Below, piece by piece: positions 1 through 64,000 of a DNA stretch of 64,000 nucleotides. The stretch lies in assembly GCF_964065165.1 (NCBI RefSeq), contig NZ_OZ061549.1, forward strand, positions 868,001 to 932,000, read 5' to 3'. The stretch comes from Levilactobacillus yonginensis. GTDB lineage: Bacteria; Bacillota; Bacilli; Lactobacillales; Lactobacillaceae. Below the pieces are notes generated by a model. The model saw only the letters and a program-made list of their open reading frames with translations. It was not told the DNA's origin and did not search any database. Both the position numbers and the translations under genes were made by a program. Positions within the stretch are counted from its first letter, which is position 1. Every line of letters starts with the position of its first letter.

Positions 1-96
1 AACTCCCAAGTAGTTCCCGATAACTCTAGGCATTTCCTTAAGAGATGCGGAATAGTGAACGAAGCGAGCGCTCCATTCAAATACACTGGAAATCAT
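1..96 (-). CDS. possible start of a gene running off the left edge
   Basis: Reading leftwards from an ATG at 96 there are 32 open codons (start MISSVFEWSARFVHY) to the edge of the window. The site upstream is weak (GGTGG almost touching the ATG). It lies just downstream of a promoter-like sequence (158-187) where the ATP synthase operon usually follows upp, but it does not look like AtpB and I do not recognise it. An open stretch of this length can arise by chance. Confidence 0.2.
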   Translation of the reverse strand, partial: MISSVFEWSARFVHYSASLKEMPRVIGNYLGV

Positions 97-157
97 ACCA
101 CCAATTCTACAAAAAGACAAAACAATTTTTCACCCTATAAGCAATTTCGAAAGCTTG

Positions 158-187
158 TATAAAGTCAGTGACCATACCGTCTGTCAA
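158..187 (-). promoter_or_regulatory. possible promoter downstream of upp
   Basis: TTGACA (182-187) and TTTATA (158-163) on the minus strand are separated by 18 bases. It would drive the operon left of the window, which in relatives is the ATP synthase operon. The -10 is imperfect. Confidence 0.35.
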
Positions 188-270
188 GCGGTTACAACAA
201 ATATTTGCGCGCGCACTTACGGGCAAATTTATTTGGTGGACTTTTTCAAATCCAAATTCATCAAATAAAT

Positions 271-300
271 AAGAGACTCGGCAAAATTGCCGAATCTCTT
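271..300 (-). terminator. terminator of upp
   Basis: A near-perfect hairpin, AAGAGATTCGGCAA paired with TTGCCGAGTCTCTT, lies six bases after the upp stop. The following tract is T-rich but broken (ATTTATTTG). Confidence 0.65.
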
Positions 301-306
301 TAGAGT

Positions 307-942
307 TTATTTCGTTCCAAACAGACGGTCACCGGCATCACCGAGACCAGGTACAATGTAGCCATCTTCGTTCAAGTGGTCGTCTAAAGCGGCCGTGAAG
401 ATATCCACGTCCGGATGAGCAGCCCGTAATGCTTTGACCCCTTCTGGTGCGGAAACTAAGCAAACGAACTTCATGTTCTTTTCACTAGCACCACGCTTCT
501 TCAAGGCATCAATTGCCATGATGGCAGAACCACCAGTAGCCAGCATTGGGTCCACAATGAAAATTTGCCGTTGATCAATGTCAGATGGCATTTTTACGAA
601 GTATTCATGGGGTTGGAGTGTTTTTTCGTCACGATACATCCCTATATGACCGACCTTAGCGGCAGGAATCAACTCTAAGATACCGTCGACCATCCCGATT
701 CCAGCTCGTAGAATTGGAACAATGGCGACCTTCTTACCAGAGAGTTCCTTAGCAGTCATCTTAGACACTGGCGTCTCGATTACCTTATCTTGCAATGGCA
801 TATCACGTGAGACTTCGTATGCCATCAAAGTCGAGATTTCGTTGACAACCTCGCGGAAACTGCGGGTCCCACAGTTCTTACTACGAATGATTGTCAGCTT
901 GTGTTGAATCAACGGGTGGTCGAGTACTTGAAACTTACCCAT
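307..942 (-). CDS. upp: uracil phosphoribosyltransferase
   Basis: Converts uracil and PRPP to UMP in cytoplasmic pyrimidine salvage. The 211-residue product starts [20 protein letters not shown], the usual family N-terminus, and holds the PRPP-binding loop [11 protein letters not shown] near residue 130; length matches the family (about 209). An in-frame ATG exists 39 bases upstream, but AAAGGAGC sits 8 bases before the ATG at 942, so the shorter form is chosen. It is last in the minus-strand series tdk-prfA-prmC-ywlC-glyA-upp and has its own extended -10 promoter in the 94-base gap after glyA and its own terminator. Confidence 0.96.
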
Positions 943-971
943 GAATAAACGCTCCTTTATGATTTCTTTCA

Positions 972-980
972 ATTGTACCA
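972..980 (-). promoter_or_regulatory. extended -10 promoter of upp
   Basis: TGGTACAAT on the minus strand is a TGn-TACAAT extended -10, about 30 bases ahead of the upp start. No good -35 is seen, which fits the extended -10 class. Confidence 0.45.
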
Positions 981-1036
981 TGTATCGTCAACGACAGAAC
1001 AGACAATTTGAAATGAAACCGTTTTTTCTAAAAAAG

Positions 1037-2278
1037 TTATGGCAACGCGGTTAGTGGGTGAGCACTAGTCAAGGCTTGAACCCGTTCACGGACTTGGTTT
1101 AACACGGCCTCATCTTCAGAATTTTCAATGGTCTGCATAATTAAACGAGCGACCTCACGACATTCGTCAGCGTTAAACCCACGGGTCGTGATTGCTGGTG
1201 TCCCCAAACGAATTCCAGACGTCTTAAATGGACTCAGTGGTTCGTTCGGAATAGACTCTTTATTAGTCGTAATCATGACACTATCCAGTAATTCTTGGGC
1301 TTGTTTTCCATTCAATGGTGTCTTCGTTAAGTCAATCGTCATCAAATGGTTGTCCGTCCCACCAGAAATGACCCGCACGTCGTCCATCTTGTTGAATTCG
1401 TCGGCCATCGCATGTGCATTGTCAATAATCTGTTGTGAATATTGTGTAAACTCTGGTTGCAGGTCTTCGTGTAAGGCAACCGCCTTGGCTGCAATTACGT
1501 GTTCCAGTGGCCCACCCTGTGTTCCAGGAAATACGGCTGAATTGATTTTCTTAGCATTCTCAGCCTGAGAAAGAATCAAACCACCCCGTGGTCCCCGTAG
1601 AGTCTTGTGAGTCGTCGTTGTGACAACATCAGCAATTCCCACTGGACTAGGGTGCAAGCCTGAGGCTACTAACCCAGCAATATGCGCCATATCCACCATC
1701 AGATAGGCACCCACTTCATCGGCGATGTCACGGAATGCTTGCCAATCAATGATACGTGAATAAGCTGAAGCCCCCGCCACAATCATCTGTGGTTTGACCT
1801 TTTTAGCAATATCCCGAATCATATCGTAATCCAATAATTCCGTCTCAGGATTTAACCCGTAACCATAATCCTTATAAATCTTTCCAGAGAAGTTAACACT
1901 GGCTCCGTGCGTTAAATGCCCCCCAGCATCTAAGCTCATCCCTAGAATGATGTCTCCAGGCTTCAAGAATGCCGCGTAGGCTGCCTGGTTTGCCTGAGAA
2001 CCGGAGTGAGGTTGCACATTGGCATATTCAGCGCCAAAGAGCTTCTTAGCACGGTCAATGGCCAGTTGCTCAACCACGTCAATGTACTGAGCACCACCGT
2101 AATACCGTTTACCAGGATACCCTTCAGCATATTTGTTGGTCAAAACGGAACCCTGTGCTTCACGGACCGCGTGACTCACAATATTTTCGGACGCAATCAG
2201 TTCAATTGTGTTTTCCTGACGGTCTTCTTCCTTCGCAATGGCATTCCACAGTTCTGGATCTTGGTCTTTAAAATTCAT
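1037..2278 (-). CDS. glyA: serine hydroxymethyltransferase
   Basis: PLP enzyme that interconverts serine and glycine with transfer of a one-carbon unit to tetrahydrofolate; cytoplasmic. The 413-residue product is full length. The PLP lysine is in [14 protein letters not shown] (Lys about 225), and the substrate-binding segments [19 protein letters not shown] and VDMAHIAGL are intact. The site GGAGGGG is 5-7 bases ahead of the ATG. It lies 77 bases after ywlC in a minus-strand cluster whose order (prfA, prmC, ywlC, glyA, upp) is common in Bacillota. Confidence 0.97.
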
Positions 2279-2355
2279 GTTAACCCCTCCTAAGCAGTGA
2301 TTAGATTAATTCTACCAGAAAGATTCATTTCAGCTGCACGACTTGGCTTACAAAT

Positions 2356-3381
2356 TTAATTATTAGTAAAGTGAGTCTGCCCAGCCGATTTATTCAAGCG
2401 ATTCATGTAGGCGGCTCCCAGGCCGTGATCATCAAATCCTTGTGCCAAAATACTTTTGACTGGTGACTCCAAGTCAAAGTGACGAAGTCCAGCAAACAAC
2501 TGGTGACTCGCCGTCTGCATATCAGCCCCCAGCGTGAAGAACTCCGCGTTAGCTGGTAATTGGTCATTAGCAATCGTAGCGTCTAACGCCATAACGCCTA
2601 CCTGACCATCCTGTTGGCCGGCCCAAGTTAGAGCAACTGGCCAGTCTTCCTCATGGTCGACAATGTAGACCTGCGCGTTTGGCGCATAATGTTTGTACTT
2701 CATGCCTGGTGCCTTAGGAACTTCGCCTGCACCAACGTGATGATGGTTAGACCGAACCGTACCAATCACTTTTTCAAGCTGCTCCTCAGTCACCCCACCT
2801 GGACGCAAAATGGTGGGCACGTCCGTAGACATGTCTAAAACAGTTGATTCCACCCCAACTCTAGTGGGACCATCATCCAAAATACCGGCAATCTTGCCAT
2901 TTAAGTCATGATAAACGTGTTCCGCCAGCGTTGGGCTAGGCTTCCCCGACGTATTCGCCGAAGGACCAACCAGTGGCACGCCAGATTCACGAATCAAATC
3001 CAGCGTAGGCTGGTTGTCCGGATTCCGGAAAGCAGCGGTAGTCAAGCCACCGGTTACGGACTTAGAAAGTGCCCCTGGTTGAAGTTCAAAAATTAATGTC
3101 AGGGGGCCGGGCCAGAAAGCCTTAATCAGCTTTTCAGCAGCGGCTGGGAGTGGTTGCGCATACTTTCTCACCTGGTCCACCCCAGTCACGTGGACAATCA
3201 ATGGGTTATCGCTTGGCCGACCCTTAGCTTGATACACTTGCTTAACAGCGGCTTCATTGGTGGCATCGGCACCTAAACCATAAACAGTCTCCGTGGGAAA
3301 AGCGACCAACTCACCAGCCTTAATCGCTGCAGCTGCTTGATCAATCTGATTTGGTTTAAAAATTTTCGTTTCCATATGCAT
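2356..3381 (-). CDS. ywlC: threonylcarbamoyl-AMP synthase, long Sua5/YwlC form
   Basis: Makes L-threonylcarbamoyladenylate from threonine, bicarbonate and ATP, the first step of t6A37 modification of ANN-decoding tRNAs. The product (about 341 aa) has the YrdC-like domain at the N-terminus (AFPTETVYGLG, KGRPSDNPLIVH, GPSANTSGKPSPT) and the extra C-terminal Sua5 domain, so it is the long form as in Bacillus. A longer frame opens at 3420 inside prmC, but GGGAG lies 7 bases before the ATG at 3381 (MHMETKIF), so that start is preferred; METKIF two codons on is also possible. Follows prmC closely in the same operon. Confidence 0.92.
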   Translation of the reverse strand: MHMETKIFKPNQIDQAAAAIKAGELVAFPTETVYGLGADATNEAAVKQVYQAKGRPSDNPLIVHVTGVDQVRKYAQPLPAAAEKLIKAFWPGPLTLIFELQPGALSKSVTGGLTTAAFRNPDNQPTLDLIRESGVPLVGPSANTSGKPSPTLAEHVYHDLNGKIAGILDDGPTRVGVESTVLDMSTDVPTILRPGGVTEEQLEKVIGTVRSNHHHVGAGEVPKAPGMKYKHYAPNAQVYIVDHEEDWPVALTWAGQQDGQVGVMALDATIANDQLPANAEFFTLGADMQTASHQLFAGLRHFDLESPVKSILAQGFDDHGLGAAYMNRLNKSAGQTHFTNN

Positions 3382-3404
3382 CCATACACTCCCATCTAAC
3401 AAAC

Positions 3405-4241
3405 TTAAAGTTGCACACACACCATCCGGTCGTGGCCATTAATATCCTGACGAATCGTGACCGTCGCTTGGGGGAAGGCATGTTCAAAGATTTCTTGAAC
3501 GGCACTGCCCTGACGATAACCGATTTCAGCAAAGAACCGACCGTGCTGATTCAAAACGGTCGGTAGCTCAGCCGCAAAACGCCGATAAAAATCTAAACCG
3601 TGGTCATCTGCGAAGAGGGCCTGTTGGGGTTCATATTTTTTCACGGACTCATCCATGACAGCTAGTTCTTCTCGATCAATGTAAGGTGGGTTTGACACGA
3701 CAACATCAAACCGCTCACCAGCCACTGGCGCAAATAAATCACCTGTCACAAAGGTCACGGGAGCTTTCAGAGCTTGTGCATTCATACGAGCGACCTGCAC
3801 AGCAGCAGTTGAAATGTCACTAGCAGTTACTCGCCACCGTGGGCGTTCAGCCTTTAAGGTCACAGCAATGGCTCCACTCCCAGTACCCACGTCCAAAAGA
3901 CTGAGCGTCGGTGTCGGGACGGTTAGGACCCAGGCCACCAACTCTTCAGTCTCTTGTCGAGGAATCAAAGTTGCAGGCGTTACGTGAAATTCCCGGCCAT
4001 AAAATGGGGCGTGCCCCAGAACGTACTGTGCCGGTTCACCCGCACACACACGCTCTAACGCCTCCTGATACTGCTGCTGCATAGCGACTGGGACCATTTC
4101 TCTGTAATGCTGCACCAGTTCAGTATACCGCCAACCCTGGCTCTCAAGGAGCAAGTATTCGGCTGCGCTCTCGTCACAATCAGCCGACTGCAATTGTTCC
4201 TGTGCCTTTTTCAGCAACTGAAAATAAGTCACCCTATCCAT
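3405..4241 (-). CDS. prmC: release factor glutamine N5-methyltransferase
   Basis: SAM-dependent enzyme that methylates the glutamine of the GGQ motif of release factors. In 278 residues it shows the N-terminal PrmC helical domain, the SAM-binding motif [12 protein letters not shown] (about 116-127) and the catalytic NPPY at 184-187. The start overlaps the end of prfA by 8 bases, so enzyme and substrate (RF1) are translationally coupled. Full family length; no anomaly seen. Confidence 0.95.
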
Positions 4242-5319
4242 TATTCTTCAGATCTTCAAGCTTAGCGGCTTGGTCAGACAAAATCAGTGCATCGATGATA
4301 TCGTCCATTTCACCGTTCATGACCCGGTCAAGTTTATTCAATGTTAACCCAATCCGGTGATCAGTCACCCGGTTTTGTGGATAATTATAAGTCCGAATCC
4401 GTTCGGAACGGTCCCCAGTCCCCACAGCAGACTTTCGTTCCGCGTTGTAGGCGTCCTCTTCTTGTTGCTTGTAGTAATCATAGACCCGCGCTCGTAAAAT
4501 AGTCATGGCCTTGGCCCGGTTTTGCTGTTGTGATCGTTCGTCTTGCATGGCCACCACGATACCAGTTGGCAAGTGAGTCATCCGTACAGCTGAAGAGGTC
4601 TTGTTAATATGTTGACCACCGGCACCGGATGAACGATAAACGTCAGTCCGAATATCCTTTGGATCGATATCGATATCAACGTCTTCTTCTTCAGGCATGA
4701 CACCGACAGTGGCCGTACTGGTATGAACCCGACCGGCTGATTCGGTGGCTGGTACCCGTTGAACCCGGTGCGCACCGTTTTCATACTTCAGCTTGGAATA
4801 AACCTTGTCACCCGTAATCATCAAAACGATTTCCTTGAACCCACCAACTTCAGTGGCGTTCTCATCAACCACTTCAATCGACCAACCTTGGCGTTCGGCG
4901 TACTTGGAGTACATGCTAAAGAGATCAGCGGCAAATAAGCTAGCTTCATCCCCACCGGCAGCCCCATGAATTTCCATGATGATGTTCTTATCATCGTTAG
5001 GGTCTTTCGGCAAGAGTAAGACTTTGATATCGTCTTCCAGCTTTGCCTTTTGATCGTTTAAATCTTTCAGCTCTTCCTTGACCATGGCGTCCATATCATC
5101 GTCAAGTTTTTCGCGGAGCATTTCATCATCGTCGGCAATTTGTTGCGTGACGCTTTGGTATTGGTGATACTTGTCCACCGTTTCCCGCAACTCTCCTTCT
5201 TCTTTGGAGAGTTTCATAAATTTTTGCGTATCAGCAATCACTTCAGGATCACTGATTAATTCATTCAGCTCGTCATAGCGGTCGGCTACGGCTTGGAGCT
5301 TGTCAAACATTTCATCCAT
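4234..5319 (-). CDS. prfA: peptide chain release factor 1
   Basis: Terminates translation at UAA and UAG. The 361-residue product has the stop-codon recognition tripeptide PAT (190-192) and the peptidyl-tRNA hydrolysis motif GGQ (234-236) within [14 protein letters not shown], plus the acidic coiled N-terminal domain. AGAGGT lies 8 bases before the ATG at 5319; a second ATG three codons on is less well placed. It is 146 bases downstream of tdk and coupled to prmC. Confidence 0.96.
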
Positions 5320-5465
5320 TCGATTTAACCTCTTTCGTATCTGGTAAGTGTCATCTAAATAGTCTCTGCAATGACGTTTTCTGCATTAAATAGTGAATCC
5401 ATATTTCTAACGAATGTTCGCTAACACCGTCGTTACATAAGCCAATGAATACAATTCTTTTGGCG

Positions 5466-6050
5466 TTACTTGCCAAATTGATCCATCGGTGGGTTGAAAT
5501 AGTGACGCCGGCAAACTGGATAATAGGTTTCATTGCCGCCAATTTGTACTTGTTCACCTTCATAAACGGGAGCATTGTCGTGGAAGCGTAGATTCATGAT
5601 GGCTTTCTTCGTACAGAACCAGCAAATCGTCTTCATTTCTTCGAGTTTATCTGCGTACAGCATCAGGTACTTAGAACCTTCGAACAACTCATTACGGAAA
5701 TCATTTTTCAAACCAAACGTCATCACAGGAATGTGCAACTCATCAACGACTTTGGCCAGCTGCAACACGTGCGCCTTGGTTAAGAACTGCGCCTCATCGA
5801 TCAAAATACAATTAGCTTTCGCGTCAATTCGTTCAATTTCCTCGTACAGGTTCGTATCCTTAAAAATTGGATGGGCCGGTCGTTTTAAACCAATGCGACT
5901 GGTGATGTAACCCACCCCATCGCGCGTATCCAGCCCACTGGTCATAATAATGACTCGCTTGTCTTGTTCCTCATAGTTATGGGCGACCTTGAGAATTTCA
6001 ATAGTCTTCCCACTATTCATTGCACCGTACCGAAAAAACAGCTGCGCCAC
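5466..6050 (-). CDS. tdk: thymidine kinase
   Basis: Phosphorylates thymidine with ATP (salvage). The 194-residue protein has the P-loop GAMNSGKT at 9-16, the DEAQF motif near the middle and paired cysteine motifs (CWFC and a later CRRHYF) of the structural zinc site, as in type II thymidine kinases. The start codon is GTG at 6050, preceded by AAGGTGGGAG; no ATG fits as well. First gene of the tdk-prfA-prmC-ywlC-glyA-upp series and divergent from murT. Confidence 0.95.
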
Positions 6051-6251
6051 GTTACTCCCACCTTTTTGACAGTTTCTATCTATTATAGCTGATTAGTCCT
6101 TAAAATTCGACCGTCGTTCCCGCAAACTTTCCTTGCGTTTTCGCAAAATTAAGGCAGGTTTCTCCCCTAAACGTTGAAAAAATGCTAGAATTAAGGCTTG
6201 GATATTCAATAGTACGATTTTAAAAAAATCTTGTCGTGATTAAGGAGCGAA

Positions 6252-7607
6252 ATGTTCATGTCATTCAGAAGCGGCTTTGCCACCTTCGCCGGGAAATCCT
6301 CTTACTGGTTTCTCCACACATTTCTACACGGAGGGAGTTCCCTCCCTGGAAAAATTACGTTAAAGCTTGATCCCAACATTCTAAAAAGTTTGGGCGCCAA
6401 GTACGACGTTATTGTTATTACAGGAACTAACGGAAAAACGCTGACCACCGCACTGACGGTCTCCGTCCTCCACGAAAAGTATCCCACTATTCTGACGAAC
6501 CCGACCGGTTCTAACATGGAGCAAGGAATCGTTACGACTTTCCTGAATGCTAAAAACCCCAAGACTGGGCGACCATTGGCCGTGTTAGAAGTTGACGAGG
6601 CTAACGTCATCAAAGTCACGCAATACATTGCGCCCAAGGCCTTTGTCTTCACAAATATTTTCCGGGATCAGATGGACCGTTATGGCGAAATCTACACCAC
6701 CTACCAGAAGATTTTGGACGGGGTCGCTCTGGCACCCAACGCCACAATTATTGCCAATGGTGATTCTCCCATTTTTCATTCTAAGGAATTGCCTAATCCT
6801 ATTCAGTATTATGGCTTCGACAACAATTCAGATGGTGACTTCAAAGCTAAACCCAACACGGATGGTGTACTCTGTCCCAACTGTGAACATATTTTGCACT
6901 ACCATTCGCTAACTTACAGTAATCAGGGTAAATACTTTTGCCCTAATTGTGGTTTCTCCCGGCCAGAACTCACCTACCGACTGACCAAATTAGGTGAACA
7001 AACACCAACGTCTTCAGAATTTGACGTCGATAATCATCCCTTCAAAATTCAGGTCGGTGGAACTTATAACACCTACAACGCACTTGCAGCATACTCAGTG
7101 GGTCGCTTCATGGGGGTTGATCCCGACTTGATTGCCAAGGCGTTTGATACAAACGAACAAGTCTTCGGGCGGCAAGAAGTCATCGACGTTGATGGCAAGC
7201 ACGTGACCATCATTCTGGTCAAAAACCCCGTTGGCTTAGACCAAGTCTTGCAGATGATTGGTACGGACACGCACCCCTTCTCACTGGTTGGCCTGCTCAA
7301 TGCCAACTATGCGGACGGCATCGATACCAGCTGGATCTGGGATGGTGACTTTGAACAGCTGACCAGCCGTGAAATTCCAACTGTCATCACTGGTGGCGAA
7401 CGCTATAAAGACATCACGTTCCGCTTGAAGGTTGCCGGGATTCCAGACGAGAATCATATCGTGGAACCCGACTTAGAAAAAGTGGTCGACCAGATCAAAC
7501 AGGTTTCCACTGATCACGTATACGTTCTGGCCACTTACACGGCAATGCTCCAGCTACGAAAGATTTTGGCCTCAAAGGGCTACATCAAGGAGGGACTCGG
7601 CGTATGA
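6252..7607 (+). CDS. murT: lipid II isoglutaminyl synthase, MurT subunit
   Basis: With GatD it amidates the alpha-carboxyl of D-Glu in the lipid II stem peptide, on the cytoplasmic face of the membrane. The 451-residue product is a Mur-ligase: ATP loop TGTNGKT at 57-63, a central four-cysteine zinc ribbon (CPNC ... CPNC, about 205-231), and the C-terminal MurT domain. AAGGAG precedes two possible ATGs (6252 and 6258); the second gives better spacing, so the start is uncertain by two codons. The stop overlaps gatD by four bases. Confidence 0.94.
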   Translation: MFMSFRSGFATFAGKSSYWFLHTFLHGGSSLPGKITLKLDPNILKSLGAKYDVIVITGTNGKTLTTALTVSVLHEKYPTILTNPTGSNMEQGIVTTFLNAKNPKTGRPLAVLEVDEANVIKVTQYIAPKAFVFTNIFRDQMDRYGEIYTTYQKILDGVALAPNATIIANGDSPIFHSKELPNPIQYYGFDNNSDGDFKAKPNTDGVLCPNCEHILHYHSLTYSNQGKYFCPNCGFSRPELTYRLTKLGEQTPTSSEFDVDNHPFKIQVGGTYNTYNALAAYSVGRFMGVDPDLIAKAFDTNEQVFGRQEVIDVDGKHVTIILVKNPVGLDQVLQMIGTDTHPFSLVGLLNANYADGIDTSWIWDGDFEQLTSREIPTVITGGERYKDITFRLKVAGIPDENHIVEPDLEKVVDQIKQVSTDHVYVLATYTAMLQLRKILASKGYIKEGLGV

Positions 7608-8308
7608 CCTACGAATTAAACGTCGCTCATCTCTATGGCGACCTCATGAATACTTACGGGGATGTTGGTAATATTTTGGCACTTAACTACTACGCCAAAC
7701 AAATGGACGTCCAACTGAACGTTAACATTGTCAGCTTGGAAGAAGACTTCAAAGCTGCCGATTACGATCTCGCTTTCTTTGGCGGTGGTCAAGACTTTGA
7801 ACAGACTATCGTGTCTCAAGACATTCAGACCAAAAAGGCTGAACTGACTAAGTTTATTGAGTCAGATGGTCCCCTATTGGCCATCTGTGGGGGCTTTCAG
7901 CTACTGGGGCACTACTATATCGGGGCTGACGGAGAAAAGCTGCCCGGTATCGGGGCCCTTGACCACTATACCGACAAACAAGACAATCACCGGTTCATTG
8001 GGGACATTGTCATCAAAAATCAAGAAACTGGCGAAACCTATCACGGCTTTGAAAACCACCAGGGAATCACCTTCCTGGGTAAAGGTGAACGTCCTCTCGG
8101 CAACGTGGTATCTGGTAAGGGGAACAACGGTGAAGATGGTACAGAAGGCGCCATTTACAAAAACGTCTACTGCTCCTACTTCCATGGCCCTATTCTGACC
8201 CGCAACGGTGATATTGCCAAGCACCTCTTGGTCGCCGCTCTCAAACGTAAGTATCCGGACGTCGATTTCTCTCAGCAAGAAGCTTTATCAATTCCAGCAA
8301 CGTTTTAA
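7604..8308 (+). CDS. gatD: lipid II isoglutaminyl synthase, GatD subunit
   Basis: Glutaminase partner of MurT; it supplies ammonia from glutamine. The 234-residue protein is a CobB/CobQ-like class I amidotransferase with the nucleophile Cys95 in LAICGGFQLLG and the catalytic His194 in SYFHGPILTR. Its ATG overlaps the murT stop (ATGA), as expected for a two-subunit enzyme. A strong terminator follows. Confidence 0.95.
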   Translation: MTYELNVAHLYGDLMNTYGDVGNILALNYYAKQMDVQLNVNIVSLEEDFKAADYDLAFFGGGQDFEQTIVSQDIQTKKAELTKFIESDGPLLAICGGFQLLGHYYIGADGEKLPGIGALDHYTDKQDNHRFIGDIVIKNQETGETYHGFENHQGITFLGKGERPLGNVVSGKGNNGEDGTEGAIYKNVYCSYFHGPILTRNGDIAKHLLVAALKRKYPDVDFSQQEALSIPATF

Positions 8309-8311
8309 TTC

Positions 8312-8357
8312 AAAAACCACTTCAGCAGATTGTAAATAACTGCTGAAGTGGTTTTTT
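8312..8357. terminator. bidirectional terminator between gatD and the zinc-ribbon gene
   Basis: AACCACTTCAGCAG and CTGCTGAAGTGGTT form a 14-bp perfect stem with an 11-base loop, flanked by A-run and T-run, so it can stop both convergent genes. Confidence 0.9.
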
Positions 8358-8389
8358 GGTTGCTATAACTTGTCTAAACGATAATTCGT

Positions 8390-9529
8390 TTACTGACGCT
8401 TCTTAAAGACTGAAATAAAAGCAAATACCGTGGTAACAATGCAGCCAATAATCGTGACCCAAGCGCTAATACCATAACCAGCACTAAAGAACGAATTGGA
8501 AACACCGCTACCCATCACACTGTATAGCGTTGCAAACATCACAATGTACACAATATCACTGATGATAGCCATCACAATGTTGATAATCCGAGCCGTCCGA
8601 CTAGGCAAAATCCCCAGTACTAACGTCACAATCGGCAACACCGTCAAAACAACTAACAGAACCATGGCATTCTGACTAAAGTAATTTCCCAGTTGTAGGG
8701 TCTTCGCCAAGCTCACACCTGCCGAATTACCGAAGAAACTTTCAGACGCTTGGAAATAAGGACCGACATAGATGGAACCCAGGATGGCCAAGGAACCCAA
8801 GACGACCATGATCTCGGTCAGCCCCATGGACAGGCTACCCTGACTAGCCGGAGCTGCCATACCGGCCTGTCCGTTACCGGGCTGCGTCCCCGCACTAGTC
8901 GTTGCGCTAGCCGTTGTCTGTTTGAAAGTCGACGCCGTCTTCGCCTGAAGGTTCTGGTTGAATCGCGTCCGATACTCTGGATCTTGATAATAGCGATTAA
9001 CCCTCTGTTCGAACCTAGTAGCCCCTGTGCCATAGATTCCAGCCACGAGGTATAAAATAACAATCAACAAGAGAATCAGCCACCATACGATGTGGGCTGC
9101 CGTAAATGTAAATAATAGAAATAATACCAAGACACCTAAACCGGCAGTCACCAGGTTGTTGTGAATCCACACACCTATGTGGCCTAAATTAGTCAAATTT
9201 AACATCAGTTCTTGGTTTCCGGCATGGGTCACTTGTTCACCCATGCCTTGCGTATTGCCAGTAGCCTGAGACGTTGACTCCCGAGTAGCTTGTGATTGTT
9301 CAGGCTGCTCGGTAGCTTGGGTCCTCGTAGGTTGAGGTTGCCCAGCAGTACTCTGGGCCGTCGTTACTTGCGGCTGCGATTGCTGGGGTTGCTCTGTTGA
9401 TGCCTGTGGTTGCGGCGTCGATTGGTTCTCACGAACTAAGCTGTGTCCACACTGTGGACAAAACTTGCCGTGTTCGACGTTTTCCCGACCACACTGTGAA
9501 CAGAACCGCAGCAAGGTTTGATTATCCAT
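8390..9529 (-). CDS. zinc-ribbon membrane protein of unknown function
   Basis: The 379-residue product begins with a four-cysteine zinc ribbon (FCSQCG ... FCPQCG, residues 9-28), then a Gln/Pro/Thr-rich linker (about 35-110), two close hydrophobic helices near 125-175, a second low-complexity stretch, and about four more hydrophobic helices in the last 150 residues (one begins LTEIMVVLGSLAILGS). Such zinc-ribbon plus multi-helix proteins are common in lactobacilli with no assigned reaction. AAGGGG lies 10 bases before the ATG. A cre-like box lies about 110 bases upstream, so carbon control is possible. Convergent with gatD. Confidence 0.75.
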   Translation of the reverse strand: MDNQTLLRFCSQCGRENVEHGKFCPQCGHSLVRENQSTPQPQASTEQPQQSQPQVTTAQSTAGQPQPTRTQATEQPEQSQATRESTSQATGNTQGMGEQVTHAGNQELMLNLTNLGHIGVWIHNNLVTAGLGVLVLFLLFTFTAAHIVWWLILLLIVILYLVAGIYGTGATRFEQRVNRYYQDPEYRTRFNQNLQAKTASTFKQTTASATTSAGTQPGNGQAGMAAPASQGSLSMGLTEIMVVLGSLAILGSIYVGPYFQASESFFGNSAGVSLAKTLQLGNYFSQNAMVLLVVLTVLPIVTLVLGILPSRTARIINIVMAIISDIVYIVMFATLYSVMGSGVSNSFFSAGYGISAWVTIIGCIVTTVFAFISVFKKRQ

Positions 9530-9638
9530 CTAATATCTGCCCCTTTTATACATTTTATTTTTTGAAGTACCTCCTAAGTATAAAACACCTGGACATCGTT
9601 TAGCTACAGTTTTATTCACATTCCTTAACCATTTCGAC

Positions 9639-9652
9639 TGTAAGCGATTTCC
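9639..9652 (-). promoter_or_regulatory. cre-like box upstream of the zinc-ribbon gene
   Basis: TGTAAGCGATTTCC matches 13 of 14 positions of the CcpA consensus TGWAANCGNTNWCA. It lies in the 232-base gap between the serine hydrolase and the zinc-ribbon gene; no clear promoter overlaps it. An 8-bp inverted repeat (CGATTTCC/GGAAATCG) starts inside it. Confidence 0.35.
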
Positions 9653-9761
9653 GTTTCAAGTAAAATGGAAATCGGTATTAATGTTAACTGTCGCAAGAAT
9701 CCCGGTCCAAGCTAGCCACAGAGAGGACGGACTACCCGTTGTCGCACGTTTCAACTATTTA

Positions 9762-10772
9762 TTACTTTTCAGCTAAATAGGTCCCGATGACCGCATTCCG
9801 TTGATCAAGATAAAACTCATTCGGCGCATCCGGATGAATCCGATTCGATAGAAATACCATTGCCTGTTGCCGCTGGGGGTCCAATACCAAATAGGTGCCA
9901 GTAAAACCTGAATGCCAGATAACTCGATGGGGCCACGGCCACTGCGTCCCAGCCAACGCCCAACCAAGCGACCGGCCTGCGGTCCCCGTGGGCGTCCAGT
10001 CAGTGGTCAATCGATGAATCCAGTCTGGTGGTAAAACACTGGCAAATTGCTCAGGATTCAGATAGGCGTGGCAAAAGGCCGCCAGGTCCCCGGCCGTACT
10101 GAACAGTCCAGCCGACCCACATCGTCGCTGTAAGACGTAGCCCTTAGGGTCGTGCACAACACCCCGGACTAGCCCGCGGTCAGCCGTCAGCTCCGTCGGC
10201 ACACACGCCAGCGGATCCGCGGGCGTGAACGTACTGTGCATCATTCCCAGTGGGGTCAGTACCCGCTTCTGCGCAGCCACCTGAACCGGCTCACCCAATA
10301 TTTTCTCAACGATCCAGCCGAGAAAAATATAGTTAACGTCAGCGTAAACCATCTTCTGATTAAAATTGGGACCCACGTGGAGCTGTAGCAACCCCGCCGT
10401 TAGGTCCGCTGCCCCCAATTGATTACGATTAGGGATGTAGCCCACGATGCCAGACGTGTGGGTCAGCAAATGCCGCACCGTCACCCGTCGGTCCCGCCAT
10501 TCTGGTAACCAATCCGACAATCGATCTGTGAGTTGTAACCGCCCTTGCGCTAATAACTGAAGAACCACTGTCAGCGTCCCCACGACTTTTGTTAACGATG
10601 CCACGTCAAAAATCATCCCCGCACGTAAAGGTTCCGAACGTGGAACCACAGCTGCCTGCCCCATCTCTCCGGTTTCAATATCGTCGTGGTCAATGAAAGC
10701 GTAACTGACCCCCGGAACCACCTGATCCGTGAGTAATCGTCGTAATGCCGCCTTTGTCTGTGGATAAGTCAT
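9762..10772 (-). CDS. serine hydrolase of the beta-lactamase/penicillin-binding protein family
   Basis: Class C beta-lactamase-like fold, probably a D-Ala-D-Ala peptidase or esterase-like enzyme; substrate unknown. In the 336-residue product the SxxK motif SLTK is at about 59-62, YAD (in place of the usual YxN) lies in VYADVNYIFLG, and HSGFTG stands for the KTG box. No signal peptide is seen, so it is probably cytoplasmic. The ATG at 10772 has GAGGTGCGGGT directly upstream; a longer frame from 10814 lacks a ribosome site. Downstream of the exporter operon, with its own promoter region not resolved. Confidence 0.82.
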   Translation of the reverse strand: MTYPQTKAALRRLLTDQVVPGVSYAFIDHDDIETGEMGQAAVVPRSEPLRAGMIFDVASLTKVVGTLTVVLQLLAQGRLQLTDRLSDWLPEWRDRRVTVRHLLTHTSGIVGYIPNRNQLGAADLTAGLLQLHVGPNFNQKMVYADVNYIFLGWIVEKILGEPVQVAAQKRVLTPLGMMHSTFTPADPLACVPTELTADRGLVRGVVHDPKGYVLQRRCGSAGLFSTAGDLAAFCHAYLNPEQFASVLPPDWIHRLTTDWTPTGTAGRSLGWALAGTQWPWPHRVIWHSGFTGTYLVLDPQRQQAMVFLSNRIHPDAPNEFYLDQRNAVIGTYLAEK

Positions 10773-11011
10773 ACCCGCACCTCTTTCTCTTGCCCCATTG
10801 TACCCACTGCTCATTCACCCACGCAACCAAAGTTTTCCTCAGTATTGGCTATTTTCATGTGGCCTTCCGTCTTACCAATGGACTGGAGCGGTATAGACAT
10901 AACCTGAGACCTCAAAATTGCCGATTTAGTAAGCTTGTTCGTTCTAGTTAGTCAGAACTGCAGAGTTGGCTGTCCTTTGTCACACGTTTCGTCTATTTAT
11001 GCTCGGCGTAC

Positions 11012-11045
11012 AAAAAAGGGGCTGAGACTTTTGTCTCAACCCCCT
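11012..11045 (-). terminator. terminator of the ABC exporter operon
   Basis: On the minus strand GGGGGTTGAGAC and GTCTCAGCCCC pair around AAAA and are followed by six T. The core GAGAC-AAAA-GTCTC recurs at other operon ends in the window. Confidence 0.85.
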
Positions 11046-11105
11046 TCAATGTTGTCAATTCAGTCAGTAGCTTCAGCCATCAGGGTGGTCGGAGCTACCA
11101 GATCA

Positions 11106-12947
11106 TTAAGCTAAATTATTACCAGCAAATTGACTGTTGTACAAGTCAGCGTAAAACCCATCAGCAGCTAACAGACTATCATGATTCCCCGTTTCAACGA
11201 TGTGGCCGTGATTCATTACCACAATGTTTTCGGCACTTTGAATCGTTGATAATCGGTGTGCTACCACAAAACTCGTCCGTCCAGCCAACAGCCGTTTCAT
11301 CGCATGTTGAATTAGCATTTCCGTCCGCGTATCCACAGAACTGGTTGCTTCATCTAAAATCAAAACATCTGGATCGGCCACGAAGGCACGAGCAATTGTC
11401 AGCAACTGTCGTTGGCCTTGAGAAATATTCGTGGCTGCTTCATTCAACACGGTATCATACCCGTCAGGGAGCTGGCGAATAAAGGTATCCGCGTGAGCGG
11501 CCTTAGCGGCAGCGTATACGTCGTCTTCTGTAGCATCCTCACGACCATACTTGATGTTATCGAAAATAGATCCGGTAAAGAGCCAAGTATCCTGGAGCAC
11601 CATAGCAAAATGACGACGTAAGTCTTTACGGTCAACGTCCAGGGTATTTTGACCCCGATACTTAATCTGACCTGAGCCAACGTCATAAAACCGTTCCAAC
11701 AGGTTAATGATGGTCGTCTTACCGGCCCCAGTTGGCCCAACAATCGCAACCATTTCACCTGGCTTGACCTTCAAATTAAAGTCAGCAATCAACGGATTAC
11801 TTTCCACGTATTGGAAGGCCACGTCATCAAATTCAATAACGTTGTCGGCCGGTGCGGTATGTTCTGGCAACGTAGCCGTCGCCGCGTCAGTCATATCTTT
11901 TTCATCCAACACGTCAAAGATCCGCTCAGCAGATGCAATCGTCGCCTGAATCGTGTTCGTCAGGTTGGCCATCTGCGTAATTGGTTGTGAGAATTGATTG
12001 GTATATTGCAGGAAAGCTTGGACGTTCCCCAAAGTGACAGTTCCGTTTGCCACTTGAATACCCCCAATAACTGCAACAGCCAGGTAATCCAAGTTCTTCA
12101 CGAAGTTCATCAATGGGAAGATCAGACTGGAAACAAATTGCGCTTTCCAAGCCGATTGATAGTACTTTTGGTTATGCTCTTCAAATTCTTCTTGAGAAGC
12201 CTGTTCCCGATTGAACGTCTTAACCACAGTATGGCCAGCGTACGTTTCTTCAACCGTGTTGTTCAGTAGTCCTAAATTCTTTTGTTGACTAGCAAAGAAC
12301 CGTTGTGACTTAGGCGCAACCACCATCACGACTAATAAACTCAGTGGCACGGAGATCAACGCAACCAGCGTCAACCACCCACTAATGGTAAGCATCATAT
12401 AAAGCACCCCAAAGAAGGTCAACACACTGGTTACCATTTGTGAGAGGGTCTGTTGTAACGTCCCACCAATGTTATCCATATCGTTAGCCATCCGGGACAT
12501 CAGATCCCCGTTACTGTGGGTATCGTAGTAACTGATTGGCAGCCGTTGCATCTTTTCCTTGAGATCTCGCCGTAACCGATAAACAACTTTTTGGGAGATC
12601 CAACTCATAATCAGCTGTTGCACGACCCCGAAGATGGCCGCACCAGCATACATAATCCCAACAACTAACAGAATATGACCAATCTTACCGAAGTCTACGG
12701 GCAAACTGTGAATGCCAATGCCGGCTTTCAATTCAGCTTGACCCTTCATAACCCCTTTAAAGAGTTCTGTTGTGGCTTCCCCTAAAATTTTGGGCGTCTT
12801 GATTTGGAGGATCACTGAGGCGACAGCAAAGACTAAGACTACCAGAAGACTAGGAATCCAAGCCTTCATGTATTTAAAAAGTCGTACCGTCGTTCCCCAA
12901 AAATTTTGTGGCCGCTGTTTCGTTGCGGACCCGCGTCCATTACGCAT
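11106..12947 (-). CDS. ABC exporter half-transporter, LmrD/BmrD type
   Basis: Six-helix transmembrane domain (about residues 20-330) followed by a nucleotide-binding domain with Walker A GPTGAGKTTIINL, signature SQGQRQ (variant of SGGQ) and Walker B VLILDEATSSVD with the catalytic glutamate. With the next gene it should form a heterodimeric exporter of drugs or lipids, as in LmrCD of lactococci. The frame opens at 12956, but the first ATG touches the AAAGGGGG site; the ATG at 12947 (9 bases spacing, 613 aa) is preferred. It overlaps the upstream partner by 8 bases. Confidence 0.9.
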   Translation of the reverse strand: MRNGRGSATKQRPQNFWGTTVRLFKYMKAWIPSLLVVLVFAVASVILQIKTPKILGEATTELFKGVMKGQAELKAGIGIHSLPVDFGKIGHILLVVGIMYAGAAIFGVVQQLIMSWISQKVVYRLRRDLKEKMQRLPISYYDTHSNGDLMSRMANDMDNIGGTLQQTLSQMVTSVLTFFGVLYMMLTISGWLTLVALISVPLSLLVVMVVAPKSQRFFASQQKNLGLLNNTVEETYAGHTVVKTFNREQASQEEFEEHNQKYYQSAWKAQFVSSLIFPLMNFVKNLDYLAVAVIGGIQVANGTVTLGNVQAFLQYTNQFSQPITQMANLTNTIQATIASAERIFDVLDEKDMTDAATATLPEHTAPADNVIEFDDVAFQYVESNPLIADFNLKVKPGEMVAIVGPTGAGKTTIINLLERFYDVGSGQIKYRGQNTLDVDRKDLRRHFAMVLQDTWLFTGSIFDNIKYGREDATEDDVYAAAKAAHADTFIRQLPDGYDTVLNEAATNISQGQRQLLTIARAFVADPDVLILDEATSSVDTRTEMLIQHAMKRLLAGRTSFVVAHRLSTIQSAENIVVMNHGHIVETGNHDSLLAADGFYADLYNSQFAGNNLA

Positions 12948-14673
12948 CGACCTCATCCCCCTTTCGGAGTTGTGATTCTAGAATTTCTTGATAAGTCTTA
13001 TTGGTAGCTTTTAATTCATCGTGAGTTCCTTGGCCAACAATCTGACCACCATCAATGACCAAAATCAAATCAGCATCAGCAACCGTCGAGACCCGTTGCG
13101 CCACGATAACGGTGACGGCGGCTTGGACTTGATCGTCCTTCCGCAAGTCTTGCCGTAGCAAGGAGTCCGTCTTGAAGTCTAACGCTGAGAACGAATCATC
13201 AAAAATATAGACACTCGCCCGCTTCAGAATCGTCCGGGCAATCACCAGCCGTTGCCGTTGTCCACCGGAGAAATTCGCACCATCCTGTTCAACGACACCG
13301 TCAAGGCCGCCTTCTTCCTTAATGAAACCACTGGCCTGAGCAACGTCTAGGGCATGCCAAATCTGTGAGTCGCTGGCATCCTTCATTCCGTAGACCATGT
13401 TGCTTCTGACGGTCCCAGAGAATAGTACGGCCTTTTGCTGCGTGATGGAAATCGCATCGTGCAGCGCTGCTTGACTGGCAGCGGTCAGTGCTACCCCGTT
13501 CAATTTAATCTGACCACTTTCGGGATCAAATAGTCGTGGAATCAGATTAACCAACGTGGATTTCCCAGAACCGGTTCCCCCAATAATCGCGACGGTCTGA
13601 CCAGCTGTAGCTGAAAAGTTCACGTCAGCCAATGCTAGCTTCTCGGCACCTGTGTACCGGAAGTTGACGTGGTCAAAAGTTAAGCTTGCTGGACCAGCTG
13701 GTAAGTCAACGGGCTGGTCAGCATCGTTGATCTTAGACTTGAGGTCCATCACTTCGTTGATTCGTGCAGCGGAGGCTTGCGCCCGTGGCACGAAAACAAA
13801 AACCATTGATACCATCATGAAGCTGATCAGTAGCTGCGTGGCATAAGTCATGAACGCTACCAAATTTCCAACCTCCATGGCTTGCGAGCCAATCAATTGG
13901 CCCCCGTACCAAACAATACCAATGTTCGTCCCACTCACAATTAATGTAATAATTGGGAACATCAACGAAACAATCATGAAAACTTTAATCCCAGTATTCG
14001 TGTAATCTTGGTTAGCACCTTCAAATCGGTCTTGTTCAAACTGGTCTTGGTTAAAGGCCCGAATAACTCGAACGCCAGTTAAACCTTCACGAAAGACCAA
14101 GTTGATGCGATCAATCTTCTTTTGCAAGCTCTTGAAGAGCGGTACCGCAAAAAACATGATGGCAAAGGTAAATAGGGCTAAGACTGGCAGTGCCACCAAG
14201 AAGACCACTGTCAACCGGGGGCTCTTAATGTAAGCTAGAACGCCAGCACCCACCAACATAATTGGTGCCATCAACATCATCCGTAACATCTGAACCATCA
14301 CGTTTTGAATTTGTACCACATCGTTGGTTGTCCGCGTAATTAATGAAGCATTACCAACCGTTTCAAACTCTTCAGTCGAAGAGAACGTGACCTTTTTAAA
14401 GATACCCGATCGAATACGTTGGCCCATCTTCTGCGACTGTGTTGACGCAAAATAAACGTTACCAGCGGCACCAAGGACCCCAATGAAACTTAAGAGGAGC
14501 ATTTGACCACCAGTACGCCAGATATAACCAATGTCATTGTTCGCAATCCCTTTATCGATAATATTCGAGGTTAACGTTGGCAACGACAGGTCACAGGCAA
14601 CTTGAATAATCATGAATCCTACAGCAAGGACTACTGCCCACCAGTCCAAGTGTTTTCGGGCAAGTCGCATCAT
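12940..14673 (-). CDS. ABC exporter half-transporter, LmrC/BmrC type
   Basis: 577-residue half-transporter: N-terminal six-helix domain, then a nucleotide-binding domain with Walker A GGTGSGKSTLVNL and signature SGGQRQR. Walker B reads VYIFDDSFSALD, with Asp where the catalytic Glu normally is. This marks the degenerate half of a heterodimeric exporter; the partner downstream keeps Glu. AAGAAGG lies upstream of a double ATG. The asymmetry and overlap with the next gene support a LmrCD-type pair. Confidence 0.9.
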   Translation of the reverse strand: MMRLARKHLDWWAVVLAVGFMIIQVACDLSLPTLTSNIIDKGIANNDIGYIWRTGGQMLLLSFIGVLGAAGNVYFASTQSQKMGQRIRSGIFKKVTFSSTEEFETVGNASLITRTTNDVVQIQNVMVQMLRMMLMAPIMLVGAGVLAYIKSPRLTVVFLVALPVLALFTFAIMFFAVPLFKSLQKKIDRINLVFREGLTGVRVIRAFNQDQFEQDRFEGANQDYTNTGIKVFMIVSLMFPIITLIVSGTNIGIVWYGGQLIGSQAMEVGNLVAFMTYATQLLISFMMVSMVFVFVPRAQASAARINEVMDLKSKINDADQPVDLPAGPASLTFDHVNFRYTGAEKLALADVNFSATAGQTVAIIGGTGSGKSTLVNLIPRLFDPESGQIKLNGVALTAASQAALHDAISITQQKAVLFSGTVRSNMVYGMKDASDSQIWHALDVAQASGFIKEEGGLDGVVEQDGANFSGGQRQRLVIARTILKRASVYIFDDSFSALDFKTDSLLRQDLRKDDQVQAAVTVIVAQRVSTVADADLILVIDGGQIVGQGTHDELKATNKTYQEILESQLRKGDEVDA

Positions 14674-14845
14674 TGCAATTTGGCCTTCTTTCTTTTTGGT
14701 ATACTCTATAAATGTCTAAAACAGCATATGCGATAATTATACACGCCTGAAAGCTGTTTGCAATAACGATGTACCGGAGAAATGAAGCACTGGTAAACCC
14801 CCAGATATTTGTTACAATGTAGACACCGAAGGGAGAAAGAAAACT

Positions 14846-15175
14846 GTGGCGAGTAACTCAGATTCAATCTATAACGTTTTGACGTACATTCACCGCCACC
14901 AACACGATGTGTCCTTCATCCAGCAACGCAATAGTAACGTTGTTTCGATTGGTGTGCCTGACACTGTCAAGGTGGCCAACCCAGATATCTACTTTCCAAC
15001 TGACCGACTACTAGTCAATCGGATGGATGAAGACTTCCTGGCTAAAAATGGCGACCTGTTAAATGATTTCTTTGACCGAACCAATAGTTCAAAACTGGAC
15101 TACTCAGAGGTCTGGATCACAACAGGTTACATCCAAGCCGAGCACACCTACTTGGTGGAAATTTCATTTGAATAG
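14846..15175 (+). CDS. small conserved-looking protein of unknown function
   Basis: 109 residues, soluble, acidic C-terminal half (SSKLDYSEVWITTGYIQ), no known motif. The start is GTG with GGGAG about 10 bases upstream (14831-14835). The stretch GGGAGAAAGA at its ribosome site is complementary over 10 bases to the pyrimidine-rich part of the candidate small RNA at 55944-56027. Divergent from the LmrC gene and followed by a strong terminator, so it is probably a single-gene unit. I do not recognise the family. Confidence 0.7.
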   Translation: MASNSDSIYNVLTYIHRHQHDVSFIQQRNSNVVSIGVPDTVKVANPDIYFPTDRLLVNRMDEDFLAKNGDLLNDFFDRTNSSKLDYSEVWITTGYIQAEHTYLVEISFE

Positions 15176-15188
15176 TAACCTACACATT

Positions 15189-15226
15189 AAAAAAGGGTTT
15201 GGGACAGAAGTCCCAGACCCTTTTTG
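15189..15226 (+). terminator. terminator of the 109-residue gene
   Basis: AAAAGGGTTTGGGAC and GTCCCAGACCCTTTTT form a long stem around AGAA with T-run. Same GGGAC/GTCCC core as terminators near 57740 and 11030. Confidence 0.9.
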
Positions 15227-15284
15227 CGCTCCGAACATACCTGGTCGAAACGTGCGCCAAAAGGCAGTCAACTCCACTTACCCC

Positions 15285-15325
15285 TGATAGACAAACAATC
15301 CGATACCAGGATTGTTTGTCTATCA
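15285..15325. repeat. 17-bp perfect inverted repeat
   Basis: TGATAGACAAACAATCC and its exact reverse complement are separated by the 7 bases GATACCA. There is no T-run on either side, so it is not a normal terminator. It lies between two convergent genes and outside the terminator at 15189-15226. Confidence 0.8.
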
Positions 15326-15375
15326 ACGTTAATGTTCATTGACGAACCACCTTTTGGCTCGCTCTTTTTGGCTTT

Positions 15376-15582
15376 CTAATTGAATAATGCTCGTGAGGCC
15401 CAGAGGCCACCCCCAATGACTAACACAGCCACTAAGAAGAAGCGGAACAGCGCGGCAAAGACAACTAGCACAATGACACCAATAATCAACGTGCCCACTA
15501 GTCCCAGTAACCAACCGGCCATGCCGAAGACCAACCGCAAAATTGGAAATAATAAGAGTAATAGTAGAAGACTTAATATCAC
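15376..15582 (-). CDS. small hydrophobic membrane protein
   Basis: 68 residues, almost entirely hydrophobic, with two to three membrane segments rich in Leu, Val and Gly (start MILSLLLLLLLFPILRL; Gly-rich turn GMAGWLLG). The start is GTG with GGAG 8 bases upstream. No family recognised; such proteins are often small envelope-stress or YdfR-like membrane peptides, but this is a guess. Lies between two unrelated units with its own ribosome site. Confidence 0.6.
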   Translation of the reverse strand: MILSLLLLLLLFPILRLVFGMAGWLLGLVGTLIIGVIVLVVFAALFRFFLVAVLVIGGGLWASRALFN

Positions 15583-15683
15583 GATGATCGCTCCATTCTG
15601 TCCGGGAATCCCTGACTAGCCATTATTCTACACCAATCAGACCGGGCAAACACCTATCCTATATTTACAATTTTATAAAGAAA

Positions 15684-16808
15684 CTAACCGACCGTAATCT
15701 GTCGTCGGCCATGTTGCTTCGAATGGTACAGATTGGCATCGACTCGTTTATAAAAGTCCAACGGATTATGATCCGCTGCGCTCAATCCAGAAGCTCCCAC
15801 TGAAATAGTGACGTGCAAGAGCGCTTCATTGTACGGAATCTCCAAATCATCGACCACATCGAAAACAGTTTTGGCAACGGTGCGGGCCTGCTCTAAATCA
15901 CAGCGGGGGAGAATAATGTTGAATTCTTCCCCACCGGTTCGGTACAACACCATCCCGGCATCGATAACCTTCAGTGCATCCGTCACAGACCGCGACACTG
16001 CTTTTAATACCTCATCCCCCGCCAAATGGCCGTAAGTATCGTTCACTTGCTTGAAGTGATCAATATCAAACATCACCATCGACAGATTTTCGTCACGCAC
16101 AGAGCTACTTTGAAAGTGGTAATTGATAGCACGATCGTAGGCCGCAAAGTTTTGGACATGGGTCAGCGCATCCCAATTAGCTGATTGGAACAGCCGATCC
16201 TTGATCCGCCGGTCCTTATCTTGGATCTTGAAGTAACCGTACATCAGACTAGCAAGAACGGCGTAATCTGCAATTTCAATCCAGTAGGTTACCATCTCTA
16301 AGTGAAACCGTACGGCAACTAGCCCCCAGAGGACCAGGGCAAATGCTAATGCAATCGCCATGTAACGCGTAAACGGCCACCTCCAGAGATGCGTACTCTG
16401 TTGGTAGGAAACGACGTAGAATAACACGAAAATAATGGTGTAGACCCATGATAATGGTGCTGTTACGTTACCATTGATTAACATAAAGCCCACTCCAGAA
16501 ATAAAGATTAGCCAGTGTGGAATTTTAAGTTGTAAAAAGTACGCCACAAATATCAGTAAGAGCAACTGAAAATTGGTGAATGTCCACGAAAGATGACTGT
16601 CGCGAACTAAGAACTGCAAGGCAAAAATAGAAACTACCGCGCAGGCCAAGCCAATAGCAATTTGAACTTTTTTGATGTCAATCGGCTTATTTTGCGATTC
16701 GACTTTTGCCGTTACCCAATTAAAAATGGACCAGTAAAGCGTGATAACACCTAACACAAAAAAAATACTGGTAATAATTGGGGGAACGAGCCACATCGTC
16801 CATGACAT
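15684..16808 (-). CDS. membrane diguanylate cyclase (GGDEF)
   Basis: 374 residues: about six to seven membrane helices (10-190), then a GGDEF domain. The metal-binding FDIDHFKQVND (about 247-257) and the active-site GGEEF (292-296) are intact, so cyclic di-GMP synthesis is likely. The inhibitory RxxD site five residues before GGEEF is absent, so feedback inhibition is not expected. The membrane part resembles no named sensor I know. AAGGAG lies 9 bases before the ATG. It is divergent from an EAL protein, which suggests a small complete cyclic di-GMP module. Confidence 0.88.
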   Translation of the reverse strand: MSWTMWLVPPIITSIFFVLGVITLYWSIFNWVTAKVESQNKPIDIKKVQIAIGLACAVVSIFALQFLVRDSHLSWTFTNFQLLLLIFVAYFLQLKIPHWLIFISGVGFMLINGNVTAPLSWVYTIIFVLFYVVSYQQSTHLWRWPFTRYMAIALAFALVLWGLVAVRFHLEMVTYWIEIADYAVLASLMYGYFKIQDKDRRIKDRLFQSANWDALTHVQNFAAYDRAINYHFQSSSVRDENLSMVMFDIDHFKQVNDTYGHLAGDEVLKAVSRSVTDALKVIDAGMVLYRTGGEEFNIILPRCDLEQARTVAKTVFDVVDDLEIPYNEALLHVTISVGASGLSAADHNPLDFYKRVDANLYHSKQHGRRQITVG

Positions 16809-17095
16809 AGAACCATTCTCCTTGTAAATTAAATATTTTAACTAACGGTTTTTACGCTGGTGGTGGTGAACCCCATCACCCACCAATAATTACACTGCGT
16901 TAATCAAACGAATACATCTACTATAAACCTTTTCATATGACGACGCCATTTAAAGTTATCTAAACGCTAATATCAACACCAAGATTCTTAGCGTTCGCTC
17001 CACACTTACTGGCTTTCTCTGTCGTTCCCCCTATTTAAAACGCTAAAAATACAGTATGATAGTACCAGACACTTCAAAAGGAGGCACGCCACACG

Positions 17096-17758
17096 ATGTA
17101 CCGTTACTTTCTCCAGCCGCAACTAAACGTTCTCAACAATTCATTAATTGGCTATGAGATGCTCATTCGGCAACGAGTTGCTGACCACTGGGCCCTCCCC
17201 CGCGAATTTGAAACTATCCCCATTGACGTTCAAGCTGACTTGATTCGCCAGACCGCACAGAAATTGCTCCTCAAAGTTGGCTCAGTTTCTTACAACGTCA
17301 ATCAAACTCAGTTTGTGGACCCCACCATCGCTAAAACCATTGTGGCTGCTCAACAGGCCATCTACCCCATTACCCTAGTGCTAGAGGTCACCGAAGAGCT
17401 CACCGACGCCACCATTACTGATGAGCAAGTCATCGACCAAGTCCATTACTTTGACGGGAAAGGTATTCAGCTTAGCCTCGACGACATCGGTACTGGCATC
17501 AATACATATGAACACATTGAACCGATTTTATCGTACGCTAGCGAAATCAAATTTGCCATGCAGAACTTTCGGGAAGCTGGCCGGGAAGATGAAATTCCCG
17601 ATGCCCTCAAATTCTGGAAGAAGATTTCTCAGCAGTATCGACTACGATTAATCCTAGAAGGCGTGGAAAACGCCGAGGAGGATCAGCTCGCTAATCAGCT
17701 TGAGATTCCCCTTCGTCAGGGCTGGTACTACGGTAAACCTCGCTTAGTTGCCTTATAA
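17096..17758 (+). CDS. EAL-domain cyclic di-GMP phosphodiesterase
   Basis: 220-residue, single-domain cytoplasmic EAL protein. The signature reads GYEMLIR (EAL as EML, Glu21 kept), with Asn69 in YNVNQ, Glu97 in LEVTEEL, Asp129-Asp130 in LDDIGTG, Lys152 in EIKF, Glu188 in LEGVEN and Gln208 in RQGWYYGKP. All residues needed for metal binding and catalysis appear present, so hydrolysis to pGpG is expected. GGAGG lies 9 bases before the ATG. Shares a 287-base divergent promoter region with the GGDEF gene; the LPxTG adhesin follows. Confidence 0.88.
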   Translation: MYRYFLQPQLNVLNNSLIGYEMLIRQRVADHWALPREFETIPIDVQADLIRQTAQKLLLKVGSVSYNVNQTQFVDPTIAKTIVAAQQAIYPITLVLEVTEELTDATITDEQVIDQVHYFDGKGIQLSLDDIGTGINTYEHIEPILSYASEIKFAMQNFREAGREDEIPDALKFWKKISQQYRLRLILEGVENAEEDQLANQLEIPLRQGWYYGKPRLVAL

Positions 17759-18167
17759 TGGTCGCTATTAGTGCGACCTAGGCTAACGAAATCGTCACAT
17801 TCAAACTATCTACTCAGTTGAATAAAGCCGTCTACACTTTCTGGTAGGCGGCTTTTAATTCACCCTTAGCAACCTCTAATCCACCAATCAAAATAGCCAT
17901 TAAATGGCTTTATACCAACGTTAGTGGCAAGACTTTTTCGCTAACTTCAATGGAATTGCAACATTAATTACCAGCTAAGTTGCCCTATTTTTCAACTCCC
18001 CCTTTTTTTTCTCACAGATTCCCTACTCCAACCAATTGTCATTATAGTAAATACAGAGCAGTGAATGAAACATCTTAGACAAAGTATTTCTGACACAAGC
18101 AGTTGTTCCGATTGATGATTGGTCAATCTGTAGGCTGCGAGCACTCAAAGATTGGAGGAGGATTACG
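17759..18167 (+). other. 409-base gap between EAL gene and LPxTG gene
   Basis: Holds the EAL gene terminator (17824-17856) and a small palindrome AGCCAT-TAA-ATGGCT (17895-17909). No further gene and no convincing promoter for the LPxTG gene could be fixed by eye, although the long leader leaves room for regulation. Confidence 0.5.
17824..17856 (+). terminator. terminator of the EAL gene
   Basis: AAAGCCGTCTAC and GTAGGCGGCTTT pair with an 8-base loop, followed by T-rich sequence. Confidence 0.8.
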
Positions 18168-19934
18168 ATGCGAAGAAAGAAAGCCAATATTATTATTGGC
18201 ATCTTAATAGCTGTTTTTGTTTTCTTGATCGGCGGTATCGGTATGACTTCAGTCACTGCTCAAGCCAAGAACATTCAGGTCGCTGGTTTAGGTGAAAATG
18301 ATGCAGTAATTACGGACACTAATGGCAAAACCATTCCTAACGGCAGTGATCTCAGTAAATGGGACACCTATTTGGTTGACTACAAATGGGGCATTCCTGA
18401 CGGTGTAACCATTCAAGCTGGCGACACAGCAACCGTCACTTTTCCTCAATCAGCTGTTGGTCGTCGGGATGTAACATTCCCACTGTACGATGACAGTGGC
18501 CGCGAAATTGGGACATTTTCCATCAAGGAGGGTGAAAATACCGGGGTCATCACCTTTAACGACACCCTATCCAGCACATCGACGAACCGTGCCGGAGACC
18601 TACATTTCTACGTCAAAGGAACCGAAGAGAATGCCAACATTGGACTTGATTGGGGTATCAACAAAATTGGTTGGGTAGCAGAGCGTAACCCAGACGGTTC
18701 ACCCGCATTACTCACCTGGAACATTGCGTTCAACCCTAACAGCACCCACCTAGGTCAAGCCGTCATCACTGATAACCTCGGGCCCGGACAAAGTTATGTC
18801 CCAGGTAGTGTCCACGCCCAAACTGGAAAGTTCGATGACACCGGTAGCTTTGTTAGCGACGGCGGATCTGTGACCCCTAGCGTTGATGCAGGCAATAGTA
18901 CCGTCATCTTTTCTTTCGAGAACATCAACACCGCGGTCAACATGACCTATCACACGAAACCAGACGTTTCTGGTACCGGTGGCGCTTGGAAAAATAGTGC
19001 GACACTGAATGGCCAAACCGTTAATTCTCAAATCGTCTGGGGCGGCGGCGGTACTGGTAATGGCGATAATGGTAATGGTAGTGAAGAAGGCGATTCCGGT
19101 CTAGTCAAACTGACGAAGACGGATAAAGCCTCCGGTAAAGCTTTAGCTGGTGCTGTCTACGAACTTCAAGATTCAACCGGCCAAGTCATTAAGGCCGATT
19201 TAACCACTGATACTGCCGGAATAATTACCTATGGTGGATTAGCCGCTGGCAAGTATCAATTCGTTGAAACCAAGGCACCTGAAGGCTACGAATTGGACAA
19301 GACGCCAATTCCATTTGAAATTGAAGCTGGTTCATCCGCTGAAGTCAGTGTGACTGCTGAAGATACGAAGGCACCTGACACCTCAGGACCCGAAAATCCT
19401 GGCACAACGACACCACCAACCAATCCGGAGAATCCGGGGACGACAACGCCACCAACGACGCCAACTAACCCGGAAGAACCTGGCACAACAACACCACCTA
19501 CTACGACGCCAACCAATCCTGAAAATCCTGGCACAACAACGCCTTCCGTCAAGCCACCAAAGCCAACGAAACCGGTCAAGCCTACTAAGCCAGTTAGACC
19601 GGTGAAGCCTGTAAAGCCAAACAAACCTGCAAAGCCAAATAAGCCAGTCACCTCCCCAGGTAGTGGCCAAGCCAGTGGTAACGTGACAACCGGTGGGGCC
19701 GGTAGCAATATTTCCGGTGGGACTGGTTCTGGATCCGCTGGCTACGGAGCTGGTAGCGGTAATGCCACCTCAACTTCCGGTAGCGGATCGTCAACTGGTA
19801 GTGGCAGTTACGTTGGTTCTACCCTGCCACAAACGGGCGAGCACAAGACCAGTAGCTTCCTGCTGACAATTGCTGGATTTGCTCTGTTAATTACGACTAG
19901 TGGCCTCTGGATTCATCAGAAGCGGCATGAATAA
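18168..19934 (+). CDS. LPxTG-anchored surface adhesin with SpaA/Cna-B-like domain
   Basis: 588 residues: signal peptide (about 1-35, AQA cleavage), an N-terminal collagen-adhesin-like region of Ig-fold type (about 40-300), one SpaA/Cna-B-like domain (about 315-400: GLVKLTKTDKASGKALAGAVYEL, with the E in VETKAPEGY typical of isopeptide formation), a Pro/Thr/Lys repeat stalk (NPGTTTPP units then KPxKPxKP), a Gly/Ser-rich spacer and the sorting signal LPQTG (553-557) with hydrophobic tail and KRHE. It is exported and should be linked to peptidoglycan by sortase A. GGAGGAGG precedes the ATG. Its position beside cyclic di-GMP genes suggests, but does not show, adhesion control. Confidence 0.9.
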   Translation: MRRKKANIIIGILIAVFVFLIGGIGMTSVTAQAKNIQVAGLGENDAVITDTNGKTIPNGSDLSKWDTYLVDYKWGIPDGVTIQAGDTATVTFPQSAVGRRDVTFPLYDDSGREIGTFSIKEGENTGVITFNDTLSSTSTNRAGDLHFYVKGTEENANIGLDWGINKIGWVAERNPDGSPALLTWNIAFNPNSTHLGQAVITDNLGPGQSYVPGSVHAQTGKFDDTGSFVSDGGSVTPSVDAGNSTVIFSFENINTAVNMTYHTKPDVSGTGGAWKNSATLNGQTVNSQIVWGGGGTGNGDNGNGSEEGDSGLVKLTKTDKASGKALAGAVYELQDSTGQVIKADLTTDTAGIITYGGLAAGKYQFVETKAPEGYELDKTPIPFEIEAGSSAEVSVTAEDTKAPDTSGPENPGTTTPPTNPENPGTTTPPTTPTNPEEPGTTTPPTTTPTNPENPGTTTPSVKPPKPTKPVKPTKPVRPVKPVKPNKPAKPNKPVTSPGSGQASGNVTTGGAGSNISGGTGSGSAGYGAGSGNATSTSGSGSSTGSGSYVGSTLPQTGEHKTSSFLLTIAGFALLITTSGLWIHQKRHE

Positions 19935-19978
19935 AAATAGTAATTAACGGGATTCTCGTTGATCACTATTTAGGTTAT

Positions 19979-20013
19979 AAAACTGCCTCAAGCTAATCTT
20001 GAGGCAGTTTTTA
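19979..20013 (+). terminator. terminator of the LPxTG gene
   Basis: AAAACTGCCTCAAG and CTTGAGGCAGTTTT form a 14-bp perfect stem with a 5-base loop and T-run. Confidence 0.9.
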
Positions 20014-20087
20014 TTGTGTCACCAGACCCAAAACTGGCCTAGTCCACAGAATATTCGCCCCTTTTGGCTGGCAGAATTTTGGCACAA

Positions 20088-20850
20088 AATAAAAACCACC
20101 CGTTGAACGGGTGGTTTTCTCGAGGGCTATAAGCCCTGGATACTGGCCAGCGTCTCAAGGCGCTGGCTTTTGTGTGTCAAAGCCAAATTGCGTTTGCCAC
20201 TTTTGCTGCCGCTTTAAGCGGCGTTTGTATTACTTACCCTGACCCTTGAAAGGGTCTTCATACTCCCGAACGCTGAGTCTATCCACCGCCTGATCACTTT
20301 TTTCTTGATCACGAATATATTTTTTGATGGTGGCTTCGTTCAAGCCCACCGTGCTCACGTAGTATCCGATTGACCAGAAATGTCGATTTCCAAATTTATA
20401 TTTCAAATTTGCATGCTGGTCAAACATCATCAACGCACTTTTTCCCTTTAAATATCCCATAAAGCTCGACACACTGAGCTTGGGTGGGATACTTACCAGG
20501 AGATGAACATGATCTGGCATCATATGACCTTCCAAAATCTTGACCCCTTTATACTGGCATAAAAGTCGAATATCCTCCTGTAAGTCACGTCGATATTGAT
20601 TATAAATCATCTTTCTCCTATACTTTGGAGTGAATACGATATGGTACTTGCATAACCACTTTGTGTGCGCAAGACTGTTGAGTTTATTCGCCATTTAAAA
20701 AGTCCCCTTTCGATTTAGCAATGTTGGCTTCGACACCTACATTCTAATTCTTATGGAGGGCTTTTTGGTACAACCGATCTATTATCCGCCCGCATAGCGG
20801 GTGGGTTTTTGTTTCGCACGCTTTAGCGTGCTCAACTGGGCCTAAAGGCA
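20088..20850 (-). mobile_element. IS200-type insertion sequence (IS200/IS605 family), borders approximate
   Basis: A lone tnpA is flanked on both sides by several short hairpins: CCACCCGTTGAACGGGTGG (near 20095-20115), GGGCTATAAGCCC, GCCAGCG/CGCTGGC, GCCGCTTTAAGCGGC on one side; CCCGCATAGCGGG, GCACGCTTTAGCGTGC and GGCCTAAAGGC on the other. Subterminal hairpins and absence of terminal inverted repeats or target duplication fit this family. No tnpB is present. Exact ends cannot be set by eye. Confidence 0.7.
20230..20694 (-). CDS. tnpA: IS200-type transposase TnpA
   Basis: 154-residue Y1 HUH transposase that acts on single-stranded DNA. The HUH pair is His62 and His64 in DHVHLLVSIP and the probable nucleophile is Tyr126 in ATIKKYIRDQ. 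The frame is complete, so the copy may be active. It is separated from the LPxTG gene by a terminator and followed (rightwards) by tRNA-Glu. Base composition is lower in GC than its neighbours, as usual for such elements. Confidence 0.93.
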   Translation of the reverse strand: MANKLNSLAHTKWLCKYHIVFTPKYRRKMIYNQYRRDLQEDIRLLCQYKGVKILEGHMMPDHVHLLVSIPPKLSVSSFMGYLKGKSALMMFDQHANLKYKFGNRHFWSIGYYVSTVGLNEATIKKYIRDQEKSDQAVDRLSVREYEDPFKGQGK

Positions 20851-20855
20851 CTACG

Positions 20856-20892
20856 AAAAAGCCCACAAACATTGTTTTACCAACGTTTGTGG
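20856..20892 (-). terminator. terminator of tRNA-Glu
   Basis: On the minus strand CCACAAAC and GTTTGTGG pair around a 14-base loop, followed by GCTTTTTC. Confidence 0.75.
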
Positions 20893-20900
20893 ACTAATTA

Positions 20901-20974
20901 TCACCCGCACGGGGCTCGAACCCGTAACTCCGCCTTGAGAGGGCGACGTCTTAAACCAGTTTGACCAGCGGGCA
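20901..20974 (-). tRNA. tRNA-Glu (anticodon CUC)
   Basis: A 74-base cloverleaf: acceptor TGCCCGC/GCGGGTG, D-arm GTC...GAC, anticodon stem TCGCC/GGCGG with loop CTCTCAA (anticodon CUC, codon GAG), T-arm ACGGG-TTCGAGC-CCCGT, A73; CCA not encoded. The body is close to a standard Bacillota tRNA-Glu. The first acceptor pair is U1-G72 and the second G2-U71, which is unusual. Confidence 0.85.
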
Positions 20975-20996
20975 ATGTCATTTACTAGCAATATCT

Positions 20997-21025
20997 AATT
21001 TACGCTATTCGCCAAAAAAAGTCAA
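20997..21025 (-). promoter_or_regulatory. promoter of tRNA-Glu
   Basis: TTGACT (21020-21025), 17-base spacer, TAAATT (20997-21002) on the minus strand. Confidence 0.7.
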
Positions 21026-21230
21026 TCCTTCTCTGCATGAAATTACATTAAAATGAGACTTCATGCAGTTGTTTAAATTTTAGGCTTGACTTAGTTATCA
21101 TTAATTTAGTCAGTATCACCCGGTCAGTCCAGATGCCACTGGTTCGTTCCCAGTATACCCAATTACTTCACTCTGCCAGCAGCACAAACGGCCAACGTTA
21201 GACGGTCCTTTTTAAGCCAAGACAACACAC

Positions 21231-21259
21231 TTGCATTATCGAACATTTGTTCGTATAAT
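21231..21259 (+). promoter_or_regulatory. promoter with LexA box in its spacer
   Basis: TTGCAT (21231-21236), exactly 17 bases, then TATAAT (21254-21259). The spacer holds CGAACATTTGTTCG (21240-21253), a perfect match to the Gram-positive LexA (SOS) operator CGAAC-N4-GTTCG. Repression by LexA and induction by DNA damage are expected. Confidence 0.85.
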
Positions 21260-21278
21260 GCTATTTGAGGTGATGATC

Positions 21279-21536
21279 ATGGAGCAACGCGCATTCAACG
21301 GAAAATTATTAGCAGAGCCGAAAGTACTCAAACTCAGTCCCCTGCTCATCTTCGCTAAAATTGCCGATGAGACTGGCGATATACACAATTGTCTAATTCA
21401 TCAGCACGGTCTAAACTTTCCCTACCAGGCAACTGCCGGGGCGCACGTCGCACTATATGGTCACATGAACCAACGCAAACAATTTATCGTGACCCACTTT
21501 ACTGTGGTGGCCAGTTCGACTTCGGTGGCCTCCTAA
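21279..21536 (+). CDS. LexA-regulated small OB-fold-like protein, function unknown
   Basis: 85 residues from ATG 21279 (start MEQRAFNGKLLAEPKVL), with GAGG 8 bases upstream. A longer frame would start inside the promoter and is rejected. Alternating strands around a Gly turn (FAKIADETGDIHNCLI, then AHVALYGHMNQRKQFIVTHF) look like a single OB-fold of the nucleic-acid-binding kind, but this is by eye only. The perfect LexA box in its promoter places it in the SOS response. Single-gene unit closed by a hairpin; tRNA-Glu lies divergently behind it. Confidence 0.75.
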   Translation: MEQRAFNGKLLAEPKVLKLSPLLIFAKIADETGDIHNCLIHQHGLNFPYQATAGAHVALYGHMNQRKQFIVTHFTVVASSTSVAS

Positions 21537-21559
21537 CTTTACTTATGCAACCAAAAACA

Positions 21560-21608
21560 CGTCTGAAGACTTGCCCCAAATGGACGAAGCTTCAGACGCA
21601 TTTTCTTT
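21560..21608 (+). terminator. probable terminator of the LexA-regulated gene
   Basis: CGTCTGAAG (21560-21568) pairs with CTTCAGACG (21590-21598), followed by CATTTTCTTT; the loop is long (21 bases). Confidence 0.55.
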
Positions 21609-21720
21609 GGACGAAACCGAGCTTGCTAAATCAATAGCTATTAAGAACATCGATTGGTTTTACTCAATTCCAATCACATCCCCGTTAGCCATTAATTCAT
21701 CGTTTCATCCTTAGCATTGT

Positions 21721-21751
21721 ATTGCCTCTCCCTGACGGCAGAAGAGGCAAT
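21721..21751 (-). terminator. hairpin after the 192-residue secreted protein gene
   Basis: ATTGCCTCT and AGAGGCAAT form a 9-bp stem; the T-run is missing, so efficiency is doubtful. Confidence 0.5.
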
Positions 21752-21765
21752 AGTTAGTGAGTATC

Positions 21766-22344
21766 TTATTTTTTGGGACCGTAAAGGGTCTCGTAGTTGT
21801 ACCCCTTAGGATTGGTTATTTTAGCCAAGTGCTTACTGGTGTAATAGTAAGGAGTATCCACGGGCAGTGACCGCAGATTTTTAGCATGAAGTACTTTAAC
21901 CTTTTTACCATTCACGTTAGCAGTAACAACCTTGTAGCTAGTTTGCATGAACCTATGTGTCATAGCCGACTTAGAGTCTCTCCAGTAGCCTACCTCGGTT
22001 GACTTACCAACCTTGTTGGCAAATATCCAGCTGTCTTTCCCCGTTTGGAGTTTCTTAGCTGGATCGTATTGATGTAAGACATATTTATAGGTGCTGGCTT
22101 TAGTGTTTCCCCAGCCATTCCAGGTATCCTTAATTTTTTTTGAAGAAATGGTCAACTTACTATATCTGAATTTACCTTTATCATTTTTTTCGTAGTGATA
22201 CCAGGTACGCCGTAAGGACTTGGGAAGAGTCTTCAAAGACTTCTTAGATTTAGCATCTGCCGTAACTCCTGGCGTCGCTACTACCACTGCGGCTCCCGTG
22301 GTTGTGGCAACCATCACTGCACTCACAATTTTCAATAATTTCAT
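21766..22344 (-). CDS. small secreted protein of unknown function
   Basis: 192 residues with a signal peptide (about 1-31, VTADAKS). The mature part is Lys/Tyr/Trp-rich; it opens LPKSLRRTWYHYEKNDKGKF, a pattern seen in many secreted lactobacillar proteins without assigned role. AGAGG precedes the ATG by 7-8 bases. First of three small secreted proteins in a row on the minus strand (with 22395 and 23152), each with its own ribosome site. Cell-wall association through the basic domain is possible. Confidence 0.75.
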   Translation of the reverse strand: MKLLKIVSAVMVATTTGAAVVVATPGVTADAKSKKSLKTLPKSLRRTWYHYEKNDKGKFRYSKLTISSKKIKDTWNGWGNTKASTYKYVLHQYDPAKKLQTGKDSWIFANKVGKSTEVGYWRDSKSAMTHRFMQTSYKVVTANVNGKKVKVLHAKNLRSLPVDTPYYYTSKHLAKITNPKGYNYETLYGPKK

Positions 22345-22394
22345 AATTTTTCCTCTTAACTATAGATATTCTTAAACTCAAAAACTATCAAGTT

Positions 22395-23105
22395 TTAACT
22401 CAAATCCTCTACCGCTGTGCTTAAAGCCTTGGAAAAGGTATCCATACTTGAAATAATAGCGTCAACGTTATCAGTGTATGGTTCTTGCTGGTCTAGTTTC
22501 TTAGCCATTGCATCCAAACTCGACCGTTGGGCTCCAGAAAATCGGTTTTTAAAGACGCCATAAACATTCAGTAGCGCGTCCTTATCTTTTCTGACAACGT
22601 TAACATCGCCGTCCTCACCATAATTGCCATCCCAGGTATATATAATTGAACTAGCCATTTCACTATAACTGCGTTCATAAGGGGTAGATTTATCACCACC
22701 GTTAACTGGCATCAAAGTATTTAAGTAGGCCGTATATGTTTCCTTTAACCGCTTCTGCTTGTTGAATGGTGCCTTACCAGTACGCAAATACTTCTTGTAG
22801 ATCCAGCCAGACTTATTTTCAGACTTGATGTAGGCCAGTGTCCCCTTCTTACCATGATTCTTAATCACAGCCTTCTTGGTGGCGGTCCAGGTCGTGTAAC
22901 GATACTTACTCATCTTGTACTTGCGATGAGTTAACTTGGCACTACTATAAATATTTCCAGTACTTCCATGATAGGTCTTGCTAGCAACATTTTTGCTTGA
23001 AAGCACCTTGACCTTACTCTTGGCGCTCGCTGGTGTCGTCAAACTTGGTGCCACCAACACAATACTCAGGACTGCTAACAGTCCCGTCTTCATAAACTTG
23101 TTCAT
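22395..23105 (-). CDS. secreted protein with SH3-like cell-wall domain
   Basis: 236 residues. Signal peptide ends near PASAKS; residues about 40-110 form a basic Tyr-rich repeat (GNIYSSAKLTHRKYKMSKY, then GTLAYIKSENKSGWIYKKYL) like the SH3-like wall-binding modules at the ends of lactobacillar peptidases and lysins. The C-terminal half (about 120-236) is helical and acidic, with no catalytic motif recognised. The ATG at 23105 is chosen over an upstream GTG at 23114; neither has a good ribosome site, so expression may be low or depend on the upstream gene. Confidence 0.72.
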   Translation of the reverse strand: MNKFMKTGLLAVLSIVLVAPSLTTPASAKSKVKVLSSKNVASKTYHGSTGNIYSSAKLTHRKYKMSKYRYTTWTATKKAVIKNHGKKGTLAYIKSENKSGWIYKKYLRTGKAPFNKQKRLKETYTAYLNTLMPVNGGDKSTPYERSYSEMASSIIYTWDGNYGEDGDVNVVRKDKDALLNVYGVFKNRFSGAQRSSLDAMAKKLDQQEPYTDNVDAIISSMDTFSKALSTAVEDLS

Positions 23106-23151
23106 GCTACACACACTTTTTAGAGAAATTCGTTCTCACTTTAATTTAGGA

Positions 23152-23685
23152 TTACTTGTAGGCTCTGACCTTAAATTGCTTATTAGCGGATAAAACCACA
23201 AATGACTTGTGGCCCTTAATCTTTTCAGTATAACCTGCCCGTAATTTAAGCTTCTTGGCCTTGGTCTTCACCACCTGACTAAAGGTTAACTTCTTCGTTA
23301 ACTTAGCCAATTTGGTAGTCTTACCCATCCTAATTTGAACGTTCTTTGCGGGTGTGAAAACACTGGTCGTAATGTTGGTGACCTTTAGCTTCCCAGTAAC
23401 CTTCACTGATTTACCAGACTTGGTACGCTTGGCCTTCACGTTTGTGACCTGGTAGGCCCAGCGATTTTCCTTGGCGTTAACAGTTTTGTCGACGATAAGT
23501 CCCAGCCTAACCGCCTGTTCTGCGGTATATTCTTTACCGTTATACGTCACGGTCTGCTTACCACCATCGTCTTTAATCGTAACATCCACAGACTTGGCTT
23601 GGGCCGTGGTAGATGCGGTAATCAGACCGCCGCCTAAGCTCAACATGACCAGCAAACTAGTGAGTCCGCTTTTCATCAATCCCAT
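23152..23685 (-). CDS. small secreted protein of unknown function
   Basis: 177 residues from the ATG at 23685, which has AAGGAGG 8 bases upstream; the frame also has a TTG at 23703 that lies before the ribosome site and is rejected. Signal peptide of about 30 residues (ASTTAQAKS), then a short domain with a Tyr/Gly motif (TYNGKEYTAEQAVRLG) and a basic C-terminal region rich in KAKKLKL. Probably exported and bound by charge to the wall. First gene of the three-gene secreted cluster. Confidence 0.72.
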   Translation of the reverse strand: MGLMKSGLTSLLVMLSLGGGLITASTTAQAKSVDVTIKDDGGKQTVTYNGKEYTAEQAVRLGLIVDKTVNAKENRWAYQVTNVKAKRTKSGKSVKVTGKLKVTNITTSVFTPAKNVQIRMGKTTKLAKLTKKLTFSQVVKTKAKKLKLRAGYTEKIKGHKSFVVLSANKQFKVRAYK

Positions 23686-23922
23686 ATGTAGTTCCTCCTT
23701 CAACTGGCAACTGGTCGCCCTGATTGCCTTTATCCCTGTCGTAGTGTTAACTAACTAGACACTCGTAATCATACATGATGGGTATGTCACATTATGTCGT
23801 TTAACCTAGTATGTCGAATAAAAGTATAAATTTTTCAACTTTAGCTGACTATTTCAAAGACATCGACTTGGTATACCGACCGCCACTGGCAAATTACCAG
23901 TGACTAGTTAAAATCCATTGGA

Positions 23923-23967
23923 CAAAAAAGCCGCCAGATCAACCTCTGTGAGGTCAACCTGACGACT
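23923..23967 (-). terminator. terminator of tRNA-Gln
   Basis: A long imperfect stem (GTCGTCAGGTTGACCTC with GAGGTTGATCTGGCGGC) followed by TTTTTT on the minus strand. Confidence 0.8.
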
Positions 23968-23983
23968 AATATGAACCATATGA

Positions 23984-24056
23984 TTGGGTATACTGGACTC
24001 GAACCAGTAAATTACGGATTCAGAGTCCGCCGCCTTACCAATTTGGCTAATACCCA
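23984..24056 (-). tRNA. tRNA-Gln (anticodon CUG)
   Basis: Cloverleaf with acceptor TGGGTAT/ATACCCA, D-arm GCC...GGC, anticodon loop CTCTGAA (CUG, codon CAG), T-arm ACTGG-TTCGAGT-CCAGT. The U1-A72 pair typical of Gram-positive tRNA-Gln is present. CCA not encoded. Confidence 0.92.
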
Positions 24057-24090
24057 ATAAGCCTGTTTCCAATGTCGAAACAACTATTTA

Positions 24091-24119
24091 ATAGTAACCT
24101 GTTCAGCGTTTGGTGTCAA
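24091..24119 (-). promoter_or_regulatory. promoter of tRNA-Gln
   Basis: TTGACA (24114-24119), 17 bases, TACTAT (24091-24096) on the minus strand. Confidence 0.8.
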
Positions 24120-24206
24120 TAAATTTTCAGATTTTTTCGGCCAGATTGTATGAATTCACAGAAAATGTAATTTTATACAGGGTAAAGACGGTCCCCTTTT
24201 TTACGC

Positions 24207-24236
24207 AAAAAAAGAAACCACCAAATTGGTAGTTTC
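24207..24236 (-). terminator. terminator of the yfhO-type gene
   Basis: GAAACTACC pairs with GGTGGTTTC (one mismatch), followed by seven T on the minus strand. Confidence 0.8.
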
Positions 24237-24254
24237 CTCTAACATGTATTTAAC

Positions 24255-27200
24255 TTATCTTCGCCGGCGCCAAACACTCGCGACACCCGTAGCGATAATC
24301 ACTAACACACCCAGCAGAGTGGCCAGTTCTCCGGCTTTCAGGCCAGGTGTTTGATACGTCAACCGAATGCGATGCTTACCAGCTGGCAGTTGTGCACCAA
24401 CAAAGCCTACATTGACCTTCTTAGTCGCTTGCTGCTTCCCATCGACCGTCAAGTGCCACCCCTTAGAGTAAGGAATGGACGTGGTCAGGACACTAGTCTG
24501 AGCTGACTGAGAGGTCCCCGTAACACTATTCTGCTTCACGGAGAGTCCTTGTAAGCCCTGTTTCCTTAAGTTCTGCATCCGTTGGTCATACTGCTTACCG
24601 AATGGCACAGCGACCAATTTAACGGACTTAAACTTCAAGCTCTTCACACCCTTGAAGGCCAGCTGAATATTCCGGCGATCCTTGTGTGAATAACCCAAGT
24701 TCAGCACGACCCGTTGCTTGTTCTGATAGTCGGATAAATTACTCCGACCGAGTTGGCTAAACGTGTTGATATTTTCTGGCGTTGTCGCAGTCGCCGTGTA
24801 GGCACCGTCACTCTGTTGCCAGATGGCACTTCGCAGCTTATTGATCCGCGAAATACCGGTATATGCGTTATTTTTAAAGATACTATTGTTCCGATCACCA
24901 TTGTACTTGTCGTCGACACTAAAGTTCTCCGCCTTAATACCATCAATTTCCAAGTACAGCTCTGTATTCCGCGTTCTCAGGGGATCGTTGACCTTTAAAT
25001 TGTAAGTAATCGGATCATTTTGGTTGTCTGATGTCATTTCCTTTAAGCCATGTGCGTTGACTTGCTGTGTCCGTTTGAACGTTCGAGCGTTTTGTTCGGT
25101 CAGCTTCGTCACTCGCTGCACGTCATTATCAATGTTTACAGAACGGTCGCGGTTGTTTTTCCGTAACGATGGCTGGAATGGCTTCATCTCCAACTCAGCT
25201 TCGGTCTTGTTCCCGGACTTCCGGTAGTCAACCACTTTGCTGAGACTGTCCAAGACTGACCGATCATCGGCCAATGCTTGGTAACTAATTTGACGAGTCC
25301 GACTGTGATACGTTTTCGTTTTAACACGCTTTGCGCCACCATCAACCACTGCCCCCGTTGTCAAGGCCTGTTCACGGTCTGGCCCACTGAGCTGATTAAA
25401 CTGACGCTGACTAAGCTGTTGCGTTTGCAGATAAGCCAGTGGCAAAGCGTTCTTTGATTTAAGCACCGTTGTCGGATAATTATTCCCCAAGTCATGCACC
25501 AATTGATCCTGGTAAGTCACGGCCTGCCCGTTCTTACGTTTGGCTGGCGTGTATCCATACGGAAAGGCCTGCATACCCAACTGATTTGTCCGGGCAAAAA
25601 CATACTTAACACCTAATAAGTTGTTCATTGTCGTCCGGCTATCAGCCTGATTAATGGGTTTATTCATCTTAAATTGCGCGTTATCCATGGACTGACTAAA
25701 GTCCCCCACGGAGCCGTTCTCAATCGAGAAGTAAGTCATAATATCGTGCGTACCTAGGTTAATGCCCATGTTTGTTTTAGCTTCATTGGCATAGTAATAA
25801 AACTTACTCGTGGCGGATCGGTGAAAGCCCTTCTGTTTGTTCGTGTATTTTTCAGCACCATCGTAATAGTTCTTTTGATACTTCGTCGCGATGCCTTGTG
25901 GAACCAACTGAGCACTAGCACCACCAGAGTTAGGACTGAAATAGCCGTAGCCATTAGCAATGATGTTCAAACTCAAGAGCCCCAACAAGGTCCAGATCGT
26001 TCGTGACTGAGACCATTGGAAGAAGTGACTACTCAAAATGGCGCCCAGTGTCAACAGCAGCAGGCCATACATTACAAAATCGTGTGGATGGTTACTGTAG
26101 ATAAATCCGTTAGCGGCCCAAACAATGGCCAACAACCCCAATGTACTGACAATCATCACTGAGAAATCGTTGCGTGTCAGATTTTTCAGCTCGTCCATGA
26201 AGGTCATGACGGCAATACTAAATGCTAAACAGCCCAGTAATAACCACCGCTGTGAGGGAGTCGTCATCCCATTCATCACGGCCGCAATTGCCGGTACCAG
26301 TGAACCAACCACTAGCAATAAGAGACTAATATTGAGCCACAAATAACGTTTAAAATGCCGCAGCACAAAGACCAAACTTAAGAAGGTCAGACCGGCCAAG
26401 CCCAAGTTCACCCAGAAACGCATGGGATTCCCCGTCGTCACCAACATATTGGGTAAGCGTAAGTAATAGTTAAATGGGTATAGCAAATAACCGTTGGCAA
26501 AAGAAGACGTTGCCCGCGTTGAGCTGGTCACCCCTAGGAGCGATGGCAATAACAGTGTCCCAGATAGTAGGAACCCCGTTGCCCCAGCACCAACCAAACG
26601 ACCAATTAATGGCCAAACTTTAAAATGAGTCGTTTCACGTAGCTTAAAGTAACGTAGCACTGCGTACACAAAACTACCGATGGCCAATATGTAGGCAAAA
26701 TAAAAGTTACTGATTAACGCAAGTCCCGTGAAAAAGGCCAGCGGTAACCACGATTTCTGACGATAGACGTGATCAATTCCGTAAGCCAAAAGTGGGAACA
26801 GAATCATTGGTAGCAGGAAGAATGGGTGCCGAATACTAACGTACAAAGAATACCCCGTAAACGTATACGTTAACGTTCCCAGCAACCGACTACTAGGCTT
26901 GAATGACCGTTGGCGAGCAAACAACATAAATGCCAGCCCACTCACGTACAACCGCAATAAAATCAATAAGTTGTAGCCCAATTCAATACTGTGTTTGGGA
27001 AATAAACCGATTAAATAACTAAATGGGTCACCTAACACATAGTACGAAAAAGTGGTCAACTTGTCGGCCCCTAACCCTAAGTCCCAAGACCAGCCAGTCA
27101 GACTGCCTTGATGGAGCCACGTATAAAACTTTTCTAAAATTGGATAGTGTTGGGCAAGCCCATCACCTTCCCAAATAAAGGACTTTCCTGTCAGCAGAAA

Positions 27201-27275
27201 AATGCCGTACAGGAAAATCGCCAACACCACAAAAATAACGGTGTAGTCCAAATAGCTCCGCTTTGACGCCTTCAC
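24255..27275 (-). CDS. YfhO-family polytopic membrane glycosyltransferase-like protein
   Basis: About 1006 residues with some 12-14 membrane helices in the first half, a long extracellular region rich in Asn, Gln and Arg (about 490-960), and a last helix before an RRRR end. This is the YfhO/GT-C-like family, linked in other Bacillota to glycosylation of lipoteichoic acid or other wall polymers. The longer frame begins at 27347, but AAGGGGAG lies 8 bases before a GTG at 27275 (VKASKRSYLDY), which gives the usual N-terminus, so GTG is the start. Single-gene unit with own terminator. Confidence 0.85.
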   Translation of the reverse strand: MKASKRSYLDYTVIFVVLAIFLYGIFLLTGKSFIWEGDGLAQHYPILEKFYTWLHQGSLTGWSWDLGLGADKLTTFSYYVLGDPFSYLIGLFPKHSIELGYNLLILLRLYVSGLAFMLFARQRSFKPSSRLLGTLTYTFTGYSLYVSIRHPFFLLPMILFPLLAYGIDHVYRQKSWLPLAFFTGLALISNFYFAYILAIGSFVYAVLRYFKLRETTHFKVWPLIGRLVGAGATGFLLSGTLLLPSLLGVTSSTRATSSFANGYLLYPFNYYLRLPNMLVTTGNPMRFWVNLGLAGLTFLSLVFVLRHFKRYLWLNISLLLLVVGSLVPAIAAVMNGMTTPSQRWLLLGCLAFSIAVMTFMDELKNLTRNDFSVMIVSTLGLLAIVWAANGFIYSNHPHDFVMYGLLLLTLGAILSSHFFQWSQSRTIWTLLGLLSLNIIANGYGYFSPNSGGASAQLVPQGIATKYQKNYYDGAEKYTNKQKGFHRSATSKFYYYANEAKTNMGINLGTHDIMTYFSIENGSVGDFSQSMDNAQFKMNKPINQADSRTTMNNLLGVKYVFARTNQLGMQAFPYGYTPAKRKNGQAVTYQDQLVHDLGNNYPTTVLKSKNALPLAYLQTQQLSQRQFNQLSGPDREQALTTGAVVDGGAKRVKTKTYHSRTRQISYQALADDRSVLDSLSKVVDYRKSGNKTEAELEMKPFQPSLRKNNRDRSVNIDNDVQRVTKLTEQNARTFKRTQQVNAHGLKEMTSDNQNDPITYNLKVNDPLRTRNTELYLEIDGIKAENFSVDDKYNGDRNNSIFKNNAYTGISRINKLRSAIWQQSDGAYTATATTPENINTFSQLGRSNLSDYQNKQRVVLNLGYSHKDRRNIQLAFKGVKSLKFKSVKLVAVPFGKQYDQRMQNLRKQGLQGLSVKQNSVTGTSQSAQTSVLTTSIPYSKGWHLTVDGKQQATKKVNVGFVGAQLPAGKHRIRLTYQTPGLKAGELATLLGVLVIIATGVASVWRRRR

Positions 27276-27515
27276 GTTAAAATCTCCCCTTATTTCAAAT
27301 CTAAAGTTGGACAGGTCAGCCCCTACCCCGGAGCCTAACCTATTCAACTATAGTCTGTCTATCCATATGTCACAAGGATTCTGGCCAATTAGCACCAAAA
27401 CTTTAATCCTCGTTACATCACTGTTACCAAAAAATAATATTAGAAATTTATTTTAACATAATTAACCCGTAACAGTTGAAACTTTTCAACCGGTTGTCCT
27501 CTAAATTTTAAGGAT

Positions 27516-27549
27516 CAAAAAAGGGCCGAAACAAGTACGTTTTGAGCCC
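27516..27549 (-). terminator. terminator of pgi
   Basis: GGGCTCAAAAC and GTTTCGGCCC pair with one bulge, followed by six T on the minus strand. Confidence 0.75.
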
Positions 27550-27570
27550 CCCTAAATATATCTATTCTAA

Positions 27571-28917
27571 TTAAAGGCGTGCGTTTAATTCTTTACCTAA
27601 CTTTTCAAAGCCTGGCTTACCCAGCAAAGCGAACATATTCGTCTTGTAAGCCTCTACACCTGGTTGGTTGAATGGGTTGATACCGTTCAAGTAACCAGAG
27701 ATACCAACAGCCACTTCGAAGAAGTAAATCAGGTAACCCAATGTATATGGCGTTTGGTCTGGAATGTGAACGCCCATGTTTGGTACACCACCATCGGTAT
27801 GTGCCAGGACGACCCCTTCGTAAGCCTTCTTGTTCACAAAGCTCATTGGCTTCCCTTGCAAGTACTTCAAACCATCCAAATCATCGTCGGCACTAGGCAC
27901 ATCGACATCATTCTGTGGTTGATCCACGGTAATCACCGTTTCCATCAAGTTCCGGCGACCTTCCTGGATGTATTGACCCAAGGAGTGTAAGTCGGTACTG
28001 AAGTTTGCGGATGATGGGTAGATACCCTTTTGATCTTTTCCTTCGGATTCACCCATCAATTGCTTCCACCATTCTGCGAAGTACTGCAGACGTGGTTCGT
28101 AGTTTTCAAGCAATTCAGTGGTGTACCCCTTCCGGTACAAGATATTCCGTAAGGCAGCGTATTGGTAGGCTTCATTCTTAGTCAAATCAGGGTTAGTGTA
28201 TGCATCTTGGGCATCAGCAGCCCCCTTCATCAAATCATCAATGTTGGCACCAGAAGCAGCGATTGGCAACAAACCAACAGCGGTCAGGACGGAGTAACGA
28301 CCACCAACGCCATCAGGAATAACAAAGGTTTCATAACCAGCAGCGTCGGCTTCAGTCTTCAAAGCCCCACGTTTCTTGTCAGTCGTAGCGTAGATACGAG
28401 ACTTGGCCCCATCTTCGCCATACTTTTTAATTAATTTATCCTTGAAGATTCGGAACGCAATTGAAGGCTCCGTTGTCGTCCCAGACTTCGAGATCACGTT
28501 AACGGAAAAGTCGCGGTCACCAATCAGGTTAATCAAGTCGTGAACGTAGTCAGGACTGATGGAGTTCCCAGCGAAGAACACTTGTGGTCCTTGACGCTTC
28601 TCAGCAGGTAAGTAGTTAAAGAATGTGTCGTGTAAGAAATCGACAGCCATCTTGGCCCCTAAGTAGGACCCCCCAATACCAATAACTACTAGGACTTCAG
28701 AATCAGATTGAATTTTCTTTGCAGCCGCTTTAATACGGGCAAATTCCTCTTTATCGTATTCTTTTGGCAATGCCAACCAATCACGGAAATCACTCCCCGC
28801 ACCGGTTCCCTGACGTAACTCAGCGTCAGCAGCGTTGACCAGCGCCTGCATTTCCCCCAGTTCATTGTCATGAATAAACGGATCAAGTTTGGAACGATCA
28901 AAGGCGATATGTGCCAT
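27571..28917 (-). CDS. pgi: glucose-6-phosphate isomerase
   Basis: Interconverts glucose 6-phosphate and fructose 6-phosphate; cytoplasmic. The 448-residue product has the family signature region ([34 protein letters not shown]; later [16 protein letters not shown]) and full length for the Bacillota type. GAGG lies about 10 bases before the ATG. It has its own promoter and terminator. In a heterofermenter it feeds mainly fructose into glucose 6-phosphate or supplies fructose 6-phosphate for glmS. Confidence 0.97.
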
Positions 28918-28954
28918 ATTCAGATAACCTCACTTTTATTGATTTGACTGCTTC

Positions 28955-28983
28955 ATTATACCGCAAACTTAGTCGCTCGTAAA
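28955..28983 (-). promoter_or_regulatory. promoter of pgi
   Basis: TTTACG (28978-28983), 17 bases, TATAAT (28955-28960) on the minus strand, 38 bases ahead of the start. Confidence 0.75.
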
Positions 28984-29107
28984 TGGTCTAGTCCAAAATT
29001 GGCTGAAAGTTTTTTAGGCGCTTTCAATCCACTTATAACGCGATCGAGCTGTCGCCACCAGCAAACAATCGACTGTCTCAATTCACTTTTACTAAATTTT
29101 TACGGAT

Positions 29108-29138
29108 AAAAAAAGAACCTGGACATTTACCCAGGTTC
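29108..29138 (-). terminator. terminator of the sugar permease gene
   Basis: GAACCTGG and CCAGGTTC form an 8-bp perfect stem followed by seven T on the minus strand. Confidence 0.88.
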
Positions 29139-29155
29139 ACCTTCAATTAATCAAA

Positions 29156-30022
29156 TTAGTGTTTCATCAAACCCAGTGTCACCCCACCAACGACCACTAA
29201 CAATGAGCCGATGGTGATGTAGACCATTTCGCGACCAGTCTTCTTTTCACCCAATAACCAAATGCTCCCAAATGTAGAGATAACGATCCCACATTGTGCT
29301 AAGGAGTAGCTAATGGCTAAGCCAACCGTTGGAATGGACATGAACATGAAGAAGTTCCCAATGCCCCAAACCAATCCAGTCATGATGTTCTTGGCAGTGG
29401 CCTTATGCCAAACCTTCTGTCGGGAAAACATCACAAAAATCAAGGCTCCCAGAATCATCCCTAAGGATTGTGGAAAGAGAATGGTCTTAGAATCCAGACC
29501 CGAAGCAGTCACGATAACCGTGTAAAGCACGTACCCAATTGTTGAAATCGCAATGGCAATGGTCCCCTTACCAGCTTCAACTGGTTGACTAGCACCAGCC
29601 GTGGCACGCTTATCACGCAGCGACGTCATCGCTGCCCCAACAATCAAGACAATCACGGCAATGGTTCCCATGGTGACCATCTTAGTGGTCTTCCATTCAT
29701 GGAACAATAGAACCCCGGCCAATGCGGTCCCAACTAACTGGAGACCAGTTGAAATTGGCACGGTCCGTGAAATACCGATAAACTTCATAGACTGAAATTG
29801 TTCAAACTGACCAACTGACCAGCAGAGTCCTGACGCAACCCCTACCAGCATGGACATTCCCGTAATTGGACTGTGGAAATAAATCAATGAAAACAGTCCA
29901 AACAATACGGCCCCAGCGGTCATTCCCAATGTTTGTTGGTAGGAAGTCCCACCCAAACGTCCACTAATTAAACCAATACTCCCCCAACAAACTGTGGGGA
30001 TTAAAGCTAATAATATACCCAT
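29156..30022 (-). CDS. GRP-family sugar uptake permease (GlcU/RbsU type)
   Basis: 288 residues, ten predicted membrane helices, with the family pattern PTVCWGSIGLISGRLGG at the N-terminus and a repeat half later. The glucose/ribose porter family brings in glucose or ribose by proton symport; which sugar is used here cannot be told from sequence. GAGG precedes the ATG. A cre-like box sits in the promoter spacer, so repression by CcpA on preferred sugars is likely. The leader also carries GAGAGAG (30037-30043), which can pair with the candidate small RNA. Confidence 0.88.
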   Translation of the reverse strand: MGILLALIPTVCWGSIGLISGRLGGTSYQQTLGMTAGAVLFGLFSLIYFHSPITGMSMLVGVASGLCWSVGQFEQFQSMKFIGISRTVPISTGLQLVGTALAGVLLFHEWKTTKMVTMGTIAVIVLIVGAAMTSLRDKRATAGASQPVEAGKGTIAIAISTIGYVLYTVIVTASGLDSKTILFPQSLGMILGALIFVMFSRQKVWHKATAKNIMTGLVWGIGNFFMFMSIPTVGLAISYSLAQCGIVISTFGSIWLLGEKKTGREMVYITIGSLLVVVGGVTLGLMKH

Positions 30023-30060
30023 TTTGCAAGCCTCAACTCTCTCGTTTCATTCTGTAGACT

Positions 30061-30089
30061 ATTCTCTGTAAGCGCTTTTTGATTTGCAA
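30061..30089 (-). promoter_or_regulatory. promoter with cre-like operator of the sugar permease
   Basis: TTGCAA (30084-30089) and GAGAAT (30061-30066) are 17 apart on the minus strand. The spacer contains TGTAAGCGCTTTTT (30067-30080), 12 of 14 matches to the cre consensus. Binding there would block RNA polymerase. Confidence 0.6.
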
Positions 30090-30134
30090 TAGCTAGTTTA
30101 ATGGTTTCAGTTTTAAAAGTAAACAAATTTTATT

Positions 30135-30180
30135 TAAAAAAAGGCCGAACGACAAGTGGTCTATCTTACCATTCGGTCTT
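30135..30180 (-). terminator. terminator of the rRNA methyltransferase gene
   Basis: AAGACCGAA pairs with TTCGGCCTT (one mismatch) over a long loop, followed by T-run on the minus strand. Confidence 0.65.
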
Positions 30181-30207
30181 CGTGTTGATAGTTTTCATGA
30201 ATTTTCA

Positions 30208-31356
30208 TTAATCAACTAACAACAATAAACCCTTAATTGATTCGCTATGTCGGTCCGAAACGTTGGTCAAAAAGTCGTTTGGTGAAGTGAATTCTTTGGA
30301 AACACTTACATGACCGGTATAATTTTGAATTGCATCGTTAATCGTTAACTTCAGTCGTTTCATAGAATACGTTGGTGCGGTCGTCGTGACCAGGACGTTC
30401 GACCCACTCTGCGCAAGCTGCAACGCCTGTTCTACTAGCGGCTGAAGATCTTGTTCCAAAGTGAACGCCCGCTTCTTGCCCCGAATAAAGGCCGGTGGAT
30501 TGATCACAATCGTATCGAAGGTCAACTCATGCTTAATCGCATAGTCGAGGTAATTTTCAACGTCCATCGTCCGCATTTCAACAGCTGCTTGGTCCAAGTT
30601 ATTAGCTGCCAACTGTGCTTGGACGGTCGTCGTTGCCCGGTTAGTTGGATCAACGGTCACAGCCTCAACGGCGCCACCTAACATTGCGGCTGAAACGGCA
30701 CCCGTTTCTGCACTAAAGAGGTTCAGAATTCGTTTCTGTTGGCTCGTTTGCTTAAGCCAGTCACGAATATCACGGAACTCCAGGGCCAGCTGTTGTCGCG
30801 TTGACTTCAAGTCAACTGGGAAGGACATGTCATTTTCCATCACATTCATTGGTTGATCAACTGGCTTACCACTGATAATCTGTGTCTTATCTTGGCCAGG
30901 CGCAGCAGCTAAAACCACGTGTTCCTTGCCCATTACACGTTCAAATCCGGCGTAGATCAGCCGTGATTGTTGTTTCAACGCATTGTTTTGCCAACGAAAG
31001 ACATACTGTCCGTTGTAGACATCGATGACTAACCCACCTAGGTTGTCACCCGTACCGTTGAAAAAGCGGTACGCTGCGGTGTCCGCAAAAGCAGACCGCT
31101 TGGCAGCGGCCGCTCTAAACTTACTAGCAAAGAAGCGTTCGTCGATTGGTTCATTTTCCCGTAAGCTCAGGACGTACCCGATGCCACGGTGTTGTTTAGC
31201 AAAATAAGCCATCGCAACGAAATGTTCGTGGTTTTCCAATTGGACCCACGCACCATCCTCAAAGTCGCGACGATTTTCTAAGTCAGTAATAGATACGATA
31301 GGATAGCCGTCCTCAAACTTACGGACGGACTTCCCGGTAATTTGTACTCGTTTCAA
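30208..31356 (-). CDS. RlmI-like 23S rRNA cytosine methyltransferase
   Basis: 382 residues: N-terminal PUA domain (about 1-80), a short RlmI middle domain, and a Rossmann methyltransferase domain with NLFSAETGAVSAAML and the catalytic-site motif VINPPAFIRGKK. Methylates a cytosine of 23S rRNA with SAM. The frame begins at 31383, but AAGGAGG lies inside it and 6 bases before a TTG at 31356 (KRVQITGKSVRKF), so TTG is the start. Between the sugar permease and the histidine kinase on the minus strand, with separate terminator. Confidence 0.85.
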   Translation of the reverse strand: MKRVQITGKSVRKFEDGYPIVSITDLENRRDFEDGAWVQLENHEHFVAMAYFAKQHRGIGYVLSLRENEPIDERFFASKFRAAAAKRSAFADTAAYRFFNGTGDNLGGLVIDVYNGQYVFRWQNNALKQQSRLIYAGFERVMGKEHVVLAAAPGQDKTQIISGKPVDQPMNVMENDMSFPVDLKSTRQQLALEFRDIRDWLKQTSQQKRILNLFSAETGAVSAAMLGGAVEAVTVDPTNRATTTVQAQLAANNLDQAAVEMRTMDVENYLDYAIKHELTFDTIVINPPAFIRGKKRAFTLEQDLQPLVEQALQLAQSGSNVLVTTTAPTYSMKRLKLTINDAIQNYTGHVSVSKEFTSPNDFLTNVSDRHSESIKGLLLLVD

Positions 31357-31454
31357 AAGTTTCCTCCTTAATGGTCTCCTCATTGTAACATGGCTAGTCG
31401 TGAAACACAGCCGTTAGTTTTCAGCGACAAGTCGTGGGCCTCACCTGCGCAGCT

Positions 31455-32927
31455 TTAGCTTTCATCCGTTCGTACGCGTTCTGAGTTTGTCTGATGTTGA
31501 TCGGGAAAGATTACTGTGAACGTGGTCCCAATATTTTCTTTACTCGTCACACTGATTTTTCCGTGATGCAGTTGAACCAGCTGGTGGACGATTGACAAGC
31601 CCAAACCAGACTCGCCATACTTGGTATTTTTTCGGGATGGATCTGCCTTATAGTAGCGTTCCCAGATATTCTGCAATTGTTCTTCAGACATCCCCATCCC
31701 ATCATCGGCTACCTTCACAATGGTCTCTTCATATCCCCGCTGAGCAGAAATGGTAACGTGCCCATGCTGGGTAAATTGAATGGCATTTTGGGTGATGTTA
31801 AACATAATTTGCACAAACCGGTCATAATCGGCGTAAACTTCAATTTCCTTGGGTGCCTGTAACTCCAGGTAATCCCCGCTATCTTCAGCCTTTTGCTTCA
31901 GTTGTTCTACGATATTATGCAAAGCATCCACCGCATTGAACTCATGCAGATTTAACGTAATCTGGTTAGAACGAATTTTCTCGTAATCCAAGTTCTCATT
32001 GACGAGTCGAATCAGACGGCTAGTCTCGCTTCGCATCAATGCAATGCTTTCTTCCTTACTCTCTTCCGGAATCGCATCGTATGCCATTCCCTCAAGCAAA
32101 CCATTGATGGTGGTCAACGGTGTCCGCATTTCATGAGAAGCGTTGGCCATGAACTCACGTCGGCGCTCTTCTTGTCGTTGGATTTCCTCTTGAGAATCCT
32201 TCAGCGAATGGGCCATCCCGTTAAAATCATTGATCAAGTCATCAATTTCATCTCGATTACGACTAGCCATTTGAACATCATAGTTCCCCTTGGCAACCTG
32301 ATTGGTCGCTTTCCGCAACCGATTGATCCGGGAGGTGTAGTACCGTGCCAAAATGTAACTGGCCACGATGGCCACCAAACAAGAAACCAACAAGGAACGA
32401 ATCAAATTTCGATTAATCTGATTCACGTTGGTATTGATGTCGGAGACGAACGCTCCCATGACTACTACGGCTACCAACTTGTGATTGTAGAAATAGGGCT
32501 TCATGACCTCCGTCATGGCCGGACTGACCCGCCCATTCTTATTGCGGACCTGGCGATCAACCACTTTGTGGATAATCTGATTATTTTTGAGTTTCTTCCA
32601 ATCAGACTTATTGATGGGTTGTTGATAAACGTTGGCCGGAAAAACAATTTTGTTCGTGGCGCTGTAGATAGTCGTACTAATGGCCTGGTTTTGCAGGAGT
32701 TGCTCGCTATTTTCTAACGCTGTTGTATCAAAGTTGACCGTCCGAGGATCCTGTGAACTAATCCGCAACGACTGTTCAATCAAGCTGTTCGAATACTTTT
32801 CCAGTGAATTCCACGTGTTACTGTACACCATGTGCCGCGTCATCTGGGAATATGAAACCCCCATTAGGACTAGGATAATGGTGATGGCTGCAAAGAATCC
32901 TAACATTTGTTGGTACATTAACTTCAT
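31455..32927 (-). CDS. sensor histidine kinase
   Basis: 490 residues: membrane helix (about 10-28), extracytoplasmic sensor (about 30-175), second helix, HAMP domain (RINRLRKATNQVAKGNYDVQ), phosphoacceptor His in MANASHEMRTPLTT and a full ATPase domain (N box NITQNAIQF, G1 VADDGMGM, G2 GESGLGLSIV). It phosphorylates the coupled regulator. Its ATG overlaps the regulator stop by four bases. The signal is unknown; the closest general type is the PhoR/ResE/HssS-like class. Confidence 0.93.
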   Translation of the reverse strand: MKLMYQQMLGFFAAITIILVLMGVSYSQMTRHMVYSNTWNSLEKYSNSLIEQSLRISSQDPRTVNFDTTALENSEQLLQNQAISTTIYSATNKIVFPANVYQQPINKSDWKKLKNNQIIHKVVDRQVRNKNGRVSPAMTEVMKPYFYNHKLVAVVVMGAFVSDINTNVNQINRNLIRSLLVSCLVAIVASYILARYYTSRINRLRKATNQVAKGNYDVQMASRNRDEIDDLINDFNGMAHSLKDSQEEIQRQEERRREFMANASHEMRTPLTTINGLLEGMAYDAIPEESKEESIALMRSETSRLIRLVNENLDYEKIRSNQITLNLHEFNAVDALHNIVEQLKQKAEDSGDYLELQAPKEIEVYADYDRFVQIMFNITQNAIQFTQHGHVTISAQRGYEETIVKVADDGMGMSEEQLQNIWERYYKADPSRKNTKYGESGLGLSIVHQLVQLHHGKISVTSKENIGTTFTVIFPDQHQTNSERVRTDES

Positions 32928-33658
32928 TGCTGATCTGCTCCACTATCATCAAATTTGTAACCGACACCCCAAACGGTTTGAATAACTTGGGGGCCAACCT
33001 TTTCAATCTTTTGTCGTAATTTCTTAATGTGGGCATCAACTGTCCGCTCGTCACCATAGTACTCGTAGTCCCAAACTAGCTGGAGCAACTGCTCTCGAGA
33101 AAAAACCTGACGCGGCTTTTGGGCCAACGTCTTGAGCAAATCAAACTCCTTGGGCGTCAGCTCCTGAATCTGACGGCCGTTCAGGTACGCTTCACGCGTC
33201 TTTGTATTGAGCTTAAAGTTCTCGGTGACGACATCAAAGGCTTCCGTATCGTTCAACGGTGCCCTGGCTGCTGTCTTTGTTGTAGGGCCCAACTCGGCAC
33301 GCCGGTGAAGGGCCTTAATTCTGGCAATCAGGGTAATCGGGCTAAATGGCTTAGTGACATAGTCATCAGCCCCCATCTCCAACCCCAACACTTGATCACT
33401 TTCGGAATCCCGGGCAGTGAGCATGATGATTGGTACCGTCGGCGATAGCTTACGAATCTCTGTGCTGACCTGCATTCCGTCCATACCGGGCAAGTTCAGG
33501 TCCAGGGTGACCATGTCCCAATCATTAGGAGCGGCCGCGAACATTTCAACAGCTTCATTGCCATCATAGGCAAATTGCACGTCCCACTGCTCCTTCTTAA
33601 AAAACATCGACATCATTTGTGATACTGAGTGGTTGTCTTCAATCATTAATAACTTCAT
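32924..33658 (-). CDS. OmpR-type response regulator
   Basis: 244 residues: receiver domain with phosphoacceptor Asp53 (LDLNLPGMDG) and Lys in the VTKPFSPITL loop, then a winged-helix output domain (KEFDLLKTLAQKPRQVFSREQLL ... ERTVDAHIKKLRQKIE). It binds DNA as a dimer when phosphorylated by the adjacent kinase. GGAGG lies 5 bases before the ATG at 33658; the frame extends further up but lacks other sites. A 16-bp palindrome is 190 bases upstream. Confidence 0.94.
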   Translation of the reverse strand: MKLLMIEDNHSVSQMMSMFFKKEQWDVQFAYDGNEAVEMFAAAPNDWDMVTLDLNLPGMDGMQVSTEIRKLSPTVPIIMLTARDSESDQVLGLEMGADDYVTKPFSPITLIARIKALHRRAELGPTTKTAARAPLNDTEAFDVVTENFKLNTKTREAYLNGRQIQELTPKEFDLLKTLAQKPRQVFSREQLLQLVWDYEYYGDERTVDAHIKKLRQKIEKVGPQVIQTVWGVGYKFDDSGADQQ

Positions 33659-33846
33659 TGCATCCTCCAAAGATTCTCGTGTCATGTCATCGGAGCCGGC
33701 AAAAGTTCGTGAACATGGGTACTCTGAAACTAACAGGTTCATCAGAAGTCGCCATGATGGAACCATGAAGTTTCTGTAACTTTTGACCGGTTACTTGGTT
33801 TAATGGCTATGAGGCTTTCTCAACTACCTATTATACTATACTGCTC

Positions 33847-33862
33847 AAGGCATTAATGCCTT
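33847..33862. repeat. 16-bp perfect palindrome between the two-component operon and ssrA
   Basis: AAGGCATTAATGCCTT reads the same on both strands. It lies just upstream of a TATAAT-like -10 of the minus-strand two-component operon (TATAGTATAAT near 33828-33838), so it could be an operator. Confidence 0.6.
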
Positions 33863-33933
33863 AATTTAAGCCCAAATAGGCGAAATTCTTTGCAGGTCGT
33901 CATAGGTATGGTAAACTTAGTTAGTATCGTCAT

Positions 33934-34301
33934 GGGGCCGTTCTGGATTCGACTGGTATAGGTTGAACCTTGACTGCGCGTCGTAGCGGCATCTACGTTA
34001 AAAGGTCCAGTTTATTATAACTGCAAAAAATAATAACAATTCTTACGCTTTAGCTGCTTAATAGGCGCTTAACGTAGATCCTCCTAGGCTTGCCCGCGGT
34101 CTAGATCTGGGTCCTAAATTTAACGGGCTTACGCTAACGGCTCCCACCTGAAGTACGTTAGAAGAGATGAATCAGGTTAGCTGAGTATGTGGGCCCTGAC
34201 AGGCGGCAAGTTATTCAGTGAAACGATAAGTAGTCTGCCTATGCGTGTAGACGTTAAGGTGGCAATATGCTAGGACGCGGGTTCGATCCCCGCCGGCTCC
34301 A
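33934..34301 (+). ncRNA. ssrA: tmRNA
   Basis: Starts GGGGCCGTTCTGGATTCGAC and ends in the T-arm GGGTTCGATCCC and CGGCTCC-A; acceptor GGGGCCG pairs with CGGCTCC. The resume reading frame after GC AAA AAT encodes the tag AKNNNNSYALAA followed by TAA (about 34022-34057). It rescues stalled ribosomes and marks peptides for degradation by ClpXP. CCA is not encoded. Confidence 0.98.
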
Positions 34302-34336
34302 TCTAAACGCCAGAAATGACTTAACCTATGACGAGA

Positions 34337-34369
34337 AAAGCCACGTTCCCTCGGGAGCGTGGCTTTTTT
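34337..34369 (+). terminator. terminator of ssrA
   Basis: GCCACGTTCCC and GGGAGCGTGGC form an 11-bp stem (one G-U), two-base loop drawn minimally, followed by six T. Confidence 0.9.
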
Positions 34370-34534
34370 GTGTTTTTTTGGTCGAACGAGCCCTGACTTA
34401 ATGCGGTTTGTTCAGCCAAAAGTAGCTGATTAACATCTAAACTAAAAATCTTTTCTTCCATTAGACATGTGATTTGCTGAACGATGAATCGTTGTTAGTC
34501 ATTAGTCCACGCCTTGATGGTCATTTACAACTCC

Positions 34535-35899
34535 CTAGCCTTCACCAAATGCCCGAATGAATCTGGCGGTGTATTCCCCCGCCTGTAAATAATCAGCCAC
34601 TCGGATGTTTTCATTTGGCGCGTGGGCCCCAGAGCCGGACCAGGTAGATCCAAACGCCACGATTGGTGTTTTAATCACCTCATCAAATGGTGCTTGCGGT
34701 CCAGTTCCGGCAGAGTTTGGAACTAATTTCACAGAATTACCATAAACTTCATGAGCAGTTGCCACCGCCGTCTGAACCAGGTCATCCGTTAAGTCAGAGC
34801 GAAATGGTTTCTCACCCAATAAGTAGTTAACCTTGACATCGGAAAAACCGTTGGCCGTTAATTGCTGTTGAATCAATTCTGCTAGCTTATGTGGATCCTG
34901 ATTTGGTACTAGTCGACAGTCTAGCTTGGCCTTCGCAAACTTAGGCAAAACGGTCTTTACCCCATCGCCCTCGTAGCCGCTGGTCAACCCATTAATGGTC
35001 ATGGTCGTTGCATTGATCAGTGCCGTGGTTGGTTCATCGGTCACTAATGGTGCTGTCAGCCCGAACGTCTTCCGCGTTTGCTCTTCGTTAAAGTTCATCT
35101 CATCTACAGCAGTCTGCTCAACCGGTGTCAGTGACCGAACATCATCGTAGAAACCATCTACTAACACTTCATTCTTCGGACCACGTAAGGAAGCTAACGC
35201 TCGGGTCAGCCGCCAAGCAGCGTTGTCAGCGTAGGCCGCCAGTGAAGAATGTAAATCCACCGCAGCCGTCTGAACGGTAAGTTCAAAACTCATGATGCCC
35301 TTCACGCCACAGGTGATGGCAAAATTCTCGTCGGCATCCTTACCACCAGTTTCCCAGACGAGGCCATCAGCAGCCAAGTCAGTAGCGTGTTTGACGGTCA
35401 TCTGGGGAATATGGCGACTACCGATCTCTTCTTCCCCCTCAACGACAAACTTGAGGTTGCATGGTAACCCACCGCTGCGTTGCAAAGCTTTCACGGCAGA
35501 CAAGCGTAGCATGAGTTCGCCTTTATCATCTGAGACGCCGCGGGCAATGTATTTACCACCCACTTCGGTTAATTTAAACGGTTCAGTTTGCCACTCATCT
35601 AACGGTTCCGGCGGCTGAACGTCATAATGGTTATAGAAGAGTAACGTCTTATCAGCGTTCCCCTGTGGCCCTGCTGGTAGCGTAGCAAAAACAAACGGAT
35701 TACTGCCAGGTACGTCCCGCCACACCGTGACTCCGGCACCCAACTCCTGAAACGCTGACTCTAGAAAGGCAACTGTCTCCTCAATACCTTTATTTTGTGC
35801 GGATACCGTTTCGATCTTTAGATAGTCCGCTAAACGTTGATGATCCTCTTCTAAAGCCGCTGTCACGGCCGCTTTCAATTTGTCCGTACTTTCTGACAT
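34535..35899 (-). CDS. M20 family zinc dipeptidase
   Basis: 454 residues, cytoplasmic metallopeptidase of the M20 (PepV/carnosinase-like) family that cleaves dipeptides. Zinc ligands are visible: NHYDVQPP with His and bridging Asp, VEGEEEIGS with the catalytic and metal Glu pair, LVWETGG and SGAHAPNENI with the last His. AAGGAG is 8 bases before the ATG at 35899; a GTG three codons earlier is not needed. Single gene, no clear promoter found by eye. Confidence 0.92.
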   Translation of the reverse strand: MSESTDKLKAAVTAALEEDHQRLADYLKIETVSAQNKGIEETVAFLESAFQELGAGVTVWRDVPGSNPFVFATLPAGPQGNADKTLLFYNHYDVQPPEPLDEWQTEPFKLTEVGGKYIARGVSDDKGELMLRLSAVKALQRSGGLPCNLKFVVEGEEEIGSRHIPQMTVKHATDLAADGLVWETGGKDADENFAITCGVKGIMSFELTVQTAAVDLHSSLAAYADNAAWRLTRALASLRGPKNEVLVDGFYDDVRSLTPVEQTAVDEMNFNEEQTRKTFGLTAPLVTDEPTTALINATTMTINGLTSGYEGDGVKTVLPKFAKAKLDCRLVPNQDPHKLAELIQQQLTANGFSDVKVNYLLGEKPFRSDLTDDLVQTAVATAHEVYGNSVKLVPNSAGTGPQAPFDEVIKTPIVAFGSTWSGSGAHAPNENIRVADYLQAGEYTARFIRAFGEG

Positions 35900-36078
35900 A
35901 CGCCACACTCCTTTTTACGTCAAAAGCACCCTCAGTCAAATTTTCCGACCGAAGGCGCCATTTAGGTTACCCACCGTTTATCCAGGAAATATCCTGACAT
36001 AAACCTATTCTTGAAAACTAACTTGTCATTCACATTAATCTTTGATGAGTAAAAAGTCAAGAAATTCTCATTGAATAC

Positions 36079-37011
36079 TCATTTTACTGGTTTACGGGTC
36101 TGATAGATGCCAACTGAACTGTTGGCGATCCAAGTCGCTTTTAGCAACGGCTTAAAAGCTTCGCTATTTCCCGTAACGATGAGGCCAGCAAACTTGGCCG
36201 TCCGTAATTTAGGATGTTGTTTAGCGTACTGACCAGCAAACTTGAAAATATTAACGTCATCATAGCTCAAACCCAGGTCATGCTGATGGGCATAAACTAA
36301 GCCTTGATGAAAACCCCGATAATCATCCTCATTCAGTGTCCCGGCTGCGTTTTGAACATTCAAGCCAAACAAATTATTATCCATAAAGGTTGGGTCGGCC
36401 TTCTTCTCCACCCCAATCCAATACCAGGCGGGGTGGACGCCTTTTGGCAGCCGTTGTTGAATGGCAGCGTAACTCAGTGGTTCCTTGAAGGTAACCCCCA
36501 TTTCAACCACAGCATGTCGCTGATTCGCAATTTTTTGTAGGTCGTGAGCTGGCTTTTCCGCCGCTTTTTTTAAACGTGGATTGTAAAACACGGGTACTTT
36601 TTGCTGGGTCTCCTGATCATAGACGGCACCACTAGTGCCATTGGACTCAACAGCGTTGATATTCCCCGAGATATGTGAACCGTACAACCAGGAATACGTT
36701 GCCGTAAGCGATGACCAGGGAACGTGAACGCCTTCGACATCCTTGAATCGTCGGTTAAAAACCTGTCCCCCAAGCAGGGAAGTATCCTTCAACCGCAACT
36801 CACTAGTTTGGATATTAGGCGCCATAATTTGTGAAACCATTTCTAGGTAGTTCATCTGTTCATTAGACTCATTGGCTGCCTTCATTTGCGTTAATTTATA
36901 ACTACCGAGGGCCACCAACATCAGCACAACTAGGACAATCATAACCGTACCGATCCATCGAAAGATTTTTACCCGTAGTGCCAATCGCCGAAACTTTTTT
37001 CCTTCGTTCAA
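36079..37011 (-). CDS. membrane anti-sigma factor
   Basis: 310 residues: short cytoplasmic N-terminus (about 1-17), one membrane helix (about 18-40, IGTVMIVLVVLMLVALGSY), then a large extracytoplasmic domain (about 45-310). This is the arrangement of the sigma-regulator family (N- and C-terminal domains named for ECF partners such as in YlaD/YhdL). It should hold the ECF factor at the membrane until a wall or surface signal arrives. Its ATG overlaps the sigma gene stop by four bases. Confidence 0.85.
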   Translation of the reverse strand: MNEGKKFRRLALRVKIFRWIGTVMIVLVVLMLVALGSYKLTQMKAANESNEQMNYLEMVSQIMAPNIQTSELRLKDTSLLGGQVFNRRFKDVEGVHVPWSSLTATYSWLYGSHISGNINAVESNGTSGAVYDQETQQKVPVFYNPRLKKAAEKPAHDLQKIANQRHAVVEMGVTFKEPLSYAAIQQRLPKGVHPAWYWIGVEKKADPTFMDNNLFGLNVQNAAGTLNEDDYRGFHQGLVYAHQHDLGLSYDDVNIFKFAGQYAKQHPKLRTAKFAGLIVTGNSEAFKPLLKATWIANSSVGIYQTRKPVK

Positions 37012-37487
37012 TCCCCGTCACTCCTCATTACTTTTTCTAGTTTGCGATGAACACGATGTAACCGCATCTTAACCGTCCCTGGTCGCACACCCAACCGCGC
37101 GGCCACTTCCGCTACGGATAAAGCCTCTTCATAGCGGAGCAACAATAAGGAAATCTCCCGCGAGGACAGTCGTGTCAAAGCTAATGCCAAACCAGTCTCA
37201 ATCGGTATATTACCAACAGTTTCCAGCATTGGTCGTAAGTAATTTTGAACAATATCGGCGTAACGCTGGCGCCGACGATACCCGTCCAGATACGTTGACC
37301 AGGCCACCCGATACATATACGGTCGTAATTTATCGGGTGGTAAAATTAACTGCATTTCCAATAATTTAACAAATACATCCTGCACCACGTCAGCCGCAAT
37401 CTCTCGATCAGCGCCCCGGTTGATCAGGTAACCCCGAATTTCAACTGCTAGTTCACCGACCAGCTGTTCATAAGCCTGTAAGCGCAT
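37008..37487 (-). CDS. ECF-type RNA polymerase sigma factor
   Basis: 159 residues: region 2 with DVVQDVFVKLLEM and YMYRVAWSTYLDGYRRR, then region 4 with a helix-turn-helix (LSVAEVAARLGVRPGTVKMRLHR). Directs RNA polymerase to its own regulon; cognate anti-sigma follows. AAAGGGGG is 5 bases before the ATG. A possible autoregulated promoter lies upstream (37510-37536). Confidence 0.94.
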   Translation of the reverse strand: MRLQAYEQLVGELAVEIRGYLINRGADREIAADVVQDVFVKLLEMQLILPPDKLRPYMYRVAWSTYLDGYRRRQRYADIVQNYLRPMLETVGNIPIETGLALALTRLSSREISLLLLRYEEALSVAEVAARLGVRPGTVKMRLHRVHRKLEKVMRSDGD

Positions 37488-37509
37488 GTCTGCCCCCTTT
37501 CACTAGTGA

Positions 37510-37536
37510 TAACGAACGAGTTGGCAAAAGGTCACA
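37510..37536 (-). promoter_or_regulatory. possible ECF-type promoter of the sigma operon
   Basis: TGTGACC (37530-37536), 15 bases, CGTTA (37510-37514) on the minus strand, about 22 bases ahead of the ATG. It resembles ECF promoters in position and GC-poor spacer, not in a proven consensus. Confidence 0.3.
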
Positions 37537-37583
37537 CCTATTTTCAAAAAAACAAGTAATCGCAGTATACCTGAAAATAACGG

Positions 37584-37616
37584 CAAAAAAATAGTGACCC
37601 GCAATCAGGTCACTAT
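37584..37616 (-). terminator. terminator after the structured RNA region
   Basis: ATAGTGACC and GGTCACTAT form a 9-bp stem with 7-base loop, followed by seven T on the minus strand. No protein gene lies between it and fumC, 510 bases upstream, so it ends either a long fumC 3' region or a separate RNA. Confidence 0.88.
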
Positions 37617-37676
37617 CCGTTGTAAATCCAATTAAATTTGACTCTCCTACTTAAAATTAGCCTCACCCAGCCACCT

Positions 37677-37841
37677 GCGGTACTCAGATATTCCGCCCGC
37701 TGTGGGGAACGCCTACGGCCTGAGAAGCGGTCCTTCGGCTCGGTTTGAAGCCTGGAAAACCACCAGTCTCCAAATACGTCCCACGCTGTAAGCCGAAAAT
37801 CGGCTAACACCGTCGACACAGCAGGCTCCACCTCTGACCAC
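37677..37841 (-). ncRNA. structured RNA element A (candidate)
   Basis: On the minus strand GTGGT-CAGA (37833-37841) pairs with TCTG-(AGT)-ACCGC (37677-37688). Inside this, GCCTGCTGTG (37817-37826) pairs with CACAGCGGGC (37695-37704), ten pairs with one G-U. Enclosed are three smaller hairpins (TGTTAGCCGA/TCGGCTTACA; GGAGACTGG/CCAGGCTTC; GAAG/CTTC within GCC...GGC). Open frames here have no ribosome site. No known family recognised. Confidence 0.5.
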
Positions 37842-37853
37842 CTTAGGTTAAAC

Positions 37854-38107
37854 GGGTTCTTGAAAACTAAGCTAGCTTAAATGCCTGAATGACAGCACTT
37901 ACGCAATATTATTGGCGCGCCACTGGGTAGCCGGGAGTGAACCAAATTTGGACTCAGCCGTGGGATTTTCAAGTGATTTTCTTGAAAATGGCGACTTGAA
38001 GACGTACTTTGCGGCTTCAAGCGAGGGACAAGACCGTCCTTTGGCTTGTCCCGTCCTTCCCACCACGTTCCAGTCCAAATTTGGCGAACGGTAAGGCACA
38101 AGAACCC
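37854..38107 (-). ncRNA. structured RNA element B (candidate)
   Basis: GGGTTCTTG (38099-38107) closes with CAAGAACCC (37854-37862). Within it CCAAATTTGGACT (38072-38084) pairs perfectly over 13 bases with AGTCCAAATTTGG (37942-37954), enclosing three perfect hairpins in series: GGGACAAG/CTTGTCCC (38025-38052), CTTGAAG/CTTCAAG (37995-38021) and ATTTTCAAG/CTTGAAAAT (37965-37989). A palindrome GGCGCGCC and TAAGC-TA-GCTTA lie between the inner and outer helix. It is on the minus strand between fumC and the terminator at 37584-37616. Confidence 0.6.
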
Positions 38108-38125
38108 ACTAGATTGCCTAAACGA

Positions 38126-39514
38126 TCAGCTTCTAGTTCGATCGTTATTCGTCATTGCTAAGGGATCGACCCATTCGTCAAACTGAGTCGCAGTCACTTT
38201 CCCAGACTGGATAGCAGCAGCTCGTAACGTGGACCCCTCTCGTTCGGCCTGCTGAGCAATTTCAGCGCTAGCGTGATACCCAATATGGGGGGACAGCGCT
38301 GTCACCGTCATCAAGGACTGATCAACCAGTTCCGTCATCCGATCCGCATTGACAGTGAGTCCATGAATCAATTTGGTGGTAAAGCTGGCAATTGTTCCAT
38401 TCAACAGGTCCGTCGACTCCAAGAAAGTGGCAATAATTACCGGTTTATAAACGTTCAGTTCAAAGTTTCCTTGGGAAGCCGCCATGGAAATCGTTACATC
38501 GTTGCCCATCACCCGGGTCGCCGCCATGGTCAGTGCTTCTGCTTGAGTGGGATTGACCTTGCCAGGCATGATTGAAGATCCCGGCTCGTTGGCGGGAATG
38601 TTTAATTCATTGTAGCCAGCCCGCGGGCCACTGGCCAAGAACCGAATGTCGTTGGCAATTTTCAATAGGTCTCCGGCTAGCGTTCGAATAGCCCCGTGAA
38701 CGACGGTTAAGCCGGAATGAGCGGCTAATCCAAAAAATTTATTGGTATCCGCAGTAAACGTCTGCTGATAGGCTTGGCTCAGCTCGGCGGCTACTGCGGC
38801 GGCAAATCCGGGAGCCGCATTTAATCCCGTCCCAACAGCCGTCCCACCGATTGGTAATTCCCCCAGCGTCGGTGCTAACGAGGTTAGGTAATCACGATCA
38901 TGTTGCAAAGTGCTGACCCACCCACTGATTTCCTGACCAAAGGTTAACGGCGTGGCATCCTGCAAATGTGTCCGCCCAATCTTGACTACTTGCCAATATT
39001 CCTGTTGCTTCGTCTGTAATTCCGTTATCAACGTATCCAACTGTGTAACTAGTTTAGTAACGGCCACGGTTGACGTCACGGCCATCGCGGTTGGAAAAGT
39101 ATCATTAGAGCTCTGACCGCGATTCACATCATCATTGGGTAAAACCCCACTCGTCGGATCATACGTCATGGTTTGATGGGCAATCACTTCATTGACGTTC
39201 ATATTCGTCTGCGTGCCGGACCCCGTCTGATAGACCCGCAGTGGAAAGTCCTGCTGCAGTTGACTATCAGACAAATTTAACAGGTCCTCCGTGGCCCGAA
39301 TAATCAGTTGGGCCTTGGCCGTTTGAATCTCTCCCAAGTCCCGGTTGGCAATAGCCGCTGCCCGCTTAAGCTGTAACAACGCCCGAATCAGGACCATTGG
39401 CATCAACGGTCCTGTCGTAAAGTTGTGACGACTACGCTCCGTCTGAGGACCCCACAGAGCCTTGGCTGGGACCTTAACTGTTCCCAAAGTATCCGCTTCT
39501 TCACGATAATCCAT
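38126..39514 (-). CDS. fumC: fumarate hydratase, class II
   Basis: Interconverts fumarate and malate; cytoplasmic, iron-independent. The 462-residue product has the family signature GSSIMPGKVNPTQAE, the substrate-binding SSNDTFPTA and GRTHLQDATPLTFGQE segments and full length. The ribosome site region AGAGAGGAAGAGGAAAG directly precedes the ATG and can pair over 14 contiguous bases with the candidate small RNA at 55944-56027. A strong promoter lies 35 bases upstream. The last codons overlap a 7-bp hairpin (AACGATC/GATCGTT). Confidence 0.97.
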   Translation of the reverse strand: MDYREEADTLGTVKVPAKALWGPQTERSRHNFTTGPLMPMVLIRALLQLKRAAAIANRDLGEIQTAKAQLIIRATEDLLNLSDSQLQQDFPLRVYQTGSGTQTNMNVNEVIAHQTMTYDPTSGVLPNDDVNRGQSSNDTFPTAMAVTSTVAVTKLVTQLDTLITELQTKQQEYWQVVKIGRTHLQDATPLTFGQEISGWVSTLQHDRDYLTSLAPTLGELPIGGTAVGTGLNAAPGFAAAVAAELSQAYQQTFTADTNKFFGLAAHSGLTVVHGAIRTLAGDLLKIANDIRFLASGPRAGYNELNIPANEPGSSIMPGKVNPTQAEALTMAATRVMGNDVTISMAASQGNFELNVYKPVIIATFLESTDLLNGTIASFTTKLIHGLTVNADRMTELVDQSLMTVTALSPHIGYHASAEIAQQAEREGSTLRAAAIQSGKVTATQFDEWVDPLAMTNNDRTRS

Positions 39515-39548
39515 CTTTCCTCTTCCTCTCTAGAACCTGATTACGTTC

Positions 39549-39577
39549 AATATACCGGGTGGTCCCGGCAACGTCAA
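39549..39577 (-). promoter_or_regulatory. promoter of fumC
   Basis: TTGACG (39572-39577), 17 bases, TATATT (39549-39554) on the minus strand. The predicted leader is only about 30 bases and is nearly filled by the purine-rich ribosome site. Confidence 0.8.
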
Positions 39578-39586
39578 TCAATCCAC

Positions 39587-39623
39587 CAAAAAAGCCGACC
39601 CCGCAGGATCGACCACTTGGCTT
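39587..39623 (-). terminator. terminator of the AP2-domain gene
   Basis: AAGCC pairs with GGCTT around an inner imperfect stem, followed by six T on the minus strand. The fumC promoter follows at once. Confidence 0.7.
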
Positions 39624-39650
39624 CTATTGTTTGCTGGTTAATCTGCTGAA

Positions 39651-40145
39651 TTAGCCTTCAGCGGAGGCTTTCATTTGAACATCGTCGTTCTTAGCCAGTT
39701 GTTGTTCCGCTTGTTTACGTGCCGCAACGGCATCGTAGAAATCGGTAAAGGTCTGGTTTAAGATGTAACGCCCGTGGTAAAATAAACGCGCGGCCCATTT
39801 ACCAGAACGCTTATCAAAACTCACACCAATGACACCAGAAATATTTCGGGAACTAATCTTAGTCAAAGCAGCAACGTTGGAGCCATTCACCAATGGGAGG
39901 TTCATGGCATTGCCGATTTGCTTACGAGTCCGGGGATCCTTGGTTAACCGTTCCTTACTAATATCGCGACGATAACAACCGCAGCTAACGGTGATACCAT
40001 GGCGTAAGCGGTAGCTGTCCACCGCCACTAAGTTACCGCAAGAACACTTACACAACCAGGTTGCGTTGCCGTTCTTAGCGGTACCGTCACGACGAATAAC
40101 CGTTAGTCTGCCGAATTGTTCGCCTGTTAAGTCTAGGAGTCTCAT
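39651..40145 (-). CDS. AP2-domain protein with zinc-ribbon N-terminus
   Basis: 164 residues from the ATG at 40145, with GGAGG 8 bases upstream (an earlier ATG lies before that site). The N-terminal half is a Cys-rich segment (CKCSCG, then SCGCYRRD, about 27-57) and the C-terminal half an AP2-like DNA-binding fold (SGVIGVSFDKRSGKWAARL, about 105-150). Such proteins occur in phages and as stray mobile-element genes (homing endonuclease relatives), but no HNH or GIY-YIG motif is seen here. Target unknown. Confidence 0.75.
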   Translation of the reverse strand: MRLLDLTGEQFGRLTVIRRDGTAKNGNATWLCKCSCGNLVAVDSYRLRHGITVSCGCYRRDISKERLTKDPRTRKQIGNAMNLPLVNGSNVAALTKISSRNISGVIGVSFDKRSGKWAARLFYHGRYILNQTFTDFYDAVAARKQAEQQLAKNDDVQMKASAEG

Positions 40146-40360
40146 GGGTAATTCCTCCATTCAAAATTTCAAAAAGTCTGTTGTTGTGCCGTTCTCCCCG
40201 TGAATGAACCGAGTTCCCCTGAGAAAAACATCCTCACTTAGTTATTCTACACGCCAAACTAAAAGTTAGCTTAAAGTTTTAAACATTTCGTCATTCAAAG
40301 AGTAATGACCCACACCGTTGAGTTATACTATAACTAATCGCTAGAAAGAAGGCAATAATT

Positions 40361-40732
40361 ATGATTTTAATCAGTACAATCTTAATTAATTTAATCGGTC
40401 TCGAGCACATATTCATCATGTGCCTAGAGATTTGGGGAAAACCCGAAACTCAGGCCAAGGTATTTGGCATGCCCCTCAGCTTCGTTAAACAGGCCCCTGC
40501 AAAGGCCGCTTTAGGTAATATGGGAATTTACAACGGGATGCTGGGTTTCTTGATTTTAGCCAGTCAACGTGTCTTGACCACCGAACCCCGCTTGATCATT
40601 AGCTCACTTTTAATGATTTTTGTCGTCATCGTGGCCCTCTTTGGTGCCTTCACCGTTAAAAAGGAGATATTTTGGCTACAAGGAATGCCGGCATTACTGA
40701 CGTTTCTCGTTTTACTAACTTTAATCTTTTAA
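40361..40732 (+). CDS. DUF1304-family membrane protein
   Basis: 123 residues, four membrane helices, with the family-like pattern LIGLEHIFIMCLEIWGK near the N-terminus and NMGIYNGMLGFLI in the middle. The family is widespread in lactic acid bacteria with no proved function. GAAGG lies 8 bases before the ATG. A promoter for a separate small unit follows it. Confidence 0.85.
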   Translation: MILISTILINLIGLEHIFIMCLEIWGKPETQAKVFGMPLSFVKQAPAKAALGNMGIYNGMLGFLILASQRVLTTEPRLIISSLLMIFVVIVALFGAFTVKKEIFWLQGMPALLTFLVLLTLIF

Positions 40733-40752
40733 AAGAATCTTGTGTTTTACGG

Positions 40753-40781
40753 TTTACAGGTCTTGCTCACCACGTTATAAT
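40753..40781 (+). promoter_or_regulatory. promoter of the 33-residue peptide gene
   Basis: TTTACA (40753-40758), 17 bases, TATAAT (40776-40781). Only about 20 bases follow the DUF1304 stop before it. Confidence 0.75.
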
Positions 40782-40810
40782 GTAGGTACATATTCAGGTG
40801 AGAGCCTGCC

Positions 40811-40912
40811 ATGGAACTTCAATCGTTGGAGGAGTTAATTGACATTTTGCCATTATTAACACCATTGAAGCCGTACACATACTTCTATTCTGCTGGTTGC
40901 GTCTATTCGTAA
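40811..40912 (+). CDS. 33-residue peptide, possible small secreted or signalling peptide
   Basis: ATG at 40811 opens 33 codons (N-terminus MELQSLEELIDILPLL, C-terminus YTYFYSAGCVYS) ending TAA at 40912. The unit has its own promoter (40753-40781) and a terminator whose stem includes the end of the frame. The ribosome site is only moderate (GGTGAGAG, 6 bases upstream). The acidic, Leu-rich N-terminal half followed by an aromatic tail with one Cys resembles precursor peptides with a leader, but no partner gene for modification or export is near. Could also be a non-coding transcript. Too short for most gene finders. Confidence 0.4.
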   Translation: MELQSLEELIDILPLLTPLKPYTYFYSAGCVYS

Positions 40913-40925
40913 CTAGCTTTTTTTT
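40892..40925 (+). terminator. terminator of the 33-residue peptide unit
   Basis: GCTGGTT (40892-40898) pairs with AACTAGC (40911-40917, one G-U), followed by eight T. Confidence 0.7.
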
Positions 40926-40933
40926 AAACCAAG

Positions 40934-40969
40934 AATCCCATCACCTGCCGCATGCCGGGTGATGGGATT
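40934..40969. terminator. strong hairpin, possible second terminator
   Basis: AATCCCATCACC and GGTGATGGGATT form a 12-bp perfect stem around a 12-base loop. T-run is short on both sides, so it may act as a bidirectional stop between the peptide unit and the small membrane peptide on the other strand. Confidence 0.55.
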
Positions 40970-41016
40970 GTTTAAGTTATTTATGCTTGGATTCCCCAAA
41001 AATGAGAATCACGTCT

Positions 41017-41133
41017 CTACATTTGACTGGCAACCAACCACAGATGAATCATGTGATAAATAACCAGCGCCATTGTTCCGACAAATAAACATCCGCCAAA
41101 ATAATATAGATAGTACATCACTGGATGTTTCAT
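41017..41133 (-). CDS. 38-residue membrane peptide
   Basis: ATG at 41133 with GAGGGGG 7 bases upstream, an excellent ribosome site. The product (start MKHPVMYYLYYFGGCLFVG, end LWLVASQM) has one membrane helix with an aromatic face. It lies about 90 bases downstream of a 59-residue gene in the same direction, probably co-transcribed. No family recognised. Confidence 0.55.
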   Translation of the reverse strand: MKHPVMYYLYYFGGCLFVGTMALVIYHMIHLWLVASQM

Positions 41134-41222
41134 CCTATTGCCCCCTCATCGACCTTGGTTGCCCCAAGCCTACCATGAGCGCGTTCTGTGACTGTACTCT
41201 GAACCTCAGTATCTGTACTGGA

Positions 41223-41402
41223 CTAACTAACCGATGAAACTTCACGACGTTGAGCAGCAGCGATAATGGCCTCCTGTTCGGCAATTGTTGCCGTAAACCG
41301 GGTCATCATCTCACGTTCGACTACCTGGGCACCGTGTTGCTGTGCTCGCCAACTGATCATCTGAAACTTCTTACGTTCGTTTGACAACTCTTCCGTTAAC
41401 AT
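41223..41402 (-). CDS. 59-residue soluble helical protein
   Basis: ATG at 41402 with GGGGG 7 bases upstream. The product (start MLTEELSNERKKFQMISWR, end AAAQRREVSSVS) is charged and helical, with heptad-like spacing that allows a coiled coil. Its promoter is probably at 41453-41480 and the 38-residue membrane peptide follows. Together they look like a two-gene micro-operon. No family recognised. Confidence 0.6.
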   Translation of the reverse strand: MLTEELSNERKKFQMISWRAQQHGAQVVEREMMTRFTATIAEQEAIIAAAQRREVSSVS

Positions 41403-41452
41403 TTGGCTTCCCCCAAACTCTAATCGCCAGTGTTCTCTTACTTGTCCCCTAT

Positions 41453-41480
41453 ATTATAACAAAATATTTTAGCCGGTCTA
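41453..41480 (-). promoter_or_regulatory. promoter of the 59/38-residue gene pair
   Basis: TATAAT (41453-41458) with TAGACC (41475-41480) 16 bases upstream on the minus strand; only four of six -35 bases match. Confidence 0.5.
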
Positions 41481-41586
41481 CCCTAAATGAATAAAAAATA
41501 CAAAAAATTTACATAAACCCATTTACTTGCATCGCCTGCCACGACGCTATTATCAATAGCTTGTAAATCCATTTACGGGTGATTTG

Positions 41587-41615
41587 TTGACAGTTCATTA
41601 TATAATTGGTATAGG
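41587..41615 (+). promoter_or_regulatory. distal promoter of the OsmC gene
   Basis: TTGACA (41587-41592), 17 bases, TATAGG (41610-41615). It would give a leader of about 170 bases. Confidence 0.55.
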
Positions 41616-41731
41616 TAACTAGTGCAACCGGTTGGTCCCTAGCCATTCCTTAACTTTGCGCAACAGTTTAATCAGTCAACAGTCAGTGGTTTAGCTCCAT
41701 AGAAAGCCCTTACATTTATACAGCGAATTCG

Positions 41732-41760
41732 TTGTCTTTTGTTCAAAAGCAGCGTAATCT
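41732..41760 (+). promoter_or_regulatory. proximal promoter of the OsmC gene
   Basis: TTGTCT (41732-41737), 17 bases, TAATCT (41755-41760), about 30 bases before the start. Confidence 0.5.
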
Positions 41761-41792
41761 AAAGGTAAATACCAGAAAGGAAGTTGATCTAT

Positions 41793-42242
41793 TTGGCCAT
41801 TGACCGTAAAAAGTTTCCACCGCTATATCGAACCGTTGCTGTCAATGATGACGGCCTCGAAAGTCACTCCTTCATTCCAGGTGGACTGGACGTGCTGACC
41901 AGTACCCCGCTCAATGACCAACCAGGAGCAAATCCTGAACAATTCATTGGTTTGGCGCTTAGCACCTGCCTAAATGCCACGCTGGAAGCAATTGAAAAAC
42001 GCCGCGACTTGCCCCACACTTCCCAAGTCCACACAATTGTTGAAATGGCTCGAGATCAGCGCGGTTTTCAATTTTACGTAACCGCTCAGATTCGCTTACC
42101 CGGTGTTGACCAGGAAACCGCTGAAGCAATGGTTGATTTGGCTGAGCGGCGATGTCCAGTTGCCAAACTCTTGGGGGGTAGCGAAAACGTTCACGTTGAA
42201 CTCGTTAAGGAGTTCTCACCGGTTCCTGCAGTGACTGAATAA
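41793..42242 (+). CDS. OsmC/Ohr-family peroxide-resistance protein
   Basis: 149 residues of the OsmC superfamily; such proteins reduce organic hydroperoxides with a pair of Cys. The two Cys are in ALSTCLNATLE and ERRCPVAKLL, the family positions. No ATG is present. A TTG at 41784 is only 3 bases from AAAGGAAG, while TTG at 41793 has 9 bases spacing and gives MAIDRKKFPPLYRT, so the latter is preferred. Two promoters lie in the 400-base gap upstream. Confidence 0.85.
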   Translation: MAIDRKKFPPLYRTVAVNDDGLESHSFIPGGLDVLTSTPLNDQPGANPEQFIGLALSTCLNATLEAIEKRRDLPHTSQVHTIVEMARDQRGFQFYVTAQIRLPGVDQETAEAMVDLAERRCPVAKLLGGSENVHVELVKEFSPVPAVTE

Positions 42243-42250
42243 TTAGTCCG

Positions 42251-42304
42251 AAAAAAATGGGCCACACTCCCTAACTCAGTTAGGATCGTGTGGTCCATTT
42301 TTTT
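42251..42304. terminator. bidirectional terminator between osmC-like and the 57-residue gene
   Basis: ATGGGCCACAC and GTGTGGTCCAT pair, with an inner CCTAACT/AGTTAGG stem, and with A-run left and T-run right. Confidence 0.9.
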
Positions 42305-42305
42305 G

Positions 42306-42479
42306 TTAGCGTCGGCTGAAACGTTCTCTTAGTCGTTCCCACCACGAGCGTTGTGTAGATTCTCCATACACAAAGGGCCGTGGACGCCGTGACGCCCGCT
42401 TGTCATCGTGGCCATCATCCATGAAGACAATCTTGCGCCAGCGCTTTGCTTCCTCATTACTCATGCGCTTTTTGCTCAT
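42306..42479 (-). CDS. small basic protein, unknown
   Basis: 57 residues from the ATG at 42479 (start MSKKRMSNEEAKRWRKI), very rich in Arg and Lys, ending RERFSRR. AAGGAG lies about 10 bases upstream. No domain recognised; a nucleic-acid-binding role is possible on charge alone. It lies directly downstream of the marR gene and ends in a bidirectional terminator. Confidence 0.6.
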   Translation of the reverse strand: MSKKRMSNEEAKRWRKIVFMDDGHDDKRASRRPRPFVYGESTQRSWWERLRERFSRR

Positions 42480-42542
42480 TGACTCCAATCTCCTTCTTAC
42501 CACCACGCTTAGCCCGTGGCACTTACTCTCTTAAACCGTTCA

Positions 42543-42986
42543 CTACTTTTTCATCCGTGTCACTTGACTAAAGTCTTGAATAAACTGCAAGATTTGCCGA
42601 GCGCGGTCGTTGCCATACACGTCGACCCATCCCTGAAAGCGTTTATTAATTCGCTGCCGGATAACCCGTTCAGCCTTGGCTCCCTCGGGCGTCGTTAACA
42701 AATACAGCCGCCGCCGGTCATTTTCATCCGGTCGCTGCTGTAAATATCCCTGTTTTAACAATACCTTGATCTGCCGTGAGATGGCACTACGGGTCACCTG
42801 CCGTTTGCTGGCAATATCCATCAGTGTCACGTGCTCATTACGGGTAACATCCCGCAGAATCAGGTATTGCTCAAACGACAAGTGAAACTCTTTAGCCGGC
42901 TCTGAAACAAACTCGTCTAAATACTTGAGTGAATTCATGTAGACGTCGATAAAAGCGTCCAACAGAGGTTGTTCTTGCTCAACCAT
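42543..42986 (-). CDS. MarR-family transcriptional regulator
   Basis: 147 residues with a winged helix-turn-helix (VTLMDIASKRQVTRSAISRQIKVLLKQGYLQ and the wing DENDRRRLYLLT). A DNA-binding dimer that usually responds to phenolic or oxidant ligands; the Cys-based OHR sensor type is excluded as the N-terminus has no Cys. AGGTGGG precedes the ATG. It shares a short gap with the lipoprotein gene to the right (divergent) and may control it or the OsmC gene. Confidence 0.92.
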   Translation of the reverse strand: MVEQEQPLLDAFIDVYMNSLKYLDEFVSEPAKEFHLSFEQYLILRDVTRNEHVTLMDIASKRQVTRSAISRQIKVLLKQGYLQQRPDENDRRRLYLLTTPEGAKAERVIRQRINKRFQGWVDVYGNDRARQILQFIQDFSQVTRMKK

Positions 42987-43128
42987 AATTACCCACCTAC
43001 ATTTCTCAAAATACGATTTTTATCTTAGCATTTACGCCCACTAAATACCAGCATTTTCGCGCTAGATAACCGGTGGTCTGGACCAACCTATGCTAAAATA
43101 TAGGTAAGCTAACAGAGGGGGAAAATGC

Positions 43129-43719
43129 ATGATGTCACATGTAAAATTTATCACAGTAATCGGTAGTCTATTGCTCCTAGCCGGTTGCGGTACGGTCAAC
43201 AAATCTGGAGCAACTAAACCATCCAGTCAACAGGAACCCGCTACCAGCAAGCGTAGCGGCCAATCACATAAAGCTAATAATCACAGCAGTAGCGCAACCA
43301 GTTCGCACACGCAAGCCAAGACGGCAATCTTTGCCAATCAAACTTTCACGATTAAAGACGTGGCCTTCAAGCTGACTGCCAACAAGATTACTGCTAGCGC
43401 CACCGCCAACCGGAACCTGTTTGTTCTCTATTATACCGTAACCAACAACGGAACGCGCGATGTCGTACCTAGTGACCTATGGCAATCAGCGGTCAGTGCC
43501 ACCCAGAATGGAAAAAAGTTGGGGACAGGGAACCTAGCATTTACGACTAGTCAAACTCAGGATAACAACAAACTCAATCGCACCGTCATGCCGGTAAAGC
43601 CCGGTCAGACGGTCACTGGCCTGGCTACCTTTGAGCCTAAAGGTAATCAGACAATTACGGTAATCTTCAGGGATACCCACAACCAGACCGTTCACCAAAG
43701 CACTTATCCTTTAAACTAA
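43129..43719 (+). CDS. lipoprotein with DUF4352/DUF5067-like domain
   Basis: 196 residues: lipoprotein signal with lipobox LLAGC (Cys about 20), a Ser/Thr/Gln linker (about 25-62), and a C-terminal immunoglobulin-like beta domain (about 65-196, FTIKDVAFKLTANKITASA ... VMPVKPGQTVTGLATFEPK) of the telokin-like type found in many Gram-positive lipoproteins. Anchored on the outer face of the membrane; ligand unknown. GGGGG precedes a double ATG. Confidence 0.85.
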   Translation: MMSHVKFITVIGSLLLLAGCGTVNKSGATKPSSQQEPATSKRSGQSHKANNHSSSATSSHTQAKTAIFANQTFTIKDVAFKLTANKITASATANRNLFVLYYTVTNNGTRDVVPSDLWQSAVSATQNGKKLGTGNLAFTTSQTQDNNKLNRTVMPVKPGQTVTGLATFEPKGNQTITVIFRDTHNQTVHQSTYPLN

Positions 43720-44036
43720 CTTAACAATTCCGTGGGCTGGTAGTAGCTTCCAGTAGACGGAGTGGCAATCTGCTGCGAGGGACGGTGAGCTGTGTATGAA
43801 CCACATGACTCCAAACTTGCCTCCGATGTAACCTGGCTCAAGAACCGCCAAATAATATCGTTGACACTGCTGACCACCACCCCGTCTACCTCCCATAACC
43901 ATTACGACTACTCTATCAAGGCAACATCTTAAAATTTCATCAAAAATGACCCAATCGAAAATAATTTTATAAGTTTGATCCACATCACACCATCAAGAGC
44001 CCGTATCACTAATTTTGTACCCGAAAGGACACTTCT
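43720..44036 (+). other. 317-base gap before licD
   Basis: No gene with a ribosome site is seen on either strand. A 90-codon frame on the minus strand (43711-43983) lacks a site and has odd composition. The gap carries weak short stems (CTGG/CCAG near 43738-43755). The licD promoter could not be fixed. Confidence 0.4.
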
Positions 44037-44858
44037 ATGCCGCAATTGATTGATCGAATTCATCAAGTTGAGCTGGGTAACCTGGAACAGTTTATTCACC
44101 TCTGTGACGATCTGCACTTACCCTACTTTTTAATGGGCGGCTCGCTCCTAGGTGCGATTCGACACCAGGGGTTCATCCCCTGGGATGACGACGTTGACGT
44201 TGGTCTGCTTCGCGCTGACTACGACCAATTCCTAGCAGCCGCCCCCACTGCCTTGGCTGGTACGCACTATTTTCTCCAAACACCTGCAAGCGACGAAAAT
44301 TACGCACTCAGCTACGCTAAATTGTTGGATCGTAACACTTACATTGAAGAAAAAAATAATGTCAACAACGCACGCAAAGGTATCTTCATCGACATTTTCC
44401 CTTTGGACCGCATTCCAGACGATCTCACCGCGCAACGTGAACAGCTCACTAAATTTCAGATTCTAAATACGCGTTTGCTCTTCCAGTTGCGCTATCATCT
44501 GGTCGATAACCCTTTACGAAAATTACAAAATCCACTGAACGTGGATCAATTAGCCGAGGCGCATTCTCTTAAAGCTGAACGCCAGGCAGTCATGACGCAG
44601 TATCAGTCACAGTCACAACTGACACAGGTTAAGAATTTGGCCTCACAGTACAGCTACACCAAAGAGGTACTGACCGTTGCGGAGGTCACCAACCTAACCA
44701 CCGTTCCGTTTGAGCATCTGACGGTTCAAGTACCAGCGGACTATGCTAACATTTTGACACGTATGTACGGGAACTACCTGCAACTTCCTCCGGAAAACCA
44801 ACGAACCGAAAAACATTTGGAACGGGTCATCATGGACAATCAGGTGTTCACCGATTAA
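44037..44858 (+). CDS. LicD-family phosphotransferase
   Basis: 273 residues, nucleotidyltransferase-like fold with the LicD core GGSLLGAIRHQGFIPWDDDVDVG (about 34-57) and IFIDIFPLDRIPDD. In other species LicD enzymes transfer phosphocholine or phosphoribitol-type groups to teichoic acids or capsule. The acceptor here is unknown. AAAGGA is 7 bases before the ATG. It is 27 bases before the polyphosphate genes, but a functional link is not obvious. Confidence 0.88.
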   Translation: MPQLIDRIHQVELGNLEQFIHLCDDLHLPYFLMGGSLLGAIRHQGFIPWDDDVDVGLLRADYDQFLAAAPTALAGTHYFLQTPASDENYALSYAKLLDRNTYIEEKNNVNNARKGIFIDIFPLDRIPDDLTAQREQLTKFQILNTRLLFQLRYHLVDNPLRKLQNPLNVDQLAEAHSLKAERQAVMTQYQSQSQLTQVKNLASQYSYTKEVLTVAEVTNLTTVPFEHLTVQVPADYANILTRMYGNYLQLPPENQRTEKHLERVIMDNQVFTD

Positions 44859-44885
44859 AAACTAACTCAGAAAGTAGATGATTTT

Positions 44886-46415
44886 ATGGCTGACGATTAT
44901 TTTGGCGCAATGCTTGTAAATGTTTCCAGTCTCGAACTGTCGATTGTGAACTTAAAGACCGGCACCCAAACGGAACGGGTCAAGTCGACTGTCGCTATTG
45001 GGGAAAATATTTACAACCATGAAGAAATCAACTTTAAAAATGTGGCAGATGCCGCCGAAGCTTTACGAGGTTTCATGCAAGTCATTAAGGACTATGGCGT
45101 CACCCATTACGAATTATGGGGGTCACAAGCACTCTCTTCGGCACCTAATGCTGAGTTCATTCGTGATCAACTCTTCGTTCGGACCGGCCTCCACATCAAG
45201 TGGCTGTCACTCGGACAGGAATCCTTTGTTCGTAATGAAGCGATTGCCCTACACTTTGATCAATATCACGACCTGGTTAAAGACCACGCCGCCATTATTG
45301 GGATGAACTCTGGCAGTACCACACTATCCTTCTTTGCTCACGATGCACTGGTCGCTTCCCACAACATGAAGCTGGGGCCGGTCCGTATCAAAGAGGTGCT
45401 CCAAACTTTACGAGCCACTGCACCCAATCCTGTCGATGTCTTGGACGACTACATTAATAGCAAGGTCGATGACTTTTACCGTTTCTTGCCAGACAGCCTG
45501 CAAACGACGCCCAACGAGGTCATTTTAATTGGCGCCTCACCACTCAACACCTACTTTATCCCCCGTGGTCAAGTCAGTTACACCTTGACGCTCAAGGATT
45601 TTTCTAAATTTGCTCACGAGGTGGCCGGGGCCTCCAACCAATTTTTAATGGAACGCCTCCACCTTAGTGAAGAAAACGTCGAAATTATTCTCCCGGTGGT
45701 TCTACTGATTAAAAAACTTCTGACAGTGGTCCACGCTAAGGAGCTCCACCTAGTCAATCTTAATGTACTAGAGGGCCTAACCACTGACCGCGCAATTGCG
45801 GCCGGCTACCACAAATATCACTTTGAAAACCAAATTTTGGCAGCCGCTGACGATCTTGCCCGGCGTTATCGGGTCGAACCCCAACACATGGAACTTGTTC
45901 GCCGCTTTGCCCTACACCTCTTCGATCAACTGCGACCTCTGCACCACCTCACTAGTCGAGACCGACTTCTGCTTCAGGTCGCCAGCATCGTCCACGATAT
46001 CGGCGGATTCATTGACACGCATGAGCACTATTTTCATTCAGACTACGTCCTTAAACAATCCGAAATGCTCGGACTCTCCGCTGAAGAAATTCAGATTATC
46101 GCAGCAGTGTCCCGGTACCACAGCACCCGCACGCCTGGTGAAGACCTTGCCCACTTCCGCTTATTGAGTCCCGAAAAACGACTGACCGTGGCCAAGCTTT
46201 CCGCCATGTTACGGTTGGCCGACGCGCTAGATGATGCGCACCAACAAACCATTCAGAAGATTTCAGTTTCCCTGCGAACCAACAAAGTGATCATCACCGT
46301 CTACAGCGATGACGAACTTTCCCTCATCCGATGGGCCTTTAATTTTAAGGCCGAATTCTTCACGGATGTCTTTGGCTTACAGCCCGTCTTAAAACAAAGG
46401 AGGTTACACAAATGA
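44886..46415 (+). CDS. Ppx/GppA-like protein with HD domain, possibly inactive at the phosphatase site
   Basis: 509 residues: N-terminal ASKHA fold of the exopolyphosphatase/pppGpp phosphatase family (about 1-300) and a C-terminal HD domain (HDIGGFIDTHEHYF). The first phosphate motif, usually DxGSNS, reads VNVSSLE and the second, usually DxGGGSTE, reads GMNSGSTTLS, so the catalytic Asp and Glu are lost. Overlaps ppk by four bases (ATGA). A regulatory or HD-hydrolase role is more likely than chain cleavage; the second Ppx at 48578 keeps the motifs. Weak ribosome site (AGAAAG). Confidence 0.85.
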   Translation: MADDYFGAMLVNVSSLELSIVNLKTGTQTERVKSTVAIGENIYNHEEINFKNVADAAEALRGFMQVIKDYGVTHYELWGSQALSSAPNAEFIRDQLFVRTGLHIKWLSLGQESFVRNEAIALHFDQYHDLVKDHAAIIGMNSGSTTLSFFAHDALVASHNMKLGPVRIKEVLQTLRATAPNPVDVLDDYINSKVDDFYRFLPDSLQTTPNEVILIGASPLNTYFIPRGQVSYTLTLKDFSKFAHEVAGASNQFLMERLHLSEENVEIILPVVLLIKKLLTVVHAKELHLVNLNVLEGLTTDRAIAAGYHKYHFENQILAAADDLARRYRVEPQHMELVRRFALHLFDQLRPLHHLTSRDRLLLQVASIVHDIGGFIDTHEHYFHSDYVLKQSEMLGLSAEEIQIIAAVSRYHSTRTPGEDLAHFRLLSPEKRLTVAKLSAMLRLADALDDAHQQTIQKISVSLRTNKVIITVYSDDELSLIRWAFNFKAEFFTDVFGLQPVLKQRRLHK

Positions 46416-48577
46416 CGTTGGATTTTACAAAGCCCAAGTACTATACCAATCGAGAACTCAGTTGGCTCGACTTTAACGATCGGGTTCTTGAAGAAGCTCG
46501 TGACAAAGCAAACCCACTACTCGAACGGGTCCGGTTTTTAGGAATTACGCAAAGTAACGTTGACGAATTTTTCATGGTCCGCGTCGCCTCACTGTCTAAA
46601 CTGGCAGCTGTTAACTACCCTAAACCTGATGCGTCCGGGATGACTGCCGAGGATCAATTACTAGCAGTCAACGCGAAGGCCCATGACCAGGTGATCAAAC
46701 AATACTCGACCCTCAATCGGATGTTGTTACCGGCGCTAGCGAACCTGAACGTCCACTTATTAACACCAGCTAATTTATCTGCCCAGCAGGCCCGGTTTAT
46801 TGAGAAATACTTCAACGATGAAATTTCACCGGCACTGACTCCCATGGCAGTCGACAGCTCCCGGCCCTTCCCGTTCATTGGCAATAACACCCTAAACATT
46901 GCCATGCGGCTCTTCAAAAATGGTGATAAAAAAGACCGGCGCTTTGCCACAGTCCAAGTACCTGAAATCTTCCCTCGAACCGTCAGACTTCCTGGTGCTG
47001 ACAACGATTTCATCCTGTTGGAAGATATTATCAAAACCTTCATCGGAAACCTCTTCATTGGCTATCAAGTCAAGGAAGCTGCCAATTATCGGGTCATCCG
47101 GGATATGGACTTGGATGTGGCCGAAGAAGATACGTCTGACCTGTTAAAAGAAGTGGAACACCAACTCAAAAAACGGGAACATGGAAGTGCCGTCCGTTTG
47201 GAAGTAGAATCTGGCATCAGCCAGTCCTTGCGGAAACGTTTGACGGCCGCTATCAAGATTGACGACTATGCCGTCTACGAAATCGGTGGCCCCATCGACT
47301 TGACCTTTCTCAGCAAGCTTACCAAGCAAATTAGCGGGCACGCCGAGGAAAGCTACCCCGCCTTTAAATCAGCCGAGGTTCCTGGCCTCCAGCACGATGA
47401 CGACATTTTCAAGACCATTCGGCAACACGACGTACTAGTCCATCACCCATTTGATTCCTTCTCAGCAGTAACTGAACTGATCCGCCAAGCCGCCTGCGAC
47501 GATGGTGTTCTGGCCATCAAGATGACTCTATACCGGGTCTCGGCTAATTCACCCATTATTAAATACCTCGGAAGCGCCGCTCAAAACGGTAAACAGGTCA
47601 CCGTTCTGGTCGAAGTCAAAGCCCGTTTTGATGAAGAAAATAACGTCCACTGGGCCCAACAACTGGAAAAGATGGGCTGTCACGTTATTTACGGTCTAAT
47701 CGGTTTGAAAACCCACTGTAAGCTAGCCTTAATCGTTCGGCGGGAACCCGATGGTATCCGGCGCTACATGCACATGGGCACTGGAAACTACAACGACGTC
47801 ACCGCCCACTTCTACACTGACTTGGGCCTCATGACGACTAACACTGACATGGGAATCGATGCCTCAAACATCTTCAATATGTTATCCGGTTACTCAGAAC
47901 CCCCATACTTTCATCAACTTCACATGTCTCCCGATGGAATTCGCGACTTCATCGTGTCCAAAATTGATCAGGAAATTGCGAACGCCAAGAGTGGTCAACC
48001 AGCCTGGATCGAGATGAAAATGAACTCCCTCTCGGATTCCGCCATGATTGCTAAGCTTTACGAAGCTTCCCATGCGGGCGTCCAAATCAAACTCATCGTC
48101 CGGGGCATCTGCTGTCTAAACGTCGGCATCCCCGAGTTAAGCGAACATATTGAGGTCCATTCCATCGTCGGTCGCTTTCTAGAACACAGTCGGGTTTACG
48201 GCTTCGCCAACGCTGGCGATCCACAAGTTTACTTGTCCAGTGCCGACCTCATGACACGAAACCTCAACCGGCGGGTGGAGCTGCTCTTCCCAATCTTGAA
48301 GGACGACCTCCGACAACGAGTTTTTGACATTTTCTCAACGCTCTGGCATGATAACGTCAAGACGCGTGTCCTAATGCCTGACCGGACGTTCACCCGAGTG
48401 GACCGGCGGGGGCTAGAACCACTGGATGCGCAGGAAGAATTCATGCAGCAAGCTGAGCAAAAAACCGCTGCGAATACAGCCCGACCGACCAAGGAAACAA
48501 ATGCGCCGCGCCAATTCAAACCGATGCTCAGTCCCAAGAACCAACCCAAATCCCCCATTGATCGGAGTATTGAATAA
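46412..48577 (+). CDS. ppk: polyphosphate kinase
   Basis: 721 residues, PPK1 family; makes polyphosphate from ATP. It has the N-terminal domains (NRELSWLDFNDRVLEEAR), two phospholipase-D-like domains and active-site histidines in THCKLALIVRR and MHMGTGNYN. Full length. AAAGGAGG lies 7 bases before the ATG. Sits between the two Ppx-like genes, and the ppx stop TAA abuts the next ATG, so the three are an operon. Confidence 0.96.
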   Translation: MTLDFTKPKYYTNRELSWLDFNDRVLEEARDKANPLLERVRFLGITQSNVDEFFMVRVASLSKLAAVNYPKPDASGMTAEDQLLAVNAKAHDQVIKQYSTLNRMLLPALANLNVHLLTPANLSAQQARFIEKYFNDEISPALTPMAVDSSRPFPFIGNNTLNIAMRLFKNGDKKDRRFATVQVPEIFPRTVRLPGADNDFILLEDIIKTFIGNLFIGYQVKEAANYRVIRDMDLDVAEEDTSDLLKEVEHQLKKREHGSAVRLEVESGISQSLRKRLTAAIKIDDYAVYEIGGPIDLTFLSKLTKQISGHAEESYPAFKSAEVPGLQHDDDIFKTIRQHDVLVHHPFDSFSAVTELIRQAACDDGVLAIKMTLYRVSANSPIIKYLGSAAQNGKQVTVLVEVKARFDEENNVHWAQQLEKMGCHVIYGLIGLKTHCKLALIVRREPDGIRRYMHMGTGNYNDVTAHFYTDLGLMTTNTDMGIDASNIFNMLSGYSEPPYFHQLHMSPDGIRDFIVSKIDQEIANAKSGQPAWIEMKMNSLSDSAMIAKLYEASHAGVQIKLIVRGICCLNVGIPELSEHIEVHSIVGRFLEHSRVYGFANAGDPQVYLSSADLMTRNLNRRVELLFPILKDDLRQRVFDIFSTLWHDNVKTRVLMPDRTFTRVDRRGLEPLDAQEEFMQQAEQKTAANTARPTKETNAPRQFKPMLSPKNQPKSPIDRSIE

Positions 48578-49513
48578 ATGGAAAATTTAGTCGTTATTGA
48601 CTTAGGCTCCAACTCGGTTCGTATGACCATTAGTGAAATTGACGAGGCTGGCACCCCCAATACAGTCAACCAGGTCAAACGCTACGTTCGTCTCTCGGAA
48701 AATATGGGAGCCGAACAGGTCTTACAACCTGAAGCTATCGACCGCACGCTGGAAGCCCTGCGAGAATTCAAAAAAATCTACGCTGAATTAGACGCTCCGC
48801 GAATCAAGGCGGTGGCTACGGCTGCTGTTCGCCAGGCTAGCAACCAAAAACAATTTTTAAAGTTGGTCAAGGATGAACTTGGTCTTACTTTCGACGTCAT
48901 CTCTGGAACTACCGAGGCCCGATACGACTACCTGGGGGTCGTGCACACGCTGCCGATCATCAACGGTTTGCTAGTCGACACTGGTGGCGCTTCTTCTGAA
49001 CTCATTCTGGTTCAAAACAGACAAATGAAACACGTTGTCTCAATTCCGCTAGGTTCAGTGACCCTGTCACAGGCCTATTTGGAAAGTGATAAGGTTCAGG
49101 CCGACTCACTCTTCTCAGCGATGACTTTTGTGAACAACGTCTTCAACGACGTCTGGTGGTTAAACGAGGCTAAGAACCTCCCCGTCATCGGATTAGGCGG
49201 TGCCAACCGAACGTTAGCCAAGATCAACCGGCGGAACAAGAACTTCTTGAATTTTGAAGACGTCCATGGCTACAAGCTGGGGGCGGACGACGTGTACGCC
49301 ACCCTTACCCAGTTGCTTGGTCTCAACTTGGCCGAACGAAAAAAGGTTCCTGGACTCTCCAAGGACCGGGCCGACATCATCATTGGTGGCTTGATTCCCG
49401 TGGCTCTACTAATGCGTTTGTTAGACTCACAACAAATCACCTTTTCTAACGCTGGTCTGCGTGACGGTATTTTATTTGAACGTATTGAACAGATAAAATC
49501 AGCGATTGATTAA
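48578..49513 (+). CDS. ppx: exopolyphosphatase
   Basis: 311 residues, single ASKHA domain of the Ppx/GppA family, with intact phosphate motifs LVVIDLGSNSVRM (about 3-15) and VDTGGASSELI. Hydrolyses polyphosphate from the end. Starts at the base after the ppk stop with GGAG 10 bases upstream, so translation is coupled. With ppk it sets polyphosphate level. Ends near a strong terminator. Confidence 0.95.
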   Translation: MENLVVIDLGSNSVRMTISEIDEAGTPNTVNQVKRYVRLSENMGAEQVLQPEAIDRTLEALREFKKIYAELDAPRIKAVATAAVRQASNQKQFLKLVKDELGLTFDVISGTTEARYDYLGVVHTLPIINGLLVDTGGASSELILVQNRQMKHVVSIPLGSVTLSQAYLESDKVQADSLFSAMTFVNNVFNDVWWLNEAKNLPVIGLGGANRTLAKINRRNKNFLNFEDVHGYKLGADDVYATLTQLLGLNLAERKKVPGLSKDRADIIIGGLIPVALLMRLLDSQQITFSNAGLRDGILFERIEQIKSAID

Positions 49514-49629
49514 CTGTTCATTAAATGCAGGCAGTCTCCGCCTTACCGGCCGCTAGATATGGCTCACCCCCCAGTCAGGGACTGGATTTTATGCCACTTG
49601 GTTAACCGGTATTGATCACGGGACTTTTC

Positions 49630-49667
49630 AGAGGTTCAATTCACTTTCGAATTGGACCTCTTTTTTT
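49630..49667 (+). terminator. terminator of the ppx-ppk-ppx operon
   Basis: GAGGTTCAATTC and GAATTGGACCTC form a 12-bp stem (one G-U) with 6-base loop, followed by seven T. Confidence 0.9.
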
Positions 49668-49740
49668 ATTCTAATTTTGCACGCAATTTGAATTCGACTA
49701 CTGACGTTTAGCCAACTTCGATAGCCCTAAATCATGCGCT

Positions 49741-49839
49741 TTATTTATGTCGATTACCGCGCTCACGTTCGCCTTGATTTCTAATCAGTCCCGACAAATG
49801 CTTTTCTAGCAAAAAAAGATGATGAGCACAAATACTCAC
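49741..49839 (-). CDS. possible 32-residue peptide
   Basis: A GTG at 49839 with GAGGG almost touching opens 32 codons (start MSICAHHLFLLEKHLSG, end GERERGNRHK). The start overlaps the hairpin that ends the heme operon, which counts against translation. Not supported by a clear ribosome site. Confidence 0.25.
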   Translation of the reverse strand: MSICAHHLFLLEKHLSGLIRNQGERERGNRHK

Positions 49840-49843
49840 CACC
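49811..49843 (-). terminator. terminator of the heme/iron operon
   Basis: GGTGGTGAG and CTCATCATC pair (two G-U) around 8 bases, followed by seven T on the minus strand. Confidence 0.8.
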
Positions 49844-49907
49844 CTCTAAATTATCATCTAAAATGGTTTGCTAAATAACTGCTATTTCAAGTTCATCAGC
49901 TCACCGG

Positions 49908-50666
49908 TCACTTTGGTAGCTGCACAATATAGGGGCCTAACTTCGGTACCTCAACAATCTCTACTGCTGTCTTAAACGTTTGCGCCAACAACGGCGCTGT
50001 CCTTAATTCAGCTGGCGTCCCGCTTTTAATCAACTTACCGTCCTGCAATAACCACAGCCAATCACTGATTCGAAAAGCCTGGTTAATGTCGTGAAGTACT
50101 TGAACCACCGTCATCCCCTGCGCTGCCAAATCCCGGAGTTGCCCCATTAATGTTTGTTGATAGTGCACATCCAAGTAAGTCGTCGGCTCATCCAAAAGAA
50201 GTACCCGCGGCTCCTGGGCTAACGCTGCAGCTAACCAAACCCGTTGCTGCTGGCCCCCCGATAGGTTTTGAATCAAATCATCCGCCAGGTCGTTGAGCCC
50301 ATTAGCTTTGAGGTACGGAGCCACTTCCGCAGCGGGGACCTGGGATAGTAACCCGTGGTAAGGTAATCGGCCGGTCGCCACCACTTCACGGACCGTCAAT
50401 TCATCAAATAACTCATGCTGCTGAGCCACTAGTGCCACTTGCTGAGCAAACTGGCGATCAGATAAGGTGTGGCTATCTTTGCCAGCCACCAACACTGTGC
50501 CCTGCTGTGGTTGCAACCGCCGACCCAAAATGTTGAGTAATGTCGATTTTCCTGCACCGTTGGGACCAATGATCGTTGTGACCTGACCTTTAGGAAAATG
50601 GCCAGATAGGTCCACTAAGCCCGTTGATTGCTGGGGGTATTGGTAACTAATGTGTTGACATTCCAT
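49908..50666 (-). CDS. ABC importer ATPase, FecE/FhuC type
   Basis: 252 residues, nucleotide-binding subunit with Walker A GPNGAGKSTLLN, signature LSGGQQQR and Walker B VLLLDEPTTYLD. It powers the adjacent FecCD-type permease for heme or ferric siderophore uptake. GGGGG is 10 bases before the ATG; the gene overlaps the permease end by 20 bases. Last gene in the NEAT-binding-protein-permease-ATPase series on the minus strand. Confidence 0.93.
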   Translation of the reverse strand: MECQHISYQYPQQSTGLVDLSGHFPKGQVTTIIGPNGAGKSTLLNILGRRLQPQQGTVLVAGKDSHTLSDRQFAQQVALVAQQHELFDELTVREVVATGRLPYHGLLSQVPAAEVAPYLKANGLNDLADDLIQNLSGGQQQRVWLAAALAQEPRVLLLDEPTTYLDVHYQQTLMGQLRDLAAQGMTVVQVLHDINQAFRISDWLWLLQDGKLIKSGTPAELRTAPLLAQTFKTAVEIVEVPKLGPYIVQLPK

Positions 50667-51615
50667 GTAGAACTCGCCCCCGTTGTAAGAGAATTATAAC
50701 GAACGGCCCACCAATGATAGCCATCATTGTCGCCGCTGAAATTTCACTGGGCACAATGACCGTCCGCCCCAGCGTATCTGCAGCCAACATCAACCAAGCA
50801 CCTGCCAGCATTGAAAATGGCAGGAGTGTTTGGTAATCGTGCCCCACGATATGCCGCGCAATGTTAGGCACTACGATTCCGACAAAGGGAATAGCCCCCA
50901 CAATGGCTGTAACACTTGTAGCTAAGTAGGTCGCTAAAAGCAACAAACTCCACCGAAGAACGCTAACGGGAATACCAACGTTTCTAAGAGCATCATCGGG
51001 TAGTTTAAGGTAATTAGCCCAGGGTGCTAGTATCAGTGCTACAAAGAGCCCTAAGCCCCCTAGAATGAGCAGAATCGTCGTATCTGTCCACGTCATGGCA
51101 TTGAAGGTACTCTGGCTAACCTGAGTGGCCCCACTACTCAACAATCGTTGTAACCCGACAAACGTAGCATCTAACGCCACCCCGACAATGATCAGGCGAT
51201 ACGGATTGCTGAGGGCTTTACCGCTAGTTAAAATCACTAGCGCTACCAAGCCACCCAGAATGGCCATCACCCAGGAACGTCCAGGTAACCAAGGAATCAG
51301 CATCGCCCCACCTAATTTGAAGAAGTCAGCTGCCGAGCTGATACCTAAGATACTGGGGTCAGCAATGGGGTTGCGAAAGACTGCTTGAAAAAGAGCACCG
51401 GCAACTGCCAGACTCCCTCCACAAATCAAACTACTTAAAATCCGAGGAACCCGTAAGGAAAAGACCGTCGTAAAATCACGACTGGCCGGCGCCCCCGCAA
51501 TTCTTCCCAGCTGGCTCAAACTAATCCAGGTGGTGCCCACCATTAAAGCCACCAAGATGGTGATGCACAACAGGGTCAGGACCCCACTATACCACCAGCC
51601 TGCGTACTTTTTCAT
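50647..51615 (-). CDS. FecCD-family permease for heme/iron uptake
   Basis: 322 residues, nine to ten membrane helices, with FecCD landmarks LRVPRILSSLICGGSLAVAG near the N-terminus and VPNIARHIVGHD and ISAATMMAIIGGPFVIILL near the end. Works as a dimer with the ATPase. The ATG at 51615 (MKKYAGWWYS) has GGGGG 7 bases upstream and overlaps the binding-protein stop by four bases; an ATG or GTG further up is not used. Confidence 0.92.
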   Translation of the reverse strand: MKKYAGWWYSGVLTLLCITILVALMVGTTWISLSQLGRIAGAPASRDFTTVFSLRVPRILSSLICGGSLAVAGALFQAVFRNPIADPSILGISSAADFFKLGGAMLIPWLPGRSWVMAILGGLVALVILTSGKALSNPYRLIIVGVALDATFVGLQRLLSSGATQVSQSTFNAMTWTDTTILLILGGLGLFVALILAPWANYLKLPDDALRNVGIPVSVLRWSLLLLATYLATSVTAIVGAIPFVGIVVPNIARHIVGHDYQTLLPFSMLAGAWLMLAADTLGRTVIVPSEISAATMMAIIGGPFVIILLQRGRVLHGMSTH

Positions 51616-52505
51616 GCGGTCGCCCCCTTCGGATACAACCACTGGCTAACCTGATTCAAGGCCGCCACCACGTTCATATTCGCTGTGGCATCAAAGGTCG
51701 GCTCATGCAAGTCATAGACGCGATGTTGCTTAACCGCCGCGGTCTTGGCCCACATACCATTTTGCTTGAACTCCTGCTTGAATTGTTGGGTAACCATTGT
51801 CGGCATGGCGTGTTCCAACCGTAAGATCACCTGTGGATTTGCCTTTTGAATAGCCTCTTCATTCGGTTGTAAGTATTCCTGCTTTGGCTGTGCAAACACA
51901 TTTTTACCGCCAGCCAATTGCACCAAATCACCCACGTAAGAGTGATTTGTCGCTACCATATAATTGGCACCAGGCAACCCCATCAAAACGAGCACCCGTG
52001 GCGTTTGCCGGTTCTCAGCCCGCCGTTGGGCTCGTTGTTTAGCCCGCTTGATCAGCTGCACCTGCTTAGCAGCAGCTGATTGTCGATTATAGGTTTTTCC
52101 CAACTGAGTTAGCGTCTTTTCAAGACTAGCAACACTAGCTAGGTTGAGAAAATGTGGCGCCACATGTTGTTCCTTAAAGGCTTTCCCAAACTGATCATCC
52201 AGTGTCGTCACCGAGTACACCGCCGTTGGTTTTAACGACGTGATTTTTTCAACACTCGGATTCATGGGATTCCCCACTTTAGTTACGTGTTGGTACTGCT
52301 TCGGTAATTTATTTTGCGTCGTCGGTACCCCGACCAACGGTAAATTCAGTTTATCCGCAATCTGAACAATCGCGTAGGTGGTTGCAACGATTCGTGGCTG
52401 TGCTTGCTTTTGTCGTTGCTGCTGCCAAGCAACTCCGCCACCAACGATGCCCAAAACAATCAAAACAGCTAGCGTGATCAGTCCAATTTTTCGTGGATTT
52501 TGCAT
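51612..52505 (-). CDS. membrane-anchored substrate-binding protein, IsdE/FecB-like
   Basis: 297 residues: an N-terminal membrane anchor (about 8-28, no lipobox Cys) and the two-lobe periplasmic-binding fold of the siderophore/heme class (GVPTTQNKLPKQY; KITSLKPTAVYSV; LVQLAGGKNVFAQ). The Met in GNPMNPSVEKI and His in HEPTFDATANM are at places where IsdE-type proteins hold heme, so heme is a fair guess. AGGAGG is 10 bases before the ATG. Feeds the FecCD permease; the NEAT proteins lie upstream. Confidence 0.88.
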   Translation of the reverse strand: MQNPRKIGLITLAVLIVLGIVGGGVAWQQQRQKQAQPRIVATTYAIVQIADKLNLPLVGVPTTQNKLPKQYQHVTKVGNPMNPSVEKITSLKPTAVYSVTTLDDQFGKAFKEQHVAPHFLNLASVASLEKTLTQLGKTYNRQSAAAKQVQLIKRAKQRAQRRAENRQTPRVLVLMGLPGANYMVATNHSYVGDLVQLAGGKNVFAQPKQEYLQPNEEAIQKANPQVILRLEHAMPTMVTQQFKQEFKQNGMWAKTAAVKQHRVYDLHEPTFDATANMNVVAALNQVSQWLYPKGATA

Positions 52506-52519
52506 TTAAGACCGACCTC

Positions 52520-53272
52520 CTAATGACGTCCGAAGTACCACCAACTACCACCGCCAACCAGAACTACGATTGCTACAATTCCCCCAATCAAGCCACCCCA
52601 ATGGGTCTTTTGCGCAGGAACCTTAGCGGCACTATCCGCCTCCTGAGACTTAGCTGTGGAAGAAGTGCTAGATTGGTGACTACCGTTCGAGATGGAACTA
52701 GTAGTGGGCTTAGAACTCGTCGCGGACGGCTTAGTGCTACTAGCCGAACTAGCTGACGTCTTTTCTGATGCAGATGCTGAACCCGCTTTATTGGTTACCG
52801 GAGCTGTCGTCGTTTTTTTAGCGGTCGACGTGTTAAGTTCCGGCAGACCCTTGGTTTGAAATTTAAACGAAATATTGTGCTTAGCCTTGTAAACTTTGGG
52901 CACATTTATCGACAACTTCGCATTGATTCGTGACTTCAAACTCGTGGTCGTAAATGAATAGTAAAGATGTGAGTTCCCAGCAGCGTCCTTTTTTTTATGA
53001 ACATTCTGCGGAGATTGGCCGTTCACTGAAGTCACTGTAACCGGCCAACTGGTCAACTTTTTGGCCGTCTTAATGTCCATAGTTACCACGTACGCATGGT
53101 TTTTAACAACCACCTTAGCTGGGCGAACAAAATACCCGCTTGCCATTGACGTTTGATTGGTGCCGTACTTCAGCGCCGAATAGCTGACATCCTGGGCAAG
53201 CGCTGGCTTAGCCCAATAAACACCCACAGCAACCGTACAGAGGAGCAGGAGTAAGCTTAACATTTTACGCAT
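52520..53272 (-). CDS. NEAT-domain membrane-anchored protein
   Basis: 250 residues: signal peptide (1-26), one NEAT domain (about 30-145, SALKYGTNQTSMASGYFVRPAKV, later VNGQSPQNVHKKK), a long Ser/Thr/Lys linker, and a C-terminal membrane helix (GGIVAIVVLVGGGSWWYFG) without a sorting motif. It is fixed to the membrane by its tail. The last NEAT strand reads YKAKHNISFKF, so the usual YxxxY heme motif is YxxxH. GGAGG is 8 bases before the ATG; overlaps the LPxTG gene by 8 bases. Confidence 0.85.
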   Translation of the reverse strand: MRKMLSLLLLLCTVAVGVYWAKPALAQDVSYSALKYGTNQTSMASGYFVRPAKVVVKNHAYVVTMDIKTAKKLTSWPVTVTSVNGQSPQNVHKKKDAAGNSHLYYSFTTTSLKSRINAKLSINVPKVYKAKHNISFKFQTKGLPELNTSTAKKTTTAPVTNKAGSASASEKTSASSASSTKPSATSSKPTTSSISNGSHQSSTSSTAKSQEADSAAKVPAQKTHWGGLIGGIVAIVVLVGGGSWWYFGRH

Positions 53273-54440
53273 GACGCTTACCTCCCCAGATAATTAGTGT
53301 CCCTAAAAGAACACTTCCCACTACAGTTGCCGCAAGATTGCGCTGGTGACCAGTCTCGGGCAGTTTAGCGGCGCTTGTTGCACGGCTAGCAGCCGGTGCC
53401 GCACCAGGCTTCGCAACCGTCTTCTTAGGTAACGCGCTCACGTTAGCCGCCGATGCTAGGTTGGCGGCACCACTCGCCGCAAATCGAAAGCGCACTGGAA
53501 ATGTTTGACTAATATTTAGGGCAGGCACTGTCACGTGAATCTTACCAGGAATCAGGCGCTTGGTTAGATCTCGTAAGCTTGAAATCGTAAAAGTATAGGA
53601 CATTGTATAATTACTCCCACTCTGGCCATAGCTGACGTTCTGCGGTGACTGGCCGTTGATGGCCTCTGGTACAACTGCCTTAGGGCCCAATTTTAACGAC
53701 TTCGCATACTTCACGTTTAAGGTAACTTGATACCCAGTTTTGGTTGGAACTACCTTAGCAACATCCGTATAGTACTGATCAGCATCAGATTTCTTCATTT
53801 TGTTGCCTTGAATCACCTGATATTTCCAGTATTCTGCTGACTTAGTTGCCGGCTTAGAAATAGAAGAAGTAGCCGTCGTACTCTTGGTCGTTGTTGCTTT
53901 CGGCTCACTAACTGCCGAATGACTACTCGAGTTAACCGTGGTTTTCGCCAACTTTTCCGCCTGACTCAACAAGTTAGCCGCCGTGGCGTCCGATGAAACC
54001 GCCTTGGCCTGGTCCCAGGCAAGCGTCATTCGAGCTGATTCCTTCATTGCCCCCATTGGCGTTGTCAAATTGAAGGAAGTCGCCAACGGACTAACTGGCT
54101 TAGCCAAACTAAATTGATAAATTGCTTGACTATCGACCGTTTTCGCCAAGGTCAGAGTTGCCCCAGCGACTTTCATTGATTTGATATACTGCTCACCATT
54201 CGACGTAATCATCACAGTATACTGGCCATTCTTTGTTCGAACCACAGCTGTATCACCAAAAAATGCGTTGGCCGAAGAGGTGGACCCTGAGTCCGCCTTA
54301 ATAATTTTCATGGGCACCCGATAGATGCCATCGTCTAGAGTCGTTGCGGCATGCACAGCTTGCGTTTGGTTGAAGCTCACCGCAACGATGCCCAGCATCA
54401 GCAATCCCACGACTTGTAAAAATCGTCTAAATTGTTGCAT
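53265..54440 (-). CDS. wall-anchored protein with two NEAT-like domains
   Basis: 391 residues: signal peptide (about 1-32), a first NEAT-like domain (about 35-145), a Ser/Thr linker, a second NEAT domain (about 205-330, with VNGQSP-like INGQSPQNVSYG), and the sorting signal LPETG (about 363) with hydrophobic tail and KRHA. A sortase should link it to peptidoglycan. Neither domain shows YxxxY; the final strands are KESARMTLAW and SQTFPVRFRF. GGGGGAG is 6 bases before the ATG. Middle gene of the NEAT series. Confidence 0.87.
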   Translation of the reverse strand: MQQFRRFLQVVGLLMLGIVAVSFNQTQAVHAATTLDDGIYRVPMKIIKADSGSTSSANAFFGDTAVVRTKNGQYTVMITSNGEQYIKSMKVAGATLTLAKTVDSQAIYQFSLAKPVSPLATSFNLTTPMGAMKESARMTLAWDQAKAVSSDATAANLLSQAEKLAKTTVNSSSHSAVSEPKATTTKSTTATSSISKPATKSAEYWKYQVIQGNKMKKSDADQYYTDVAKVVPTKTGYQVTLNVKYAKSLKLGPKAVVPEAINGQSPQNVSYGQSGSNYTMSYTFTISSLRDLTKRLIPGKIHVTVPALNISQTFPVRFRFAASGAANLASAANVSALPKKTVAKPGAAPAASRATSAAKLPETGHQRNLAATVVGSVLLGTLIIWGGKRHA

Positions 54441-54474
54441 TATTGCTCCCCCATTTCTTTATTTGAATACGCAA

Positions 54475-54503
54475 AAAATCACCACCGACTTGGCAGTGAT
54501 TTT
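54475..54503 (-). terminator. terminator between the two NEAT genes
   Basis: AATCACTGCC and GGTGGTGATT pair imperfectly around 5 bases and are followed by T-run on the minus strand. It is inside the NEAT series, so it may attenuate rather than end the operon. Confidence 0.65.
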
Positions 54504-54508
54504 TCCAC

Positions 54509-55225
54509 TTACTTAACGGTAACGGTCTTCGTTACGGTCTTGTACCCAGCCTTAGAAGCGGTAACCTTTAACTTCCAGCTCTTCTTAACGGCCTTCTTCA
54601 ATTTGACCGTATAAGCCTTCTTTTTACTTGTCACTTTACCTAAAGTCTTAGTCCCATGCTTAACGGTGACTTTAGCACCTTTAGTCGTGGTCCCAGCAAC
54701 CTTCTTGGCCTTAGCCTTGATTTTCTTCGTACTCAACTTCACCTTAGATGTTGCAGCTAACGAACTCGTCTTAAATTTAAGCGTGGCGGATTCTTTCATG
54801 ATTTGTGGCATATTGGGAATGTTCAAAGCAAAACTAATGGTCTGACTCTTTTTCAAGTTAACGTGACTAAACGTATAAACGTTCCCAGTAGTAGACTTGG
54901 TCACCTTCGCCTGCTTGCCACCCAAAGTAATTGATTGAATCATCTGGTTAGCTGCTGCAGTAGTTTTCAAAGCCACTGACGTCTTCTTGTTTTTGGCAAC
55001 CACATTTGCCTTCAAACTAAAGTAAGCCGCCGCATCAGAAGGTGTACTGGTGCCTGTCTTGAGAATACTGTAAGCAATCCGGTACTTACCATTTGCGAGC
55101 TTAGCAGCATTCAGACTCGCGGCTTGGGCAGTCGGTGTTGGCGCAATTACCTGACTCAGAGGAATACCAGCACCCGCACCTGACAACATTAACAACGCAC
55201 TTAAAACGGTTAAAGATTTTTTCAT
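54509..55225 (-). CDS. secreted NEAT-domain protein with Ig-like tail
   Basis: 238 residues: signal peptide (about 1-33), one NEAT-like domain (about 38-150, NGKYRIAYSILKTGTSTPSD), and a Lys-rich Ig-like C-terminal domain (TKKIKAKAKKVAGTTTKGAKV). No anchor motif, so it is free or bound by charge. The last strand (IMKESATLKF) has no Tyr. GGAGGGAG is 8 bases before the ATG at 55225 (MKKSLTVLSALL); an upstream TTG is not used. First gene of the heme/iron locus. Confidence 0.83.
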   Translation of the reverse strand: MKKSLTVLSALLMLSGAGAGIPLSQVIAPTPTAQAASLNAAKLANGKYRIAYSILKTGTSTPSDAAAYFSLKANVVAKNKKTSVALKTTAAANQMIQSITLGGKQAKVTKSTTGNVYTFSHVNLKKSQTISFALNIPNMPQIMKESATLKFKTSSLAATSKVKLSTKKIKAKAKKVAGTTTKGAKVTVKHGTKTLGKVTSKKKAYTVKLKKAVKKSWKLKVTASKAGYKTVTKTVTVK

Positions 55226-55398
55226 AAGTATAACTCCCTCCAAAAAAAGTTAAAATATGTAGACATGTGAATCCGTTTTCATAGTAGCACGATTATTAGT
55301 TGAGTACCACACTTTTGCGTCCCAATCATTAAAAAAAGTACGGGTTGAGATAACTTTTGACTTATCGACCGTTAAATGAATTTACCTGCCGATTGTAC

Positions 55399-55430
55399 GA
55401 AAAAAGGTTCAGAACTATTCATTCTGAACC
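55399..55430 (-). terminator. terminator of tRNA-Asn
   Basis: GGTTCAGAA and TTCTGAACC form a 9-bp perfect stem followed by six T on the minus strand. Confidence 0.9.
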
Positions 55431-55440
55431 CTCTTGACGA

Positions 55441-55512
55441 CTGCTCCGGCTGGGATCGAACCAGCGACCTCTTGATTAACAGTCAATTATTCTACCGCTG
55501 AACTACGGAGCA
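55441..55512 (-). tRNA. tRNA-Asn (anticodon GUU)
   Basis: Cloverleaf with acceptor TGCTCCG/CGGAGCA and G73, D-loop GCGGTAG, anticodon loop CTGTTAA (GUU), T-arm GCTGG-TTCGATC-CCAGC. CCA not encoded. Confidence 0.95.
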
Positions 55513-55529
55513 AGAATTGCTATGAGTTA

Positions 55530-55558
55530 GTTATAACATGCATTCAGGGGTAAAACAA
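55530..55558 (-). promoter_or_regulatory. promoter of tRNA-Asn
   Basis: TTGTTT (55553-55558), 17 bases, TATAAC (55530-55535) on the minus strand. Confidence 0.65.
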
Positions 55559-55588
55559 GTGAATTATGAAATTTTTATGAGATTTTTT

Positions 55589-55897
55589 CTAACCAATATG
55601 ATTTTCGTGCAGAATGGCTTGGACTTCCTCCTGAACTTCTGCCGGCTTATCCCACTCCTGAAAAGTTTTAAAATCCTCATCAGGCATGGTGTAATGCTCA
55701 TTAACATAGTCTTCATAGGCTTGAACGTGAGGCGTGTGGGCAATGTTCAACTGTAGAATCCGAACTTGTTTAATCAATCCCCGTTCTACGGCTAACTCCG
55801 CCCGACCATTTTGAACCATATTGCTGACTTCCATATACTTACTACCATCTAATCGGGTAATTTCCTCAATTAGTGTAAATACTTCGTGACTTTTCAT
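55589..55897 (-). CDS. 102-residue protein of unknown function
   Basis: Soluble, acidic, helical (MKSHEVFTLIEEITRLDG, later AYEDYVNEHYTMPDEDF). No domain recognised. GGAGG is 9 bases before the ATG at 55897; the GTG just before is possible. Its -10 TATAAT (55924-55929) lies directly after the terminator of the candidate small RNA. Between tRNA-Asn and the small RNA, all on the minus strand. Confidence 0.7.
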   Translation of the reverse strand: MKSHEVFTLIEEITRLDGSKYMEVSNMVQNGRAELAVERGLIKQVRILQLNIAHTPHVQAYEDYVNEHYTMPDEDFKTFQEWDKPAEVQEEVQAILHENHIG

Positions 55898-55923
55898 CAC
55901 TACTCACCTCCGCACAATTTTCT

Positions 55924-55929
55924 ATTATA
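55924..55929 (-). promoter_or_regulatory. -10 element of the 102-residue gene
   Basis: TATAAT on the minus strand; the -35 is weak (TTTTGT) and overlaps the T-run of the RNA terminator. Confidence 0.4.
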
Positions 55930-55943
55930 CCGTGATTTTAGAC

Positions 55944-56027
55944 AAAACAAAACCACTACCAGGGAATGGCAGTGGTCGGCATAAGAGAGAAAGAGAATTG
56001 ATTAGAAGGTAATTATTAATACCTTAC
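55944..56027 (-). ncRNA. candidate CcpA-controlled small RNA of about 84 nt
   Basis: A strong promoter (56034-56062) gives a start near 56027. The RNA has a 5' hairpin AAGGTA/TACCTT (56006-56025), a single-stranded segment CAATTCTCTTTCTCTCTTAT (55981-56000), and a terminator hairpin ACCACTGCCA/TGGTAGTGGT (55952-55976) with T-run to about 55944. No ribosome site and no useful frame. The segment is complementary to purine-rich ribosome sites. Layout is like RsaI of staphylococci (CcpA-repressed, pyrimidine-rich middle), but sequence kinship is not claimed. Confidence 0.7.
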
Positions 56028-56033
56028 GTATAT

Positions 56034-56062
56034 AATATACCGACATTTGTAAGCGCTGTCAA
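56034..56062 (-). promoter_or_regulatory. promoter of the small RNA
   Basis: TTGACA (56057-56062), 17 bases, TATATT (56034-56039) on the minus strand, near consensus. Confidence 0.85.
56048..56061 (-). promoter_or_regulatory. cre operator overlapping the small RNA -35
   Basis: TGTAAGCGCTGTCA matches all 14 positions of TGWAANCGNTNWCA. It covers five bases of the -35 and most of the spacer's upstream part, so CcpA should repress in rich sugar. Confidence 0.8.
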
Positions 56063-56186
56063 CCGCTTTCTGAAAATAATTATAGATTTTACCAATTTTT
56101 TTATTGAAAGGTGGGCTGTGCTAACATTTACGACGGTTGAAAAGAATTAAATTTTCTTAGCGGTTACCTAAAAATCTAAAATTGCA

Positions 56187-56217
56187 CAAAAAAGGCCGGG
56201 CACACGATCCCGACCTT
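56187..56217 (-). terminator. terminator of tagH
   Basis: AAGGTCGGG and CCCGGCCTT pair (one G-U) around 8 bases, followed by T-run on the minus strand. Between it and the tagH stop are about 140 bases with no gene seen. Confidence 0.8.
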
Positions 56218-56357
56218 GCCATTTAGTTCTTCACCAAATGAGAGATAAACCTCTATTCGATTCATTGGGAAATCTAATAAAGGGGTAAATAAATGGTAAC
56301 TTAAAGATAACACGATAAATGATAAAAATCTATCTGTTTTCTTATTATTTTCTAATT

Positions 56358-57443
56358 CTACTTAACGGCTGACGTCTTGTTGGCATCATGTAAAACCGTC
56401 TCTGGATGCACAATGCTGCCTGGGTTCTGCAAAACATCCCCCAGCGAATGACCTGAAACGTTGACCAAACACGTCAAAACGAACAGTACCCCCACAGCTA
56501 ACGTCAGAATACGATTGCCCCAGCTCATCTTTTCACTGATAACGGATCCGTAGAAACTCTTCTTCACCTCGGCAGCAACGTTGCTGTCGTTAGGCTTCGC
56601 CTGTTGCCGTTCTTCGGTAACTTGTTGCTGATAAGCATCAATATCGAAGGTCTTCTGGTTGGCCTTCATTTGACGTTGGAAGTGCTTCTTCTCAGCTTTA
56701 GTCTGACCCTTGAACCACTTCGTAAACTCACGGTAGTGCTTCACAACATCTTTTGTGGCTCCAAGTTCCTTCAACGTTCCATAATGGATCCAGGCAACCC
56801 GGTCACATAAGATTTCAATCTGCTTCAAAGAGTGACTGACAAAGACAATAGTCTTCCCTTCATCCTTAAATTCAGCAATCTTATCCACACATTTTTGGTA
56901 GAAGGTATCGTCCCCTACGGACAAAGCTTCATCAATAATTAAAATGTCCGGATTAACGTGCACAGCAATGGAGAAACCTAGCCGCGACTTCATCCCTGAA
57001 GAATAGCTTTTAACGGGCTGATACAAGAAATCACCAATATCCGCAAACGAAACGATATCATCCATCAGGGCATCGATTTCCGGGTTTGTAAGTCCTTGCA
57101 TCAAGGCCTTCAAACGAATATTTTCCAGTCCTGTTAAATTACCACGAAGTCCAGCACCAATAGCAATGATTGAGGTATCACCCCGAACTTCAACTCCCCC
57201 AGTTGTTTGGGGAATAATCCCAGAAATAATGTTCGAGAGCGTCGACTTACCGGAACCATTAACCCCGATTAAACCTAACGTTTCACCGGACTTCACTTCA
57301 AGTGAGATTCCCATCAGTGACCAGAAATGAGGCACTGTCGAATTCCGTAAGGAGAAAAACGCCCGTAACTTTTCGGCCTGACTCTTATAAAGGTCGTATT
57401 CCTTGGTGACGTTTTGAACTTTGATTTTGTAAGAATTATCCAT
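56358..57443 (-). CDS. tagH: teichoic-acid export ATPase
   Basis: 361 residues: nucleotide-binding domain (about 1-250, Walker A GVNGSGKSTLSN, signature SSGMKSRLG, Walker B DILIIDEALSVGDD) with the long C-terminal extension typical of TagH: a charged helical linker and one membrane helix (about 310-330). It pairs with a TagG permease to export wall teichoic acid. No tagG is adjacent, so the partner must lie elsewhere. AGGAAG is 8 bases before the ATG. Confidence 0.88.
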   Translation of the reverse strand: MDNSYKIKVQNVTKEYDLYKSQAEKLRAFFSLRNSTVPHFWSLMGISLEVKSGETLGLIGVNGSGKSTLSNIISGIIPQTTGGVEVRGDTSIIAIGAGLRGNLTGLENIRLKALMQGLTNPEIDALMDDIVSFADIGDFLYQPVKSYSSGMKSRLGFSIAVHVNPDILIIDEALSVGDDTFYQKCVDKIAEFKDEGKTIVFVSHSLKQIEILCDRVAWIHYGTLKELGATKDVVKHYREFTKWFKGQTKAEKKHFQRQMKANQKTFDIDAYQQQVTEERQQAKPNDSNVAAEVKKSFYGSVISEKMSWGNRILTLAVGVLFVLTCLVNVSGHSLGDVLQNPGSIVHPETVLHDANKTSAVK

Positions 57444-57765
57444 GAATTAAACTTCCTAACTCAGTTTTTACGTTACCTGTGCCACCCGTCAATAGAACCG
57501 GGCTTAGTCTGTTGTATTATACCAAATATTTGAGATTCATGGGAACTTTCTATTCAGCCTTAGACTTTTCTTTAGACCAAAAAGGGAAGTGAGACGGCGG
57601 GCAATTAGCTAGTCAGCATTAACCTCCGACGTCGATAGATCCTGGTTTTGAACATTTGACCGCTTGAGATTAAGCAGCGTTAACTGCCTTCTAAGGCTCT
57701 TTCAACAGCGTAAAATTTTATAAGAAGAGGTCTGAGACTTTTGTCCCAGACCTCCTAAATCTAAT
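57444..57765 (-). other. 322-base gap between GH73 gene and tagH
   Basis: Holds the terminator of the GH73 gene (57727-57754). No frame with a ribosome site is seen in the rest. Promoter of tagH not fixed. Confidence 0.4.
57727..57754 (-). terminator. terminator of the GH73 gene
   Basis: GAGGTCTGGGAC and GTCTCAGACCTC pair around AAAA; T-run is weak (CTTCTTATAAAATTTT). Confidence 0.65.
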
Positions 57766-59187
57766 TTATGCGAGGGCTCGTGAATCCACCCAGTAATTCG
57801 TTTTGTTGCCATTGAAGCGGACGCGGTACCAGGTCGTCTTATAGGCAGTTTTAACGCCCTTATAATTAACGGTGACCTTCGTTCCCTTCTTCACACCCTT
57901 AGGCCAATCAAAACTTTTTTGATTAAAATGGGTTTTCTTAACGTGATTGTACAAATGGTATTTGCTATATTTAGCACTTAGTTTTTTAGTTCCAGTAGCG
58001 CTGGCGTATATCACATAATCATACTGAGCACTGGCTGCTGTCTCCGTGGAGGCAATCCAATATTGCTTGCCAGCCACTTTAATCCGATACCAGGTCGTCT
58101 TCACGCCGTCTTGCGTCTTAACTGCTTGACTATCCGCCTTGTAAGATTTCCCTTTTAACTTGCTAAGAGAGCCCTTAGACTTCGCCAGGTAGGGAGAATT
58201 AAAAACGTGATCGTAGTAACTGCCGCTAACCCCATTGTTAATTTTTACAGTAGCGGAGCCGCTGGTGTACTTGATAGTCGGTAATGTCAGTGCACTGGTG
58301 TAAACCCAGTACTTCTTAGCTGAGGTGCTCTTGCTGTAACGAATCCGATACCACGTGGTCTTCTTCCTGGTAGTGGGATCCTTCTTAACTGCCCGCATAT
58401 CCAAATAAACCAGTCGCCCTTTGTATGCGCCCACCTTACTCCAAGCTGTTTTGGTCACACCAGCCCGCGTATTCTTGACGTGGTTGTACATTCGATAACT
58501 ACTATACTTACCACTCAAGCGGGCCGTCTGTGTCCCGCTAGCACCATTATAGGTGGCCGTTGCGTACTGTACCTTATCCGCTTCACTAGTTGTATTATTA
58601 TTTGAGGAAGATGTGGTATTCCCATCTAAGAGCGTGTTTAAACTATATTGCTTAATAAGTTTAATCAGACTAGCGCCATAGGTCGGCGCCGTGGCATAGG
58701 TCCCCGTCAGCGCATTAGCAGCAGACGTATAGGAACTGGCATTTTCACGCCAAGTACCACTGTAAATATTCGGATTATAACTCGTCCCATTACGTAACAA
58801 CGTAGCATTATCCGTCATGGAAGCCTTAGCGCTGGGATACTTCTTAAAAGCTGCATTCGTGTAGTACAGCTGGCCATTAGAGTCATATTCAGAAGTTTGC
58901 ATGGTCACAGAGGCCCCGTTGTAACTCCCTTTAATACCAAAGTAATTATTGGCGGTCGTAGTCAGCGCACTGGTCCCCCAGCCGCTCTCTAATGCTGCTT
59001 GTGCCATCATAACAGAAGGATACAGTTTATATTGATTAGCCACCGACTTCACGGGGCTCTTAAGACTCGAAATAAACGAGTCCGGAGTCGAAGTCGCCGC
59101 ATGACCTGCCCCTTGGTTTAAATTAAAGCCACCAACTCCAGCACCAACAATCAGTGCTGCAAGTAGCCATCGTTTTGTTCGCTTCAT
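57766..59187 (-). CDS. secreted GH73 endo-beta-N-acetylglucosaminidase with SH3-like repeats
   Basis: 473 residues: signal peptide (about 1-31, AGHAATS), GH73 domain (about 35-190, with catalytic Glu in AQAALESGWGTSAL and NYFGIKG), then four SH3-like wall-binding repeats (about 205-473, each with a Tyr-x-Leu-x-Asp/Ser and TTWYRIR). Cleaves the glycan strand of peptidoglycan, for cell separation or autolysis. GGGGG is 11 bases before the ATG. Adjacent to nagB but in a separate unit. Confidence 0.92.
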   Translation of the reverse strand: MKRTKRWLLAALIVGAGVGGFNLNQGAGHAATSTPDSFISSLKSPVKSVANQYKLYPSVMMAQAALESGWGTSALTTTANNYFGIKGSYNGASVTMQTSEYDSNGQLYYTNAAFKKYPSAKASMTDNATLLRNGTSYNPNIYSGTWRENASSYTSAANALTGTYATAPTYGASLIKLIKQYSLNTLLDGNTTSSSNNNTTSEADKVQYATATYNGASGTQTARLSGKYSSYRMYNHVKNTRAGVTKTAWSKVGAYKGRLVYLDMRAVKKDPTTRKKTTWYRIRYSKSTSAKKYWVYTSALTLPTIKYTSGSATVKINNGVSGSYYDHVFNSPYLAKSKGSLSKLKGKSYKADSQAVKTQDGVKTTWYRIKVAGKQYWIASTETAASAQYDYVIYASATGTKKLSAKYSKYHLYNHVKKTHFNQKSFDWPKGVKKGTKVTVNYKGVKTAYKTTWYRVRFNGNKTNYWVDSRALA

Positions 59188-59290
59188 TTTACCGGTTTCC
59201 CCCTTAAAATCGCTTTCAGGTCAAGAATACCATAACTTGGCTTCTTGCTGAAAGAAAATTTTATAGAGAACCACTGGTTGCCCAAAATGA

Positions 59291-60013
59291 TTAATCTAAC
59301 TGACTAGCTGCAGCTTCATCCAAAATTACCGTTACATTCGGATGAGTCTGCAAATAACTGGCTGGAACATCTGGTGTAATTGGGCCTTGAATCATGGCTG
59401 AAACAGCCGCAGCCTTAGCCTCACCATACGCTGCAATCAGGATTTGTTTAGACTTCAGAATCGATCCAATCCCCATTGAGTAGGCATAACGGGGAACGTC
59501 ATTAGCGTTATCAAAGAATCGTGCATTAGCGGCAATAGTTGATTCGGTCAATGCCACTTTATGGGTGGTTGATTCCGGGTCAGTACCAGGTTCGTTGAAA
59601 CCGATGTGGCCGTTTTGACCCAAACCCAAAAGTTGCAAGTCAATTGGGTGAGCAGCAATAATTTGATCATAGTCGTGCGTAGCGGACTCAGCATCCAAGT
59701 TAGACCCGTCTGGAACAAATGATTGTGCGAATGGTTTTTGGTTAAATAAGTGTTGTTGCATGAAATAGTGGTAACTTTGTGGGTGATTAGCATCTAACCC
59801 CACGTACTCGTCCAGGTTAACCGATGTTAATTGACTGAAATCCAAGTCACTAGCACCTAATTCATCGTAAATACTAATTGGCGTACTTCCCGTAGCGAGT
59901 CCTAAAACCTGGGCCCCGTTATCCAAAGCGCGTTTAAAAATCTCAAATCCAACGTACCCGCCGGTCTTCTTATCATTTACAATTTGTAGATCCATGTTCG
60001 TTACTTGTTTCAT
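59291..60013 (-). CDS. nagB: glucosamine-6-phosphate deaminase
   Basis: Converts glucosamine 6-phosphate to fructose 6-phosphate and ammonia, the reverse direction of glmS. The 240-residue protein has LATGSTP (about 39-45), the catalytic region NLDEYVGLD, and [15 protein letters not shown]; shorter than enteric NagB but normal for Bacillota. GGAG is 10 bases before the ATG at 60013. The leader carries TAAGAGAGGGAGA (60023-60035), complementary to the candidate small RNA over 13 bases. Strong promoter upstream. Confidence 0.96.
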
Positions 60014-60048
60014 ATCATTCAGTCTCCCTCTCTTAATGGTATAGTCCG

Positions 60049-60077
60049 ATTATAAGTGCTCTAGACCAATTTTGCAA
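60049..60077 (-). promoter_or_regulatory. promoter of nagB
   Basis: TTGCAA (60072-60077), 17 bases, TATAAT (60049-60054) on the minus strand. Confidence 0.8.
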
Positions 60078-60203
60078 GGATTTTGCTCATTTTTCTCATG
60101 ATTTTGGGCAAAGAACCGTTAGTTTTCAGAAAAATTGTACCATTCACTAATCAAATTTCCACTTAAGTAGATAACTCGACAATTAATTCAGATACTAGCG
60201 AAT

Positions 60204-60240
60204 AAAAAAAGGACGACCTACTGTTGTCCAGTAATCATCC
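60204..60240 (-). terminator. terminator of the 40-residue gene
   Basis: GGATGATTACTG and CAGTAGGTCGTCC pair imperfectly, followed by seven T on the minus strand. Confidence 0.7.
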
Positions 60241-60362
60241 TACTTACGCCGAATTCCCCGACGATTAGCACTTAACTCATTTTGCTGTTTCCGAAATTTT
60301 TCGAATGTGGCGTCCTTTTGTTTCTGGTTTTTATGGGCGTCAACGCGCTTTGTATACTTCAT
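60240..60362 (-). CDS. 40-residue very basic small protein
   Basis: ATG at 60362 with GGTGGTG 6 bases upstream, 40 codons (start MKYTKRVDAHKNQKQKD, end ANRRGIRRK). Half of the residues are Lys, Arg, Gln or Asn, like a ribosome- or RNA-associated small protein.  It has its own promoter (60398-60426) and a terminator right after the stop, so it is an independent unit between nagB and glmS. Family not recognised. Confidence 0.65.
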   Translation of the reverse strand: MKYTKRVDAHKNQKQKDATFEKFRKQQNELSANRRGIRRK

Positions 60363-60397
60363 CGTTTTCACCACCGTTTTCATTCATATTTAAAGAT

Positions 60398-60426
60398 ACT
60401 ATACAATGAAATGGCATTTTCCGCAA
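60398..60426 (-). promoter_or_regulatory. promoter of the 40-residue gene
   Basis: TTGCGG (60421-60426), 17 bases, TATAGT (60398-60403) on the minus strand. A 9-bp inverted repeat TGAAAAGCT/AGCTTTTCA (about 60429-60489) lies upstream. Confidence 0.6.
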
Positions 60427-60491
60427 GTGAAAAGCTTGTCGAAACCAGCGTCGAAAGCGCCATCATTCCTAATCTGAAGAGCTTTTCACAA

Positions 60492-60534
60492 AATAAAAAT
60501 GCGAACGCCCCTTCACAAGGAAAGGTGTTCGCAT
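60492..60534 (-). terminator. terminator of glmS
   Basis: ATGCGAAC and GTTCGCAT pair, with an inner ACC/GG part, followed by TTTTATTTT on the minus strand. Confidence 0.85.
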
Positions 60535-60543
60535 CTACATTAC

Positions 60544-62361
60544 TTATTCAACAGTTACACTCTTAGCTAAGTTCCGTGGCTTATCAACATCCAGCCCTTT
60601 ATTCAAACTGGTGTAGTAGGCTAACAACTGAGCAGGAACCACACTCAACAACGGCATCAACATTTCATCAACGTCAGGCAAGACTAAGTCATCACCTTTA
60701 ATGGCTAAGCTTTCCCGAACAATCGTAAAGGTCTTAGCACCTCGCGCCATCGTTTCTTGCAAGTTGCTCCGAGTCAAGCCGGCCGTCTTCGCTTGGGTAA
60801 TAAATCCAATCACTGGCGTCCCCTCTTCAATCAAGGCGATAGTTCCGTGTTTCAATTCACCGGAAGCAAAACCTTCACATTGAATGTACGAAATTTCCTT
60901 CAGCTTCAACGCTGCTTCCAAAGAAACGGCGTGATCGAGGCCTCGGCCGATGTAGAAGGCTCGGTTGGTCTGCAACAGGTAGTCACTAGAAATCTTCTCC
61001 AACTTGTCCTTTTCATCAACAATGGCTTGCATTCCCGTAGCAACCAAACCAAGTTGCTGGCGAATGTTAAAGTTTTGGGCAATGATCTGACCCGTCATCT
61101 GACCTAAAGCTTTAGCCAGGATAGCCTCCAATGCAATTTGGGCGGTGTAGGCTTTCGTAGAAGCAACGGCAATTTCTGGACCAGCATGGAGTAGCAACGT
61201 GTAAGTGGCTTCACGGGATAACGTGGAGTTTTGGACGTTGGTAATTGTCAAGCTTGGGTAGCCAGCATCATTGACGTTAACCAAGACCTCACGACTATCA
61301 GCCGTTTCACCGGACTGTGTCAGGAAGATAAAGAATGGCTTTTCAGACAACATCGGTTGCTCGTAGGCAAACTCGGAAGAGACGTGCACTTCCGTTGGAA
61401 TGTGGGCCAAATTTTCAAAGAGCCGCTTTCCAACTAACCCGGCGTGGTAACTGGTACCAGCACCAACGATGTATAACCGATCAGCATCCTTCATAGCTTT
61501 CAACAACGTATTATCAATTTGGGGTTCGCCATGTTCTGACAAGTAAGTCTGAGCCAACTTGCGCATCACGTTAGGTTGTTCATCGACTTCTTTTAACATG
61601 TAGAATGGGTAAGTTCCCTTATCAGCTTCGTCAGCGTTCATATCAACATGGAATGGCTTCCGTTCTACGGCATTACCTTCAGCATCTTGAATAGCCACCT
61701 TGTCAGGCGTGATGGTCACAACTTCACCATCCATTAATTCTAAGAAGTCATGGGTTTCTCGTAACATTGCCAAAGCATCAGAACAAACGACGTTAAAGCC
61801 TTCGCCCACACCAATCAACAGTGGACTCTTATTCTTTGCAACAAATAATGTGTCAGGTTGTTCCCGATCCATCATTAAGAAGGCATATGAAGACCCCTTT
61901 AACAAGCTCAACGTCTTTAAGAAGGCTTGCTTAGCATCTAACTTATCTTCAACAGCAAATTTGTCGATCAATTGAACAACCACTTCAGTATCCGTTTGGC
62001 TCCGGAAAGGAACGTCACTCAAGTACTTCGCTTTTAATTCTTGGAAGTTGTCGATGACACCGTTGTGGACCAGGTAGAACCGGTCATCGTTAGAGAAATG
62101 AGGATGCGCATTATCAACGCTAACTACCCCATGGGTTGCCCAACGTGTATGACCAATCCCGGTTGATCCGTGAACATCTGGCGTAATTTTTTCACGTAAA
62201 TCAGCGATTCGCCCCTTGGTCTTGACCAAGTAGTCTTCGCCCTTTTGATCATTTACGTAAATACCAGCTGAATCATAGCCCCGGTATTCCAACTTCTGGA
62301 GGCCCTCAACTAAAATCTTGACTGCGTTGTCGTTCCCCGTAACACCAACAATTCCACACAT
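60544..62361 (-). CDS. glmS: glucosamine--fructose-6-phosphate aminotransferase
   Basis: 605 residues; makes glucosamine 6-phosphate from fructose 6-phosphate and glutamine. The start ATG at 62361 places Cys2 (MCGIVGVTG) as the amidotransferase nucleophile; a longer frame from 62388 is wrong as Cys must follow the start. Two SIS domains hold the sugar site (GAGTSYHAGLVGKRLFE; QSGETADSREVL). AAAGGAAG is 7 bases upstream. Promoter at 62498-62526; no glmS ribozyme core is seen in the 130-base leader. It opposes nagB two units downstream. Confidence 0.97.
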   Translation of the reverse strand: MCGIVGVTGNDNAVKILVEGLQKLEYRGYDSAGIYVNDQKGEDYLVKTKGRIADLREKITPDVHGSTGIGHTRWATHGVVSVDNAHPHFSNDDRFYLVHNGVIDNFQELKAKYLSDVPFRSQTDTEVVVQLIDKFAVEDKLDAKQAFLKTLSLLKGSSYAFLMMDREQPDTLFVAKNKSPLLIGVGEGFNVVCSDALAMLRETHDFLELMDGEVVTITPDKVAIQDAEGNAVERKPFHVDMNADEADKGTYPFYMLKEVDEQPNVMRKLAQTYLSEHGEPQIDNTLLKAMKDADRLYIVGAGTSYHAGLVGKRLFENLAHIPTEVHVSSEFAYEQPMLSEKPFFIFLTQSGETADSREVLVNVNDAGYPSLTITNVQNSTLSREATYTLLLHAGPEIAVASTKAYTAQIALEAILAKALGQMTGQIIAQNFNIRQQLGLVATGMQAIVDEKDKLEKISSDYLLQTNRAFYIGRGLDHAVSLEAALKLKEISYIQCEGFASGELKHGTIALIEEGTPVIGFITQAKTAGLTRSNLQETMARGAKTFTIVRESLAIKGDDLVLPDVDEMLMPLLSVVPAQLLAYYTSLNKGLDVDKPRNLAKSVTVE

Positions 62362-62497
62362 AATTTTTCTTCCTTTGCTTGACGCCATACCCGGTTCGAC
62401 CGGACGGGTCAGTTTTTTATGAATTTAAGAAATGTATCCCTTTTCTAATTAATTGGTATAGACTGAAACACTTTGAAAAACATTCCTGAATGACTAT

Positions 62498-62526
62498 ACT
62501 TTACAGCCTTCTTAGGGGGTTGTCAA
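62498..62526 (-). promoter_or_regulatory. promoter of glmS
   Basis: TTGACA (62521-62526), 17 bases, TAAAGT (62498-62503) on the minus strand. The leader then carries alternative stems ACCCG/CGGGT or CCGG/CCGG just ahead of the ribosome site. Confidence 0.75.
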
Positions 62527-62562
62527 TTAGAAAGTTCAAAAATGGTCTATCATTGTATTTTC

Positions 62563-62597
62563 AAAAAAAGGATGCCCACTCTCACAAGTAGTCACCC
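62563..62597 (-). terminator. terminator of glmM
   Basis: GGGTGACTACT pairs with AGTGGGCATCC (one mismatch and wobbles), followed by seven T on the minus strand. Confidence 0.75.
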
Positions 62598-62606
62598 TCT
62601 AATTGC

Positions 62607-63962
62607 TTATTCCACGCCAACCTCAGCACGAACAACTGCGACGATTCGATCAACGTAAGCCGAAACCGTCTCTTTGGTTGGTGCTTCCGCCATGACCCGT
62701 AAAAGGGGTTCTGTTCCAGAAGGACGCACTAACACACGACCGTCACCGTTCATTTCCTTTTCAACCGTCGCAATCATTGCCTTGACCTTAGGATTTTCTT
62801 GCGCAGCCTGCTTATCAGCAACCTTCACGTTAACCAATTTCTGTGGGTAAGTCGTGACGTCAGCAGCCAGTTCAGAAAGCTTCTTCCCGGTTGCCTTTAA
62901 AATGTGCAGTAATTGCAGACTCGTTAGTAAGCCATCTCCGGTAGTGTTGAAGTCCAAGAAGACAATATGTCCGGACTGTTCGCCACCCAAGTTGTAGCCA
63001 GACTTCAACATTTCTTCAACCACATATCGGTCCCCAACTTTGGTCTTCACTGACTTCAAGTCGTGAGCTTCCATGGCTTTATACATCCCTAGGTTACTCA
63101 TCACAGTGGTCACAATGGTATCTTTCTTCAGACGCCCATGTTCAGCCATGTACTTACCGCAAATGTACATAATCTTGTCACCATCTACGATATTCCCGTT
63201 TTCATCGACCGCAATACACCGATCACCGTCACCATCAAAGGCCAACCCAATCGCTGCGCCTTTTTCAACCACGAACTTCTGTAGTTGTTCAGGATGCGTA
63301 GAACCCACTTGGTCGTTAATGTTCAACCCATTAGGCGTCGTCGCAATGGTATCGAAGTCCAAATCAAAGTCCGCATACAGTCGCGAAACTAAGCCGCTCG
63401 TTGACCCATTAGCGGCATCAACCGCGATGTGCAAGCCATCCAAGTCATCCGCAATCGTTTGTTCCAGGAACTGAATGTACTTTTGACTACCTTCGGAATA
63501 ATCTTCAACCGTCCCGAGACCATCGGTCGTTGGCCGTGGTAATTCGTCGTTTTCTCCGTCTAATAGGGCTTCAATTTCTTCTTCCATTTCATCAGACAGC
63601 TTATAACCGTCGTTCCCGAAATACTTGATGCCGTTATATTCAGCAGGATTGTGGGAAGCCGTGATCATGACCCCAGCGGCAGCTCCCTGCGTCCGCACTA
63701 AGTAAGCAACGGCAGGCGTCGTGATAACCCCCAACCGCAGAACTTCAATCCCTACGGATAAGAGACCAGCCACCAAGGCGTTTTCCAACAATTGTCCAGA
63801 AATTCGGGTATCCCGGGCTACTAAGACTTGTGGATGAGCATTTTCACTATCCGCATGTTGGGTCAGTACGTAACCGCCAAACCGACCAACCTTGAACGCT
63901 AACTCGGGAGTCAGCTCTTGGTTAGCGACCCCCCGGACACCATCAGTTCCAAAATACTTCAT
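62607..63962 (-). CDS. glmM: phosphoglucosamine mutase
   Basis: 451 residues; converts glucosamine 6-phosphate to glucosamine 1-phosphate for UDP-GlcNAc. The phospho-serine loop is [11 protein letters not shown] (Ser about 103), the metal loop AFDGDGDRC, and the sugar loop GGEQSGH; full length. The ATG at 63962 ([11 protein letters not shown]) has GAGG upstream; an earlier ATG lies before that site. The usual upstream partners (cdaA, cdaR) would lie beyond the right edge. Confidence 0.97.
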
Positions 63963-64000
63963 GTTAAATTTCCTCATTTCTCCAACTAGTGTTATTTTGT

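Follow-up and report, generated by a model that had tools for sequence, protein, structure and literature searches.

A 64,000-nucleotide stretch of Levilactobacillus yonginensis DNA, referred to here as the window, contains a short segment between a TagH-like gene and an uncharacterised gene (c0) in which a minus-strand promoter, a CcpA operator (cre) and a terminator lie close together. Does this segment encode a stand-alone small RNA, is the RNA controlled by CcpA, and on what would it act? A preliminary description of the window had answered the first two questions in the affirmative and suggested that the case was new for lactobacilli.

A predicted small RNA gene under a cre site

The promoter consists of a -35 box TTGACA (56057..56062, minus strand) and a -10 box TATATT (56034..56039, minus strand) with a 17-nt spacer, both read from the sequence and recovered by a promoter scan; the spacing alone places the start of transcription at approximately 56027. 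With 11 of 12 consensus matches it is the best of six promoters in a 3-kb scan. The cre, TGTAAGCGCTGTCA (56048..56061, plus strand), overlaps the -35 box and agrees at 14 of 14 positions with TGWAANCGNTNWCA, which we take to be the cre consensus and use for all cre scoring. A terminator scan finds an intrinsic terminator hairpin at 55951..55977 (minus strand), whose stem begins 50 nt past the predicted start and whose T-rich tail extends to about 55944. The promoter (56062-56034), the fully matching operator over it and the hairpin with T-run at this distance (stem 55977-55951) are all present as first described. Another terminator-like hairpin (56192..56217, minus strand) lies behind the upstream TagH-like gene (56358-57443) and separates it from the RNA. 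On their own, the scans perform at chance level: six promoters were found where 5.9 were expected from shuffled sequence in the 3-kb scan, and three terminators against 2.5 expected. The argument for an RNA gene therefore has to be carried by conservation.

The predicted RNA of about 84 nt (55944..56027, minus strand) is indicated by its fold, by DNA matches within the genus and by a covariance model. The 84-mer folds at -22.3 kcal/mol, compared with -9.3 +/- 2.5 in 200 shuffles (z -5.3), and the fold reproduces the proposed order of a 5' hairpin, an unpaired pyrimidine-rich stretch and the terminator. The hairpin, AAGGTA paired with TACCTT (56006..56025, minus strand), is seen in both the predicted fold and the alignment. 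The linker behind it, CTAATCAATTCTCTTTCTCTCTTATGCC (55978..56005, minus strand), encloses a 16-nt core, AATTCTCTTTCTCTCT, and is assigned from the core test and the pairing probabilities given below.

Conservation of the RNA and of its operator

A DNA search of the genus returns a match in all 35 genomes. The match in G034 is split in two: an ISL3-family insertion sequence (PF01610; L070, ~1037-2497) sits inside the stretch that would form the 5' hairpin and parts the promoter and cre from the core, a natural disruption. Alignment of 30 loci shows the RNA body and the cre nearly invariant and the flanks diverging. In the family, blastn with a cut-off of E<=0.01 finds matches in 202 of 397 genomes. 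A covariance model of the hairpin and core, built from 42 sequences, finds 202 of 395 Lactobacillaceae genomes at the same threshold and 187, from 15 genera, at E<=1.1e-6. The remaining 15 matches are weak (E 9.6e-5 to 0.009); among five weak family matches inspected, the one from g18 (L261), with hairpin, core and terminator all kept, appears genuine and the other four do not. Outside the family, an order-level sample (148 genomes, at least 19 of them from Lactobacillaceae) gives nothing better than 7.6e-5. A pattern scan of named genomes yields at least 120 stretches. Twelve genera are named among the 80 stretches listed, namely Levilactobacillus, Lactiplantibacillus, Limosilactobacillus, Ligilactobacillus, Latilactobacillus, Lentilactobacillus, Secundilactobacillus, Paucilactobacillus, Furfurilactobacillus, Loigolactobacillus, Liquorilactobacillus and Periweissella, the rest being labelled Lactobacillus or Lactobacillaceae; named carriers among them include L. 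plantarum (L114), L. reuteri (L117), L. salivarius (L084) and L. brevis (L127).

The core is the most rigid part of the RNA. Many loci were found through the core or filtered on it, so that the 21 invariant columns of the alignment are partly a product of selection, and a fair test is limited to loci found by other means, several of which share one genome. In such loci the core is exact in 74/74 blastn matches, in 34/34 family- and order-level matches of the covariance model, and in 15 of 16 divergent model matches, where the single miss is a locus cut by a contig end. Every untruncated copy not itself picked by the core thus carries the same 16 nt. Over 152 distinct RNAs the mean unpaired probability of the core is 0.92 (0.8 or more in 134, lowest 0.55). 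By a lenient count, the 5' hairpin is predicted in 149 of these RNAs. Divergent copies swap it for other paired sequence and keep the core: GTAAGAA/TTCTTAC in Periweissella, AAAGGTAG/CTACCTTT in g5 and GTAAGG/CCTTAC in g18. Under a lenient rule (a hairpin, then at least five T in eight), applied to overlapping species and without a shuffled control, all 191 loci scored have a terminator-like hairpin behind the core, with markedly differing stems. RNAalifold counted no covariation in an unrefined alignment in which the terminators are misaligned, and the stems were therefore inspected one by one. A degenerate copy (L259, genome G044, g11) retains the core and terminator and has lost the 5' hairpin and cre. 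By sequence comparison, the core is fixed while the hairpin, terminator and flanks change.

We examined the operator in core-bearing loci up to L288 with an upstream sequence of 110 nt or more; after removal of N-containing sequences and exact duplicates, 163 distinct promoter regions remained. A cre with at most one mismatch is found in 159 of these regions (138 perfect, 21 with one mismatch); the same threshold is reached by 0.4% of shuffled regions and 0.5% of 946 flank windows. Because the regions share ancestry, they do not count as independent cases. The four exceptions comprise L128, whose site has two mismatches, and the copies of G034 (interrupted), g11 (degenerate) and g18. The position of the site varies: relative to the start of TTGAC, the cre starts at +1 nt in 124 regions, at +14 in 29 (Limosilactobacillus, g5 and two Liquorilactobacillus-type loci), upstream at -21/-22 in four (Loigolactobacillus) and elsewhere in two. 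The two Liquorilactobacillus-type loci, L067 and L098, also retain, by eye, a cre-like sequence at the -35 box, and are possible intermediates of operator relocation. The cre has shifted relative to the promoter and yet has rarely disappeared, which suggests that CcpA control itself is under selection. A cre over the -35 or -10 box predicts repression; the upstream position in Loigolactobacillus could mean either sign. The preliminary description had stated that its proposal would fall if relatives lacked a conserved promoter, cre and terminator, and the proposal passes this check: judged from these comparisons, the deeply conserved small RNA gene with a conserved cre is real.

Candidate pairing partners and alternative readings

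We consider it probable that the gene specifies a small RNA, about 84 nt long, that acts in trans and belongs to the CcpA regulon, being repressed in glucose and, on relief, pairing with purine-rich ribosome-binding sites; the repression by CcpA, the expression, the pairing with mRNA and the identity of the targets are what we infer. With a preferred sugar present, CcpA with HPr-Ser46-P would occupy the cre, which covers the -35 box here and the spacer and -10 box in other lineages, and the gene would be off. Once the sugar is exhausted, the RNA would be made and would end at its own terminator. The unpaired pyrimidine stretch of 16-25 nt between the two hairpins would then pair with the purine-rich ribosome-binding sites of several mRNAs and lower their translation, nagB being the best candidate within the genus.

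Candidate targets in the window were sought among 48 hand-picked genes, with a mean predicted duplex of -10.5 (s.d. 4.3). The strongest duplexes are predicted with the ribosome-binding sites of fumC (-26.0, the best; site 39512..39531, minus strand; gene 39514-38126) and nagB (-20.7; site 60011..60034, minus strand; gene 60013-59291), both names being best NCBIfam matches just under the curated cut-offs; the other 46 genes give a pairing z of +0.5. The nagB pairing recurs in all seven Levilactobacillus genomes examined, six of which fit the search motif, and is retained in G016, G019 and G033 despite clear alteration of the site. With the window genome left out, its z is -3.4 and one of 500 shuffled cores does as well, for sites that share descent within one genus; automatic clustering of recurrences missed nagB, which was checked by hand. 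This makes nagB the best candidate target in Levilactobacillus, a lead and not proof. The nagB promoters of the genus (~60030-60070 in the window, minus strand) also carry GGTCTAGAGC / GGACTATACC-like boxes, which resemble the operators of GntR-type NagR regulators.

The fumC duplex is the weaker candidate. In a test on 110 sequences, eight of nine from Levilactobacillus pair at -15 or better, one orthologue giving -16.7 or -19.0 depending on the length of the scoring window, and with G000 and G033 left out the z inside the genus is -1.6. Elsewhere the pairing is not conserved: 68 orthologues of the other RNA-bearing genera give z +1.0 against +0.5 for 33 from genera free of the RNA. All 77 sequences from RNA-bearing genera average -9.8 against -9.4 for those 33, with no difference between the two sets (p 0.62). 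We reject fumC as a general target. The background of such values can be gauged from the ribosome-binding site of c0, for which no role as a target was expected and which reaches z -1.8 over 30 loci within the genus; over 120 distinct loci it gives only z -1.2, and c0 was rejected as a cis target.

Wider searches add two motif-selected candidates. The pattern for ribosome-binding sites gave 13 rows for the window genome and, across the six others, 77, of which four distinct places fell outside the inspection; a reversed-pattern control is unfair for ribosome-binding sites. Recurrences were found for a zinc-type dehydrogenase (five of the seven genomes), fumC (four), two others (three each) and the rest (one or two). 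The dehydrogenase gives z -4.1 and the gluconate symporter gntP, identified above its curated cut-off, z -4.3 over the four loci read that have the motif, both sets having been picked by the motif itself. At the gntP start codon lies GCATAAGAAAAGAGAGAAWAAGAAT (L328, L329, L335, L336), which is also reminiscent of the 3' portion of the linker. A 12-mer search of the window genome that allowed one mismatch gives five non-self places against two control matches. Near-complete complements of the core are in no excess across 34 genomes of the genus (50 non-self occurrences against 59 for the reversed pattern); of 15 such places inspected, four lie at the gntP start, one before a gene for a CynX-type transporter, two near other ORF starts and eight near none.

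These results leave some room for a protein-binding or decoy RNA, in which the pyrimidine core would bind and titrate an RNA-binding protein or a component of the ribosome once CcpA repression lifts. A pairing seed is usually shorter than a fixed core of 16 nt, and this length, the unchanged state of the core in untruncated copies not chosen by it, the failure of the fumC test to yield a family-wide mRNA target and the lack of enrichment of near-complete complements all speak for such a role. We nevertheless hold it to be unlikely, as no candidate protein has been identified and the nagB pairing survives sequence change within the genus. The more specific proposal, that this is a family-wide carbon-starvation decoy whose core owes its invariance in some fifteen genera to the capture of a single conserved protein or component of the ribosome, and not to ordinary mRNA pairing, is in our estimation somewhat less likely again.

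The trans-acting reading also has to be weighed against the neighbourhood of the gene. Upstream genes vary between genera. The largest cluster of flanking ORFs is the c0-type protein of 102 aa (167 ORFs from 194 loci, some of which overlap), so that most loci adjoin the same gene, an association absent from the preliminary description. In the window, c0 (55589..55900, minus strand), assigned from adjacency and a family search, encodes an uncharacterised protein of 102/103 aa, a conserved neighbour outside the RNA; TATAAT at 55924..55929 (minus strand), read from the sequence, is its probable -10 box. The gene is present in nearly every Lactobacillaceae genome (389 of 393) and has no Pfam or NCBIfam match. 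Its AlphaFold model has a mean pLDDT of 95.5 and matches no solved structure at E <= 0.001, and the modelled fold is perhaps undescribed.

The RNA might accordingly be read as a leader or attenuator that terminates conditionally 5' of c0. In most loci listed (L001, L039 onward), c0 does lie downstream in the same orientation, usually ~40-230 nt past the core. Against this, no fixed coupling of the two is found: in some loci c0 is 400-1200 nt distant, inverted or absent from the vicinity. The stem of the terminator is freely variable, with no conserved antiterminator apparent by eye, and pairing with the c0 ribosome-binding site is little above chance. Of 167 distinct loci, 87 have a perfect TATAAT within the 70 nt that follow the terminator region, compared with 7.8% of shuffles. 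Finally, c0 is retained without the RNA in all 13 loci read from genomes lacking a convincing model match; over 530 nt on both strands of these loci, the best core has three mismatches of 16 and the best cre two, and several of these c0 genes appear by eye to stand straight behind the TagH-like gene. The RNA can therefore be lost alone, and we regard the leader as quite improbable. With its own promoter and terminator, a frequent -10 box for c0 and a neighbour from which sequence comparison separates it, the RNA looks like a transcription unit of its own, in agreement with the stand-alone unit first proposed.

A promoter-terminator pair or DNA element kept for some other reason, without a functional RNA, is very improbable given that the RNA body is fixed while the flanks diverge and that the stems change with pairing preserved. 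Least credible is a small ORF or leader peptide: the linker does contain a single ATG (CTTATGCC; CTTATG), but this is missing from 21 of 152 distinct RNAs, has no ribosome-binding site before it and opens a frame that enters the variable terminator, which at the level of sequence bears out the earlier claim that no coding frame with a ribosome site exists.

Relation to known RNAs and meaning

Rfam searches at gathering and permissive thresholds give nothing relevant at the locus, and the covariance model of 6S RNA has no match there. The preliminary description likened the layout to that of RsaI of Staphylococcus aureus, described in PMC9266662 as a CcpA-repressed metabolic RNA that blocks Shine-Dalgarno sequences. 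Our RNA has a cre-overlapped promoter, and pairing with a Shine-Dalgarno region is a prediction made here for nagB in one genus, that for fumC failing outside it; RsaI measures 111 nt in a table of that paper against about 84 nt here. In PMC6586332, ArgX of Lactococcus lactis is a CcpA-repressed RNA with its own promoter and a predicted cre near the -10 box. It resembles the present RNA as a small RNA of a lactic acid bacterium with its own promoter and a predicted cre, and differs, by description, in following argR, responding to arginine and acting on arc. The RNA of the window does not lie directly 3' of argR; its neighbours are the TagH-like gene and c0. SR1 of Bacillus subtilis, which the same text states to be CcpA-repressed, is alike in kind, the comparison being one of descriptions with an RNA that has no Rfam match. 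According to PMC8414754, roughly one lactic acid bacterium in three, with some Lactobacillus groups among them, has a predicted cre at its 6S RNA gene. There too a predicted cre overlaps the -35 box of a non-coding RNA gene; that RNA is ~210 nt in one species, against about 84 nt and no Rfam match here.

The preliminary statement that no CcpA-controlled small RNA had been described in lactobacilli therefore has to be narrowed by the predicted 6S cases and otherwise appears to hold: in the open-access main texts searched, no other cre-controlled small RNA of lactobacilli was found, and none of these texts contains any of four sequence spellings that cover parts of the core. On the basis of Rfam and of descriptions, the RNA appears to be a new family within a known kind, the CcpA-repressed small RNAs.

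To our knowledge, few regulatory RNAs of lactobacilli have been characterised. The carriers include food and gut lactobacilli, in which this RNA seems to be an undescribed metabolic regulator, apparently off when a good sugar is available, and the gene can be tested directly in laboratory strains. Its cre sites, relocated but retained, offer a clear example of operator turnover. If the proposed role is true, lactobacilli including L. plantarum, L. reuteri, L. salivarius and L. brevis would share an RNA arm of carbon catabolite control.
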